A stretch of DNA of 64,000 bases from Candidatus Gracilibacteria bacterium (GCA_010119145.1 JAACSU010000007.1:1-64000); one strand, 5' to 3'. Positions 1 through 64,000 are shown, numbered from the stretch's first letter. Program-made: numbers and translations. The notes: generated by a model not told the origin, from the letters alone.

Positions 1-392
<392 letters not shown>

Positions 393-491
393 TATTTTTT
401 TACTAGTATTTATTATTGTTTCTCTTTTAGTTAACTTTGACAGGTCAGATTATTGACAAAAAAACACGCTCTTAGAAAATTTGATGTTAAT

Positions 492-610
492 GTCTTGGTG
501 GTTATAACGGTTGGGGTACACCTGTTCCCATTTCGAACACAGCAGTTAAGTCAACTTGTGCCGATGGTAGTGCATCTCGTAGATGTGTGAGAGTAGGTAG
601 CTGCCAAGAC
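492..610 (+). rRNA. 5S ribosomal RNA
   Basis: About 119 nt whose ends (GTCTTGG and CCAAGAC) pair to form helix I, with the conserved CCCATTTCGAACAC and GTAGTGCATCTCGTAGATGTG-like internal parts. The flanks (about 474-490 and 611-628, TTTGATGTTAAT against ATTGATATTAAA) form an inverted repeat that extends the terminal helix and probably serves as the RNase processing stem. Confidence 0.97.
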
Positions 611-669
611 ATTGATATTAAATTTTGAAAATATTGTTTTTACACTGTGGTGCTTGAGAAAATCTCTAT

Positions 670-745
670 GCACGAGTAGCTCAGTTGGAAGAGCAGCGCC
701 CTTCTAAGGCGAAGGTCACAGGTTCGAGCCCTGTCTCGTGTACCA
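670..745 (+). tRNA. tRNA-Arg (UCU)
   Basis: Cloverleaf of 76 nt with encoded CCA. Acceptor GCACGAG pairs with CTCGTGT (G-U at the first pair), the D arm is GCTC/GAGC, the anticodon loop is CTTCTAA giving UCU, and the T arm is ACAGG-TTCGAGC-CCTGT. It decodes AGA and AGG, both common in the neighbouring genes. It is co-transcribed with the rRNAs. Confidence 0.95.
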
Positions 746-771
746 TTATTCTTCCCTTGGATTACAAAAAT

Positions 772-848
772 GGGTTATTAGCTCAGATGGCGAGAGCATC
801 TGCCTTACAAGCAGAGGGTCGTAGGTTCGAGTCCTACATAACCCACCA
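772..848 (+). tRNA. tRNA-Val (UAC)
   Basis: Cloverleaf with acceptor GGGTTAT pairing with ATAACCC, anticodon stem TCTGC/GCAGA, loop CTTACAA (anticodon UAC) and encoded ACCA end. It is the last gene of the rRNA operon and is followed directly by a terminator hairpin. Confidence 0.95.
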
Positions 849-863
849 TATTATAAAAAATTA

Positions 864-895
864 AAAACTATCTTAGAAATAAGATAGTTTTTTTA
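864..895 (+). terminator. rRNA/tRNA operon terminator
   Basis: Perfect stem AAAACTATCTT / AAGATAGTTTT with a six-base loop and a T run, 15 bases after tRNA-Val. It ends the rRNA operon and could also serve the minus-strand gene ending at 937. Confidence 0.85.
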
Positions 896-936
896 TGTCT
901 TTATTTTAATAAGAACTATGTCGATTATGATAAAAT

Positions 937-1353
937 CTAAAGATCTTCGACATAATCTTTGAAATTATTCAAAATTGCTTGCCATCATTGTTGTTGTAAC
1001 TCAGCAGTATTTTCTTCTTCTATTTCAAATTCAATTAAGACATTAACACAGTGACTCTCTGACTGAAATTCCACTTCTGCCTTTCTTCCATCTCACATGG
1101 TATATGATATGAGTTTTTTAGGAATGATTTCAGTGTATGTTCCACAAAAATCAAATTCTACGGATTCGTCTTTTGCTGCCATAATATAGTGAAACTCTCA
1201 TCAATCCTGAAAATCGTTACTAGCTTTAGAACAATGCCATTCTTCATTCGCATGATTCCATTGTGTTATATGTTCTGGGAGAATATAGGCTTCCCAAACA
1301 GTATCTATATCAGAGTGAATATGGACTCAGATAAGTATTGCAGTATCTTTCAT
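937..1353 (-). CDS. SRPBCC / AHSA1-like domain protein
   Basis: 138-residue protein read through UGA codons. It has the START/SRPBCC signature order of the AHSA1 (activator of Hsp90 ATPase-like) group: an N-terminal IHSDIDTVWEAY helix, then GTYTEIIPKKLISYTMGDGRKAEVEF, and a C-terminal QQQGWQAILNNFKDYVE helix. The family binds hydrophobic ligands or client proteins; the ligand here is unknown. The ATG at 1351-1353 is chosen because the domain is complete from it. It lies just downstream of the flavoprotein gene on the same strand (about 40 bases), a likely operon. Confidence 0.85.
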
Positions 1354-1393
1354 ATGAATAACATAATATATATATTATTAATATTATAATTAT

Positions 1394-2326
1394 TTATTTC
1401 TTTTTTGAAATTCTTTCTTCATATTCTTCTTTCAGTAAATCTCCATTTACTGACATCGCAGCACTTGATCCATTTGCTATTGCTTGCGCTAGACTTCTAC
1501 CACTGTATGAATTATCTCCTGCTGCGTAAATTCCTTCTACAGAAGTTTTATGATTTTCATCAATATAAATTCTTCCTTCACTCGTTATTTTACATTCAAT
1601 ATCTGAAGCTAAAGTATCATGAAGGGAATGAGGTGGTCGAGCATAAATGAATGAAAATCTTTTACTTTTTCAGTCCTCAAAAATTAGTTTTTGAACTATT
1701 CCATCTTGGTGTTCAATTTCTATAATTTTCTTTTCTATGACTGGAATATTATGGTTTTCAATAGTAAAGATTTTAGAATCTTTCAGACTCGATGTTCAGT
1801 TTGTAATGAGGGTAAGATTTTTAGTCCAGCTAGAGATAAGTGGGATCATTTCCAAAGCTAATTCTCCGTCTGCAATTAGAGCAGTCTTACAATCTCTATG
1901 TTCGTATCAATCACAATAAGGGCAATGAATGACACTTTTTCCCCAGCATTCAGCAAATCAAGGAATTGGTGGGAGTAAATCTAGGAGTCCAGTTGTAAAC
2001 ATGATTTTTTGAGTTGTATATTTTTTTCAAGATGTCGTAAAAACTTGGAAACCTTTTTTTTCTCAGTCTATTTTTTCTATCTGTGATACGGTATCAGTAA
2101 CTCTTGAAACACATGTATATTTTTCAAGATCAGCCTTACAATCCTGAAGTATTTCTTCTGGTTTTTTATGATCATGGCTTATTAGATTATGTGCTTTTAC
2201 TGCAAATCTATTAGCAGGTTTTCCTGCGTCAATTATGAGTGTTTTTCTGATGGAACGTCATAAGGTTAAGGCTGCTGAGCTACCTGCAAAGCTTCCTCAT
2301 ATGATAATAACTTCAAATTCTTTCAT
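1394..2326 (-). CDS. Thioredoxin-reductase-like FAD/NAD(P) oxidoreductase
   Basis: 310 residues. N-terminal FAD-binding motif IIIGGSFAGSSAA at about residues 7-19, a CPYC redox pair at about 135-138 followed by DGYEHRD, and a C-terminal GIYAAGDNSYSGRSLAQAI FAD-binding segment. The arrangement is that of the short thioredoxin-reductase family (two Rossmann domains), which moves electrons from NAD(P)H via FAD to a disulfide. A thioredoxin gene sits far away at 60373, so the partner is unproven. Several conserved glycines are UGA codons. Confidence 0.85.
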
Positions 2327-2384
2327 AATTTTTATTAGTGAATAATCTTCTATACTATATTAAAATATTGTAAGAATAATAATA

Positions 2385-2540
2385 TTATAGCAGCTCTGAT
2401 TCTGTGAGGAGCTCTTTTAGGGGAATGATTTCTCATTTCTGAGTAAGAAATTTTTTTTCAGAAAGTAAATCTCTTCTGACTACACAGCTATTTAAATCTT
2501 TAGCTGAATAAGTGTCTATTAAATCTGGATTTATTTTCAG
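2385..2540 (-). other. Open -1 frame continuing past the hydrolase gene
   Basis: Beyond the hydrolase stop at 2531-2533, the -1 frame stays open for about 50 codons and ends at a TAA (2385-2387). It encodes a hydrophilic, protein-like stretch (NPDLIDTYSAKDLNSC, later QKGEIIPLKELLTESELL). It has no ATG, GTG or TTG start. The two frames meet at an A6G run in the last hydrolase codons. It may be a frameshifted C-terminus, a remnant gene, or a small gene with a non-standard start. Confidence 0.3.
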
Positions 2541-3619
2541 TCTTTTTTATTATTCAAATTTTTTTTAAAAAAGGCCGTACTTCATTCCATAAATTCTGTC
2601 CATTGGGGTACAAATTCATGTCTTTCTCCTTCATAAATAACAAGATCTACTTGTTTATCTACATTGTTAAAGCTTTCTTTAATTTCTTTTCCCCAACTTA
2701 CAGGGCAACTCTCGTCTTGTGATCAAAAATATATCTGAACAGGAGCCTGTACATTTTTAAAATATCACTGTGGAGATATACTTGCAAAAGTATCAGGATT
2801 TTGTAGATTTCAGATATCATTTGTTAGTTTTTCTTTTTCTCGAGAATTTAACCTGCTACTACTCCATCTCTGATAATTGTAGTATTCATTACTGTGAACT
2901 GGGGCATATAATATTGCTGCATCAATAAGTTCAGGAGCAGCCACTAAACTATACATTGTTACTCAGCCACCCATAGAGTGTCAAAGCATTCAAATAGATT
3001 GAGTATCTATAGTGGCTAATATTTCTTCTCAATCCTCCTGAGATTTTTGTACAGCCAATATAGCATTAATAACATCTGTACCATATTTTTTAATTCTGAG
3101 AATCATTCATGTACTTGAAAGACTTTGATCAGTATCAGAAAAGCCATGATTTCTATAATCACTATGAATTACTGCAAATCAGTTACTTGCAAAATAGTCT
3201 TGTTCTCTTTTTAAACCTCTTCATAGGGTATAAATACTGGTATCTATATATCAATGATTAAGAATAATCAAAGGGGCATTCTCAATATTCTTTGGTATAT
3301 TCATTATACCAGATATAGAACGTCCTTCACTTATATAACTGATTTGATAGCGAGTATAGAGAGGGGCTTGAGATAAAATGTTTTCAAATGTAAAGTCACG
3401 TCCATCAGCAATATAGTTGAGATAATCATTATCTTCTTGATTTGATGTACGAGTGATATTTTTGTGTGGCTTAAGATTTTCTATTTCGTTACTTTTTATA
3501 ATGACAAGTTCACTTCAAGAGCGAGTTAATGCACCAGAATTATCTGGCAAAACCCTTGTGCAGGAAATTATAAATACTATTAGAAATCATAGCAGAATAG
3601 AGATAGAATATTTACGCAT
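2531..3619 (-). CDS. Alpha/beta hydrolase (S9-like), lipoprotein-type signal
   Basis: 362 residues. The N-terminus is a hydrophobic signal ending in FIISC, which looks like a lipobox, so the enzyme is probably anchored outside the membrane. The hydrolase fold follows: HGY oxyanion-type motif, the nucleophile elbow GHSMGG, a later SQDESCP strand (acid) and GERHEFVPQ (catalytic His). Closest in shape to S9-type peptidases and acyl esterases; the substrate cannot be told. Start is the only ATG before the signal. An open -1 frame lies directly past its end. Confidence 0.85.
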
Positions 3620-3678
3620 CAAATATTATTAAAAGTATAATTGGTTTTACTATACATTACATTGGGTATAAAAATTAT

Positions 3679-3960
3679 TTAGATAATATTCTCTCATTCA
3701 AACAACATTTCAGGCATTCAATCCATATAAGGAAATGCTTGTGAAACCAAAGCTTTAACTTCAGGAATTTGCATACTTTGTGTATGAGCTTCTTTATTTT
3801 TCCATTCCTCATATCCACAAATATAATCTCAATGTATTGCCATATTGTACTTTATACATCAAGGCATATTTAGAGCTGGAACTTGTTTCAAAATTTCCGC
3901 TATTTTTCAAGCATTTCATTTTGTTGCTTTCATCTTAAAGACTCATACGTAGTTTGTCAT
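3679..3960 (-). CDS. Small ABM-like (dimeric ferredoxin-like) protein
   Basis: 93 residues beginning MTNYVGVFKMKATKGNAGKIAEILKQVP, then CIKYNMAIHGDYICGYEEWKNKEAHTQSMQ, and a C-terminal PYMDGMPEMLFEGENII. This is the pattern of the antibiotic-biosynthesis-monooxygenase fold: strand, helix, Y/W-rich strand (EEWKNKEAH) and a closing strand. Members range from quinol monooxygenases to heme-degrading enzymes, so the reaction is open. It lies about 60 bases before the hydrolase gene on the same strand and may be co-transcribed. Confidence 0.75.
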
Positions 3961-4092
3961 AAGGATTTTGATTAAAATGATAATGTTTTATTATCTGATT
4001 TTATGAACAGAAATCAATTTTTAAAATCAAACCTAAACTTTCAATAATAATTTTCACGTGTATACTCCACACTATAAATATTAACTCAAAAC

Positions 4093-5199
4093 ATGCATAA
4101 TTTTTTACTTACTACTTCACTGTGACTTGAGTCATTAACCAAACACGAAGTAAATAAACAAGGCTGAACTATCACTGAGGTACAAGACAAGGCAATTTAT
4201 TTCAATGGAGAAATTGAAATGATGGCTCGAATGAATATCTGGTCACGTTTTTGAAATATCTTGTATTATGTTTTAGATACTGAGAGTCAATTAACAGATT
4301 TTGATACCTATTTTGATATAGTATTTGCGCAAGATTGGAAGAAATATATTCCAAGAGGTTTTGCTGTTATGATTAAGGCTACGTCAATAAAGTCAGATCT
4401 CTGAGCAACTTCTACACTTCAAGCACTTGCAAAAAAAGCTATCGCTAAAAAAATAGTATGAGAAAAATATCTTGACGAAGACGATAGACTTGGAAAAATA
4501 GAAATACGTATTCTCATGGAAAATAATACTCTCAGAATCTTACTTAATACTTCAGGAATTTGACTCCATAAGAGAGGGTACAGAGAGATGACCTGAGATG
4601 CTCCACTCAAGGAAAATATTGCAGCAGGGCTCGTTATTTTATCTGGATGGAAGTTTAGAGAACCTCTCTATGATATATTTTGTGGTTCAGGAACTATTGC
4701 GATTGAAGCAGCAATGATTGCTAGAAATATGGCTCCTTGAATGAAGCGACATTTTGCTTTTGAAAAATGGTCTTGGATTCAAGAAAATTTATTAGAACAA
4801 GAAATAAAATTAGCAAAAACGAAAGAATTTGAATGAGAATACAAAATCTATTCAACAGATATACGTCATGATATTATAGAGCTTGCGAAGAGAAACGCGA
4901 AGTTTGCTGGTGTGGATAAAAACATTAATTTTTGAACACAGGATTATGTGACCTACTTAAGGCGAGAACTACAATGATGGTTGGTTTCAAATCCTCCATA
5001 TGGTCTACGTTTAGAAGATGCAAATGTTCCAAAAATACATGAAGATATCTCTGAACTATTAAAGAAAAACTCAAATTTAAAAGGATGAATTATCACAGCT
5101 CATACTGATTTTGAAACCTACAGTAATACAAAATATAAAAAACGTAAACTTTATAATGGAGGAGAAATGTGTTATTTTTATAAAAAAGAACAGAATTAA
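4093..5199 (+). CDS. RlmL/Trm-like rRNA guanine-N2 methyltransferase
   Basis: 368 residues. An N-terminal THUMP-like region (about 1-160, starting [20 protein letters not shown]) is followed by a Rossmann SAM-binding domain with [15 protein letters not shown] and the catalytic NPPYG motif at about residue 300. This matches the N-terminal half of RlmL (m2G2445 of 23S rRNA) and YpsC-type proteins; the second RlmK domain is absent. The stop lies in the stem of a terminator hairpin shared with the convergent lipoprotein gene. Confidence 0.88.
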
Positions 5200-5216
5200 T
5201 TCTGTTCTTTTATTTT
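5182..5216. terminator. Bidirectional terminator
   Basis: Stem AAAAGAACAGAATT / AATTCTGTTCTTTT with A and T runs on both sides, between the convergent methyltransferase (+) and lipoprotein (-) genes. It overlaps the last codons of the methyltransferase. Confidence 0.85.
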
Positions 5217-5229
5217 GCAATTTTTATTA

Positions 5230-5484
5230 TTACTCAGATATTTCAATGGATTCAAGTTCAGAATCATTATTACGCATAATTTCTTTCATTGGAGATTCAG
5301 TATCAGGAGAAATAATTGAGGCTTCTATTTCTGCATTTGAGTCATCAATATTTTCTTGCATATCTTGTGTGTCACTCCCAGTTTTTAAGTCTTCTGAAAT
5401 TTTAACTTCTGTATCAGTGACATTGGAATTACAAGCTGTAAATACCATAAGACTTACAAAAAGAGCAATAATTTTTTTATTCAT
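5230..5484 (-). CDS. Small acidic lipoprotein
   Basis: 84 residues. The signal peptide MNKKIIALFVSLMVFTAC ends in a lipobox (FTAC), so the mature N-terminus would be a lipidated Cys. The remainder is hydrophilic and acidic with no recognisable domain. It is 35 bases downstream of pheS on the same strand and ends at the bidirectional hairpin. Function unknown; the acidic lipoprotein at 33880 is similar in kind but not in sequence. Confidence 0.8.
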   Translation of the reverse strand: MNKKIIALFVSLMVFTACNSNVTDTEVKISEDLKTGSDTQDMQENIDDSNAEIEASIISPDTESPMKEIMRNNDSELESIEISE

Positions 5485-5519
5485 TTTTAGGAAAAAATAT
5501 TAATTAAAAGATGTCCGTA

Positions 5520-6587
<1,068 letters not shown>

Positions 6588-6720
6588 TGTGACACATACT
6601 ATAATATAAATATATGGATTTGATAATAAGCAGCCTCACGTAAAAAGCAAGGTTTTTCTATTCTTGTACTTTATGTGTTTTTGATATATAAGTTTTATAT
6701 AAAAACTGTAAAAAAAACTT

Positions 6721-6879
6721 TTGACAATGTATGAGTATTTCATACAATACCGGAGCTTTACGAAATTCCCATCAGAAAAACGGGGAAAAACAGTGAATGT
6801 TAAATACTACTCTTTTGCTTACAGTAAACAAAAAGAATCAGTTTAACCTCTGGCTTTATTTTTATAAAAAATACGACAC
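6721..6879 (+). promoter_or_regulatory. Promoter and leader of the ribosomal protein cluster
   Basis: TTGACA at 6721-6726, a 16-base spacer and TACAAT at 6743-6748, close to sigma-70 consensus. The bases after the -10 box are ACCGGAGC, a GC-rich box that recurs at three other promoters in this window. The predicted start near 6756 leaves a leader of about 120 bases before L3. A 17-codon GTG frame lies in the leader, but nothing shows that it is translated. No known ribosomal protein autoregulatory fold was recognised. Confidence 0.8.
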
Positions 6880-7482
6880 ATGGCTGGATTGCTAGCTCGA
6901 AAAATCGAGATGACACGAGTAATAAAGGATGATAGATTTATACCTGTTACTCTTCTAGAGGTACCACAAATGCAAGTAGTAGGATACAAAACGGCTGAAA
7001 AAGACGGATATTCTGCTGTAATTGTTGGTATAGTTAAAAAAGAAAAAGCAGAACTTGCTTCTGATAAAAAAGGACTCAATGCTAAAAGCTTCTCAATAAT
7101 TAAAGAATTCCCAATTGAGCAATCAAATGAGGGGGTAAAAGAAATTGGAAGCGAAGTTGGGTTTGATGACTTAGACTGAGTTGAGGTTGTTACTATAACT
7201 TCTATCTCAAAAGGACACGGGTTCTCAGGTGCAATGAAGAGACATAATTTTTCTGGGGGTCCAGGAAGTCATGGTTCTAAGTTTCATAGAGCACTTGGTT
7301 CAATCTGAAACAGAAAGCCAGTACGAACACATAAAGGAAAGAAGATGCATGGTCATTACGGGGTTGATACAGTAACTCTCCGAGACGTGAAACTAGAAAT
7401 TATTAATAAACAAGCTGGAATCATCGCAGTTCGAGGACCAGTTCCAGGTGCAAGAAATTCACTTGTAAATATCTATCTTTAA
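6880..7482 (+). CDS. rplC: Ribosomal protein L3
   Basis: 200 residues. It starts [14 protein letters not shown], the L3 N-terminus, and carries the conserved central [28 protein letters not shown] loop that reaches the peptidyl-transferase centre, and [18 protein letters not shown]3 begins 23S assembly. It is the first gene of the cluster here, whereas S10 normally precedes it. Three glycines are UGA codons. Confidence 0.97.
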
Positions 7483-7503
7483 TACTAAGCAGATCAAGAA
7501 AAC

Positions 7504-8127
7504 ATGGAAACAAAAGTATACGATCAAACATGAAAAGAATCTGGATCAGTGAAACTTAATGAAAAAGTTTTTGGTTTAGAGTTAAACGAAGGCTTAGTAC
7601 ATAGAGCTTTGGTTTTACAATTAGCAAATGCACGAGTTGCGATTGCTCATACTAAGACTCGATGAGAACGAAGAGGTTCTACTCGAAAAATATTCAGACA
7701 AAAAGGTACAGGTAACGCTCGAGCTGGTGCAAACCGATCTCCTATAAGAAAAGGTGGTTGAATCGTATTTGGTCCAAGAAACAACCGAAACTTTACACTT
7801 GGTATGAATAAAAAAGAAAGACAAAGAGCTCTCTTCTGTCTCCTTTCTGCAAAAGTGCAAAACAATGCTCTCATAGTCGTGAAGACTCTTGATATGAAAG
7901 AAGTGAAGACTCAAGCAATGGATGCTGTTATGAAATCTCTTCCACTTGGAAAGACTGCTCTTATAGCTCTTGCTTCTAGAAATGTTAATGTTGAAAAATC
8001 ATCAGCTAATCTGAAGACAATCAAAACTATACATGCTTCATACTTAAATATAGCAGATCTTCTCAAATATGAGACACTTATTCTTCCTGAAGACGCAGTG
8101 AAACAATTAAACGAACTTGCTGCATAA
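7504..8127 (+). CDS. rplD: Ribosomal protein L4
   Basis: 207 residues. It has the L4 signature TRGERRGSTRKIFRQKGTGNARAG and RSPIRKGGGIVFGPRNNRNF, the extended loop that lines the nascent-peptide exit tunnel, followed by NKKERQRALF. The C-terminal half is the Rossmann-like globular part. In other bacteria L4 represses the S10 operon; no such leader structure was recognised here. Start ATG is 21 bases after L3. Confidence 0.96.
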
Positions 8128-8157
8128 TTTACTACTCTATTAATTTACTCCTCTATT

Positions 8158-8457
8158 ATGAGACTGTATACCATATTACAAAAACCAATCGTTACAGAAA
8201 AGACTTCAAACCAAAATCTTGGAGGTCAATCAAGATACGCATTTGAAATTGCTCCTTCTGCTACAAAGATTGATGTAAAGAAAGCAATTAAAGAACTCTA
8301 TGGAGTAGATGTTGCAAGCGTAAATATTCTAAACACGAGAGAAAAATTCAAGTTTGGAAAAAAACGAACAATGCAATTACGAAAAAGAAGTGCTAAAAAA
8401 GCATACGTTACTTTGAAAAATGCAAAAGATGTTATTGATGTAACTATACTCAAGTAA
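8158..8457 (+). CDS. rplW: Ribosomal protein L23
   Basis: 99 residues starting with TILQKPIVTEKTSN, the L23 N-terminal motif, followed by YAFEIAPSATKIDVKKAIKELYGV and the basic loop KFKFGKKRTMQLRKRS. L23 sits at the tunnel exit and docks the signal recognition particle and trigger factor. No UGA codon. It lies 30 bases after L4. Confidence 0.96.
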   Translation: MRLYTILQKPIVTEKTSNQNLGGQSRYAFEIAPSATKIDVKKAIKELYGVDVASVNILNTREKFKFGKKRTMQLRKRSAKKAYVTLKNAKDVIDVTILK

Positions 8458-8497
8458 TTTTATTTGAGAGAACAACTTATATTTAAACTTTATACCA

Positions 8498-9343
8498 ATG
8501 GGACTTAAGAAATTCAAACCAACTACTCCGGGTCGAAGATGAATGACGGGAATCGACTATTCAGACCTTACGGTAAGTACTCCAAATAAAGCTCTTACGA
8601 CTTCACTCAAGAGAAGTGCCGGGAGAAATAATACTTGACGAATCACTATTAGACATAAAGGGAGTGGACATGCTAAGAAATATAGACTTGTAGACTTCTT
8701 TATGACAGATAAGAAAACTATTCCTGCGAAAGTAGAAACGGTTGAATATGATCCATATAGATCTGGATTTATTGCTCTTATTTGTTATGCTGATGGTGAA
8801 AGAAGATATATCCTTGCTCATAATACTATTAAAGTAGGTGATTCAATCATTACTAATGATTCAGCTCAACTTACTGATGGAAATAGAATGGAAATCTGAA
8901 ATATCCCAGTTGGTATCAAGGTATTCAATCTTGAGCTCATTGTAGGTCAAGGTGCATCATCCATTAGATCAGCAGGTACCTATGGTACTATCAATTCACA
9001 AGAAGGGGAATACACTCAAGTTAAAATGCCTTCAGGAGAAATTAGACTCGTACATAAAAAATGTTTTGCTACTGTTGGACAAGTTTCTAACCCTGATCAT
9101 AATCAAGTGGTTATTGGTAAAGCTGGACGAAGTAGATGGATGTGAAAGAGACCTACTGTTCGAGGTAAGGCTATGAATCCAGTTGATCATCCACATGGTG
9201 GTTGAGAAGGTCGATCTCCTATCGGTATGAAGGCTCCTAAAACTCCTTGGGGTATGGTGGCTCTTGGGAAGAAAACTCGAAGTCGAAAGAAAACAACTGG
9301 TCGTTGGATTCTAAAAACTCGAAAAGGAAAACTAATGATGTAA
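8498..9343 (+). CDS. rplB: Ribosomal protein L2
   Basis: 281 residues. It contains [38 protein letters not shown] and the peptidyl-transferase-proximal DHPHGGGEGRSPIG loop. The third Gly of HPHGGG is a UGA codon at 9203-9205, one of the strongest single proofs of the altered code. The C-terminus [20 protein letters not shown] is intact. L2 is essential for subunit association and the peptidyl-transferase centre. Confidence 0.97.
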
Positions 9344-9371
9344 TTACTTTTAATTTAATAGATATCACTTT

Positions 9372-9638
9372 ATGACAAGAAGTCTAAAAAAATGACCTTA
9401 TATATACGATAGACTCGTACAAAAGGTTGAAAAATTGAACGAATCAGGAAAAAAGACCGTGATTAAAACATGGGCTCGTAACTGTACAGTAATTCCAGAA
9501 TTTGTGGGTCACACTTTTGGGGTTCATAATGGTAGAGCACATACTCCAGTTTTCGTAACTGAAGATATGGTTGGTCATAAACTTGGTGAATTCTCTCACA
9601 CAAGAACATTCAGAGGACACGCTGGAAACAGAAAATAA
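9372..9638 (+). CDS. rpsS: Ribosomal protein S19
   Basis: 88 residues: [54 protein letters not shown]. These are the invariant S19 blocks; the protein sits in the 30S head near the A site with S13. The start is fixed by the conserved SLKKGP motif, whose Gly is encoded by UGA at codon 8. Confidence 0.97.
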
Positions 9639-9664
9639 TTTTTACTTACCGATACAATTTCATC

Positions 9665-9991
9665 ATGAAAGCACTTGCACAAAATATTCGTATTTCTCCT
9701 AAGAAACTTGCTGTAGTAGCAGAGATTATCAGAGGAATGAATGCAGAAGAAGCACTAAAATTCTTGAAATTTGCCCCTAAAAAAGGAGCTGATATCCTCT
9801 ATAAAGTTGTTCATTCTGCTGTACATAATGCACAACATAATGATAATCAAAATAGTGCTGATCTTTACCTCAATACTCTTGTTATTACAAAAGGTATTGT
9901 ATATAAGAGAGGAAGACCAGTTTCTAGAGGAAGAATGCATCCAATTTTGAAAAGAACTTCAAATATTAGATTAGAACTTCAAGTTAAGTAG
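9665..9991 (+). CDS. rplV: Ribosomal protein L22
   Basis: 108 residues. ALAQNIRISPKKLAVVAEIIRGMNAEEALKFLKF is the L22 N-terminal signature and KRGRPVSRGRMHPILKRTSNI is the beta-hairpin tip that lines the exit tunnel. It binds 23S rRNA early in assembly. No UGA codons. It is followed by about 80 bases before S3, the longest gap within the first half of the cluster. Confidence 0.96.
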   Translation: MKALAQNIRISPKKLAVVAEIIRGMNAEEALKFLKFAPKKGADILYKVVHSAVHNAQHNDNQNSADLYLNTLVITKGIVYKRGRPVSRGRMHPILKRTSNIRLELQVK

Positions 9992-10072
9992 TTACTAGAA
10001 ATAATAGCAGAGAGTTACCCGGGAATTACTCCTAGACCTCTATAAAGATTTATAAACTATAATTTATACACT

Positions 10073-10723
10073 ATGTGACATAAAGTCAGCCCAATAGCAT
10101 TTAGACTCCCATATATCGTTAACTGGAAATCATCATGGTATGGTGATACTAAAAACTATAAAGAGTCACTTGGACAAGATATCAAAACAAGAGAACTTCT
10201 TGCAAGAGAACTTACATGAATTCCAATAGGTGATATTCTTATATCAAGAGATCAAGAAAATGTTATCGTTGATATATTTACAGCAAAAGCTTCACTTATT
10301 CTTTGAAAAACTGGAGAAAACGTTGAAAACATAAAAACAAAACTTCAAAATAAAATTGGTGGAAAATTTATCATCAATGTAAAAGAAATTAAGCAGCCTG
10401 ATGTAAATGCAAAAATAGTAGCATTTTCTATCGCAAATCAAGTTGAAAAAAGAATGCCATATAAAAGAGCTATCAAACAAGCTATTCAAAAAGCTATGGA
10501 AAAAGGAGCTCAAGGTATCAAGGTTAAAGTAGGTTGAAGATTGAACGGTGCTGAAATTGCTCGTAAAGAAACCTTTAAAGAATGAAATATACCAACTCAA
10601 ACTATCAGATCAAATATTGATTATTCAACAATGCGAGCTGAGACAGTATATGGAACCATTGGTCTCAAGGTTTGGATATATAAGGGAGACATTTACAAAA
10701 AGTCAAAAAAACTTGACTCATAA
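10073..10723 (+). CDS. rpsC: Ribosomal protein S3
   Basis: 216 residues. The start is ATG followed at once by UGA (Gly), giving [13 protein letters not shown], the usual MGQKVxPxGxRLG beginning of S3. KH-domain signature [14 protein letters not shown], then [15 protein letters not shown] and [16 protein letters not shown]. With S10 and S14 it forms the head of the 30S subunit and the mRNA entry site. Confidence 0.97.
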
Positions 10724-10753
10724 AAAATATTTATATACTAACTCAAGCTTACA

Positions 10754-11158
10754 ATGTTGCAGCCAAGAAAAACTAAATATAGAAAACCTCACCGAGGGAG
10801 ACTAAAAGGGTCAGCAAGTCGAGGTGCTGAAATTGCTTTCGGAGAATTTGCTATGAAGGCAACGACTCGAGGGTACATCACTTCAAGACAAATAGAATCT
10901 GCTCGTAGAGCTATGGTTCGATATGTAAAAAGAGGTGGAAAGATTTGGATCAGAATCTTCCCTGATAAAGCATATACAGCTAAACCACTTGAAGTTCCGA
11001 TGGGATGAGGGAAATGATCTGTAGAAATGTATAGAGCTCCTGTAAAACCTGGTAGAATCTTGTTTGAAATGACAGGTGTTACTCCAGAAATTGCACGAGA
11101 AGCTTTTACGCTGGCTTCATATAAACTGCCAGTCAAGACTAAAATTATACTAGATTAA
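10754..11158 (+). CDS. rplP: Ribosomal protein L16
   Basis: 134 residues beginning [19 protein letters not shown], the hallmark of L16, then [57 protein letters not shown] and the C-terminal helix. L16 positions tRNA in the A site and helps close the peptidyl-transferase centre. The PMGGGKG glycines include UGA. Confidence 0.97.
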
Positions 11159-11174
11159 TACTCAACTTCAAAAA

Positions 11175-11384
11175 ATGAAAGAATTAAAAGATTTGAATTT
11201 AAAATCAAAAGATGCTCTGAATAAACTCTCAGCTGATAAACTGAAAGAGGAACTCCATACTGCTCAAAAAAACCTTTATGTAATGAAGATGAAAAATGTT
11301 GTAGGAGAACAAAAACAAACTCATCTTATTAAACCTCTAAGAAGATATGTAGCAAGTGTCATGACACTTCAAGGAAAAGTATAG
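11175..11384 (+). CDS. rpmC: Ribosomal protein L29
   Basis: 69 residues, two-helix protein: KELKDLNLKSKDALNKLSADKLKEELHTAQKNLYVMKMKNVVGEQKQTHLIKPLRRYVA matches the L29 pattern (L..EL...LF..R...A.GQ......R...R.IAR). It sits at the tunnel exit beside L23. Position between L16 and S17 confirms the call. Confidence 0.93.
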   Translation: MKELKDLNLKSKDALNKLSADKLKEELHTAQKNLYVMKMKNVVGEQKQTHLIKPLRRYVASVMTLQGKV

Positions 11385-11416
11385 TGAGTATTTTATAGAT
11401 AAAATTGGTAATACCT

Positions 11417-11644
11417 ATGAGAACGATAACAGGAACTGTGGTTAGTAATAAAATGGATAAGACAATAGTTGTGTCAGTTGATACTTTTAAAACTCATCCT
11501 AAGTACCACAAAAAATACAAAGTTACAAAAAGATTCTACGCACACGACGAAGCAAACGCAAGTCAAGTAGGTGATACTGTAACTATTCAAGAGTCACGAC
11601 CACTATCTCGACTAAAGAGATGGACGGTAGCAACAAGTGTATAA
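11417..11644 (+). CDS. rpsQ: Ribosomal protein S17
   Basis: 75 residues: [34 protein letters not shown] followed by [30 protein letters not shown], the OB-fold S17 signature. The ATG at 11417 was preferred to an in-frame TTG at 11405 because homologs begin at R-T-I-T-G-T-V. It binds the 5' domain of 16S rRNA early in assembly. Confidence 0.96.
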
Positions 11645-11673
11645 ATATTTTCAAAAATTAAAGTTAAATTATT

Positions 11674-12042
11674 ATGATACAAACAGAATCAAGACTCGTT
11701 GTAACAGATAACTCTGGAGCAAAAGAAGTTCTTTGTATAAAAGTACTCTGAGGATCTCATAGAAGATATGCTTCTATCGGTGATATCATTGTATGTTCAG
11801 TAAAAAAAGCTGCACCAGACGGTACAATCAAAAAGAAAAAAGTTGTTAAAGCAGTAGTTGTAAGAACAGCAAAAGAAATTAAAAGACCAGATGGAAGTTA
11901 TGTTCGATTTGATGATAACGCTTGTGTTATTATTTGAGATGATGGAAATCCAAGAGCAACTCGTATATTCGGTCCAGTTGCACGTGAATTAAAAGCGAAA
12001 GGATACAATAAAATAGTATCTCTTGCACCAGAAGTATTATAA
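11674..12042 (+). CDS. rplN: Ribosomal protein L14
   Basis: 122 residues beginning [28 protein letters not shown], then [64 protein letters not shown]. All L14 signature blocks are present. It forms an intersubunit bridge with 16S rRNA. Confidence 0.97.
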
Positions 12043-12066
12043 TTATTTTTATTTAATTGGGATAGT

Positions 12067-12417
12067 ATGAAAATTCGATCATGAGACAACGTTGTTGTTA
12101 TATCAGGAACACGAAAAAATAAAGGAAAAACAGGAAAAGTATTAAAAGTTTTCCCAGTTACTGGAAAGGTAATCGTAGAATGAGTGAATATTGCAACAAA
12201 ACATATAAAAAAACAAGGAACTACAGCTGGGCAAATAATGAAAATGGAAAAAGCAATCGATGCTTCTAACGTTATGCTAGAATGTCCAATTACAAAAAAA
12301 CCTACAAGAGTAGGATACGTAATGATAGAAGAAAAAGGAGTTCAAAAAAAATTCAGATTTTCTAAAATAGCAGCAAAAACAAACAACAAAGATCCAAAAG
12401 ATTGTATTATTAAATAA
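12067..12417 (+). CDS. rplX: Ribosomal protein L24
   Basis: 116 residues: [48 protein letters not shown], the KOW motif typical of L24, then MEKAIDASNVMLECPITKKPTRVGY. It is one of the first proteins to bind 23S rRNA. The C-terminus (about 85-116, rich in Lys) resembles that of other L24 proteins. Confidence 0.96.
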
Positions 12418-12431
12418 TAACTTCCTGTCAG

Positions 12432-12971
12432 ATGACTTTAAAAGAAACATACACTAAAGAGATTGTTCCAAAATTAAAAGAATCTCTTAAATGCGAAAAT
12501 ATAATGGAGGTTCCAAAACTTGAAAAAGTTGTTCTTAATATGGGTATTGGTACATATATTAGAACTGGAAATAAAGACTACAGTGTTCTTCAAGAACATT
12601 TAGCTCTTATAGCTGGTCAAGCTCCTATTGTGAAACATGCTAAAAAAGCAATATCAAACTTTAAACTAAGAGCTGGAATGCCAGTTGGTTTAACAGTAAC
12701 ACTTCGAGGCGATGCAATGTACACTTTTCTTGATAAACTTATAAATGTAGTTTTACCAAGAGTACGTGATTTCCGTTGAGTAAGTCCAAAGTCGTTTGAT
12801 AAAGAGGGGAATTATAACTTTGGTATACGAGAACATACAATTTTTCCAGAAGTACCACAAGATGATGTTGTAAAAAACCACGGTATACAAATTACTGTAA
12901 AGACTACAGCTAAATCTAAAGAAGCTGGAAAAGAGCTTCTCTCACAAATGGGATTCCCATTTGCGAAGTAA
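12432..12971 (+). CDS. rplE: Ribosomal protein L5
   Basis: 179 residues. Motifs VPKLEKVVLNMGIG, GQAPIVKHAKKAISNFKLRAGMPVGLTVTLRG, LPRVRDFRGVS, YNFGIREHTIFPEV are all L5. L5 binds 5S rRNA and contacts P-site tRNA. The DFRG glycine is UGA. It starts 14 bases after L24. Confidence 0.97.
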
Positions 12972-12998
12972 TACAATACTTTTTTAAAAACAATACAA

Positions 12999-13223
12999 GT
13001 GGCTAGAAAATCAAAGATTGCAAAATCTCAAAAACTGAAAAAGAAATTCCTTCAAGCAATAGCTGATGGAAGAAAACCTACGAATGCTACAAAAGTATTT
13101 AATACTTGTAGTGTATGTGGGAGAACAAGAGGATACCTAGGTAACTTCGATTTATGTAGAATTTGTTTTAGAGAAAAAGCAAACGCAGGTGAACTTCCAG
13201 GAGTTCGAAAATCAAGTTGGTAA
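12999..13223 (+). CDS. rpsN: Ribosomal protein S14, zinc-binding type
   Basis: 74 residues starting at a GTG (12999-13001), [17 protein letters not shown]. Two Cys pairs, [11 protein letters not shown] and [22 protein letters not shown], form the zinc ribbon of the C+ type S14. It is longer at the N-terminus than the 61-residue type Z proteins. It assembles into the 30S head next to S3. GTG is the only sensible start. Confidence 0.95.
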
Positions 13224-13267
13224 AATAAATATAATACACACGTTTTAGTTTCATAATTATTGGTTAT

Positions 13268-13663
13268 ATGATAATGGATCCGATTGGAGATTTACTCACA
13301 AGAATAAGAAATGCATATCTTGCACGAAAAGAAGATATGACAGTACCATATTCTAAGATTAAACAAGACATCCTTAAAATCTTAAAGAAAAATAAATACA
13401 TAACTGACTACGAAGTAGTTGAGTTAGAATGAGCAAAAAAAGAGCTTCTTGTACATTTGAATAATGTCAGAAAAACTTTAGTTGTGCCAAATTTTAGAAG
13501 AATTTCTCGACCAGGTCAAAGAATTTACCTTGGATCAAAAGATATCAAAAAATCTAGAAATGGAAAAGGTATATATATAGTTTCTACTCCAAAAGGAGTC
13601 GTAACTGGATATGAAGCTCGAACTCTAAATGTTTGAGGAGAACTTCTTTGTGAAGTGTACTAA
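13268..13663 (+). CDS. rpsH: Ribosomal protein S8
   Basis: 131 residues. DPIGDLLTRIRNAYLARKEDMTVPYSKIKQDILKILKKNKYI is the S8 N-terminus; RRISRPGQRIYLGSKDIKKSRNGKGIYIVSTPKGVVTGYEARTLNVGGELLCEVY is the signature C-terminus. Two ATGs are possible (13268 or 13274); the second gives the usual M-D-P start. S8 organises the 16S central domain and represses the spc operon in E. coli. Confidence 0.96.
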
Positions 13664-13721
13664 TTTCAAAAAATGCAGACAAGCTCACGCTTGATCGTAA
13701 TTTACTTACAAAACAATTATT

Positions 13722-14261
13722 ATGTCTAGAATAGGAAAACTTCCAGTTACTATACCAGAAAAGGTAGAGGTAAAAATAAATGGAAGAAATATTGAAGTGA
13801 AGGGTGAAAAAGGAAGTCTTACATTTACTCACTCTCCACAAGTTTCTGTGAAAATAGAGGAAGGAAAAGTAATTGTTACTCCTGTATGAGATGATGCCAA
13901 AGCATTATGGGGGACAACTAGATCTGTTATTTCTAATATGGTAGAAGGTGTATCAGTAGGGTATAAAAAGTCTTTAGAAATAAATGGTGTAGGGTACAAA
14001 TTTGAAGTTCAAGGTCAAAAGCTTATTCTATCAATTGGGTTTTCTCATAAAGTAGAATTAGAAATTGCTCCTGAACTAACAGTCACTCCAGACGATAAAC
14101 TGAAGAATGTTATTCACGTTAGTGGTATTGATAAACAAAAAGTTGGTCAATTTGCCTCTAAAGTAAAATCTCAAAAGAAGCCAGAACCATATAAAGGAAA
14201 AGGTATTAAATATCAAGGAGAACAAATACGAAGAAAAGCTGGTAAAACAGGTTCTAAATAA
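13722..14261 (+). CDS. rplF: Ribosomal protein L6
   Basis: 179 residues: MSRIGKLPVTIPEKVEVKINGRNIEVKGEKGSL, GTTRSVISNMVEGVSVGYKKSLEINGVGYKFEVQG and KPEPYKGKGIKYQGEQIRRKAGKTGSK. Both L6 duplicated domains and the conserved C-terminal signature are present. It lies at the base of the L7/L12 stalk near the factor-binding site. Confidence 0.97.
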
Positions 14262-14291
14262 AAATAATAATTATTTAATAAGTACTACGGT

Positions 14292-14636
14292 ATGTTACAA
14301 AAACTACAAAATAGACTACGAAGAAAAGCAAGAGTTCGTTCTTTGATTTCAGGTACATCAGAAAGACCAAGACTGAGTATATTTCGGACAACTACTCATA
14401 TATATGCTCAAATTATTGATGATGTTACAGGTAAAACTCTTGCTTCTAGCTCAGATCTAAAAATTGATTCTAAAGCTTCAAAAACTGAACTTGCTATCCA
14501 AGTTGGACAAGATATTGGTAAAAAGGCACAAGAGATGAAAATAAAAAACGTAGTGTTTGATAGAGGTGGATTTCGATATCACGGTAGAGTAAAGGCTCTT
14601 GCTGATGCTGCACGAGAATCTGGATTACAATTTTAA
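14292..14636 (+). CDS. rplR: Ribosomal protein L18
   Basis: 114 residues: [47 protein letters not shown], then [27 protein letters not shown]18 binds 5S rRNA. The Arg of the conserved SIFR motif is a CGG codon, which argues that CGG still means Arg here. No UGA codon. Confidence 0.97.
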
Positions 14637-14657
14637 TTATATTACATTTTTGCATTT

Positions 14658-15137
14658 ATGGCACTTGATGGAAAAAGAAATTCAAAAGGAGGAAGAGATA
14701 ATTTTAAACCAAGAAAAGAGTTTAAAGAAGAACTTCTTGCTATAGACAGAGTAACTAGAGTTACTGCTGGTTGAAGACAACTACGATTTAGAGCCGTTAT
14801 GGTTTTAGGTGATGGTAAAGGTAAGGTTGGACTTTGAACAGGGAAAAGTTGGGAAGTAGTTGACGCGATTGCTAAAGCAATAGCTGATGCTAAAAAGAAC
14901 ATGATTCAAGTAAAACTTGTTGAATGAACGGTTCCTTATGAAATTACTGCTAAATTTAAAGCAGCTAAAATAATGGTTCATCCTGCTACAAAAGGTACTG
15001 GTATTATCGCTGGTGGTTCTGCTCGTAAAGTACTTGCAGTTGCTTGATATACTGATATACTTGCAAAGAGATATGGTTCTTCAAATCTCCTAAATAATGC
15101 AAAAGCTACTTTGAAGGCACTCACTTCTTTTAAATAA
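14658..15137 (+). CDS. rpsE: Ribosomal protein S5
   Basis: 159 residues. KEELLAIDRVTRVTAGGRQLRFRAVMVLGDGKGKVGLGTGKSWEVVDAIAKA is the S5 double-stranded-RNA-binding-like domain, and GTGIIAGGSARKVLAVAGYTDILAKRYGSSN the C-terminal domain. Several core glycines are UGA. It shapes the mRNA entry site and decoding accuracy. L30 would normally follow but L15 comes next. Confidence 0.97.
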
Positions 15138-15158
15138 TATAACGAGAAAAATTAGATT

Positions 15159-15629
15159 ATGCTTACTACAAATACAATATCACCAAATTCAGGTTCTAAA
15201 AAATCTTCGAAGAGAGTTGGGAGATGAAACGGTTCAGGAAAAGGTACTTTCTCTGGAAGAGGGATGAATGGTCAAAATTCTCGTTCTGGTGGATGAGTTC
15301 CTGATTGGTTTGAAGGTGGACAAACTCCACTTTTTAGAAGAATGCCTAAAATGAGAGGTTTCTCTAATGCAAGATTTAAAAAACATTTTAATGTTGTGAA
15401 TCTTTCTCAAATAGAAACAATTGCAAAATCAGGTGTTACTGATATAACTCTTGAAACTCTTATTAAACATAATATTGTTTCTAAAAAGAATCTTCCTGTA
15501 AAACTTCTTGGAGCAGGAGAGCTTACTTCTAAAGTTACATTAACTGTAGATTCAGCCTCTAACTCAGCTCAAGAAGCATTTAAGAATGCTGGAGGGACTC
15601 TCAATCTGAGTACTGTAGAATCAGAATAA
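15159..15629 (+). CDS. rplO: Ribosomal protein L15
   Basis: 156 residues: [51 protein letters not shown] is the glycine-rich L15 core (usually VGRGxGSGxGKTxGRGxKGQ). The C-terminus LPVKLLGAGELTSKVTLTVDSASNSAQEAFKNAGG is intact. It is the last ribosomal gene of the cluster and is followed by a terminator. Confidence 0.97.
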
Positions 15630-15634
15630 AAAAT

Positions 15635-15660
15635 AGTCCAACTTAGTTTGGACTTTTTTA
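15635..15660 (+). terminator. Terminator after L15 (overlaps secY -35 region)
   Basis: Stem AGTCCAA / TTGGACT with a short loop and a T6 run, six bases after the L15 stop. Its downstream arm TTGGAC (15648-15653) is also positioned as a -35 element for the secY promoter. Confidence 0.8.
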
Positions 15661-15676
15661 TTCTGTGAGCTATAAT
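15648..15676 (+). promoter_or_regulatory. secY promoter
   Basis: TATAAT at 15671-15676, with TTGGAC 17 bases upstream at 15648-15653. It implies that secY is transcribed, at least partly, apart from the ribosomal genes. The -35 match is partial, the -10 perfect. Confidence 0.6.
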
Positions 15677-15706
15677 AATTTTAATCTTATTTTTAATATA
15701 TTTTTC

Positions 15707-16975
15707 ATGATACTTGATATTATAAAGCGTATTGCTAACATCAAAGACCTCAGAAAAAAAATTATAGCAACACTTTTATTAGTGCTAGTCTATAAGTTTC
15801 TCTCTGTTATTCCAATTCCAGGTGTAAATACTGAAGGTATTTCTGCACTTGTTCAAGGTCAAAGAGGTTTATCATTTTTCTCATCACTTTTAGGTTGAGG
15901 TCTTGAAAACTTTTCTGTAATTCTTATGGGACTTTCTCCATATATCAATGCAGTAATCATCATTCAACTCCTTTGAGTTATTATTCCAAAAATTGGTGAT
16001 CTTCAAAAAGAAGGAGAACAAGGTCAAAAAAAGATTACAAAGTATACTCGACTGTTGACACTTCCTATCGCATTTCTTCAGAGTTACGGTATGATTGTTC
16101 TTTTGAACTCTCTTGCTAACGGAAGTATCATTGATGTAACAAACCCACAAATAATTCTATCTGCTATGCTTATAGCTACTGCAGGTACTATTTTCCTTAT
16201 GTGGCTTGGTGAAGTTATGACAGAGTATGGAATATCTAATGGTATTTCTATAATTATTATGGCTTGAGTTCTCTCTGCAGTTCCAGCAAATATAATTTGA
16301 TACTTTGCTGCTTCTCAATATGCACTTTTTGCATGATTACTTGTAGCTACTCTCTTAATTATTTATATAATTATAAAGTTTACAGAAGGTCATAGACGAA
16401 TTCCTCTTATTTACGCTAAAACTGGTGGTGAAGAAAAGTCATATTTTCCTATCAAAGTAAATCAAGCTGGGATGATACCTATTATATTCTCAATCTCTAT
16501 TGTTACATTTCCTTCAATTATTGGTCAAGTATTGGCAAATTCAAATTGAGGTGCTGCATCTACGGTTTGAAATTTCATGGTTGAGTACTTTAGTTTTCAA
16601 AATCCCTCTTGGTATTTTATAGCTGTATATTTCGCTCTAGTTCTCGCTTTTTCTTTCTTCTATGTTTCAATTACATTTAATACAGAAACAGTAGCAGAAA
16701 GTATTCAAAAGAGAGGTGGGTATATACCAGGTATTAGGCCAGGTCAAGAAACAGCAACGTATCTTCAAAAAGTTTCTAATCACCTAAATCTCTTTGGTGG
16801 TTCATTTCTCGCTGCTATTGCCGTACTTCCATATGTACTATGAAAATTTATGGGGCAATCTATCGATCTTATTATCTCTGGTGCTGGACTTATCATTATT
16901 GTTTCAGTAATACTCGATATTATTAGAAGAATAGATGGTGAAATGAAAATGTTTGATTATTCAAAATATAAATAG
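15707..16975 (+). CDS. secY: Preprotein translocase subunit SecY
   Basis: 422 residues with about ten hydrophobic segments. Diagnostic parts: IPIPGVNTEGI, GLSPYINAVIIIQLL (TM2 region), LMWLGEVMTEYGISNGISIII, IPLIYAKTGGEEKSYFPIKVNQAGMIPIIF, and ESIQKRGGYIPGIRPGQETATYL. It is the pore of the Sec channel with SecE and SecG. Adenylate kinase and methionine aminopeptidase, which often follow secY, are absent here and a strong terminator comes next. Confidence 0.97.
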
Positions 16976-16987
16976 TTGCATTTATAC

Positions 16988-17022
16988 AAAAAAAAAGTTA
17001 GCAGTAATGCTAACTTTTTTTT
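16988..17022. terminator. Bidirectional terminator after secY
   Basis: Stem AAAAAAGTTAGCA / TGCTAACTTTTTT with a four-base loop, flanked by A and T runs, between convergent secY (+) and the metalloprotease gene (-). Confidence 0.9.
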
Positions 17023-17030
17023 GAGTTTAC

Positions 17031-17858
17031 TTATGATGCAAAAGTATCACAAGTTGATAAGTCAGTTGTGTCATATCAAATTGTAAACCATTTCTTTCTA
17101 TCATCTGATGAACCGTGTGTCCAAGACTCTGGATTAACTCTTCAAGTTGCAGCCTCTTGGATTCTATCATCTCAAACTGCTTCAGCTGCATCTATTGCTT
17201 CTCCTATCTCTCCTGGTTCAAATACACCCTGGTCTTTCAAGCTTCAAGCCCAGAATCAAGCAAAGCAATCAGCTTGTAACTCTGTTTTTATAGAGTTTTC
17301 ATTTGTTCGAGCCACTCATTTCTCGAGTCATAGTATATTTTGAACATGGTGTCCAACTTCATGAGACAGTACATAGGCTTCCGCCACATCTCATCCCTCA
17401 GCTCAATATCTTTTTGTAAGTTCTTCAAAGAATGTTTCGTCTAAATAGATTGTTTGATCTGTTGGGCAATAGTGCGGTCAAATTGCTGAACTTGCTCAAC
17501 CACATGCAGAATTCGTGTAGTCCCGAAATAAAACCAGCGTTGGTTTTTGGTAGGGAATACTTCATTGAGCAAGCAAGTCACTCCAAAAGGCATCATTTGA
17601 TCATAAGACCGTTGATGCAAACTGTTCATATGAATCACTTCATTCAAATTGCGCTGCATCAGGGGATCGTACTTGTTGTTGTCATATCCCACTATTTTGA
17701 ACAGTATTAAATACCTGAAGAGCCGTTTCTGGTCCTGCAAAGAATCATATAGCAAGAATAGCTACAATTCCTCATACTCACAGTGATCCTTTACTCATAG
17801 ATATTCATCTTCTATCGTCTACATTTCATCTTTGTCATAATTTTCACCATTTTGCCAT
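17031..17858 (-). CDS. YpfJ/KPN_02809-type neutral zinc metallopeptidase
   Basis: 275 residues. After a short Arg/Gly-rich N-terminus (GQRGNVDDRRG) there is one membrane segment (GVGGIVAILAIGFFAG, about 30-48), then the soluble domain with YCPTDQTIYLD and the zinc site SHEVGHHVQ, plus a downstream ELQADCFAGFW supplying the third ligand. This is the order of the YpfJ family of uncharacterised membrane-anchored metalloproteases. The C-terminus has NPESWTHGSSDDRKKWF, also conserved in the family. Glycines read as UGA are numerous. Confidence 0.92.
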
Positions 17859-18004
17859 AGCTCATAATTAATAAATATTCCATATATTATAAGTATCAAA
17901 TAAAAACTTCAAAATATAAATTATCTTGCAATAATGTATATACTTAATATACTCAAATAACTTATATGATATATACGTAATATTAGCACTTAACTTAATT
18001 TGAG

Positions 18005-19543
18005 ATGATATCATTTGTTCACGCAATAACTGTAAATGGTCTAGATTCTACTGTAGTAGATATTGAAGTAGATATTAATCAATGACTTCCTGCTTTCACG
18101 ATAGTAGGTCTTCCTGATCAATGAGTTCAAGAGAGTAAAGAACGTCTGAGAAGTGCTTTGAAATCATCCTGAGCACGTATTCCACCCAGTCGTATTACAG
18201 TGAATCTCGCTCCAGCTAATATTAAAAAGTCATGACCGAGTTTTGATCTCGCAATTGCGATAGGTATTTTGCTTGATCAATGAAATATAGAAAATGATGA
18301 AATAGTAAAAGATAGTATTTTTCTTTGAGAATTATCTCTCGATGGAAGACTCAGAATGATCTCGTGAGTTTTACCTGCTACCATTTGAGCAAAAGAAAAA
18401 TGATTTAAAAGAATCTTTGTACCAGCTTCAAATACGAAAGAAGCATCTATCATTCCAGATATAGAAGTTATTTGAGTACATAATTTACAAGATCTTATCC
18501 AAATACTCAACAAAGAAGTTCCATATATAGCTGAGAAAGTACTTGATTTAGCTAGTTTAGATTCAGATTCCTCAAGGTTTAATCATCATGATTTTTCTCA
18601 AGTCATAGGTCAACAATTTGCAAAAAGAGCATTAGAAATTGCTGCAGCTTGAGGTCACAATATATTGATGGAATGACCTCCAGGATCTGGAAAAACTATG
18701 CTTGCTAAAAGCTTTTCATGAATACTTCCTAAACTCTCAATAGAGGAAGCAATAGAAATATCAAAAATTTATTCTGTTTCTTGACTTCTTACTGAGGATA
18801 ACCCAATGATCTCACGCAGACCGTTTAGAGGAATCCATCATACAGCAAGTAGCACTTCGATTATAGGGTGAGGGAGAAATGCTCGTCCTTGAGAAATCTC
18901 ACTTGCTCATAAATGAGTATTATTCTTAGATGAAATTCTTGAATTCCCTAAAACAGTACTCGAAGTATTACGTCAACCATTAGAAGATGGTGAAATAACA
19001 GTCACTCGGGTGAATGCTAGTTATAATTATCCTGCAAAATTTTCTCTCCTTTGAGCTATGAATCCTTGTCCCTGTGGATATATGACTGACCCTGACAAGG
19101 AGTGCATATGTTCTCCAAATCAAATATCGAATTATAGATCTCGATTATCTGGTCCACTGATTGATAGAATAGATATGTTTATTGAGGTTCCAAAAGTCCC
19201 AACTGATGATTTCAAGACTTCTAAAAGAACAAGTGCAGAAAATTCTGAAACTATAGCTGTTCGAGTTCAAGATGCACGTGATATACAAACTTTGAGATTT
19301 ACTCAAACCCAGGCAAGTTCCAATGCTGAGATGAGTACTAAAGAAATTAAACTGTACTGTGTGTTAAACTCTGAGTCCGAAGGCGTACTTGCAGGAGCTA
19401 TAAAAACTATGAATCTTTCTGCAAGGGCTTATTATAGGATACTCAAGCTATCAAGAACTATTGCAGATTTAGAAAAATCAGATACCATTTTACTCGCTCA
19501 TATCTTAGAAGCACTGAGTTATAGAAAAAAAGATGAAAATTAA
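18005..19543 (+). CDS. comM: ComM / Mg-chelatase-like AAA+ ATPase
   Basis: 512 residues. N-terminal Lon-like domain (FTIVGLPDQGVQESKERLRSAL and ITVNLAPANIKKSGPSFDLAIAIGIL), AAA+ domain with Walker A EGPPGSGKTMLAK at about residue 222 and VLFLDEILEF Walker B, and the C-terminal CPCG zinc-like motif MNPCPCGYMTD at about 352. ComM is a helicase that drives branch migration in natural transformation; competence in this lineage is plausible for DNA uptake from hosts. It overlaps the next gene by 11 bases. Confidence 0.95.
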
Positions 19544-20288
19544 AAGTTCCCTATTAAATTCAAAATTACTAAGCAAGTATTCAAGCATTGGACACTTTAT
19601 ATCTTGTAAACCTTTTTTTCTTCGAAGTCCTCAATATGATTGAGAATTTAGAAATCAATCTGCAGAAAACCTGATAGCTCTTTCTCAGTATTATAAAATA
19701 CAATGAGATAATATAGTTATTTTGAATCAAACACATTCAGATGCCATAATTCATATTACTCTGAATAATTTCGGTCAACAACATTACGCTGATGCTGCAA
19801 TCACAAATTTGAGTAATATTTTACTTATCACACTTGCTTCAGATTGTATTCCAATACTCCTGTTTGATCCAATTGAGAAATCCATCTGAGTGGTACATGC
19901 AGGATGGAAAGGCCTCGAGAACGGTATAATTAAGAAAACCATAACGAAAATGGAGCAAGTATTCTGAACAAATCCTGCTCTACTACAAATATATATTTGA
20001 CCATGCATCTCTTGAATAAATTATGAGGTATGACCTGAGTTTATTCAAAAATTCTCAGATATATATCCACATTCTCTATCTACTAATAAGTTGAGTTGAA
20101 CATATAATTTAGACATAAGACACATTGCTCTCAAGCAACTTGTACAAATCAATATACAAGAAAAAAATGTAGAAGTTTCAAAGTATTGTACGTATCAAGA
20201 CAAAGAAAATTTTAATAGTTATAGGAGATATACTCAAACCTGAGACGAGTATAAATGAAACAATGCCTGCGGAATTATGATTAAATAA
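19533..20288 (+). CDS. YfiH/LACC1-family multicopper-type purine nucleoside enzyme
   Basis: 251 residues. Family motifs in order: VILNQTHSD, LITLASDCIPILLFDP (usually ADCxPI), VVHAGWKGLENGII, IYIGPCISGINYEV. The His/Cys/His set binds zinc or copper; family members act as adenosine phosphorylase/deaminase in nucleoside salvage and were earlier called laccases. ASDC replaces the more common TADC. The start codon overlaps the end of comM, so the two are translationally linked. Confidence 0.88.
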
Positions 20289-20294
20289 TAAACT

Positions 20295-20657
20295 ATGAAA
20301 AAATATAAAATTTTCTACATCGATGATATGTCATTCGCAATTCCTCAACTTATTAAGGCAATACCTGAATATATTGATTATGAGTTAATCTATGTGCAAA
20401 GAATAGAGGATATAGTTCCAGATGATTATTACCTTGTGTTTCTTGATTACTATCTTGATAAAGATAATAAGACAGCTCTTGATATTGTAGAAAAATTTCA
20501 GGGAAGTATAATTGTTTCTTTTTCAACATGTCCTGATAAAAATATATTTATGCTGCAACATGGAGCAATATACGGAGTTAATAAACTTAAAAAAACAAAT
20601 ATAAATCAGCCACTCACTTTACTCTTGAAAAATATTTTTCCAGAAAGCCAATCATAG
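20295..20657 (+). CDS. Stand-alone receiver (CheY-like) domain protein
   Basis: 120 residues. FYIDDM at the N-terminus gives the acidic pair, VFLDYYLD holds the candidate phospho-Asp at about 51, IIVSFST the Thr/Ser at about 78, and GVNKLKKTN the conserved Lys at about 97. It has no output domain. No histidine kinase is visible in the window, so the partner is unknown. It lies between the YfiH gene (6 bases) and hisS, apparently in one operon. Confidence 0.75.
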   Translation: MKKYKIFYIDDMSFAIPQLIKAIPEYIDYELIYVQRIEDIVPDDYYLVFLDYYLDKDNKTALDIVEKFQGSIIVSFSTCPDKNIFMLQHGAIYGVNKLKKTNINQPLTLLLKNIFPESQS

Positions 20658-20697
20658 ATATACTAAGGGAATATATTTTTAGAACTTACTATACGCA

Positions 20698-21987
20698 ATG
20701 CAACAACTGCCAAATACTCCACCAAAATGAACAAGTGATTGGTTTCCAGAGGAATTTAAAGTGAGAAAACACATTTTTGATACATGGAGACAAGTTTGTC
20801 TCAGTTACTGATTTGAAGAATATTTAGGACCAATGGTAGAGTCTATAGATATTTGGAAGGCAAAATCTGGGGAAGATGTTGGTTGATCTGAGCTTACTGA
20901 AATCACAGATAGAAATGGGGAACTCTCATGACTTGCAATACGACCAGAAATGACTCCTACAGTAACACGTATGGTAAGTCGAAAATGGAAAGAAATAGAA
21001 AAACCTGTGAAATGGTTTTCTATAGCGAACTTTTACAGAAATGAAAAACCACAAAAAGGAAGAAATCGAGAATTTTGGCAACTTAACGCTGATATTTTTG
21101 GAGAAGAAAGTCTCCGTGCAGATATAGAAGCACTCACACTTTCACTCGAACTACTTCGAGCATTTAATCCACCAGTCTGAAGTTACAAACTTAAAATTAA
21201 TCATAGACAACTTATATCAGGATTTTTATCCGAGGTTTTATGAGTAGCAGATATTGAACAGCAAAAATCTATTACAAGACTCTTAGATAAATATGAGAAA
21301 CTTAAACGAGATGATTTTAAAAAACTGCTCCTTGAAATTAACGAGAGCATTGATATGCAATCTGTTGAAGACTTCATGGAAGCTAAAAATATCACTGATC
21401 TACAAAAATCGTTTAAAGAACTATCTTGAAGTGAAAGTTTTGTAGCGTTCAAAGAAATAATAGAAACCCTATGAAATCTTGGCTATGCAGAAGAAATAGA
21501 ATTTTCAGGTTCACTCATTCGTGGTTTTGATTATTACGATGGTATGATTTTTGAAATGTTTGATACAAACACGGATAATCCTCGAGCACTTTTTGGTGGA
21601 GGAAGATATAATGGTCTTGCTGATATATTTTGAGTAAAATGAGGCATTTCTGCTGTATGATTTGCACCAGGTGATGAAACTATGAAGTTATTTTTAGAGT
21701 GACATGATCTTCTCTCAGATATACAAAATGAACATTCAAAAAAGTATTACTTTCCACTCTTAGAAGAAGAATTATTTGAAAATATGCAAATTCTTGCAAA
21801 TACCCTCAGAAAACAAGGAAAAAATGTTTTGTTGTGACTAAGTCCCAAAAAACTTTGAAAAGCGATTCAAGCTGCTTCTAAATCAAATTATTCTCACATA
21901 GTTATTTTTTGAGTAGAAGAAAAAACTGCTTGAATTATGAAAATAAAAAATCTAAAGACAGGGGAGGAGGAAACTTATAAAATATAA
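20698..21987 (+). CDS. hisS: Histidyl-tRNA synthetase
   Basis: 429 residues. Class II core: PPKGTSDWFPEEFKVRKHIF, LAIRPEMTPTVTRM (motif 2 start), FSIANFYRNEKPQKGRNREFWQLNADIFG, the His-binding SLIRGFDYYDGMIFE (usually GLxYYTGxVFE) and ALFGGGRYNGLADIFG (motif 3). A C-terminal anticodon-binding domain of about 90 residues follows (KYYFPLLEEELFENMQILANTLRKQGKNVLL). Length is normal. The next gene starts 2 bases after its stop. Confidence 0.95.
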
Positions 21988-21989
21988 AT

Positions 21990-22550
21990 ATGAAAATAGC
22001 TGTTATTTCAGACATTCACGAAAATACTCATAATCTTATTCAAGCTATAAAAATAATTGAAGAAGAAAAATGTGATGTAATAATTTGCCTTTGAGATGTA
22101 GGAAGGAGTATTTTGTTTGAAGCTATTTTTAGCCTTCAATTACCAGTATATTTTACATTTTGAAATCATGATGGAAATGTGATCAAGAATATGAAAATGT
22201 TACTCAGGCATACAGCTTGAGGTCATGTGAGAACAAATGGAATGTACCAAAAGATTGAACTTGATGGCAGAAATATTTTCTTAACTCATTATTATGAACT
22301 TGCTGAAATAGTAGCTAAATCTGGTGAATTTGACGTGTGTTTTTGAGGTCATAATCATATAGCCTCAGAAGTAAAATTCTGAACAACTCTTTGTGTGAAT
22401 CCATGAGAAATCACAGGTACACATTTTGATAAGCCAACGTTTTATATCTATGATACCAAAAATGATTCTGGAGAGTTTAAGGGTATTAAAAATCACCTAT
22501 CATTAAATACTCCAGAAACATTAGAATTCTGCAAAAATATACAAAAATAA
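21990..22550 (+). CDS. YfcE/MJ0936-type metallophosphoesterase
   Basis: 186 residues. Motifs of the calcineurin-like phosphoesterase fold: AVISDIHEN, CLGDVG, FGNHDGN, LTHYYE, GHNHIAS, NPGE. This spacing fits the small bacterial phosphodiesterases active on simple phosphodiesters with Mn or Ni. The natural substrate is not clear. It follows hisS with a 2-base gap and precedes the decarboxylase by 8 bases. The GGAGGAGG run in the end of hisS lies about 20 bases upstream, too far for a normal ribosome-binding site. Confidence 0.88.
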
Positions 22551-22558
22551 CATTTACT

Positions 22559-23809
22559 ATGCCAACTCCACGATTTATTACTCCAGAAATAACTTCTGAG
22601 ATAAATAACAATTTTATTACCCCAGTGTATGTTTATAGCGAAAAAGAACTACGGGAAAGAGCGAGAGAATTTATGACTTTTCCAAGTGCTTTTTGACATA
22701 AAGTTCGCTACGCCATGAAAGCAAATCCTAATAAAACTATACTTAAAATATTTGAAAGTGAGGGGCTCTATATAGATGCAAGTAGTGACTTTGAAGCACT
22801 TCGAGCTTTAGCTGCCTGAATAGATGCTCATAAAATTCAAATCTCAAGTCAAGAATTATGAAACAATATTGTTTCACTTATAGGGGGCTGAGTTTTTTTT
22901 GTGGCTACAAGTTTACATCAATTAGAATATTTCTGAAAAAACTTTCCACAACAAAGTTGTGGTATTCGAGTAAACCCGTGAGTGAGTTCTGGATGATTTG
23001 CAAAAATATCTACTGGATGACCAAGCTCCAGTTTTTGAATCTGGCATGAATATATTGATGAAATCAAGACTATTGCGAGCAAATATAATATAACTATTTG
23101 TAAACTCCATTTTCATATTTGAAGTGAAAATACTCCAAGTAGTTGGGTTGATTCTGCTGAACTTGGCTTTGATATTATAAGAGAGATTCAATCGGTCACA
23201 ACTTTTGATATGTGAGGTGGTCATAAGATGGCAATTATGCCTCATGAAAAATCAGCAGACTTACAAGCTATTTGAAAAGCTGTACAAAAAAAATTTGAAG
23301 ATTTTTATACAGAATCTGGGAGGAAAATAGAGCTTGAAATGGAACCTGGGAAGTACCTAACTATTAATAGTTGTAGTATGGTGACTAAAATTCAGGATAT
23401 TGTAAATACTGGTACATCGGGGTATAAGTTTTTAAAAATAAACTCTGGTATGAATGATATGCCGAGAGTAGCAATGTATTGAGTTCAAGAACCATTATTC
23501 ATCATTAATGATACTTCTGAGTACGAAGAATATGTCGTAGTAGGTCATTGTTGTGAAAGTTCAGATATACTCACTCCAAAGCTCTACGATGCTGAGATAC
23601 TTGAACCGAGAAAACTTAAAAAAGCTTTCATTTGAGATACCTTAGTAATTGATTGAGTGTGAGCCTATAATTCAGGTATGGCAATCAAGAACTACAACTC
23701 ATTTCCCGAATCTGGAGAATTATTGCTGAGAGAAAATTGAGAGATAGTAGAAATACGAAAAAGAGAACAAGTTGAGGAAATTTGGAGAAATGAGATTGAT
23801 GTTTTTTAA
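22559..23809 (+). CDS. lysA: Diaminopimelate/ornithine decarboxylase-like PLP enzyme (LysA family)
   Basis: 416 residues, fold type III PLP enzyme. YAMKANPN carries the PLP Lys at about residue 54, [11 protein letters not shown] and QISSQEL follow, then [31 protein letters not shown] (conserved CESxD) and [18 protein letters not shown]. These fit diaminopimelate decarboxylase better than ornithine decarboxylase, but close relatives with other amino-acid substrates exist. The nearby Mur ligase supports a cell-wall link. Whether the rest of lysine synthesis exists cannot be seen here. Confidence 0.85.
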
Positions 23810-23818
23810 AGTAATTGT

Positions 23819-24292
23819 ATGAAGCAGATAATTTTTGATATCCTGAATCAACTAAACATAGCTTATATGAATTATGAACATGAAGCAGTCTTTTCATGTG
23901 ATGATGCGAAATGAGTTGATATTCCTGGAGTAAGAGTGAAGAGTCTTCTCTTGCGAAACAAAAAATGAAATAACTATTATATGGTAGTGATTCCAGATTA
24001 TAAACAGCTTGATACAAATATTGTTAGAGCTATTTTTGAAGATTCTAAAATGAGCTTTGCAAGTCCCGAGAGAATGCTTGAAAAAATATGATTAAAACCG
24101 GGAAGTGTGAGTCCTTTTGCATTAATACATAATACTGATAAAGACATTAAACTTGTCATTGACGCTGATCTCAGAGAGAAACAGGTTTGATTCCATCCAC
24201 TTCAAAATGACAATACGCTTGTTTTGAATATGATGGAACTTGAATCATTTCTTAAATACATTGGAATTTTCTACATCTATCACGCTCTATAA
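23819..24292 (+). CDS. YbaK/ProX-type aminoacyl-tRNA deacylase
   Basis: 157 residues. IAYMNYEHEAVFSCDDAK, then VKSLLLRNKKGNNYYMVVIPDYKQLD, FASPERMLEKIGLKPGSVSPFALIHN and VDADLREKQVGFHPLQNDNTLVLNMMELESFLKY follow the ProXp-ala/PrdX pattern. The conserved Lys of the K-S-L-x-L motif is present. The family hydrolyses Ala mischarged on tRNA-Pro. ProRS at 35996 also appears to carry its own editing insertion, so this is probably a second, trans editor. Confidence 0.88.
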
Positions 24293-24294
24293 AT

Positions 24295-25590
24295 ATGAAA
24301 CAATTTTGATTACAGTTTATCTATAGCTTTCTGGTATTATGTGCTCGACATTATATTAAAAGAACAGAGATAAAAGTAATAGGTATTACAGGAAGTGTTT
24401 GAAAAACAAGTTGTCGAATGCTTGTGAGTCAAGTTCTCCAACAAATACCAAGCTCATATAAGTTTTATACTTCCCCTAAGAATTATAATTCTGAACTCTG
24501 ACTTGTTTTTTCAGTTTTTAGAATTGAAGAGTATTCTCCAAGTATTAAAAATTTATTATGAGTAAGCCTTAAAATTCTCACAATTGCATTTTTTGAAGCT
24601 AAAAAATATGATATTTTAGTTGCTGAATATGGAATAGATTCTCCAAATGATATGGAGCAACTTCTGAAAATTGCAGTTCCTGATATAGCAATACTTACTA
24701 AACTAGATAGTGTTCATAGTGCAAATTATCCTGGATGAATAGAACAGTATTGGGAGGAAAAGTGGCTTCTACTTCTCTCTGCTAAAAATAAGATATTTGT
24801 AAATCTACAAGATGAATATTCACAAGATAAAGTACATCTTCTTGAGGAATATTCTGAATTATTCTGAAATATTGATGAACTAAATTTGAAACTTCAAAAA
24901 CTCTCTGAGTCAGAAATAGTGAGGAGTTTTACCTACAGAGATAAAAACTTTTCTATTAATCTTATAGGAGAAGAGAATGTGCACTATACGAAACTAGCTA
25001 TTGATATTGCAGAGTTTCTATGAATCTATCTTGATAGAAATCAGTATAATTTTAATTTTAAACTTCAAGAAGGAAGATTCACTATTTTTAATAAATGACA
25101 AAATGTATTTATAGATTCAACTTACAATGCGGCACCAGAAAGTACAAAATTAGCGATTGAAAATACTCAAGTATTGAGAGATGAATTATACGAAAATCAT
25201 AAAATTATCTTTGTATTATGAGATATGAGAGAGCTATGAACAGTAAGCGAATCAGCTCATAAGAGCCTTGCGAAGAAAATATTAAGCGCATCTGCAATTT
25301 TCACTGTGTGACCACAAATGTATGAATATTTAAAACCTGAACTTGAAATCCAAAAGTATCAATGATATCTCAAGTCAGGACTCTCATCGAGAGAAACATG
25401 AAAAAATGTAAAAAAATACCTTAAAGATAATCACGAGACTCAATATATAATCCTATTCAAAGGATCGCAAAATACTATATTTACAGAAGAAGCACTGTGA
25501 TGTTTATTAACTCAAGCTGAACAAAAAAGACTTCCAAGACAATCTGAGTCCTGGAAATCTAAAAAGGATAAATTTTTTATGAGTGTTTAG
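24295..25590 (+). CDS. Mur ligase family protein lacking the usual N-terminal domain
   Basis: 431 residues. ATP-binding ITGSVGKTSCRM at about 31-42, then FIDSTYNAAPESTKLAIENTQ and VLGDMRELGTVSESAH, the central and C-terminal motifs of MurF. In MurF the P-loop lies near residue 107 after a UDP-substrate domain; here only about 30 mostly hydrophobic residues (FIYSFLVLCARHYI) precede it. It may work on a membrane-bound or different acceptor. It is 2 bases after the deacylase gene, and its end overlaps the convergent EEP gene by 14 bases. Confidence 0.8.
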
Positions 25591-26521
25591 TAGGTATCAC
25601 TCAAATTTCAAAGTATATTGGTAAGTGATCAGATCCAATGTTTTCGAGTGTTTCTAGCTTAGAGACTTCTACTCACTTACTGTGAAATAATAGATCAATA
25701 GGAAAAGCAAATGAACCAAATTTTGCTGGACAACTAGGGTAAAGTCATCTTCATCGTCTCCCATCTTTGAGTTGAGAGAGTGCCTGAAATTTCTTAATTC
25801 ACTCAGACCAAGCAACACTATTAAAATCTCAAGTCACAATGACATCATTAGAGATTTTTGATATTTTTTTTCAAAGAATTGCGAGTTCAGTGTCTTTAGG
25901 TTTGGAAGTATCAGCCTCAGTAGGACTTGGAGGAGGTGGATGTACTCAAAAAAAGTGTAATACTCTATCTTTTTGCATCTCAATTTTTAGATGCATGGTC
26001 GGTCTTTCGTCACTTTTAAGAAAGAGAACTTCACTGAGTAGAAGTTCTCTTTTGCTATATACATGCATTCCATACATATTTTCCAGAGCCACTTTTTTAG
26101 TATACGGGTATATAGATTCTATTTCTGAAATATTCTCTTCCCAAATTTTATTTGTTTCCATAGTAAAAACTATATCGGAGTCTGTTTTTTTAATGAGATC
26201 TACAAGAGCAGAATATTTATTATTATTTTGGTGTACATTTATGGATAATACCGAGAGTGTATCAGAACTAGTTGAAAAATCTTTTTTTGTAAGCGAAAAA
26301 TTTATAAAAGGATATATAAAATAGAATTGAACCAAAAAACTTATAAATAATAGTGCTTGAAGAACTATAAAGAAAAATCAAGGCTCTCAAAAAAATGAAA
26401 GCATAAAAAGTGCGAGATTCACTACGAGTAAATGAGATCTGACATAATCAAAGTCTCGAAAAAACCAGTGTTTACTAGGAAAAAATGGAAGAAAGGTACC
26501 AATAATAGAAACAATGGAAAT
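25577..26521 (-). CDS. Membrane-anchored endonuclease/exonuclease/phosphatase (EEP) family protein
   Basis: About 314 residues. Three hydrophobic segments (IGTFLPFFPSKHWFFRDFDYVRSHLLVVNL and following) form the usual N-terminus of this CPR/bacterial family; the EEP domain then has VLSINVHQNNNK, FTMETN, VTGDFNSVAWSE and GSDHLPIYFEI. No ATG, GTG or TTG precedes the first membrane segment after an in-frame TAG at 26531; the start given is an ATT (26519-26521) and is uncertain. Other choices are GTG at 26422 or ATG at 26404, which would lose the first segment. Substrate unknown. Confidence 0.75.
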
Positions 26522-26526
26522 TATGA

Positions 26527-26721
26527 TTATCTATATATTTTATACTTTCCAAACTTTACGACTTGTTCTTCGTTTTTTTTCTGAGAGCTAAACTTAGCTC
26601 AAGTAAGCAATAAACTTACTCATATGAGTATAAAGAAAGCTCCTATTAAATATGCTATCATTTGAGGAAAAACTACATTAAGTATTCCAAAGAGTATAAA
26701 AATTATTCAGATATTCTTCAT
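26527..26721 (-). CDS. Small two-helix membrane protein
   Basis: 64 residues: MKNIGIIFILFGILNVVFPQMIAYLIGAFFILIGVSLLLTG followed by a charged tail (KFSSQKKNEEQVVKFGKYKIYR). Two transmembrane helices with a short turn are clear. It starts 3 bases after the MurA stop and ends just where the EEP gene begins, so the three form one operon. It resembles DUF3096-like small membrane proteins in layout only; no function is claimed. Confidence 0.75.
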
Positions 26722-26723
26722 AT

Positions 26724-27989
26724 TTATGTATTAGTAGTAAGTTCTTCTATGTTGGCTCAAAGTTGTTTCAATTTTCATATAAAATCATCATATCCTCTAT
26801 TAATCCAATAGATGTTATCAATTTTAGTTTCTCAGCTAGATATAAGTCCTGCTAAAACCATTGCAGCTCATGATCTCAAATCCCAACTATTGACGGTATT
26901 TCATACTAATGCAGTAGGTCAGGTTATTTTTGCTTCATGGAGATTTATGATTCTTGGACTTGCTCAAAGTCTTTCATATTCTACAAGCCAATTAAGTCTG
27001 CCTTCATACAGAATTTCATGAATCCGTGAAGTTCATTCACATTGTGTCATCAGTACACTAAAAAGTGGCATAAGGTCAGTAGGAAATCATGGAAATATAT
27101 TCGTTTGAATATTCACAGCTTTGAGTTTATGAGCTCTATAGACTCTCAAAGTGTCATTTCACATATCTTGTGTTTTTACACCTGTTTCATGTATTTTATA
27201 AAGAAAAGATGCTAAGTCAGAAATTCTTGCTCTATGAATATCTATATATTTTTCACTTGCTAATGCTCAAAGAATTATAAAAGTTCCAGATTGTAAATAA
27301 TCTGGGATAATTTCCTGAGATATTTCTGATGCAAGTGTAGTACCTCAGTGTATAATTATCGTATGATCGTAGCGAATATCTATTACAACTCCTGCTTGAC
27401 GAAGCATATCAACTAAATTGAAGATATGTGGCTCAAAAGCTGCTAACTCAATCGTTGTAATTCATTTTCGACCTACTCATCACATAATAAGATTTGCTGT
27501 AGCTGTGACTGCAAAATATGCGGTAATTGTAACATCTGTATCAAATCATGGTCCTTCAAAATGAAGCATATCATCACGCTCGAAAAATGTATATCACATA
27601 TCTTTGTAGCCATTAATATGCTCATCAATAGGTCTTTTTCAGATTTTATCTCATGAAGGAAAGGGAATACTTGCGTTTCAAAATCTATGGAGCAATCACG
27701 CTATAAAATAAATTCATGCTCTGGTTCTAGCTATTTTACTTGTATCCATTCCAGAGACATCAAGATTCGCTGTATCTAAAAATAGTTCGTGATTTTTAAA
27801 TGATACTTCAGCTCATAAGCTCTCATAGAAGTGTATAAAATCGTGAATATCGAGAATATCTGGAACATTTGTGAGATGAATTTTTCATTTTATAAGCAAT
27901 GCTGCAGCCAGAAGTGGTAGGGCAGCATTTTTACTTCCCCCAATGCTGACAGATCATTGTAATTGTCTGGATTCTTGGACCTTAAACAT
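26724..27989 (-). CDS. murA: UDP-N-acetylglucosamine 1-carboxyvinyltransferase (MurA)
   Basis: 421 residues. Motifs GGSKNAALPLLAAALL at the N-terminus, TSKIARTRAGIYFIAGLLHRFGNASIPFPSGDKIGKRPIDEHI, and C-terminal FPTDLMPLFSVLMTQ (usually FPTDxQaqf). It makes the first committed precursor of peptidoglycan from UDP-GlcNAc and phosphoenolpyruvate. At the loop that normally reads GGCxIG, the sequence is SGDKIG, so the fosfomycin-target Cys is replaced by Asp, as known in mycobacteria and chlamydiae. The first gene of a three-gene operon. Confidence 0.93.
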
Positions 27990-28072
27990 GATTAATATTG
28001 GATTAAAATTATTTAAAAATTATAGCGAGAATCTATAAATATCAAAACAAAAGCCGTCTTTTTGCTTTTTCT

Positions 28073-28100
28073 TTGACAAAGAACCTTAGGAGGCTATTAT
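28073..28100 (+). promoter_or_regulatory. Promoter of the 28138 gene
   Basis: TTGACA at 28073-28078, a 16-base spacer and TATTAT at 28095-28100 in the divergent region between murA and the 28138 gene. The predicted transcript has a leader of about 30 bases. Confidence 0.65.
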
Positions 28101-28137
28101 TTTTGATATTTATTTTCATTATTATCTCGATCACTCC

Positions 28138-30051
28138 ATGTTAGAAACCGATATACGAAAATTAGATTTTTGAGCAGAAAATACTATAAAAATACAACAT
28201 GTGAATCTCGATACTGATTTAGATTGTGTAGTGCTTATTTCATCGAAAGATGATAAGCTGTCAGATTTGCTTATACATAAAATTGTAGACTCACTCCTTG
28301 ATAAATTGCATCCTAAAAATGTCTACAAGGACTTTTCAAATGCTCTTGAAAATATAAATTCATTCATAAGTACCTGGGGGAACTCACAAGATAAAATCAA
28401 ATGACTCCATGGTATTATTTGAATATATCATAAAAAAACCTTTCTATTTTCAACAGTGTGATCAGCTTCTTGTTATTTATTTAACACGCATCACGATATA
28501 ATAGAAGTGACAGATAAATGAGAAAAACCTAAAAATTTTAGTTTTATCTCTAGTGGAGATGTTGCTGATGGAGAATACCTCATCTTATCAAATCTCAGGC
28601 TCTTAGAAGTTCTTTCTAAAGATGATATAAGAGATGGACTATCTGCTAAAAATGTAAAACGTTCAGGTGAAAACATAGAGCAAATTTTATATCATGAATT
28701 TGAATGAAAAAACCTTTGACTCATTACTCTGCATAAAAATGTAGACTCAATTGGTGAGAAAAACTCTGTACTTGATAAGTTAATCTACTTTTTTTACAGA
28801 ATATTTGATAACAGATACGCAAAAGAATTGTTTGGATATATTTTGCATCTACGAGAAAAACTTCTAAAAAAGAGTCAAAAAACAAGACAGTATATTATTG
28901 CTTGAGGTATTCTGGTTGCTATTTTCTTTCTCTATAGTGTTTTGTCAGGATTTTTTCAAATCGCTTCTAGTACTCAAGGAACAGAACAAGCAAAAATCAA
29001 ACTTATTGAAGCTCAAAATAGTATAATAGCTGCGAGTGAAAATCTCAATAATCCAGATATGTTTTCACTTAATATAGAAAGTGCTGAAACGAAGATTCAA
29101 GAACTTGAAGATAAAGAGTTATTTTTAGGGGATATCTCGATTCTCAAGGATAATATGAGTGTTTTGCAGAAACAATTTAATGGGATTGAGCCATTTGAAG
29201 TCACCCCTGAAAATACAATGTATAATTTTAGTACTCCAATGGATATAACTAAAATCGTGAGTGTTTCAAATAAGATATTTGTAGTACATCCTAAAAGTAT
29301 AACATGACCTATACTACAAGGAGAGTGATCTGAAAATTATGGGTTTAAGGAACTTGCTGCTGATGATTACTTCATTGATGCAAGCGTGAATTGATCTGAT
29401 ATTGTTTTAGTAACACATGCTTGAAAAGTTGTAAATTTTGCGAAAAATAATTTCTTTAGTTATGTTGATGTGACGAATCAAGCAACTTGGGAAATGTCTC
29501 CAATAGTAGAGTCATATTCAAGCAATCTGTATTTACTCTCTGATTCAAAAACTCAAATTCTTAGACACAAGCAAACTGGAGCAACGTATGATGCGTGAGT
29601 TTCTTATCTGAGCGATGCTGATGCAACAAGTATTTGAAAAATATTTTCCATAGCTATTGATGGATGAATATATATTCTTAAAGCAGACGGAACAGTTGTG
29701 AAGTTGTTTCGAGAACCAGAATATAGATTAGAAAATATAGTTTTAAATAAACTTCCAAAAAACTATGATTTTAGTGATGAGGTTTCTTCTGAATTTGCCC
29801 CATCAATCAGAGCTCGGGCAGATTTGAAATATGTGTATATGTTATTTAAAAATAAAGTTCTTATATTTAAGCCAAGTTCTGATCGATATCAAGACGTAAA
29901 ATCACTTGCTTATTTAGGGCAAATTGAAGGAAAGGATGCAAATATAGAAGACTTCTATGTTGATAATGACGGAGAAATATTTATAGCTTGAAACTTATGA
30001 GTGTATAAAGTAGAATTTAGTGTTGTTGAAAATAAGATTGTTTTAGATTAG
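28138..30051 (+). CDS. Large single-pass membrane protein with PP2C-like N-terminus (unknown function)
   Basis: 637 residues. The N-terminal about 240 residues look globular (GIIGIYHKKTFLFSTVGSASCYLF, FSFISSGDVADGEYLILSN) and recall the beta-strand pattern of PP2C-type phosphatases, though metal-binding Asp residues are not convincing. One membrane helix follows at about 256-280 (IIAGGILVAIFFLYSVLSGFF), then a helical stretch of about 80 residues and a C-terminal region of repeated beta strands with SYLSDADA and IEDFYVDNDGEIFIA, possibly a propeller. Expressed from its own promoter, closed by a terminator. Function not known. Confidence 0.7.
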
Positions 30052-30068
30052 TTATAAAATATTTAAAT

Positions 30069-30101
30069 ATAAAAAAAAGAGCTTCTAAGCTCTTTTTTTT
30101 T
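30069..30101. terminator. Bidirectional terminator
   Basis: Stem AAAAAGAGCTT / AAGCTCTTTTT with A and T runs on both sides, between the convergent 28138 gene (+) and yebC (-). Confidence 0.88.
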
Positions 30102-30107
30102 CATTTT

Positions 30108-30878
30108 CTATGTTCGAAAAGTATTCTTCTCGATAAAGTCTTCAACTTTATCATCAAGCTGCGAGTTTATTAATTCATTAGATGCTATAAAACTTACATC
30201 CTCGTCTTCTTCAAATGCTTCTATCATTTTTTTAAATTTTAAAGCTTTGTCAAAATCATCGATTTCAATTTCATTACTTGGTATAAAATCAATTTTTGAT
30301 TCTAAAAGCTCGATTTCCTTTCATTCTAGAAATTGTTCTACTGAGTGGTGATCATCTAAAGAGGATACTATCTTTATATATCATTCTTCAAGTTCGAGAT
30401 TCTCAGCATTTGTGTCAAAAATTATTTCTTCTATACTTTCCATTGAGTGCTTCTTTGGATCCACAAATATAATTCACTTTTTTTCAAACATCCACGCAAC
30501 AGCTCCACTTTCTCACATATTTCCACCATACTTGGAAAAAATATGACGAATATTTGAAACGGTTCGATTTTTATTGTCACTGATACAAGATACTAAAAGT
30601 GCTACTCAGCCAGGAGCATATCATTCATAAATAATTTCACTGAGTTGAGCTGCGTCTTTATCTTCTCATGTTCATTTCTTGATTGCTCTATCAATGGTAT
30701 CATTGGGAACTCAATCTTTTTTAGCTTTGTAAATAAGCGTTGCAAGATTGGCATTATCTTCGGGATTTCATCATTTCTGAGCTGCCAGAGCAATGAGTTT
30801 TGCGTGAATAGAAAACACTTTTCACTTTTCAGAATTAACAGCCATTTTTCGAGCTTGGACTACTGGACCTCTTCCCAT
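30108..30878 (-). CDS. yebC: YebC/PmpR family protein
   Basis: 256 residues. [71 protein letters not shown] is the YebC N-terminal domain; [50 protein letters not shown] is the central signature. Members are DNA-binding regulators; recent work links YebC2-type proteins to ribosome stalling relief at proline runs, so the exact role is open. Only minor differences from usual length. Confidence 0.93.
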
Positions 30879-31000
30879 AAAATTTGTATTAAAATTTATT
30901 ACTTGCCTATATGGTAATTTTTTTTATAACTTTGTAAAGTCACGCGCAATTACTTTGACATATACAGGAATAGATTGAAATAAAAAAAATCAAAAAAAAT

Positions 31001-31028
31001 TTGCAAGTCTGCTCTTTTTGTATACAAT
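31001..31028 (+). promoter_or_regulatory. rplY promoter
   Basis: TTGCAA at 31001-31006, 16-base spacer, TACAAT at 31023-31028, followed by TTGCGAGC. The box after the -10 matches those at the L3, tRNA-Lys and lipoprotein promoters. The leader to the L25 ATG is about 55 bases. Confidence 0.7.
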
Positions 31029-31090
31029 TTGCGAGCTCATTTTGGGAGGCGTTTGCGTTACCAAAATATTTAATATATCTAATTATCACC

Positions 31091-31744
31091 ATGGCTAAAC
31101 ATACTATATCTGCAGATATCAGAGACACGAATGAAAAAGTTTCTCACATCAGACAATCAAAAAGAGTTCCAGGAGTTGTTTACGGACGACATCAAGAACC
31201 TATCTCTATCGTTATGGATAGTTCAGATTTTCTTAGATTATATAGAAAAGCAGGAGAATCTAATATTATCAATATTTCTGTTGGTAAGAAAAAATTAGAT
31301 GTACTGGTTCATATGACACAAAAACATCCTGTTTCTGGAGATTTTACACATGTTGATTTCTATGCTATCACTCAAGGTGAAGCATTGAATACCCACATCC
31401 ACTTTAACTTTATCGGTGAAGCTCCTGCAATAAAAGAAGGTGCTATTGTTGAAGAACATATGAAAGGACTTGATGTGAAATGTCTACCATCTGATCTTGT
31501 TGATCATTTTGATGTTGATCTCTCTGTGCTTAAAGAAGAAGGTGATGCTATTAGAGTTTCAGATCTAGGTATTGATACTACTAAGTACGAATTATCTGTG
31601 AATAATGATGATGTTGTTGCAAATGCAAGTCTTCCACGAGCTGCAGTTGAAGAAGAAGATGAAGAAGATGAAGTAGTAACTGGTTCAGATGAAGATATCG
31701 CTGCGAAAGAAGCTGAAGGGTCAGATGAAGAATCAAAAGATTAA
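31091..31744 (+). CDS. rplY: Ribosomal protein L25 (CTC type)
   Basis: 217 residues. The 5S-binding N-terminal domain (ISADIRDTNEKVSHIRQSKRVPGVVYGRHQEPISIVMDSSDF, VSGDFTHVDFYAIT) is joined to the TL5/CTC C-terminal domain (VEEHMKGLDVKCLPSDLVDHFDVDLSVLKEGD-like). An acidic Glu/Asp-rich tail of about 35 residues ends the protein, as in many CTC proteins. The ATG at 31091 is used; an open frame extends upstream but crosses the promoter. Confidence 0.94.
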   Translation: MAKHTISADIRDTNEKVSHIRQSKRVPGVVYGRHQEPISIVMDSSDFLRLYRKAGESNIINISVGKKKLDVLVHMTQKHPVSGDFTHVDFYAITQGEALNTHIHFNFIGEAPAIKEGAIVEEHMKGLDVKCLPSDLVDHFDVDLSVLKEEGDAIRVSDLGIDTTKYELSVNNDDVVANASLPRAAVEEEDEEDEVVTGSDEDIAAKEAEGSDEESKD

Positions 31745-31828
31745 TAAAATTCAAACACTATAATGTTTACATTCTTCTTTAAGGTATTATACTTTGAAGA
31801 AGAATTTTTTAATTAAATACATAAAAAA

Positions 31829-32161
31829 ATGAAAGTAATAATATACTGAAATAATAAGAAGTCAGAAGAGCTCACTTCAAAAGTTAGATGAGTTATAGAA
31901 GAGCTTGGACTCACTGATTTTGTTAAAATTGAGAATACAAGTGATGAGAATCTAAAAAATGAACTCTCTATTACAAAAGACTCAGCTCTTATTATAGAGG
32001 AAGAGAGTATTGATTTTAAGGATATGATATTTGAAGGATTGATTCCAGAAAATGAAGAACTCCATTCTATGTTTATATCAATCATATGAGGAGGAACAGC
32101 TTGAGGAGGCTGTGGCTCCAAGGATGAAACTTGAAGCTGTGGTACAGGCTGTAGTTGCTAA
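31829..32161 (+). CDS. Thioredoxin-fold-like small protein with Cys-rich tail
   Basis: 110 residues. The N-terminus MKVIIYGNNKKSEELTSKVRGVIEELGLTDFVKIENTSDENL looks like the beta-alpha-beta start of a thioredoxin/glutaredoxin-like fold, but has no CxxC there. The last about 25 residues are GGGTAGGGCGSKDETGSCGTGCSC: four Cys among Gly and Ser, likely a metal or redox-active tail. It follows L25 by about 85 bases. No family was recognised with certainty; several Gly residues are UGA, so the tail is invisible under the standard code. Confidence 0.7.
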
Positions 32162-32199
32162 AAAAAAGAGTATGAAGATGATTCATACTCTTTTTTTTC
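32159..32199. terminator. Bidirectional terminator
   Basis: Stem AAAAAGAGTATGAA / TTCATACTCTTTTT with a short loop and T8 run, between convergent 31829 (+) and 32211 (-) genes. Confidence 0.9.
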
Positions 32200-32210
32200 T
32201 ATGTATTTAC

Positions 32211-33686
32211 TTATTCTTCAAAAAGTGTTTCTTCTTGAGGTATTACCGGCTCAGGGCTAGGAGTCACTGTAGTAGATTTCTTTACAATCGTATAGTAATC
32301 TGTATACACAATTGCACCACTCGTACCATAGTAATCTACTCTATACTGGTTTGTTCACTCTTCAAGTGTATCAAATCGTTCAAAAGCGTGGTATCTCCAA
32401 GTAGAACCATTGAATGATGAGAGCTCAAATCAATTTATTTTTACTTTTGATATTCCTTTTGCAGTTGTATTTCAACGAATGGTTATTTCAGATCCTGTTG
32501 TAGTATATTTATTTGTGGTAGATGGTTCAGTAAATGCAAATTTTGTTGCATCAATCTCATAGTTTGTAGCACTTGCTCCAAGTCCAGTATTTTCAGTTTC
32601 ACTACTTGGAGTTTGAGCAGGAACTTCAGGTTCTGGAGTTTCTTCTTGTTTTAATTCAGCTGATGTATAGACCGTGTAAACCTTTTTTTCAAGTATATTT
32701 TTATCAGTGTCGTATATCTTTACTACGATATCATTTATTTTAGCAGTGAGAGGAAGCTCTTGAATAGCAAAACTCTTATTTTCAATATTGAGTGTTACTG
32801 CCTTGTTATCAATCGTAATTGCTCAAACCTTTGAGTCACTTATAGTTCATGATATATTAAAGGTATTTGAATCGACATTCATTTCATCTCTTAATCTATT
32901 AAATGATATATACGTTCCTGTATCTCATGTTCAAACTTCTTCTGTTACTCCTGTTCAAGTTAGTGTTTCTGAGTCCTCTTCTTTATTTGCCTGCTGGATA
33001 GCAAGATATCAATTATTTTCAATAAACCAATCACTTCCTTTAAAGTAACTATCGATAGTTGATTTTTCACTTACTATATCTAAATCTTCGTTTGAGGCAT
33101 TGAGTCGAGAAATACTTATTTTTTGCCCCTGAACCAGATTTGTTGATATTCATGCTATATTGCTTACCTTTGCACTTCAAAGTAGTACATATACTGTACT
33201 TCACGCTTCATTTTGAGTGAGGGAAATCACAGATCAACTTTTTCATGCAACATTAGCATATCTCATAGAGACGCTCGTATCTTCTTCAAGTGTAAGCCAG
33301 GCATCTGAAGAGTAGAGTGCATATGAACCATCTTCGTTATATTTCAACTCAGCTATCTTATTGAGAGCGATAATACTTCAGCCTGGATTCGTAAGACTGA
33401 CACTTCACTCTTTTACTATAATTGTTTCTCATTTATATAAAGGAGTTGTTTCATTAGCATTTTCTTGGCTATCACCAGGATATCTTATTATTGCTTCAGT
33501 CTCAGTACTTGAAAAAGCAATAGAAGTTGGAGTTTGATTCTCTTTTTGAGCAATTTGAACTGAATCATCTCATCATCTAAAAAAACTTATTATGATAATA
33601 AGGACTATTATTCAGCCAATAATCGGCACTATATAGTCTTTTATTGTACTTTGAATATCTACATTTCTTCTTATATTTCTAGGCAT
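32211..33686 (-). CDS. Membrane-anchored FecR-like domain protein
   Basis: 491 residues. A cytoplasmic N-terminus (MPRNIRRNVDIQSTIKDY), one membrane helix (IVPIIGGIIVLIIIISFF, about 19-37), then an external region. About residues 95-200 (LTNPGGSIIALNKIAELKYNEDGSYALYSSDAWLTLEEDTSVSMRYANV, then AGSTVYVLLGSAKVSN) recall a FecR-type beta domain. The C-terminal part has Glu/Pro/Thr-rich linkers and an RYHAFERFDTLEEGTNQYRV strand pattern. It is divergent from the acidic lipoprotein gene. Function unknown. Confidence 0.65.
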
Positions 33687-33840
33687 ATCTTAGTGTTTTT
33701 GAGTAAATAATTTATACATTATTTATATAAAAATTCCTTAAAATTACAAATATAATCCTATAATAAAGCTTTTTTTATTAGCAATAAAATACTAAATTAA
33801 ATTGTAAAGAGTAATTATTTGGGTCTCAGCATATTTTCTA

Positions 33841-33856
33841 TATAATTTGCCGGCTC
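33841..33856 (+). promoter_or_regulatory. Promoter of acidic lipoprotein (-10 and GC box)
   Basis: TATAAT at 33841-33846 followed by TTGCCGGC, the same arrangement seen at L3, L25 and tRNA-Lys. The -35 region (about 33818) is weak. The ATG is about 34 bases after the -10 box. Confidence 0.55.
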
Positions 33857-33879
33857 TTTATTTTGTAATTAAATTCCCT

Positions 33880-34191
33880 ATGAAAAAATTATTAGGAATG
33901 TTCTTAGTACTTGCACTTGCAGGTCTCGCTTCATGTTCTAACGACTATGAAGAAGGTCAAGCTGATGACGCAGCAGTTGATGCTACTGTTGAAGTTGGTT
34001 CTGATATCGGTGACGCTCTTGACGCTACTGGTGAAGCTATCGTTGATGGTACAGCTGATGCTGTGGATTTTGTTGATGGTGACGATGATGATGATGTTAT
34101 AGAAGATGAAATGGATGGAGTTGATGATAACGACGCTGATACTGAAGATGAAGCTTCTGTTGATGTTGACGCTAACGCTACTGCACAATAG
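33880..34191 (+). CDS. Very acidic lipoprotein
   Basis: 103 residues. MKKLLGMFLVLALAGLASC is a lipoprotein signal with lipobox LASC (Cys at about 20). The mature part of 84 residues has no Lys or Arg and about 25 Asp plus 8 Glu, including a five-Asp run near the middle. Predicted disordered and cell-surface bound. An ATG-less upstream extension is excluded because it would cross the promoter. It has its own promoter and terminator. Possible roles are cation binding or surface charge; none is shown by the sequence. Confidence 0.8.
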   Translation: MKKLLGMFLVLALAGLASCSNDYEEGQADDAAVDATVEVGSDIGDALDATGEAIVDGTADAVDFVDGDDDDDVIEDEMDGVDDNDADTEDEASVDVDANATAQ

Positions 34192-34212
34192 TCTTTAGAA
34201 CTATTATACATT

Positions 34213-34240
34213 AAAAAGCAAGCTATAGCTTGCTTTTTTT
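34213..34240 (+). terminator. Terminator of acidic lipoprotein gene
   Basis: Stem AAAAAGCAAGC / GCTTGCTTTTT with loop TATA and a T run, 21 bases after the stop codon. Confidence 0.9.
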
Positions 34241-34306
34241 GTGTCTGTAACTTGATAGCTTACGCTTTATATATATATTGTATACAATATATATTATAAA
34301 AATTCT

Positions 34307-35782
34307 ATGAATACCACTCAAAAAATCATTAGTTTTTTCTTATTTCTTATAGTGTGAGTATGAGTTATATTTGCAGCTAATACAATTATTCATAGGATTC
34401 CCGGATCTCAGAGCTCAACTTGACCGAGCCCATATCCTTCACAAAATACTATCACTCTGACAGGGAGTTCTGCAAGCGCTACCAACGAGTGATTACTTCT
34501 CATGAATCAAGATAATGATAGTAATGTGGTTTGAGATTATTTACAATGATATTATTATGATGCTGCATATGGAGTATACTCGGTAGATGAAAGCGTAGCC
34601 AATAGAGTCAAAATCACCTCTACACTTTGAGGTTCTTGTGCACCTGGAAAGACAGGGTACAAAATGGATGGTTTTGCCTATAATCCAGAATTTTGATTTG
34701 TTGATTTTGGCTATGACACTACTAGATTTGTATATATTTGTGTTCCTGATGATTTTAATGATAAATCACTGAGTACGAACTTTGGATGATATGCATATAG
34801 TCAATATACTGGTTTTCAAAATTTTGATGGGATCGTATCAGATGTACTGGTTACTATTGCTGATGAAGACTCAGAATGAAGATTTGTCAAAGTTGATGGT
34901 GTTGTAAGTTCCTCTACGAATGTTTCAAGTGAATTAGCTGATCAGTTTAGCTCAGATGTTCGAGTATTATGAAAACTTACGAAAGCAAGTTTTAGAAAAG
35001 ATTTACAAGAAAATGTATTTAAAGTAATTACTTCACTTTCTCCTGAATTAACGGCCTGAATAACTATAAATAGCTCTCAATTAAATGCAACCCAATGGTC
35101 TAGTACTACTGGAACATCAAGAGTTTTAGATAATACTGCAATGTATGCATGATTTACAGGTGCTTGACTAGGATCAAATGTTCGAATTAATGGAACTTCA
35201 ACAGTAGCTTGAAATAAAACATTGGTTGTTGAATGAGGAAATATATATATATCATGAAATATTCGTTGATCTGGTATGCTTTGATTTATTGCACTTCAAA
35301 AGAACGGACAATGATGAAATATATATATTGATCCATCAGTTACGGATATACATGCAATATTATACGCTGATAGATCACTCATTAGTTATAATGGTACTGC
35401 TGAACTTGATGGAACAACACAACCATCACAGTTAGCAAATCAGCTGTATATCTATGGATCAGTGTTTAGTGAGAACACTATTTGAGGTTCATCTGCAGTG
35501 ATTCCGCTTTGCCCATTTTATGTAAATCAAGGAACTTGTAGTGTTGAAATTGCAAAAAAATATGACTTAAACTATCTTAGAAGGTACATACTCGTGCAAC
35601 CAACTGATGCTGCTTGACTCCCAAACGGTCCAAAAGAACCACAATATAATGCTGCAGAATCATATATGTGAAATAATAGTAATACTGATACTCCTACTCA
35701 AAAACCTGAGTATCAAAAGTACCCATTTATAGTTGAGTATAACCCAAAAATACAACAAACTCCACCACCATTTTTTAATTAA
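34307..35782 (+). CDS. Secreted or surface protein of unknown function
   Basis: 491 residues. Signal or anchor segment IISFFLFLIVGVGVIFAANTIIH at about 6-28, then a Ser/Thr/Asn-rich linker and a beta-rich ectodomain. Tyr, Asn and Ser are abundant (VCDYLQGYYYDAAYG-like, NFGGYAYSQYTGFQNFDG), and repeated short strands near 34900-35500 (for example AGNKTLVVEGGNIYISGNI) suggest a beta-helix or adhesin-like stalk. The C-terminus is Pro-rich (PTQKPEYQKYP, PPPFFN). No conserved catalytic motif was found. Codon use, including UGA, matches its neighbours. Confidence 0.7.
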
Positions 35783-35854
35783 TACTCCTATTATTTGTAA
35801 TTCATATTGACTCATACATCTTTAAAGATATATTAATAATGTAATCAACACATT

Positions 35855-35971
35855 ATGAAACAACTATTGAACTGGCACCTGCAACCCCTAAACCTTTCTT
35901 CGTAGAAGGGGTTTTGTTTCGAGTATAAATAAACAAACAATCTCTTTCTGCATAGGAAGGGATTTTTTATT
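35855..35971 (+). promoter_or_regulatory. Structured leader of proS with short ORF and two hairpins
   Basis: A 17-codon frame at 35855-35905 encodes MKQLLNWHLQPLNLSS and ends inside the first hairpin (AACCCC / GGGGTT with an inner TTCT/AGAA stem, about 35883-35918, then GTTTTG). A second hairpin AATCTCTTTC / GAAGGGATT followed by TTTTTT lies at 35939-35968, just before proS. The layout is like an attenuator or a double terminator after the preceding gene. No T-box sequence was recognised. Confidence 0.4.
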
Positions 35972-35995
35972 GCTATTATTTTTAATACACTACCT

Positions 35996-37681
35996 ATGTT
36001 ACAACTCTCAAATTTTCCATTTAATACTTTGAAATCATCTCCAAAAGTGAGTGATAACCGTTCAACCAGTATTTTATTACAAGGTTGATATATCAGACAA
36101 GCTATGGCTGGAGCCTATGAATTTCTCCCAATTGGGTTTCGAGTTCTTCGCAATATTGAGCAAGTTATTCGAGAAGAGATGGATAATGCGTGATACAATG
36201 AGATGCTCATGACAATACTCACTCCTCGGGAATACTGGGAAACAACTAATAGATGGGAAATTCCTGAATATTTTAAAGTACCAGGACATGGAACAACCGA
36301 GTATAGAATTGCTCCAACAAATGAAGAAAACGTAACCCCAATTCTTTGAGAATTCATTCAATCGTATAAAGATCTTCCAACCTGTGTCTATCATATACAG
36401 AAAAAATTTAGAAATGAAAAAAGAGCAAAATCAGGACTACTAAGAGGGAGAGAATTTATTATGAAAGATGCGTATTCGTTTCATAAAGATATAGCTGATT
36501 TTGAAGTCTTTTATGAAGATATAAAAGATGTTTATATGAGAGTATTTTCACGTCTATGACTTGGAAATGATACGGTTATAGCGGATGCTGACGGGGGAGC
36601 AATTTCGGATAAAAATTCTCATGAATTTCAAACATTTCTAGAGGTTTGAGAAGATGTTATAGTTCAAGATAGTTCTGGTTATAGTTATAATCTAGAACTC
36701 GCTTCAGGGATTCCTGATGATAAAAACGTTAGTCAAGAAGCAGAAGAAATGCAGTATATTGATTCTGTTGCGGAAATAGTGAATATGGAAAAAATGACGA
36801 AGTATTTTAAGGCACCAGCTTGGCAGATGCTAAAAACTGTCATTTATAAGCTCGATAATTCAGAAAAATTCATTTGAGTTGCTATTCGAGGAGATCTTGA
36901 TATCAATGAAATAAAACTAGGAAAATTCATTCGGTCAAAATATGATGATACCTTTTCACTTGCCAGTGAAGAAGATATTCAAAAATTATGAACCGTAAGA
37001 GGATTTATTTCTCCACTCAAAGATTCTAAATTGGACGTAGAGTTTTATTGAGATGACTCACTTAAATCAGTGAAAAACTTTTTTTGAGGAGCAAATGCTG
37101 TGGCAAAATCTACGAAAAATGTAAATATTTCGGATTTAGATATTATAGAATTTGGAGATTTTAATGAGCCAAAATTATGATTCACATCTATAAATGTTGA
37201 TGGAGAGAAGCTTACATTTAGAAAAGCTTCAGAAGTAGGAAATATATTTCATTTGGGTACAAAGTACTCTAAACCATTTGGACTCTCATATCTTGATGAA
37301 AATAATAAAATGGTCAGCGATGTTGAAATGTGATGTTACGGAATTGGAGTTTCGAGACTTATGTGAGTTATGGCAGAGTATTTTATGACAGAGTCAGGCA
37401 TAAATTGGCCAGAAAATATCGCTCCATACAGTTACTATATTATTGTTATGTGAGAGGAGAATATTGAAAAAGCCAAAGAGTTAGCACTTGAATTAGAAAA
37501 ATCCTGAGAATCTGTTGTATTAGATGATAGAATGGGAAGAAAAGATTGATTTGGTCAAAAAGCTTGAGATTGTGAACTTTGGGGAATACCAAATAGAATT
37601 GTATTATCTCCAAAGACTTTAGAGCTCTGAGGATATGAACTCAAAAAAAGATGACAAGACTCGCAAATTATAACTATGTAA
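35996..37681 (+). CDS. proS: Prolyl-tRNA synthetase, bacterial type
   Basis: 561 residues. Class II motifs [41 protein letters not shown]-like [43 protein letters not shown], and motif 3 [17 protein letters not shown]. Between motifs 2 and 3 is an INS-like editing insertion (about 230-400, with [19 protein letters not shown]). A C-terminal anticodon-binding domain ends the protein. It charges tRNA-Pro; an additional trans editor lies at 23819. Confidence 0.95.
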
Positions 37682-37686
37682 TTATT

Positions 37687-37719
37687 AAAAAAACTCTCCC
37701 AATTGGGAGAGTTTTTTTA
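37687..37719. terminator. Bidirectional terminator
   Basis: Stem AAAAAACTCTCCC / GGGAGAGTTTTTT with loop AATT, between convergent proS (+) and thyA (-). The thyA stop codon lies at its edge. Confidence 0.92.
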
Positions 37720-38688
37720 AACTGCAACAGGAGCTTTTATTGCTGGGTGTGAGTTGTAATCAACAAGTTCGAAATCTTCCCATTCAAGATTTTCTAAGTC
37801 CTCAAGTGTTTCAAGTTTTTTATTGATTTTGAGTTTTGGAAGTGGAAGTGGATCACGAGAAAGTTGTTCATTTACTTGGTCGACATGATTATCATAAATA
37901 TGAGCATCTCAAAGTGTATGAACAAAAGTACCTGCTTTGAGACCTGTTATTTCTGCCACCATCATGAGGAGAGCTGAGTATGATGCAATATTAAAGGGTA
38001 CTCAGAGAAAAATATCAGCACTTCTTTGATAGAGTTGGAGATTAAGTAGATTGTTCGTTGTATCAACATTGAATTGATAAAATGCATGACATGGAGGCAA
38101 GAGCATATCCTCTTTTTGCGCTGGATTCCAAGCAGAAACTATGATTCGTCTGTCGGTTGGATTATTTTTAATCGTCTCAATCACATTTTTTAGTTGGTCT
38201 ACTCACGTATCTGCTGGGTCAATATTTCTAGATTTATAAGCGTGAGTATGTCATCCATTAAAGTTTCTCCATTGATGTCAATAAACTGGGCCGAGATCTC
38301 ACCATTTAACTACAAATGGATCATTTGCATCGAGAGATTCTATTTTTCAAATAAATACTTTTTTTTCATCAAGCCACGCTTCAGAGTATTTAGGATATTC
38401 TTCTGTGAGTTGATTTTTTTCAATATAGTTTTGAAAAGGCCATTCATCCCATATATGACAGTTTCTATCCACAAGATATTTAATATTTGTTTCTCCTCGT
38501 ATCAGCCATATAAGTTCTACGATGATAATTCTAAGAAATGTTTTTTTTGTTGTCACTAATGGAAATCAGTCTGCTAAATTATATTTAGCCTGCATACCGA
38601 AAACACTGGTCACTCAAGTACCTGTTCTATCATCTTTGTGAACTCAGTCCTTTTGTATTTCTCTCAGTAAGTCGAGATATTGTTTCAT
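37717..38688 (-). CDS. thyA: Thymidylate synthase
   Basis: 323 residues. [20 protein letters not shown], then after a longer small-domain insertion (about 85-145) [16 protein letters not shown], the catalytic [11 protein letters not shown] Cys, [25 protein letters not shown] and [12 protein letters not shown]. It converts dUMP to dTMP using methylene-THF. The insertion of about 45-50 residues after IWDEW is like that of Lactobacillus casei ThyA. First gene product of a dTMP set with a NUDIX enzyme and Tmk upstream on the same strand. Confidence 0.96.
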
Positions 38689-38708
38689 AGTGCTTATTTT
38701 ATTAGGAT

Positions 38709-39353
38709 TTACATATATTTTTCTAACTCTGGAGCGAGGAGCCGAGTCCAAGACTCAATATTATATTCAGGATTTTTAATCATTGTCATAAATTCCTCAA
38801 AACTTTTAAATGCTCCATGAGCCAGTTCTCCATCTTGCATACTTGGAACGAAGTTTTTTGTCTTAACGACATAAGCCATTCCTATATGTACTTTTCCTAC
38901 TTCATTACTATCATCATTAATATAACCAATTGGGAATATTTCACTTATATTTTCTTGTTTTAAATCTATTTCTTCTTCCAGTTCTCGAGTGAGACAATCA
39001 CGGATTGGATTTTCTAAATGTTCTTCTTCACGTTCTAAATGTCATCCAACTCAAATTGAAACTTTTTCGTGCAGTCTGGCATCTCAGGCAGCAGAGTTTT
39101 TATCTCCTCTCGTATATACAAAAATTTCATTTTTTTCATTGAGAACTATTGCGTAGGTGATAGGTTGTTTGTAATCAAAGTTTTGTTCTGCTTCTCCTCG
39201 AACCATAAATTCAAAATTTTCTAAAATTTGTGCCTCAAAATCAGCTTCATCTGAGCCATACACAAGAGTTTCTCTAGGATAATTTTTGAAGAGTGAAATA
39301 TTCGCTATTACCATCACTTCACGTTTCATTTTATCTTGTATAACTTGGTTCAT
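38709..39353 (-). CDS. NUDIX hydrolase
   Basis: 214 residues. The NUDIX box is at the middle: GVGGHLEREEEHLENPIRDCLTRELEEEIDL, with the REXXEE helix intact as RELEEE. The N-terminal about 85 residues (with FEAQILENFEFMVRGEAEQNFDYKQPITYAIV) form an extra lead domain before the Nudix fold. Substrate probably a nucleotide derivative; its place between thyA and tmk suggests pool cleaning, but this is inference. Its ATG follows the tmk stop with no gap. Confidence 0.85.
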
Positions 39354-40007
39354 TTACACTATTTTAGTAAGTATTTTTTTTGTAATTATTTCTTTGCTTA
39401 GTATATCTCCATTTTCACAACATTCAATTTTTTCCCATTCAGGAAATACATCAAATACTTCGTGAGCTGCATTATAGGCGTCTCTTAAATGATTTTCGTC
39501 TGCTTCATGGAGGTCTTTTGTTTTTCCGTCTTTAATATAGTCTCGTTTTTCTTTTGTCTCCACAAGTTTTTGACTGACTTCTGGTGGAACATCAAGAAAT
39601 AATACCTTGTCAGGTTTCGGAATTCAAAAAATATTATACTCTACATCAGCAAGCCAGTAGACGAAATCTTTGCGTTCTTGTGACGATGTAAGTTTTCAAG
39701 CCATATGCATCATAGATGCCGATACGTATCTATTAGAGATTATATAATCATAGTCTCACATGTTCTCTTTAAAATTAAAGCTATCATCAAATCTATCGAG
39801 TGCAAAAAATAAACTTGCAGCTTTTGCGCTGAGATTACTTCCATATCATCCGTTGAGATATTTCTCAACAAAATACGCAGAGTTTTCACCATACCTTGGA
39901 TAATCAAGCAGAAGAACTTTTTTACCCTGTTTCTCAAGTTCAGCTACTACTCGTTTCGTTTGCGTTCCTTTTCCAGATCCGTCAAGTCAGTCAATTACTA
40001 TGAACAT
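39354..40007 (-). CDS. tmk: Thymidylate kinase
   Basis: 217 residues. P-loop VIDGLDGSGKGTQTKR at the N-terminus, then LLLDYPRYGENSAYFVEKYLNGGYG, SLFFALDRFDDS, DYIISNRYVSASMMHMAGKL (the DRY-like substrate motif) and LFLDVPPEVSQKL. It phosphorylates dTMP to dTDP. Together with ThyA and the dCMP deaminase across the divergent gap it covers dUMP to dTDP. Confidence 0.94.
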
Positions 40008-40160
40008 AGAAGTATATTAAAATATATATTCTAGTATAAAAAAAATATACCTGCCATCAACTTGAAGTGTGTTTTGATGTTAAAAGATTGTGAAGAAAAA
40101 GATATATTTACATTATGGAGCTTTTAATTACAATACAATAAATATTTCTTACTAGTCAAT

Positions 40161-40601
40161 ATGTTACGTGATATAAATTTTCTCAACATTGCTTATGAAT
40201 TAGCGAGCGCTTCAAAATGTGTTTCTAGGAAAACGGGAGCAGTGATTGTGAGAGATGGGAGGATAGTCTCTACGTGATATAATGGGACTCCAGCATGATA
40301 TGTAAACTGTAGTGATTACTGGAATGGTGAATACACCAAAGAACATCATGAATGGTCATACAAATACGAAATACATGCTGAAATGAACGCGATAGTTTGG
40401 GCTGCCAGAGAATGAATTGCGGTTGAAGGGGCAACTATTTATTGTACCTACGAACCATGTTTTGATTGTACAAGAGCGATTATTGCAGCATGACTCAAAA
40501 AAATTGTGTTTACTGAAAAATATAAACATCATACTGGAAATGAAATCCAAGAGTTCGTAGAACAAAATGGAGCGACGATTACTCAGTTAGAACGAACATA
40601 A
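40161..40601 (+). CDS. dCMP deaminase-like zinc enzyme
   Basis: 146 residues. Zinc ligands appear as IHAEMNAIV and TYEPCFDCTRAI, the cytidine/deoxycytidylate deaminase pattern (HAE and PCxxC). VSRKTGAVIVRDGRIVSTGYNGTPAG is the N-terminal substrate part typical of dCMP deaminase. It supplies dUMP to ThyA. It is divergent from tmk with about 150 bases between. Confidence 0.93.
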
Positions 40602-40632
40602 AAAAAATACAGATAAAATCTGTATTTTTTTA
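40602..40632. terminator. Bidirectional terminator
   Basis: Stem AAAAAATACAGA / TCTGTATTTTTT with loop TAAAA, between the convergent dCMP deaminase (+) and gpsA (-) genes. Confidence 0.9.
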
Positions 40633-40651
40633 GTTAAAAGTTTGTGGAGAA

Positions 40652-41605
40652 TTATAGGTACTTGCTTCCAAAGCTATTTATTTCTTCAAATCATTCTTTT
40701 CACTTCGTTATCGTGTACACTCATTTAAGTGTTTCATATCCTTCTGCTATTTTGTTTTGAGTTTTGAGTTCTGAAAGTGCTTCAGAAATACTTGTTCATT
40801 TTCAGAGCATATTTCCAAGGAGTCTATTTCTACTTGCTCCAAAACAAGTAGCTATAAGGTCTCAAGAAAGGGCATAATCGGTAAATTCAAGATTGCTATC
40901 TCAGTCTAAAAGTTTGATAATTTGCTTTATTTCTCACAGTAAAGTTGAGAAATAATATCACAGAGTACTTGCTCAAGCTCCAGTTCCTTCGTAGTATCCA
41001 AGTATGAGTGCTATGATATTTTTCAGTGCAGCGTAGAGCTCAGTATTTTTGGGGCTTCCAATTTTGAGATTTATTTGGAGTGACTCAGATTCAAATATTT
41101 TTTCTAATATTTCTCATGTTTCATTATTTTGAGTAACAATATCAGCTCAGAGTTTTTTTCACTCGACCAATTCAGCTGCTATCATTCCTCCTGCAAGATA
41201 GGCATAATTATAGTTAATTCCATCAAGGACTTCACTGAGTTTTTCGCTAACGGTTTGTAAGCTTTGGTTATCAATTCATTTTGAGAGATTAAGAATAGTA
41301 ACTCAGTCTTTTAAGTATTCTTTCATTCCTGAAAATGCTCACCCTACGAATTGGCAGGGAATAATGGAAATAATAATATCAATATTTCAGAGTTCAGCGT
41401 TTGCATCAGAAATGAGTTCTATATTTGTTGGAAGCGTAACTCCTTCAAAAAAATAGGGATGCTTTCTTGTTTCTGAAATATTTTTAAAAATTTCAGCATT
41501 TATTTCACTGGCAAAAATAGTTGTTTTAGGATTATTTTCACCCAAATGTTTGGCAATCGCAAATCCAAAGGCTCCAAGTCATAGTATGAGTATATTTTTT
41601 TGCAT
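40652..41605 (-). CDS. gpsA: NAD(P)-dependent glycerol-3-phosphate dehydrogenase
   Basis: 317 residues. N-terminal ILILGLGAFGFAIAKHL Rossmann motif, IIISIIPCQFVGGAF, a substrate Lys in NLSKGID, LAGGMIAAELVEG, and ELYAALKNIIALILGYYEGTGAGASTLGYYFSTLLGEIKQI, in GpsA order. The C-terminal motif GNMLGKGTSISEALSELKTQNKIAEGYETLK is typical. It makes sn-glycerol-3-phosphate for phospholipids; a cardiolipin synthase-like gene lies at 50205. Confidence 0.93.
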
Positions 41606-41624
41606 AGAATTATATTCCTATCTT

Positions 41625-41780
41625 GAATTCTTTCCTTTTATTAAAAAGGAAAGAGGCTGCAGATGAGGATGGTTATTTTGTAGCCATCCTCCTTTAAGCT
41701 TAAAGGAGGAAATTCAGAGGAGGAATTAATACCCCAAGTATAAAAAAAACACCTCTTTTGTAAAAAAGAAGTGTTTTTTG
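41625..41780. repeat. Cluster of tandem hairpins between minus-strand genes
   Basis: Within about 155 bases are four inverted repeats: TTTCCTTTT / AAAAGGAAA near 41632, GAGGATGG / CCATCCTC near 41665-41692, the palindrome CCTCCTTTAAGCTTAAAGGAGG near 41690-41710, and the terminator at 41742-41779. Short direct copies of GAGGA/AGGAGGAA recur between them. No ORF is present. The set lies between the SRPBCC-like gene and gpsA and may be a terminator plus a structured RNA or leader; nothing known was recognised. Confidence 0.6.
41742..41779. terminator. Symmetric terminator hairpin
   Basis: Stem of about 15 pairs, AAAAAACAC and TCTTTT against AAAAGA and GTGTTTTTT, one mismatch and loop GTAA, with A and T runs at both sides. 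It follows the minus-strand gene ending at 41870. Confidence 0.8.
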
Positions 41781-41869
41781 ACGTTAAAATTTTGTCGAGA
41801 AAAATAAAATAATTTTTGTATACACCTAAATTTTCAGGGTCTCATTTTTTATGTATTTTATTTCAGAGA

Positions 41870-42436
41870 TTAAGTGAGTACTGGTATTTTTTTGTATGCA
41901 TCATCCATAGTATTTCATGAATTCAAGATTTCTGCAACATTTTCCCATCGACTATGTCTGTGCTTATAAAGTGTGTGTGCATGCGCTGATATTATTCCAG
42001 TGAGTTTTTCTGCATATATGTCTATAGTATCAGTGTATTGTGTTATATCAGGAGCAATTTCTCTCATTTCCATTAAATGATTCCAAGCTGATATACCTGA
42101 TCCATTTTCTTGCGTATAAGCAGTATGATTTGCAGAATCTATCGATTCAAACGTAATGTTGTATGGATTTTTTCAAGGAAGAGGAAGTATTCAAAATAAT
42201 TTAGCTTTCACAAGTGTTTGTACTTCTTCTCATACTTCCCAAGTTTCAGGAAGTTCTCAAAAGAGAGTCATACCATGACTCACATAACGAAGTAATTCTC
42301 ACTTTTGTAGTTCTTCCCAAGCCTGCGTTATAGGGAGTTGCAAAGTTGAAGTAACAGATATTCTTCTTCATGAAACGAGATTTTCTGTTTCATTTTGAAA
42401 GTCATTTCTCGTGTTTGATGAAATTATATTATTCAT
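41870..42436 (-). CDS. SRPBCC-like protein (unknown function)
   Basis: 188 residues. RRISVTSTLQLPITQAWEELQKGELLRYVSHGMTLFG, WEVGEEVQTLVKAKLFGILPLPGKNPYNITFESID and a C-terminal helix HAHTLYKHRHSRWENVAEIL follow the strand-helix order of polyketide-cyclase/SRPBCC proteins. A compact Cys-free protein, cytoplasmic, with no signal peptide. The ligand cannot be deduced. It starts about 65 bases before the peptide deformylase gene end on the same strand. Confidence 0.65.
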
Positions 42437-42500
42437 ACAAAAGATTTAAAAATTAATTATTAATATTAAATATAAAAAGTATATTTTGTCAAATAATTAA

Positions 42501-42977
42501 TTATTTCACGAGTTTATCTATATACAGTACTCCATTTAAATGGTCGATTTCGTGTTGTACAATGACACTTGCAAGACCTGAAAGCTTGATGATTTTTTCC
42601 TTTTGTTTTTCGTCAAAGTATCTGAGTTTGATATGTTCGTGGCGAGCTACGTATCATTTTTTGGTTCGAGGAAGAGAGAGGCAACCTTCTTCTACTTGTT
42701 TATTTATTTCATCTGAAGCATCGAGTATTTCAGGATTTATCATCAGAACAGTGGAAAAATTCTCATCCTCCCAGTCATGGAGGAGGCTGACAACTATAAT
42801 TCGCTTTTCTACTCCGACTTGAGGTGCAGCGAGACCTACTCCTGCATGATCAGGATTTTTAATATAGGCAACCATTTCACGACCAAGCTTCGTATATTTT
42901 TTCCATTCATCTGTTTTAATGGGGGCACAGACTGAACGAAGGACCTTATTATTTTTTCCAGTTTCAATATGTAACAT
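42501..42977 (-). CDS. def: Peptide deformylase
   Basis: 158 residues. All three metal motifs are clear: GVGLAAPQVG, EEGCLSLP and QHEIDHLNG (Cys, His, His ligands and the catalytic Glu). It removes the formyl group from nascent proteins. ATG at 42975-42977 is preferred; an in-frame GTG three codons upstream is possible. It is divergent from the large PKD-repeat gene. Confidence 0.96.
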
Positions 42978-43171
42978 AGGGAACACTTTTTATAGGAGTA
43001 TTATGAATATTTATACTCGTGAAAGATTTGAAATCAAGTCAGTAGAGTTATTTTTATGAGTTTAAAATACAATAATTGTCAAGACGTACTTGTATTTTGT
43101 GGGTTCTATGATTTTGCTTGAGACTGACTTTTATGATATCTTTAAAGAGAAAGTACTTTTAAAAGATATGT

Positions 43172-46100
43172 ATGAAACAAATCCTACGCTTTATTACCCT
43201 GTGAATCTTACTTCTTTGAATCACTCAGCAAGCCTGATTGTGACAAGCTTTTGCTATAGAAGAAGACCAACCAGTGTATACAACGCTCAGATCAATTGAC
43301 CTGTGAACCTATAATGAGTACAGGTATAGAATAACAGAACAGTTCTTTAATTTAAGAGAACATTTTTTGGTAAACAATGAATTAAGTGTCCCAATAATGC
43401 AAAATATTGCAAAACTTGCAGATACTGCTTATAAATATCTTCCTGATAATCTTCAAAATCAAAATTATAAGCGAGAGCTGCTTATAGATATTCAAAAAGG
43501 AATCAAGGCTCCTAATAATGAAATTATTTACAATGAAATCATTGCTTCACTTGCTGATTATCTTGAAAAAGTAGAAATAAATGCTATTAATGGAACGATT
43601 GATGTATCTCCTAAGTCAGGAAATGCTCCACTTTCTACAACACTGAGAGCCAAAGTTGAGGATCCATCTGGAACACAAATTTCAAACTGAAACTATACCT
43701 GGTTTATTGATAATGCTGGAGAAAAAATAGTAATAGGTCGAGGTCCCTCTATCAACTATACCTTTAGAAATGAAGGGAAGTTTACAGTATTTCTAGATGT
43801 AGTTTCAACTCATAAAAATAGCTCAGGATTTACGGATGTTCTCCCATTTCGATCAAGAGCTGAAGTACTCGTAAATGAAAAAGTTGCGACCCTCGTTATC
43901 AAAGTAAATAGTAGTACGGTTACTGATAACAATGTACTTAAGTTCAATCCAGATACTGCCGATTATGGATTATTAATAGATGCCACAAGCTCACTTCCAA
44001 CAGCTGGAGCGAGGTTTTCAAAAACAGAGTGGGATTTTGGGAATGGAATTACCAAGAGTTACTCTGGAGGACCAAAAGTCGAACGTGTTCGATATGCTAC
44101 GCAAGGAGATTATGAGCTCTTTCTGCGTATGACAACCAATGAAGGAAAGGTTATTGAAAAATATTTTCTTATTGAGGTTCACGATCCAATAGCAAAAATA
44201 GAAGTGAATAGAGAGGATTGATTTATTGGAGATAGCTTCACCTTTGCAGCAAAATCAGGTGATAGATATAGAGATTTAACCTATAATTGGGAGATAACCA
44301 ATATTGATACTGATAAAGTAGTATTTCAAAATGCTGACAAACTCTTTACCTATAACTTCAAAGATAAAGGGAGATATAACGTAAGCCTGAGAGTTCGACA
44401 ATCCAGTGGAGAAATCGATCAAGATAATAGAGTAGTATATGTAACATCTCAAAGTCCTATTGCTGAGTTTGAAACAAATATACCTGCAAGTAATAAGCCT
44501 AATCGTGTCTATCTCGACGCGAGTAGAAGTTTTGATCCAGATATTTCAGATGATGGGAACCTAAAATATGATTGGTTTATCGATGGAAACAAGGTAATAC
44601 TTGAGGATTCAGTTGCCAACGGTTCGATTGGATATTATGTATTTGATAGTGTGGGAAATCATTCTATAAATCTAGAAGTCACAGATTTAGATGGAATCAC
44701 ATCTACAAAAAAATGAACCATTGATATCAAATCAATTCTCTCTGTAGATTTTTACGCATTTCCACGAGTTATACCGAGAAATGGATTTATTAAATTTATA
44801 GCAGAATCACCAGAGGCTCAAATATTTGAGTGGAATTTTGGTGATGGAAAATCACAGGGTGGAACACTTGATAATGTCACACATACCTACGAAAAAAGTG
44901 GGAGCTTTGATGTCACACTCAAAGTTTCAGATAAAAATAATATGACAAATACTTTCAAACGAACGGTCTATGTCAGTGACTCAGATGAGCCATATTCAAT
45001 TCTCGATGTAAAATACGATACGAACTCTCAACCAGAATATGAAGCTGATGCTTGTGGCTGAGATGGAGCATATGTCATTAATAGAGTACAAAATGTTCTC
45101 TTTGACGCGAGTGAATCTATTAACATTGATGGACAAACGACGTGACTCGAGTATTCATGGAAGATTGGACAGACAACCTATTCTACTTCTCAAACCGTCA
45201 CTCAGAGATTCGACGAAATCTGATGTTTTCCTGTAAAACTCACAGTAAAGAGCAAGGCTAATGCAGCCAGTCATAGTTCAAGTACGATGGTAGAAGTGAG
45301 AAATGTACTCCCGACTCTTACGTCACTGGGGATACAAATTGAAAATCCAGAAGCAGATCCGCTCGTTATTCGAGTCAATGCAAATGGTGCGACTGATCCA
45401 GATGGAGTAATCCAATCATATCTTTGGTATTATTATACAGATATAGATAATAGTCCTCAAGATTTTAGATCTACCATTTCAGCATCTACGACTTTTGTTA
45501 TACCTAAGGTTACCTGAAATTATTATTTTATGGCCATCCTCAAGGATAATAATGAAGCAAGAATCACATCAGAAGAAATCACAGGATCACGATATTTCAC
45601 AACTATTACTGGTGACAATATAAACACTCCTATCATCGAACTCAGTGTAAATGACAACTCAACTATTATAGGTGAAGAAGTGACATTCAAAGCAAAAGTA
45701 AGCAATATACTAGGTCAAGATATTTCTAAAAACTCAGAATATAGTTGGGACTTTGACGGTGATGGATTTTATGATACTCAAACAAAGGAACCAATAGTTA
45801 ATTATAGTTATAAAAAATCAGGAGAGTTTTACGCAAAAGTAAAAGTAAAACATAAAGGGATCTCGAGTACGAGAAACGTCACAATGAACGTGAGTAATAA
45901 ACTGGTAGCAGATTTTCAGTACATATCTATTTGAAATAAATTTATATTTTTTGATAGCTCACTTGGTCAAATAGAGGATAGACAATGGGAACTATGAGAT
46001 GGAACGAAAAAAACGGGAACATCATTTGAGTATACGTATACAGACAAAGCATCTACTCATAGCGTTACTCTAAAAGTTTCTGAGGGTACAGTCGTGAAGG

Positions 46101-48223
46101 AAGTGACAAAAGACGTTTCTAAAAACTTTAGAAATGTTCTCAAGAGTCGTGGAAATGGCCTGGTTGTATTTACTACTCCAGAGCTTGATAAAAATGACAC
46201 GATTACTCTGAAAGATCAATCAGAAAAAGTATTTATCTACCTTGGTGAGAGTACTCCAGATGCTGTAAACTACATTATTGATTATGATATAGAACAAGAC
46301 AGTGATCTCAATGGTGGTGCTGATGATGATGAAAACAACAAGGGGACTTCGAGTTATGTTTCTGGTTCAGTAGTAGAAATACCAATGAGCCCATACAAAA
46401 CACAAGTTGTTCGAGCATATATTACTGATGAAAGTGGTGCAATCCTAGGATCGCAAGATATCACGATTATTAAAGAATATATCGAAGAGCAAAACATTGA
46501 TCCAGATATGATTATCTTCGAAGATGTCACTGAATCAGAAAAGGAAAAAATAGAATCTCTCAAAGAGCTTCTCATGGTTCTTCCGCAACAACAGAGATTA
46601 AAATCACTGAGTTATATTCAAAAACTTCAAGAAAATTGGAACGACAGTACAGAAAAAACTCGAACAATTCTAGATTTTGAGGATTATATATTTGAATTAA
46701 ATCTTCCAAATGAAAATGAGATTATAACATTACTCGAATCTCTGCTCGTAGAGGGACAGGATGACCAGAGTAACAATCAGATTACCTATCAAGCACTCGT
46801 AAATCTTATACCAAAAGAAATAGTGTGTCCTACAGAATCATGAACCTGTTATGAAAGTCTCATAGCTAAACTGGATGCTATTAAAGCTTCGAGTGATGTA
46901 GAAGCAAATAAAATAATGTGAAGCGAAATACTTGATGTTATCGGGACGAGCGACCTACTTTCTAATGAACAAAAGCTCGATTTCAAAGCGGTACTTGCTA
47001 TGCTTGTGTACGGTGATATCGGGGAGATTCCTGATTCTGAAAAACAAGAAATTATCGATCAAACACCAACAGGAGAGAGTTCAAGTTCGTGAGTTCTATG
47101 AGTTTTGCTTACGATACTCAAAGTTATAGGATATATTATACTCGTATTTATAGTACTGGTTCTCTGAATATTTATATTTTACAAAATATTTAATAAAGAC
47201 AAGAGTTTAAGTTTCTCTTGATATGTTACAAAAATAACATCAGGAGGTTCTAAAAAATCTTGAAATATTACATCTAGTGAAGAGCGTGATGATATTCTAT
47301 CAGAACTCCTATGAGATTCATCTCAATCTGATGAAACAAAATCTGATGTATTTTCAAATAAAAAAGAAGATCCTCTTGCTGATACAAAACAAGAGAGCAA
47401 AGCAAGCCCGAAAAAAGAAACAAAAGAATCTACTGATACACCAAAAACTCCACCAGTGCAAAAAACAGCTGAAGAAGAACAGGTCCCAGATTGGCTGAAA
47501 TGAAGTTTTACTGCAACAGATACTTCTCCATCAAAACAATCCACAACACCAAAGAAACCAGAACAATCAGGTGTTACAGCTCCTCAATCTCAAGCAAAAA
47601 CTGATACAAATACTCAGACTCTTAGTCCTAAAGAGTCAAAGCAAAATAATGCTTTGACTGCAGACTCATTTGATATAGAGAAAGAGACAAAATTAGAGAG
47701 TAATACACAAGTACCAGATTGGTTGAAAGGAAGTTTTGATACTGAAGAGAGCTCAGATACTCAAACTGATTCCAAAAAAACTGACACGAAAAAATCATCA
47801 GTTTCTGATACTAAAAATGATGGTATACTTGAACGTAAGCTCAAATGAGAAGTCTCTCATAATGTTTCGAGTGATTCAGTCTCTAAAAATATAGAAGACG
47901 ATGCTCCATCAAAAAATGCTGAACCGGAGCCAACAATATCTACATTAGAATCTGATGTATCGGTGCCAGATTGGTTGAAATCAAGCTTTGATACAAACGA
48001 AGATGTGATAGATGATACAAAGACTATCGAAGCTAAAGCAGAACAAGCACTAAAAAAGACTCCTAAAAAGTCAGAAACTCCTAAAAAGACGGATACTCCT
48101 ATAAAAAAGTCTGACGGAGCACCAAAAGATACTAGTTCAAAAGATGATACTCAAAAGTCAGAAGAGCTATGGGATGACGGAATGAAAATACCAGATTGGC
48201 TCAAGTCAGATGACTCAAAATAG
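43172..48223 (+). CDS. Giant PKD-repeat surface protein with PDWLK-repeat cytoplasmic tail
   Basis: 1683 residues, the largest gene here, broken by many UGA codons. Signal peptide MKQILRFITLGILLLGITQQAGLGQAFA fixes the start. The ectodomain (about 30-1305) holds repeated Ig-like PKD units, seen as EWDFGNG, EWNFGDGKS, YSWDFDGDGF and YKKSGEFYAKVKVKH-type strands, with two Cys pairs. One membrane helix (about 1308-1338, LTILKVIGYIILVFIVLVLGIFIFY) leads to a 345-residue, Ser/Thr/Lys/Asp-rich tail. Four copies of (V/I)PDWLK(G/S)S lie at 47483, 47711, 47963 and 48188, the last at the C-terminus. Likely adhesion or host contact; unproven. Confidence 0.85.
47483..48208 (+). repeat. Four PDWLK motif repeats in the tail of the PKD protein
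   Basis: Motif starts at 47483 (VPDWLKGSFT), 47711 (VPDWLKGSFD), 47963 (VPDWLKSSFD) and 48188 (IPDWLKSDD). Distances are 76, 84 and 75 codons. The linkers are low-complexity Lys/Ser/Thr/Asp stretches, so only the motif is conserved, which suggests a short binding motif rather than a folded repeat. Confidence 0.85.
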
Positions 48224-48226
48224 TTT

Positions 48227-48261
48227 AAAAATACTCTCTGAAATATGAGAGTATTTTTTTT
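48227..48261 (+). terminator. Terminator of the PKD gene
   Basis: Stem AAAATACTCTC / GAGAGTATTTT with loop of about eight bases and a T8 run, starting four bases after the stop. Confidence 0.9.
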
Positions 48262-48270
48262 GATATCTTT

Positions 48271-48297
48271 TTGATATTTCCTACTTGCCCCTATAAT
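48271..48297 (+). promoter_or_regulatory. Promoter of lepB-truB
   Basis: TATAAT at 48292-48297 with TTGATA about 15 bases upstream (48271-48276), just after the PKD gene terminator. Spacing is short by one or two bases, so the -35 call is tentative. Confidence 0.5.
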
Positions 48298-48328
48298 AGG
48301 GGTCATATTATACCTTGACCACACTCCT

Positions 48329-49003
48329 GTGACTCAATTTAAAAACGAAGCACTCGATTTCCTCAAAGATATTATTATTATACTCGTTATAGTACTTTTT
48401 ATCAGGAGCTTTTTAGTCATGCCATTTCAGATAAATGGGCAGTCTATGTACGAAACATATTATGATAAAGAGTTTATTATTGTAGATAGACTTTCATATC
48501 TAGATATTCCACTTCTCTGACAAGCAAGACAAGTTGAAAGATGAGACGTGGTTATATTTACTCCAGAAGTAAGTGAAGACCGTAAATACTTTATTAAACG
48601 TGTTATTGGACTTCCTGGAGAGACTCTCAAAATTGAGAACGGAAGAGTGTATCTCTTAAATCAGGTTTCTAATGAATTTGATGAAATAAATGAGGGAGCA
48701 TATCTTTCAGAAGAAAATAATAAAGATACAACTGTGAGATGAGATAGATGAGAATACATCTACGAAGTTCCAGATGGTCAATATTTTGTTATGGGAGATA
48801 ACAGAAATCACTCAACTGACGGACGTACGTGTTTTCAAAGTTGTTCCATTGGTGAAAACTACATCACTCCCAAAAAAATAACTGGAAGAGTGCTTTTAGA
48901 TCTAGGATATTTTAACTTCAGCAGTTTCTCATTTACGCAACCTGATCTTTGAATTGATACTCATCCAAGATTTTTTGATAACTGATGAACTCACAAATAT
49001 TAA
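48329..49003 (+). CDS. lepB: Signal peptidase I
   Basis: 224 residues from a GTG start. One N-terminal membrane helix (IIIILVIVLFIRSFLVMPF), then the catalytic Ser box NGQSMYET, the Lys box YFIKRVIGLPGE and GDNRNHSTDGR. It cleaves signal peptides of exported proteins, many of which are encoded here. No ATG is in frame upstream, so GTG is accepted. Its stop overlaps the truB start by one base (TAATG). Confidence 0.95.
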
Positions 49004-49872
49004 TGGACGCATTTTTCTTCATAGATAAACCGACTGGTATGACCAGTTTTGATGTCCTTCGTGATATGCGAAGGATTTTATGAATTAAAAAAATTGGACA
49101 CACCGGTACTCTCGACCCACTTGCAACTGGAGGATTGCTCGTAGCAACGGGTAATTATACCAAACTTATTTCTTATATTGAAAAAGACTCAAAAACCTAC
49201 GCAGCTACTATTATGCTTGATGGAACTTCAGCTTCTTTAGATAGAGATACTGAGATTCATTATATTTCAGACGAACTAAAAAATACATGTAAAAATGAAA
49301 TAACACAATCAAAAATAGAAAAAATACTTGCAGACCATTTTTCATGAACCATTATACAAATACCACCAAAATACTCAGCTCTTAAAATAAATGGTAAGCG
49401 TGCTCTTGATCGAGTTTTAGCAGGTGAAGAAATAGAAATGAAGTCACGTGAAGCGACTATTATTTATACTTCTATACAATCTTTTCAGTATCCAGAACTC
49501 ATGCTTGAGGTCAAGGTGACAGCGTGAACGTATATCAGAACACTCGCTGCAGATTTATGAGAAAAACTGTGAACATGAGGATACATTGCAGAGCTTCGCA
49601 GACTTACAGTCTGACATCTTACACAAGATTTCTTACAAGACTTGCACTCAGTGAGTTTTGATGATACTATCAGTGTTGCCAAAGTCTTCCCGGATACTAT
49701 TTATACCTTTGAGGATGAAGTAGTGTATAAGAGACTACAGGACGGACAGAGAGTGCGTGGAGAATACGATTTTCCCATACATAGGGATATATTTCTACAA
49801 AAGAATGGGATAATTCGATATGTCGTAGAATATAAAGACGGAGTATTGCATCCTAAAAAAAGAATTACATAA
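49003..49872 (+). CDS. truB: tRNA pseudouridine-55 synthase
   Basis: 289 residues. [46 protein letters not shown] contains the catalytic Asp motif (GTLDPLAxG); PKYSALKINGKRALDRVLAGEE and [30 protein letters not shown] complete the fold. It makes psi55 in the T loop of tRNAs. Insertions after DGTSASLDRDTE are within family range. Translationally coupled to lepB. Confidence 0.95.
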
Positions 49873-49877
49873 AAATA

Positions 49878-49906
49878 TTTGCGCTTTCCCCTTTTTTTTA
49901 TACAAT
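49878..49906 (+). promoter_or_regulatory. tRNA-Lys promoter
   Basis: TTTGCG at 49878-49883, 17-base spacer, TACAAT at 49901-49906, followed by ACCCGAGC. The box after the -10 is the same kind as at the L3 promoter (ACCGGAGC). Confidence 0.65.
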
Positions 49907-49925
49907 ACCCGAGCGTTTTGAAAAT

Positions 49926-50001
49926 GAGGCATTAGCTCAGTTGGTAGAGCAGATCCCTTTTAAGGATAAGGTCCTGGGTTCGAGCCCCGGATGCCTCACC
50001 A
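49926..50001 (+). tRNA. tRNA-Lys (UUU)
   Basis: 76 nt with acceptor GAGGCAT / ATGCCTC, D arm GCTC/GAGC, anticodon stem GATCC/GGATA with loop CTTTTAA (UUU), T arm CTGGG-TTCGAGC-CCCGG and encoded ACCA. A single-gene transcription unit with its own promoter and terminator. Confidence 0.95.
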
Positions 50002-50016
50002 TTTACAAAACGAAAT

Positions 50017-50057
50017 AAAGGCCTGACTAAGATAGCACTCTTAGCCAGGCTTCTTTA
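50017..50057 (+). terminator. tRNA-Lys terminator
   Basis: Stem AAGGCCTGACTAAGA / TCTTAGCCAGGCTT with loop TAGCAC followed by CTTTATT. The T run is short but the stem is strong. The following bases to 50204 hold AT-rich sequence with no further feature recognised. Confidence 0.75.
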
Positions 50058-50204
50058 TTGTGTTGATAAAAGTAAGAATAAGAATAAATATAAATGATTT
50101 TATTAAAAAGGTGAATTTTTTAAAAAAAAGATAGAATATAACTAGTGGTAGTAATTTACTCAAATATGTAAATTAAAAGTTCATAATATTAAATAAAGAA
50201 ATAA

Positions 50205-51683
50205 ATGTTCTGATATATCAACGATGTAAGCATTGTAACAATCGTACTAATAGGAATACTCACCATTCTGGTTATAAATGCTGCAATGAGAGTTCTCTAC
50301 GATTCTAATAACTCAACTCAAACACTTTGATACTTGTTGTTACTCTTTGCATTTCCTCTCATTGGAGTAATTTTTTATTATACTCTTTGAGTAAATCATA
50401 GAAAAAGACTGATGTACACTAAAAAAATTGTACAAGCTAATTCTACCCAGAAAGAAATCGAATTACAAATACTCGAAAAATCAAACAAGGTGTTTGAAGA
50501 AAATGAGAACCAACTTTTTTCATATAAAAAAACTATTCAACTATCTCTTCATGAAATTCATGCTGCATTAACCAATAATAATAATGTAACAATTTTAGAA
50601 AATTGAGAAGAAACCTTTCCATCAATTAAAGAAGCATTACTCAAAGCTCAGTTTCATATACATATCATGTACTATACAGTCAAGGATGATACGCTCTGAA
50701 AAGAAATTCTTTGAATCCTACTCATAAAAGCAAAAGAGTGAGTAAAAATTAGATTTATTTATGATAACATTGGGACAAATTTTAAAGATGATTCGATCAT
50801 TCAAGAATTAAAAGATGCAGGAGCTGAAATACATGCATTTCAGAAAATGAATATATTTTCTTTTGCTACAAAACTAAACTTTCGTAATCATAGAAAAATA
50901 ATAATTATAGATGGAAGTATTGGATTTACTGGGGGACTCAATGTTTCAAACGATTATATAAATAATCCAAAATATCCAAGTAGTTGTTACTGGAGAGATT
51001 TGCATCTAAAAATTGAATGATGAGCAGTACATCACTTGCAATATATTTTTTTAAGTGACTGGAACTATTGTGCAGAGCAAAAACTCGAAGTATTGGATCA
51101 GTACTTTAAAATTAGCGAGGAAAAGAAATACGGAAATACTATTATTCAAATGGCTCAAAGTGGTCCAGATTCCAAAACTCCTACCATCCTACATGTGTTT
51201 TTATCTCTTATTTCAAGCGCAAAGGAGAGTATTTATATCACGACTCCTTATTTTATTCCTAATCAAGAGTTATTAACGGCACTGATTATTGCTGCTCATA
51301 GCTGAGTACAGGTTAAGATAGTTGTACCTGAAAAATCTGATAGCAAGTTTGTAGATAGGGCAGGACAGTCATACTACAACGAGCTTTTGACTGCGGGTGT
51401 TGAAATATATCAATACACCAAATGAATTATTCACTCCAAGACTATGGTAATAGATCAAAAAGTATCATTATTATGAACGGCAAACTTAGATATACGGAGT
51501 TTTGATCTCAATTTTGAAAATATTGTGACCATGTATGATGAAAATGTATCTCAGGAAATGACTGATATATTTCATAAAGATATACATGATTCTCATAAAA
51601 TAGATAAAAAAGATTGGGGAAACCAATCTCATTGGCATATATTTTCTCAGAAAATAGCACGATTATTTTCGGCTGTTTTATAA
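50205..51683 (+). CDS. Cardiolipin synthase-like phospholipase D protein
   Basis: 492 residues. Two N-terminal membrane helices (IVTIVLIGILTILVINAAMRVLY and LLLLFAFPLIGVIFYYTLG) and two HKD-type motifs: FRNHRKIIIIDGSIGFTGGLNVSNDY (about 225-250) and GIIHSKTMVIDQKVSLLGTANLDIRSF near 410. The family transfers phosphatidyl groups to make cardiolipin, consistent with GpsA in the window. WRDLHLKIEGGAVHHLQ and DWNY also match cardiolipin synthases. Confidence 0.92.
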
Positions 51684-51767
51684 TATTGTTTATTAAATTA
51701 AAAAGAGTTTATACTAATTGTTTTACTTCTCATAATTTTTTAAAATTATACCATTTGAAAAAAATGT

Positions 51768-51795
51768 AACACTTCTAGCAATAGAAGTGTTTTTT
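51768..51795 (+). terminator. Terminator after the cardiolipin synthase-like gene
   Basis: Stem AACACTTCTA / TAGAAGTGTT, loop GCAA, then TTTTT. Confidence 0.9.
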
Positions 51796-51828
51796 AATAT
51801 ACTTATCCATATATATTAAATATTTTTT

Positions 51829-52869
51829 ATGAATTTATTACAGCAAAGAAATCCCTATATAGTCATTTTTTTCACTCTTTCACTTATATTATCATTTTTC
51901 GTACTTCAACCCTATATTATTTCTATAATTATAGCTATCATAGTTGCTAATTTACTCCGTCCGGTTTATAATTATATACTGAGACATACATATAAATCGA
52001 GTCCATCTATGGCATCAGGACTCACTATATTATTTTTTATAATTGCTATCCTTGCTCCGAGTATATTACTTATCTCAATTGCTGCTGAGGAAGCAATACT
52101 TGTTTGAAAAAATATCCGTACTGGAGTTGAATACTATGTTGAAAATCCAGAGGAAACTCCACTCATGTTACAACAATGACTCCAATACCTTACGAGCTAT
52201 GATATTATTGGGAAACTCAGTGAAAGTATAGGAAAAATTTGATGAGTAGTACTGTGATGAATTGGCTCACTTGGATCTATGACCCTGAGTGCGGTACTAA
52301 AAATTTTTATATTTTTTTATTGTATATATTTCTTTTTAAAAGACTGAAAATATATGATGGAGTATCTCATTTCTTATATTCCACTAAAAACAAAAGATAC
52401 ACATTGTATTATAGATACTCTTAAGAAAACGACGTTTGCAACGCTTAAATGAACATTTATTATTGGTATCATTCAGGGGACACTGGCTGGAATCTGATTC
52501 TTTATTGCAGGAATCCCTGGAGCTGTGTTTTGGTGAGTAATCATGATTTTACTCTCAGCAATACCAATGGCATGAGCTCCAATTGTTTGGATCCCCGTAT
52601 GTTTATATTTAGCTCTTACATGAGATTATGTTACTGCCTGAGTTCTCTGACTCTATTGTGGAGTAATAGTTTGAAATATTGATAACCTGTTACGACCAAG
52701 ACTTGTGTGAAAAGATGTAGGGATGCATGAAATATTGGTTTTGATTTCAACGCTATGATGAATCGCATTCTTCTGAATATCTGGTTTTATCATTGGTCCT
52801 ACTATTATAGCTTTTAGTATTGCACTGTGAGACATATATAAAGCATCTATTAAAAAATCAGTGTTCTAA
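51829..52869 (+). CDS. AI-2E transporter (YdiK/TqsA) family membrane protein
   Basis: 346 residues. Seven to eight hydrophobic segments, beginning YIVIFFTLSLILSFFVLQPYIISIIIAIIVANLLRPVYNYI (the family N-terminus), a central soluble loop, and C-terminal FFIAGIPGAVFWGVIMILLSAIPMAGAPIVWIP and NLLRPRLVGKDVGMHEILVLISTLGGIAFFGISGFIIGPTI. These are family hallmarks (usually LRPxLxG and GxxGxxxGP). Transported substrate is uncertain; the AI-2 link holds for few members. Confidence 0.9.
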
Positions 52870-52915
52870 TATAATATATAAATCACAATTTTTAAATTTA
52901 AAATCGAGTGCACTC

Positions 52916-53632
52916 ATGAAAATTCTGCTTTCTAATTTTTGATATTGATCAGCCTGAGATGGAAAATATAGAAACTATATTTGGAACTATATGCACTCAC
53001 GAAAAAAAGTGGAAATATCACTCAATAAATTTTGAGATATTATTGCACAGCATAATCCTGATATAGTGTGTGTGTGTGAAGTAAAAAAAACTCAGATTCA
53101 ATCAAATGTGTTTTTAAACATACCTTATAAAATTGATGGATGGCTCAAGTATGATCCAAAAGATAAACTCTGAAAATACATACTCTGACATCATCGATTC
53201 AATGCTGTTCTTTCAAAAGAAGATTATAAAATTGAATATAAATATCTCTCTCATGGGAATAAAAAACTTATCTATAAATTACATCTTTGAAATAATAGTT
53301 TTTTATATTTCTGACATTTTTCTTTGAGGAAATATATTCGTAAAAAACAATTTTTAGAACTAGCTCGTATGATTAATCCAAGTGAAAATAATATCGTTTG
53401 TTGAGACTTTAATATATTTTCTGGATATAGAGAACTGACAGAGTTAAGTGAAATAGCTCAATTAAAAATATCCAAAAATTCTGCAACATTTCCATCTCAT
53501 AAACCCAAACTTCATGTTGATATATTTTTAGTTTCAAAATATATTGATATAAAAACGAGAGTTATTTCAGATATATTTTCTGATCATTTAGCGGTTGTTT
53601 GAGAGATTGATATAAATGATAAAAATAAATAA
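52916..53632 (+). CDS. Soluble EEP-family nuclease/phosphatase
   Basis: 238 residues. KILLSNFGYGSAGDGKYRNYIWNY, PDIVCVCEVKK (metal Glu), FNAVLSKED, the HFSLR-KYIRKKQFLEL segment, NIVCGDFNIFSGYREL (Asp/Asn motif) and SDIFSDHLAVVGEI (Asp-His). All EEP catalytic positions appear intact. Unlike the EEP gene at 25577 it has no membrane segments. Candidate roles are DNA repair exonuclease or phosphodiesterase. Confidence 0.85.
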
Positions 53633-53689
53633 TTTTTATATTTCCTAAGCTCATTATAATCGCTCTATATATTTTTTAGCACTAAAATT

Positions 53690-54313
53690 ATGGTTCCAAT
53701 TTTCACACGGATTCAATTTTCTAAAATCACATTTTTTGTTCTCAGTGCAATATTGGGGGTATTTTTAAGTTCAGTATCCCTTATAGCAATTTCAGCATGA
53801 CTAGGACTCGTACTGATTTTTGAGAGATACCTACAAATAAAAATACCTGCTGTAATGTCATTTATGTTTGTAATATTTATTATTTTAACACTCGTACTTT
53901 GAAGCTATTTTAATTTTTATGAAAAATATCTCTGGTGGGATGACCTGTTACATGCTATTTACGGTGGTGCATTTGCCTTTCTATGATATCTCCTTATTCA
54001 GTATTTATCTGATAAACGATGAGTCTCAAATGATGTATTACTCATCTGCCTTTTTTCGTTTTGTTTTTCTATGGCTTTTTGAGCACTTTGGGAAATATAT
54101 GAATATTCCTATGATACATTTATGGATGGAAATATGCAGAGAACAGACCAGGGAAATTGAGTGACGGATACTATGAATGATATAATTATAGAATCACTAG
54201 CAGCACTTGTTACAAATATTTATATATATTCATATTTAAAAATCTGAAAAATGAATTGGGTTGGGAAACTCACTCGTTCATTTAAAAGAGCAAATGTTGT
54301 AGAACATTATTAA
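53690..54313 (+). CDS. DUF2238/YjdF-type membrane protein
   Basis: 207 residues with about six membrane helices. Diagnostic parts are WWDDLLHAIYGGAFAFLGYLL, CLFSFCFSMAFGALWEIYEYSYDTF and GNGVTDTMNDIIIESLAALV, which match the YjdF family pattern (H in helix 3, GxxWEIxE, DTMxDxxxD). The polar residues within helices suggest a metal or redox function. It sits at the head of a run of three membrane genes; a TATAAT at 53655 lies just upstream. Confidence 0.8.
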
Positions 54314-54406
54314 TCTATTAGCTCTTACTTTGCTATTACACTAAAAGTGTAGTGTGTTACAAAATTTGCAACAAAGTTATGATAATTTAATCAATAAATA
54401 CAACAA

Positions 54407-54868
54407 ATGAAAAAATATATCACGTTTATAAAAGATTATTGAATACTTTTAGCTCTCGTGATTATTCCAATTATATGGATAATACTGATGATAGTTTTTA
54501 GGGAACCAGTGAGTGGTGATTCTAAACAAGTTCACTGGCATCTTCCACTGAGTTATAACTTATGTTGAGATACTAAAATGATCCCTGATAGTGGGCAACA
54601 TGGAATACTACACGGACATGATGATGATCAAATCCACGTTGAGTGAATTGTCGATATGGAAAATAGAAATGAAACACTTGGAGGATATTTTGATGCTGCA
54701 AATATTACCTTTAATGAAAATCAAATTTGAGAATATCAAAATGGAACGAGGTGTGAATGATCAGATAATCCTTGAAAATTAAGCGTGTTGGTCAATGGTG
54801 TTGAAAATACAGAGTATAGAAACTATATTTTGAATGAAAATGATACTGTAGAAATAAAGTTTCAATAA
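54407..54868 (+). CDS. Anchored extracytoplasmic protein with HGH/HVEG motif (unknown)
   Basis: 153 residues. One N-terminal membrane helix (LLALVIIPIIWIILMIVF), then an external domain with CGDTKMIPDSGQHGILHGHDDDQIHVEGIV, TLGGYFDAANITF and a second Cys in GTRCEGSDNPG, ending with LSVLVNGVENTEYRNYILNENDTVEIKF. His and Asp are dense around HGHDDDQIH, which suggests metal binding; the two Cys may form a disulfide. The same layout occurs in other CPR proteins as recalled, but no function is established. It ends 2 bases before the next gene. Confidence 0.7.
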
Positions 54869-54870
54869 TT

Positions 54871-55704
54871 ATGAAGGTTTTAAAAATATTTTTAAGTTTA
54901 TTTTACGCTTGGGTATTAACAATTTTTTTATTCATTGAAATAATTGTGGTGTATCAACAAGTTTGGGTAAGTCCTATGTTTATACTGTTTGTAGCTAATT
55001 TTATTATAGTAGTTGCTACTTGGATACTAGCAAAAATATTTCTCTTCAAAAACAGTGCTCTGCAAAGAGAACTTATATACACGAGTTCAAGTTTAGTATA
55101 TATTTATATTTTCATGATTCTTGGTTTTTTTATTTCTCAAGAATATATCCTACGTTCTTTTGAAGCGGGGTCCAGAGTATGAGTCAGTGAAACTCAGTTA
55201 TCTGGAAATCTGTGATTTTTATTTTTATCTCTTTGATTATTTATATCTCCACTTGTATATTTCGTTTCAAATATACAAGTGAAACAGTATTTAATAAAAT
55301 TTAGAAAAATCCTTTGAATACTCGTTTTTGTTATTTTTCTGAGACATTTTATAGATTTTTTCCAAAGTCATTATCCAAATGGTGATGGTTTTGTTGATTA
55401 TTTTATATATTTTAGAGGTCAAATTTGATATCCAGTCATTTGGAGTGGGGCTATTTGAGGACTTATAATTGTTTTATTAGGAATAACATCTAATAATATT
55501 TCTATGAAGTTAATTGGTTGAAAAACTTGGAAATTACTTCATAAACTCGTCTATCCAGCATATATTTTTACCGTACTACATGTATGGTTTCTAGCTCGAA
55601 TTGATTGGTTTTATATATTATTGCCAGTATTAGTATTTGTACTGAGGTTTTATGTATTTTTAGAAAAGAGAAAGCAAAAAAAATATATTGAGAAACAAGA
55701 ATAA
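54871..55704 (+). CDS. Ferric-reductase-like transmembrane protein
   Basis: 277 residues with about seven membrane helices. IDFFQSH, HKLVYPAYIFTVLHVWFLARIDW and WSGAIGGLIIVLLGITSN follow the ferric reductase-like transmembrane domain (MsrQ/YedZ-type) in which paired His bind heme b. The C-terminus is short and basic, without an FAD/NAD domain, so electrons would come from or go to a partner. It is in one operon with the HGH protein. Confidence 0.75.
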
Positions 55705-55718
55705 TATTATTTATAATA

Positions 55719-56576
55719 TTAACTCTTTTCTTGATACATATGTACATCACTCTGAGGAAATGGAAAGTGTAGATTATTTTGATCAAACTCTTTTTTAATA
55801 GTCTCTCGCAATTCAAAGGATACTGCAAAGTAATCTTCGGTTTTACACCATACTCTGAGAGCAACTATTACTGCATTATCTCAGAGCTCTTTCACAACAA
55901 CCTTTACAGGATGTGTTCCTTCGTCAATAATACACTTCATATTACTATGTGCTATTTCAGTGAGTACCTTTCTCCCTGTATCAATGTTGTCTGTATAGGC
56001 TATTCAAATATCCATATCTATTTGTCGTTCTTCTGTGAGAGAGTAATTTACAATACTTCATCAAATAGCGTCATTGTTTGGGATTATTATAATTCGAGTA
56101 TCAACGGTTTGTAATTTTGTGCTAAATACCGTTATGTCAATAACACTCCCAGTATAATTATCTATTTCTACAATATCTCAAATTTTGTAAGGTCGAAATA
56201 TGAGTATAACGATTCAACTTGCAAAATGACCTAGCGTTCCAGATAGAGCTCAACCAAGAGCAAAACCAGCAGCAGCAATTAGAGCGACAAAACTTGAAGT
56301 TTGTACTCAGAGTATTCAAATGACCGCAAGTATAACCAAGGCTCTCAGTATATACCTCAATAAATTTACGAGAAAATTTTCTACTGTAGGATCAAAACCT
56401 TGATTATTAAATATTTTTCTGAGTCACTGTGATATTCCGTGTGCTACTTTAAATCCTATCCAAAATACGAGAATAGCTCAGATTATTTTTGGAAGAATTG
56501 AGAGAGATGCACCAATAAGGAGTTCATAGTATGAATTAATATCGGTATAATCAAAACCTTCTAAACTAAAATTCAT
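55719..56576 (-). CDS. mscS: MscS family mechanosensitive ion channel
   Basis: 285 residues. Three membrane helices at the N-terminus, with TM3 [41 protein letters not shown] (the Gly/Ala-rich pore helix and the conserved RPFxxGD). The beta domain has DTRIIIIPNNDAIGGSIVNYS (usually PNxxxxxxxIxN) and the C-terminal alpha-beta domain ends PFPQSDVHMYQ. It releases pressure on osmotic downshock. Length is like E. coli MscS (286). Confidence 0.95.
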
Positions 56577-56596
56577 GTATTTGATATTTTATTAAA

Positions 56597-57034
56597 TTAA
56601 AATTGTCTTTCCTGTAATTTTGTCTCATTTCTTAAAAAATCATTAGAAAATGGTCACATTTTTCAGAGAGTAATTTCACTTAATTTTCCATTAGAATCCC
56701 TATTTTGCACTTGTTGACCTAACCCACAGAGTCTAGAAAGCTCAACATCACTTGAGCTTTCTATAACTTTTGGAGTGTAAAGATTTATTTCTTCAACGGT
56801 CATATCAAAAGCCACAAGCATAATTTTATCAGTAGTCATTTTTTCAGAAGCTAGTATATCTTCTCAGAGTACTTCTATTTGATCATCAGAGAGATGTCCT
56901 GATATTAACTCGTACTTTTCTTCTGAAACTCCTCTGATAAGTAGTAAATTTGAAAGTATTTGAACCGCAGTTCTGGCAACTTGATTGGTCAATAATGTTT
57001 CACTTGAATTTTGATTCTCTGGAGTTTTGTTCAT
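56597..57034 (-). CDS. Hypothetical protein
   Basis: 145 residues, soluble, no signal peptide. Mostly helical by composition: TNQVARTAVQILSNLLLIRGVSEEKYELISGHLSDDQIEVLGEDILASEKMTTDKIMLVAFDMTVEEINLYTPKVIESSS, ending LRNETKLQERQF. Single Cys (RLCGLG). No family was recognised. It is 20 bases before mscS on the same strand and probably shares its transcript. Confidence 0.65.
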
Positions 57035-57096
57035 TACTATTTATTTATGAAAATATTACTTCTACTTTAACATGATTTATATAAAAGAGCTAATTT

Positions 57097-57831
57097 TTAA
57101 TTTCGTAAACTTACATACAACATTCGAAACATTTTTTGGTGAAAATCTGCAAGGGCTTTGTGTTCGATGATGATACTAGTTTCAGTAGTGAAATCGATAT
57201 ATGCTATTTTGTTTCCATATAATGTAAGTGATACATTATCTGCGAAGTCGTCAAATTCTGGTGGAATAGTGATGAGCTCTCTCTCAAGACGTGGAAGTTT
57301 TTGCTTTGCTCCCGAATCTGACATGATAACATATCTCTCAAGTTGTTTTGCGTCTCTTTTACTACGATAATCTTTTGGGAGATATGAACTTGCAATAGCG
57401 ACGTCTTTTTCAGAACTTACTCTATAAAATACTTCTCAAGCCTCAAGAGTATGTACTATATCAGAAAATACAGCAGCAACTCATTTTTTTCATTCTCTAT
57501 ATATCACTCTTGGTTTGTTGTCCTGAGTAGAAAATTGTTCAACGAGTTTTTCTATATTCGATTCTTGCTCAGCGTTTTGAGCACTATGAATATCTTGAAT
57601 AGTGTGTGGATGAGCTGCTATATAGTTTTTTCTTTTCCCACGATTTACTTCAAGTACGAGACCTGATTCTAATAGATAGGGAAGTTGCCTATAGATCTCT
57701 ACTCGATGCATATCTAGAAGTTTTGTTATATCTGCGATGCTTTTTTCTCCTTGCTCAAGCAATAAAAGATAAATCTTTGCTCCATGTTCTCCCACTCAAA
57801 TAGCTTTCAGTATTCCGATATATTTATCCAT
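57097..57831 (-). CDS. TrmB-like HTH transcription regulator
   Basis: 244 residues. N-terminal winged helix: LKAIGVGEHGAKIYLLLLEQGEKSIADITKLLDMHRVEIYRQLPYLLESGLVLEVNRGKRKNYIAAHP is the TrmB-type HTH (sensing of A-x-x-Y-L-x-L-L). The rest (about 90-244) resembles a phospholipase D-like effector domain with YVMSDSGAKQKLPRLERELITIPPEFDDF and IDFTTETSIIIEHKALADFHQKMFRMLY. Ligand unknown. TrmB regulators are common in archaea and CPR and often bind sugars. Confidence 0.8.
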
Positions 57832-57930
57832 ATGACACACGAATGTTATAAATTAATATTATAAGTATATATAAGTCATAGAATTATAAAAATTATTATT
57901 GTATTTTTTCTTGTTACAGAAAAGTTATTT

Positions 57931-57961
57931 AAAAAAAACCTCGACTATCGAGGTTTTTTTC
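57931..57961. terminator. Terminator enclosing the helicase stop codon
   Basis: Stem AAAAACCTCGA / TCGAGGTTTTT with loop CTA; the loop bases are the minus-strand TAG stop of the helicase gene. A and T runs on both sides allow termination on either strand. Confidence 0.88.
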
Positions 57962-59231
57962 TTTCTGGTCGGATGTAGAGTTTTCCATAAGAACCCGTTT
58001 TTTTAAGTTCTGCCTTTGATTTTGGTGGAGCATATTTTTTAGCCTTCGCTGAGAGTTTTGGTCCATTATGTTTAATCACTTGGTCATGAAAAGAATCATC
58101 AATTATCACTTTGATATTTTGTCAGATATGTTTTTCTACTGCATCCAGATACGGTTTTTCTTGTTCGATACATATAGATATAGCCAGACCTGATTTTCAA
58201 GCTCTTGCAGTTCGTCCGATTCTATGAACATAGGTTTCTGGTTCTGCAGGGATATTATAATTTACGACACATGAGAGCTCTGCAACATCGAGTCCTCTTG
58301 AAGCGATATCAGTAGCAACGAGAACTTTTATATCTCAATTTTTAAGCGCAAGAAGAGCACTTTTTCTTCCATTTTGGGACTTGTTTTTTGAAATACTTTC
58401 ACATTTTACTCCAGCAAGTTTTACAAATTTTTCTACATAATCTATATCATCTCGTGAGCGAACAAATATGATAATAGATTTAAGATCTTTTCTTTTTACG
58501 ATTTGTTGGATTATTTTTTGTCGGTGACTCGCTTTTGCCATGTATACTTGTTGTTCTACTTTCGTAACAGTTGGAGTCTGAGCTTCAATGTGAAATCTCT
58601 TTGGATCTAGTAATAGTTCTCAGGCAAGTTCTCGAGTAGCCTTGGGCAAGGTTGCTGAAAAGAAGAGTGTTTGTCTTTTAGATGGAACTCTCTTGAGTAT
58701 TTTTTTGATGTCTCAGAGAAATCATAGATCGAGCATTCTATCAGCTTCATCTATTACCAATATTTCTACGTAAGAGAGTTTTACTTTAGATTGACTGATA
58801 AGGTCTTCCAGTCTTCATGGGGTAGCAATGAGAATATCTACTCATTTTTCAATTGCTTTAATTTGATGAAAATCGTTTACTCCACCAAATATAACGGTTG
58901 ATTTCATATTGGTATTAGTACAAAAATCTTTGATACTATCTCAAATTTGACCAGCAAGTTCTCGAGTTGGAGCAATGATCAGAGCTTCAATCTTTCTTTT
59001 AATCGGTCCATCAGGTAGATTACGAGCTTCTCGTGCTATATATAAGCGTTGAAGCATAGGGAGAGCAAAGGCGAGCGTTTTTCCACTTCACGTTTGAGCA
59101 CTTGCTAAAATATCGTGCCCATGAATGGCAGGTGGAATCACAGCCTCTTGAACTGGAGTTGGGATTTTGAAAACCTGTTTATCAAGGGCTTTTGTCAAAG
59201 GGGGAATAAGTCACAGTTTTTCGAATGTCAT
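57945..59231 (-). CDS. DEAD-box RNA helicase
   Basis: 428 residues. All DEAD motifs: Q motif [13 protein letters not shown], motif I ASAQTGSGKT (its first Gly is UGA), [31 protein letters not shown], and the second domain [27 protein letters not shown]. The C-terminal extension of about 60 residues is basic (KRKKPR at the end). Acts in RNA unwinding, ribosome assembly or cold adaptation; RhlE-type by motif context. Confidence 0.95.
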
Positions 59232-59292
59232 ATCTGATTGTTGGTTGAGAAATTTTTATAGGAGTATATTGCTAATTGCTCAGAAACAAATT

Positions 59293-60219
59293 TTATACCA
59301 ACACTTCTTTAAATTTAAATGTTTTTCATGTCGGAATTTGTCATAATTCTTTCATTCGGTCTAGTTCTTGCTTGCCTGTTCGTACAATATTGTTATCTGG
59401 ACTTAGATCTAAAGAGAGCTCTTTGGAGATGGTTTTTCTTACATCATCTCGCGTACCAATTATTGCTTTTATTATTTCTCATGCAGAGAGGAATCTCTCA
59501 GTCGAATCGATTATTATCCATGGTGCATGAGCAGAATCAGTATGTTCTAAAATTTGATGTTTGGCAAGTGTATATTGTCACCATTTTTCTTGCGCTTCTG
59601 CATCAACAGGTGATGACTTCCATCTTTTTCTCACTCATTCACGAGCCTTTAGTCTTTCTTTTTGAACTTTTTTTCAAATGGAAAGATATATTTTCAGAAA
59701 ATCAAATCATTCATCTACAATACCTGCTTCAAAATTATTCACATATTGCATAAACCAATCATATTCTTCTTGTGTACAAAAACCCATTGCAGCCTCAACT
59801 CAAGCTCTATTATACCAAGATCTATCATAAAATTGGATACTTCATTTTTTAGGAAATGAAGAAGAAAATTTTTTAAACCAATTTTCTCATTTTCTTTCTT
59901 CTGGAGTCGGAATTCATTCAAATGCTGTTACTCAAAATTTTCTATTATTAAGCTGTTCGTTTACTTTCTTAATATTACTTCCTTTTCCAGCAGTATCACG
60001 TCCATCAAGTGTAACAATCACTCTTTGTTTTGTGTCTTGAAGTATTTCTGCCCAATAAGAAAGAGCCCCCTGGAATTCTCTGAGGTAATCTTTTTCTTCT
60101 CATTCTTCAAATCGTTTTACAATGAGCTCAATCATTGTTACATCCATTCAACTTTTTATGAGACTTTTTCTCAGTATATTTTGGTCATATGAGGGAGAAA
60201 TATGATTTTGTTTGTTCAT
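59293..60219 (-). CDS. ppk2: Polyphosphate kinase 2 (PPK2 family)
   Basis: 308 residues. Walker A VTLDGRDTAGKGSNIKKVNEQL, Walker B IQFYDRSWYNRAGVEAAMGF, lid EKVQKERLKAREGVRKRWKSSPVDAEAQEKW (read as KKVQKERLKAREGVRKRWK) and APWIIIDSTERFLSA. This is the single-domain PPK2 pattern (class I or III). It transfers phosphate between polyphosphate and nucleotides, useful for regenerating NTPs in a host-dependent cell. It lies 60 bases upstream of the helicase gene on the same strand. Confidence 0.94.
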
Positions 60220-60316
60220 AGTTATATTTTGAATAATATTATTTTAATATAAAATAATATTATTATTTGTCAAAAAATATAATATAAAGTATTTGAACTT
60301 TAATGAATAAATTCTT

Positions 60317-60345
60317 TTGATTTTCTTACCTTTCTAAAATATAAT
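60317..60345 (+). promoter_or_regulatory. Thioredoxin gene promoter
   Basis: TTGATT at 60317-60322, 17-base spacer, TATAAT at 60340-60345, about 28 bases before the thioredoxin ATG. Confidence 0.65.
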
Positions 60346-60372
60346 GAACTTATTAATTTATAAATAGGAAAT

Positions 60373-60669
60373 ATGGAAATTACAAAAGACAATTTTGAAG
60401 CAGAAACTTCTAAAGATATGATTTTACTTGATTTCTGGGCTGAATGGTGTGGTCCTTGTCAAGCTATGATGCCAACACTTGCTGAACTTGAAAAATCTGG
60501 AACAAAGGTTTGAAAGATAAATGTGGACGAGCAACAAGAACTCGCTGCTCAGTTTAGAGTGATGAGTATCCCAACTTTTATTCTTTTCAAAGATGGAAAA
60601 GCAGTTGAACAAATTATAGGTGGACAGAGTCTTGAACAACTTCAAACAATTGTGAAAAAACACTCATAA
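60373..60669 (+). CDS. trxA: Thioredoxin
   Basis: 98 residues. [23 protein letters not shown] holds the WCGPC active site at about 28-32, followed by [38 protein letters not shown] with the cis-Pro (SIPT). Length is near the usual 105. It could be reduced by the flavoprotein at 1394, but they are far apart. Its own promoter and a rho-independent terminator frame it. Confidence 0.96.
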
Positions 60670-60698
60670 AACATAAAAATATTTAATATATTCAATAC

Positions 60699-60721
60699 AG
60701 GCCCCTTAAGGGGCCTTTTAT
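60699..60721 (+). terminator. Thioredoxin terminator
   Basis: Perfect GC-rich palindrome AGGCCCCTTAAGGGGCCT followed by TTTTA. It is the most GC-rich hairpin in the window. Confidence 0.88.
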
Positions 60722-60811
60722 GATGCCAAAAAGAAATGAAGTGTTTTCTTATACAAATCTCTTGCAATTGCTCAGTATTATGTATGAGTATTAAATTTTA
60801 AATAACTCCCT

Positions 60812-60919
60812 ATGTTATATATCTTACTCATTCTCGCAGCTGCAATATTTTTCTCAGTTGAGAACCATATGCAAAATATGTCAGAAAAAAGAAAACAAAT
60901 TCTTTTTCTTGAAAGATAA
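60812..60919 (+). CDS. Small membrane peptide
   Basis: 35 residues: MLYILLILAAAIFFSVENHMQNMSEKRKQILFLER. One hydrophobic segment and a basic tail. Position between trxA and a small secreted protein and ATG, stop codon and reading frame are clear, but a gene this short could arise by chance. No family recognised. Confidence 0.4.
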   Translation: MLYILLILAAAIFFSVENHMQNMSEKRKQILFLER

Positions 60920-60960
60920 AAATTTAAATAATCTAATATTATATATCTAATTTTAACATT

Positions 60961-61149
60961 ATGACTCACAAAATAATTACTCTTTGCATTACATTTTTTC
61001 TCCTTACACTTGGAATGAATTATTTATCAGCAAATGCAGAAGACAAATTTATCCAAGAAGTTGAATTATCTTCTGAATCTAACGATTTTGAATCGTATGT
61101 GAGTCAAAATGAGTTAGGAATGCTTGAAGTCACTCTTCTCACGAAATAA
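60961..61149 (+). CDS. Small secreted protein (unknown)
   Basis: 62 residues. Signal peptide MTHKIITLCITFFLLTLGMNYLSANA, likely cut after ANA, then a 36-residue acidic mature part (EDKFIQEVELSSESNDFESYVSQNELGMLEVTLLTK). It is followed by a terminator hairpin. No domain recognised. Confidence 0.6.
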   Translation: MTHKIITLCITFFLLTLGMNYLSANAEDKFIQEVELSSESNDFESYVSQNELGMLEVTLLTK

Positions 61150-61163
61150 TTTTCATACGAACT

Positions 61164-61194
61164 AAATAGATTTTTTATAAAAATCTATTTTTTT
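61164..61194 (+). terminator. Terminator after small secreted protein gene
   Basis: Stem AAATAGATTTTT / AAAAATCTATTT, loop TAT, T run. Confidence 0.75.
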
Positions 61195-61256
61195 GTCACT
61201 TTTTTTTGAATCATTCGTTGTAATACATGTTATCTTATTTTTTGATTATTAATTTT

Positions 61257-62198
61257 ATGAAAACTGTTGTTACGTCTGCAATTATAGCTTCGCTCCTTGC
61301 AGCTTCCAGTATATCGAGTTATGCAATATATGATCCAAGTAATCCAAACCCCTCTTCCACTTGAGAAAATGACATAATGATTATGTCAACTCAAATTGCT
61401 CCAATTTCGTATCAGGAATACAATACTCAAGAATCTTTTGAAAGATCTGAGGGTCATATTTGTGAGAGCGCGAGCGACTGAGTAAATACATTTATGATGA
61501 AAGAAGGAAAAGTATTTGCTGGGACAAAGATTGGATATCCAGAAAATTTTACTCCAACATGGAAATGTAATAGTTATATTTCAGATGAAATAATTTCTTG
61601 GAGTCAAAGTGATAAAAACGAATATAATACTCGTATTGACAGAGCAACTCCATCTGAAAAATGAAAAGTTGAATTTACAATTCAAAAAATTAACAAATTT
61701 TTAATGACGTATTCAACTTCTGGGAGAGATATAATGCTTGATAGAATACTAGAATTTATAGATACAAAAGTGTGAGATATTATTATGAATAATCCTCAAG
61801 ATGTTGCTCTCCCTGATGATGTAACATCAATCTATACTATGCTACGATATTTACGATATGAATTAGTTCTTTCTAAATCAGATTCTCAAACACTTCCTAA
61901 AATTGGAAATGTTGCCCCTATTACTTATACGTGTGAAGACGGTGAAACTACTTTTAACGTATACGCAGCTGATTATATCATAGATGATATGGCATTTAAT
62001 GTTGAAATAGATGAAATACACGTGAGTGATGGTGATTTTTTCCTTCCAAATTATGTTGCAACAAAAGTTGCATCAACAACTGGTGAAAAATATGTATGAA
62101 GAAATACAGAAACTAACGAAGCATATTCATTTGTACTACAATCTAACAAATTGACTGTTTACAAAGATAATATGAAGACTCATACTTGTTCAAAATAA
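61257..62198 (+). CDS. Secreted protein with C-terminal MliC-like domain
   Basis: 313 residues. Signal peptide MKTVVTSAIIASLLAASSISSYA. A long linker and helical middle section (about 25-205) is followed by a C-terminal domain: ITYTCEDGETTFNVYAADY, then FFLPNYVATKVASTTGEKYVG and SNKLTVYKDNMKTHTC. This order (YxC at the start, ASxxGxKY, closing Cys) matches the MliC/PliC c-type lysozyme inhibitor fold. The full-length match is not typical because of the long N-terminal part. It could protect the cell wall against host lysozyme. Confidence 0.65.
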
Positions 62199-62212
62199 TT
62201 TTGGTATTATGT

Positions 62213-62249
62213 AAAAAAAGATTCTCACTTGAGTGAGAATCTTTTTTTT
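62213..62249 (+). terminator. Terminator after the MliC-like gene
   Basis: Stem AAAAAGATTCTCACT / AGTGAGAATCTTTTT with a short loop (TG) and long T run. Confidence 0.92.
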
Positions 62250-62306
62250 GTAGTATGGAGAAAAATATAGCGAGAAATATATGAGAAAATTAAATATTTG
62301 TACAGC

Positions 62307-63005
62307 ATGAAAAAAATTTATAAAGACAAAATCCTGAATATTCCAGAAACAGATATGTTTGATAACACTTTTCTCTTTGAATATTTAGAGAATATTACTT
62401 CTTCTTCAGATAGAAAAATTATTTATATATCTGAATTACTTGAAGCAAGAAAAAATGCTGATATTTTACAAAACATATCACAAAAGCCAGCGATGTACTC
62501 TGAGGTCTATTCTCCAAAAGATGAACTTGAAATATTTACGAGTTTATTTGAGAAAGCACTGCGTGAAAATAAAAAAATTCACATCGTTTGAGTAACACTT
62601 GCAGAAGAAATCAAAATGCTCGAAGCGTATTATGAAAGTCTCTGATTTATGCGTGAGGATATAAATGCTTTTGATATAGATTTTTCTATTCCACTTGTTA
62701 CGGTGAGCTGCATGATTGAAAATCTCATATGGAAGGGAAGTGATTACAAGGCTCAAAGAAGTAAGATATTTTTTAATCCACCTATTAGAGAAACTGGTCA
62801 TAACAAGGCTCTTTTTAAATGAATTACTCGAGGGGTTATAGCCGGAATTGAACTTTGAGATTTTACATTAGAAAAACAAGATTATATTTCTATGTGTGTA
62901 AAAGAAGAAAAAATACTAGCTCTTTTTATGGGAAAAGTGCTGAAATATAACTTAGAAGATGCAGGATTAGTAGGAAATATAAAGGAACTTAGAATTGTAT
63001 ACTAG
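62307..63005 (+). CDS. Hypothetical protein
   Basis: 232 residues, cytoplasmic. Features: MKKIYKDKILNIPETDMFDNTFLFEYLENIT, a helical middle IFTSLFEKALRENKKIHIVGVTLAEEIKMLEAYYESLGFMRED, NPPIRETGHNKALFKGITRGVIAGIELGDFTLEK and a C-terminal NLEDAGLVGNIKEL. No motif for a known enzyme. The ATG at 62307 was chosen over a TTG three codons upstream. It is followed by another hypothetical gene on the same strand. Confidence 0.65.
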
Positions 63006-63068
63006 AAATTTGCCATTAAAATAATTTAAGTATAATCTACTTTTATTTTATAGTTAAATTGATCCTAT

Positions 63069-63473
63069 ATGCTCAGTCCAGCATACCAAGCACAACAAAG
63101 TTTTATTGAAAAAGATAAAGAAAAACAATTAATTTTAGAACATTTTGATTCCCTCGTATATCAAAGATCTTATGATAGAGATACATATACTGAGCACTAC
63201 AGCGAACTCCAAGAGAAGATTAATAAAAGGCATGATTTATGAAAAAATATTGATCTTCTCTCTCAACTTTGACATCAAAACTTTAAAATAGACGTATCTC
63301 TCAGGAAAGAATCTCCGAAAAAAATTTTAGAGTGTTTAGAAATTATTGAATTTGGAGATGAATTTTACTGTCTTATTAAAGGGAATAAAATTAAAAGACT
63401 TTTAGAATTCAGAGATTTCGAAAAAGTTTCATATTCAAATGCTTTAACTCGAATTCTAAGTGCGCTCAAATAA
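63069..63473 (+). CDS. Hypothetical protein
   Basis: 134 residues. SPAYQAQQSFIEKDKEKQLILEHFDSLVYQRSYDRDTYTEHYSELQEKINKRHDLGKNIDLLSQ looks like a long charged helix or coiled coil; the rest (ECLEIIEFGDEFYCLIKGNKIKRLLEFRD) may be a small globular part. No family recognised. Its end overlaps the convergent ybeY gene by 18 bases. Confidence 0.6.
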
Positions 63474-63899
63474 TTCTTCCCAAATAATATCCTCCCATTT
63501 TTTCATTTCTTCATACTCTGCGTCCTGTTCGTGATCAAAACCGATGATATGTAAAACGGAATGAATAACGAGTTTATAAAATTCTTTTTCTGTACCTAGT
63601 CAATATTCTATTCATTGAGAAACTATTTTTTCTTCACAAAATATGAGTTCTCCTGCAATATCCTCATCTCTAAGCCCAGAAAAATCTTCATAATAATGAA
63701 AGCTGAGAACATCCGTAGCTTTATCAATATGTCTATACGTCTTGTTCAAATTTTGTATACCAGAACTGTCTAAAAATATTATATTGAGTAGTCAATTTTG
63801 ATTTGTCAAAATATGCTTAGAAATACCCTCTACTATCTCGTCAAGAGTATTTTGAGAATATGAAAATTGTGGTTTTTCTATGATATGAAGCGAAAACAT
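63456..63899 (-). CDS. ybeY: Endoribonuclease YbeY (rRNA maturation factor)
   Basis: 147 residues. RHIDKATDVLSFHYYEDF is the central motif (usually KxTDVLSFP) and HSVLHIIGFDHE the zinc site (HxxLHxxGxDH). It matures 16S rRNA 3' ends and is one of the core bacterial genes. Its ATG is at 63897-63899; the bases after it to the window end hold no gene start that can be judged. Confidence 0.94.
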
Positions 63900-64000
63900 G
63901 TAAAAAACTTGTAAGAAAGATAATAAATTTGAGTATAAAAAATTTGCTAATAAAGTCTAGCCGGAGTATAATACCAATGATTTCTGTTCTATAGGAGGCA
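63900..64000. other. Window end, no gene resolved
   Basis: AT-rich bases with TATAAT at about 63970 and an AGGAGG-like run near the last bases (AGGAGGC). These could be a promoter and a ribosome-binding site for a plus-strand gene beyond the window, but no start codon is included. Confidence 0.4.

Follow-up and report, generated by a model that had tools for sequence, protein, structure and literature searches.

The window, a 64,000-nucleotide stretch of DNA from an ultra-small Candidatus Gracilibacteria bacterium (GCA_010119145.1, JAACSU010000007.1:1-64000), carries the gene for a giant PKD protein, which we interpret with moderate confidence as a core envelope protein whose cytoplasmic tail clusters and anchors extracellular stalks by multivalent docking to a putative cytoplasmic partner. 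The architecture of the protein, its near-universality, the repetition and constraint of its tail motif, and its relatives are established by sequence or prediction. Many CPR bacteria live on other cells via their surface, and the connection between surface and interior in CPR is the gap addressed here.

Predicted architecture of the PKD protein

The initial annotation described a 1683-residue ORF, and this frame was open throughout when read with NCBI table 25; with table 11, it fell into short pieces. The ORF and its features up to the membrane are as follows.

43172-48223, + strand: whole ORF, 1683 aa, stop included (code 25; 24 in-frame TGA codons read as Gly)
43172-43255, + strand: signal peptide, residues 1-28, MKQILRFITLGILLLGITQQAGLGQAFA (from sequence)
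43310-43567, + strand: N-terminal four-helix bundle, not PKD, residues 47-132 (AF2, pLDDT approximately 92-95)
43589-46474, + strand: approximately 10 PKD/Ig-like beta sandwiches, residues 140-1101 (Pfam PKD_4/PKD, AF2, Foldseek)
46532-47059, + strand: membrane-proximal helical domain, residues 1121-1296 (AF2, nine helices)
47096-47191, + strand: single transmembrane helix, residues 1309-1340 (hydropathy, AF2 helix)

The signal peptide that had been claimed was found, with an AxA-type cleavage site. Its mean conservation among orthologues was poor (0.31); signal peptide sequences are poorly conserved in general. Many PKD-type Ig units had also been proposed, and the Pfam search bore this out: PKD_4 (PF18911; E = 5e-45, 151.9 bits against a cut-off of 27) and PKD (PF00801; E = 3.5e-42, 142.7 bits against a cut-off of 23.5) each matched seven stretches. 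AF2 models, built from 36 orthologues for two spans (residues 27-800 and 705-1345), contained beta-sandwich folds, with mean pLDDT values of 85.9 and 82.4, respectively. Their pTM values (0.39 and 0.45) were as low as a string of domains would be expected to give, and the overall shape of the stalk is therefore not fixed by these models. An aspartate-rich loop in the last PKD/Ig sandwich (DYDIEQDSDLNGGADDDENN) looks calcium-binding. The N-terminal helical bundle, the membrane-proximal helical domain, and the repeated PDWLK motif of the tail were absent from the initial annotation; the membrane-proximal domain had no family match in Pfam or NCBIfam.

The one C-terminal membrane helix was recovered both in the hydropathy profile (peak 3.24) and in the AF2 model, with lysines directly inside and an uncharged SSSSG segment outside. 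By all predicted features, the PKD protein is a single-span membrane protein with a cytoplasmic C-terminus. The initial annotation had named two outcomes as counterevidence, namely a C-terminal segment that is not a transmembrane helix and structure models lacking PKD folds; the segment is a hydrophobic helix by both approaches, and the models contain approximately 10 beta sandwiches (mean pLDDT 86 and 82). Along with the architecture, a physical connection between surface and interior is supported at the level of prediction.

The cytoplasmic tail and its repeated motif

The tail comprises the following features.

47192-48220, + strand: disordered cytoplasmic tail, residues 1341-1683, 343 aa (D+E 21%, K+R 15%, P+S+T 33%)
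47192-47239, + strand: juxtamembrane box NKDKSLSFSGYVTKIT (family consensus NKDKxxGFxDFIxxKTSG)
47483-47509, + strand: motif 1, VPDWLKGSF, residues 1438-1446 (sequence)
47711-47737, + strand: motif 2, VPDWLKGSF, residues 1514-1522 (sequence)
47963-47989, + strand: motif 3, VPDWLKSSF, residues 1598-1606 (sequence)
48164-48205, + strand: C-terminal box ELWDDGMKIPDWLK, residues 1665-1678, containing motif 4 (orthologue alignment)

A long tail was correctly annotated, and its length was counted as 343 rather than 345 residues. Its description as "signalling-like" did not hold: no signaling or catalytic domain, or any other recognizable domain, was matched in Pfam or NCBIfam, and a signaling-receptor tail was rejected on that ground. 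The tail is instead of low complexity, charged, rich in Pro, Ser, and Thr, and built around a repeated linear motif.

The consensus of this motif is the nine-residue [IV]PDWLKGSF, and that of the C-terminal box is ELWDDGM-x-[IV]PDWLK. Over 34 complete orthologue tails, 168 PxW[LM] motifs were counted, compared with 0.55 expected after shuffling each tail (maximum 4 in 300 shuffles). The spacing between copies ranged from 20 to 205 residues, and 195 of the 209 tail tryptophans lay within the motif or the ELWDDGM box. In 23 aligned orthologues, conservation was 0.88 in the motif columns versus 0.21 in the spacers, part of this contrast arising because MAFFT aligns the motifs to each other and so inflates the motif columns. 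The motif counts and the C-terminal box are independent of this effect, and in the box L1666, W1667, D1669, G1670, M1671, P1674, D1675, W1676, and L1677 were invariant across the 23 orthologues. The juxtamembrane box was common to the aligned orthologues as well.

The four tail sites were the only places in the source genome with a PDWLK-coding pattern. Family-wide, PDWLK/PDWFK matches fell mostly in the PKD gene, among the matches listed; nine on other contigs were examined. Some lay in unrelated enzymes, among them an aminotransferase-like protein, some were short or out of frame, and others belonged to this very tail, placed on a different contig.

The tail might be compositionally biased filler in which motifs were spread by tandem duplication without any binding function, as the expansion and contraction of the repeats between species (3-8 copies) and the recent near-identical repeats in some tails (e.g., L014 and L182) would suggest. 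However, the spacers differ wholly between orthologues while the motif residues are retained, the C-terminal box is invariant, and other families and apparently unrelated proteins have the motif too, which leaves this explanation highly improbable.

Judged from these sequence patterns, the tail motif probably docks the surface protein to a protein inside the cell. In the model of multivalent docking that we favor, the conserved stalk outside the cell would consist of the helical cap, approximately 10 PKD/Ig sandwiches, and the membrane-proximal helical domain. Inside, the disordered tail would present three to eight copies of [IV]PDWLKGSF (the range over the 34 tails), the C-terminal ELWDDGM-x-[IV]PDWLK box, and the juxtamembrane GFxDFI box. 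We infer that each motif would bind, with low affinity, one conserved protein located in the cytoplasm or at the membrane, and that repetition of the motif would give avidity, so that the tail would cluster the stalks and anchor them to an internal structure.

Distribution, rate of change, and relatives

The search of other Gracilibacteria genomes that had been proposed for this architecture found an orthologue in all 48 genomes of the source family, spanning 20 genera, which speaks against a chance occurrence. Outside the source genome, identity was 35-75%; each of the 48 genomes had one full-length copy, the extras being gene pieces and small PKD matches, and the ectodomain length was near-fixed across the 20 genera. 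A scan of genome contigs yielded 53 loci, and relatives in named genomes were nearly all labeled Candidatus Gracilibacteria or Patescibacteria. A contig labeled Saprospiraceae (JALZVK010000217.1, L175) encodes a clear Gracilibacteria-type PKD protein in code 25 and is probably mis-binned. With a full-length profile, related PKD proteins were detected in 22 of 380 phylum genomes, 20 of the 22 (the source genome included) belonging to the same class.

Between the source genome and five others, ectodomain identity was 44-68%. The same five pairs gave 44-64% for TruB, 45-63% for LepB, and 33-43% for the tail, and four of them gave 71-87% for FtsZ; pairwise identity is a coarse measure of rate. As ectodomain identity was close to that of TruB and LepB, the stalk changes like ordinary cellular proteins, and it does not look to be under diversifying selection.

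These values bear on the view of the initial annotation that the protein is a host-contact adhesin or receptor, in which the stalk would attach to a host cell, with the tail relaying or bracing that contact. A PKD/Ig stalk with a membrane anchor and a cytoplasmic tail would suit this role, and in related predators and parasites, large PKD proteins and type IV secretion system (T4SS) pilins are proposed for adhesion: giant PKD membrane proteins in Vampirococcus lugosii (PMC8080830), and PKD, Ig, and T4SS-pilin proteins in methanogen parasites (PMC10936435), were put forward for host contact. The fast or diversifying ectodomain evolution expected of a host-specific adhesin was not found (44-68% against 44-64% and 45-63% for TruB and LepB), and the gene is single copy with a near-fixed ectodomain length. 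Also in favor of host contact, the grappling hook protein GhpA of Aureispira (PDB 9fly, 9flp, and 9flw) is among the best Foldseek matches to the sandwich array; it is an extracellular beta-sandwich array several times longer than the window protein (residues up to 5009 in 9fly). Kinship with GhpA was rejected, since its low Foldseek E-values came with TM-scores of approximately 0.15 and 10-14% identity, and any array of beta sandwiches scores in this way, reflecting a common fold only. We regard the host-contact reading as rather unlikely; near-fixed length together with a TruB/LepB-like rate fits better with a core envelope role than with a host-range adhesin, as far as identity values can indicate.

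The PKD surface proteins of CPR/Patescibacteria share with the window protein the PKD/Ig ectodomain, the membrane location, the large size, and the phylum. The window protein differs from those reported in its helical cap, membrane-proximal helical domain, motif-bearing tail, near-universal presence in the family, and housekeeping-like rate, and the available portions of PMC8080830 and PMC10936435 make no mention of a repeated cytoplasmic motif in their accounts of PKD proteins.

The gene immediately downstream in the window was named by eye from its sequence.

48245-49003, + strand: signal peptidase I (lepB-like)

The order PKD-lepB-truB was found in g1, g8, g13, g16, and g18 and not in g6, g12, and g20; throughout the source family, the PKD gene adjoined lepB/truB or other housekeeping genes. 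Also near the PKD gene in the window is a nucleotide-metabolism cluster (37717-40601) with ORFs that by eye resemble thymidylate synthase, dTMP kinase, and dCMP deaminase. In G035, several large prepilin-like proteins lie on the flanks of the PKD gene (L103:1240-5809 and 12089-13648).

The relatives outside the family have other companions. In G408 (family f11, standard code), genes in a row encode a T4SS_pilin protein of 138 aa, a 1366-aa protein in which PKD domains come after a T4SS_pilin segment, and a protein of 736 aa. The last has a signal peptide, PKD domains, and one transmembrane helix, ends in VPDWLKGV, and shows homology to the window protein over residues 951-1103 of the latter (E = 4e-11). 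A 2038-aa PKD protein in G416 (family f12, standard code) ends in IPDWLKG and matches residues 139-930 of the window protein (E = 5e-67, 876 aligned columns). Three f6 genomes encode a signal-peptide/PKD/one-TM protein bearing two or three PxWL motifs, next to a T4SS_pilin-like gene. Two families outside the class encode signal-peptide/Ig/one-TM proteins with one IPDWLK each in the tail, the next gene at the one such locus scanned being a solute-binding protein. Across these seven tails, 13 of 14 tryptophans lay in the motif, with 0.11 motifs expected after shuffling; because the genomes were picked by motif match, this shows the concentration of tryptophan and the extra f6 copies, not an unbiased frequency. 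The motif-bearing Ig proteins elsewhere in the phylum are apparently unrelated to the window protein, and the motif in the families outside the class could have an independent origin.

A further explanation would make the PKD stalk the outer portion of a machine of the type IV secretion or pilus-like kind, with the tail recruiting a cytoplasmic ATPase or a related subunit. T4SS_pilin (PF18895) units are neighbors of, or N-terminally fused to, the relatives in f6 and f11, other families of the class, and there are 15 PF18895 matches elsewhere in the source genome (G000). One set of these, on contig C8 (L204:3267-8497, +), comprises three multi-helix proteins of PF18895 units that follow a VirD4/TraG-like protein, and on sequence grounds we take it as a putative type IV secretion-like cluster. 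Contig C9 (L202:6655-9420, -) encodes a protein of 922 aa that has three membrane helices in its center and PKD domains at its C-terminus; this protein is an unlinked homologue (E = 2e-29) of a three-helix PKD protein that in G408 adjoins the giant PKD gene. Its N-terminal residues 86-185 are T2SSE-like, although this match (E = 6e-4) is below the curated cut-off, and the ComGA and GspE models also matched weakly. At the PKD locus of the source family, however, the neighbors are housekeeping genes, and neither machine genes nor a PF18895 neighbor was found there. A part in such a machine is judged unlikely.

In f11 the parts are separate, and the window gene resembles a fusion of them in which the motif was multiplied. 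The window protein lacks a T4SS_pilin part and has a signal peptide in its place. This arrangement suggests membership of an ancestral surface apparatus and later fusion in the source family: besides this protein, the apparatus would have included two-helix proteins resembling type IV secretion pilins and another PKD protein, with three helices, and in the source family its parts would have been fused into one gene. A link to a PamR/RbmA-like CPR pilus, prompted by a weak NCBIfam match, was dropped after a literature search for it found nothing.

Candidate partners of the tail

The tail motif resembles the C-terminal peptide of FtsZ, which is likewise a short linear motif, sits on a disordered linker, and serves as a binding hub (PMC12607630). 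The two share the order aliphatic, Pro, any residue, aromatic, aliphatic, basic, with the same spacing, and the FtsZ C-terminus reads D[IV]P[STA]FLRKK in the source family and [IVT]PAF[ILM]R in the class. The motif might therefore mimic this peptide and bind FtsA or another receptor of the FtsZ tail, placing the stalk at the division site or titrating FtsA, which all 13 genomes tested encode. SepF was rejected as the tail receptor, being absent from the same number (13 of 13 tested). The pattern is alike but the residues differ: [IV]PDWLK does not conform to the FtsZ consensus [IV]P[STA]FLR, in that the tail motif always has Trp and mostly Asp, whereas the FtsZ peptides have Phe, with Ala, Ser, or Thr in place of Asp, and no Asp-Trp in any sequence examined. 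The FtsZ peptide is followed by basic residues and the tail motif by Gly-Ser or acidic residues, and the tail motif occurs in many copies on a membrane protein. The likeness was noticed post hoc, after the motif had been seen, and in most class members FtsA and FtsZ occur without the exact motif. Docking to the divisome is distinctly unlikely.

The exact motif pattern was present in only 19 of 380 phylum genomes, several of these by chance. Many class genomes are without it, and variants such as PSWL, PPWL, and PPWM occur; any partner must therefore do without the motif in those genomes or accept variants. A broader proposal, which we consider quite unlikely, is that [IV]PDWLKG is a hitherto undescribed, CPR-wide docking code that single-span surface proteins carry on their cytoplasmic tails, read by one conserved inner protein (possibly FtsA, the motif mimicking the FtsZ peptide) that couples the surface array to division or polarity.

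The docking, host-contact, and secretion-machine readings are compatible with one another, since a stalk that is docked inside might in addition contact a host or work for a secretion machine. Should a single cytoplasmic partner bind the motif class-wide, it would form a shared link between the inside and the outside in a large uncultured group, and a short conserved peptide recurring in many tails offers a direct experimental handle on it. The ectodomain would provide a stable, family-wide surface marker for the immunolabeling or capture of uncultured Gracilibacteria.

A text search of the literature for PDWL returned unrelated strings only, among the matches listed, and a repeated tail motif was not described in the Gracilibacteria surface-protein literature searched by term, a set with few subscription papers or preprints. 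Repeated motifs of the PDWL type may also occur in Chloroflexota proteins, a possibility given no weight here. On contig C12 of the source genome (1911-3035), a second FtsA match lies in a TGA-free frame, unlike the ftsA beside ftsZ; this contig is possibly a contaminant (assembly contamination 1.8%).
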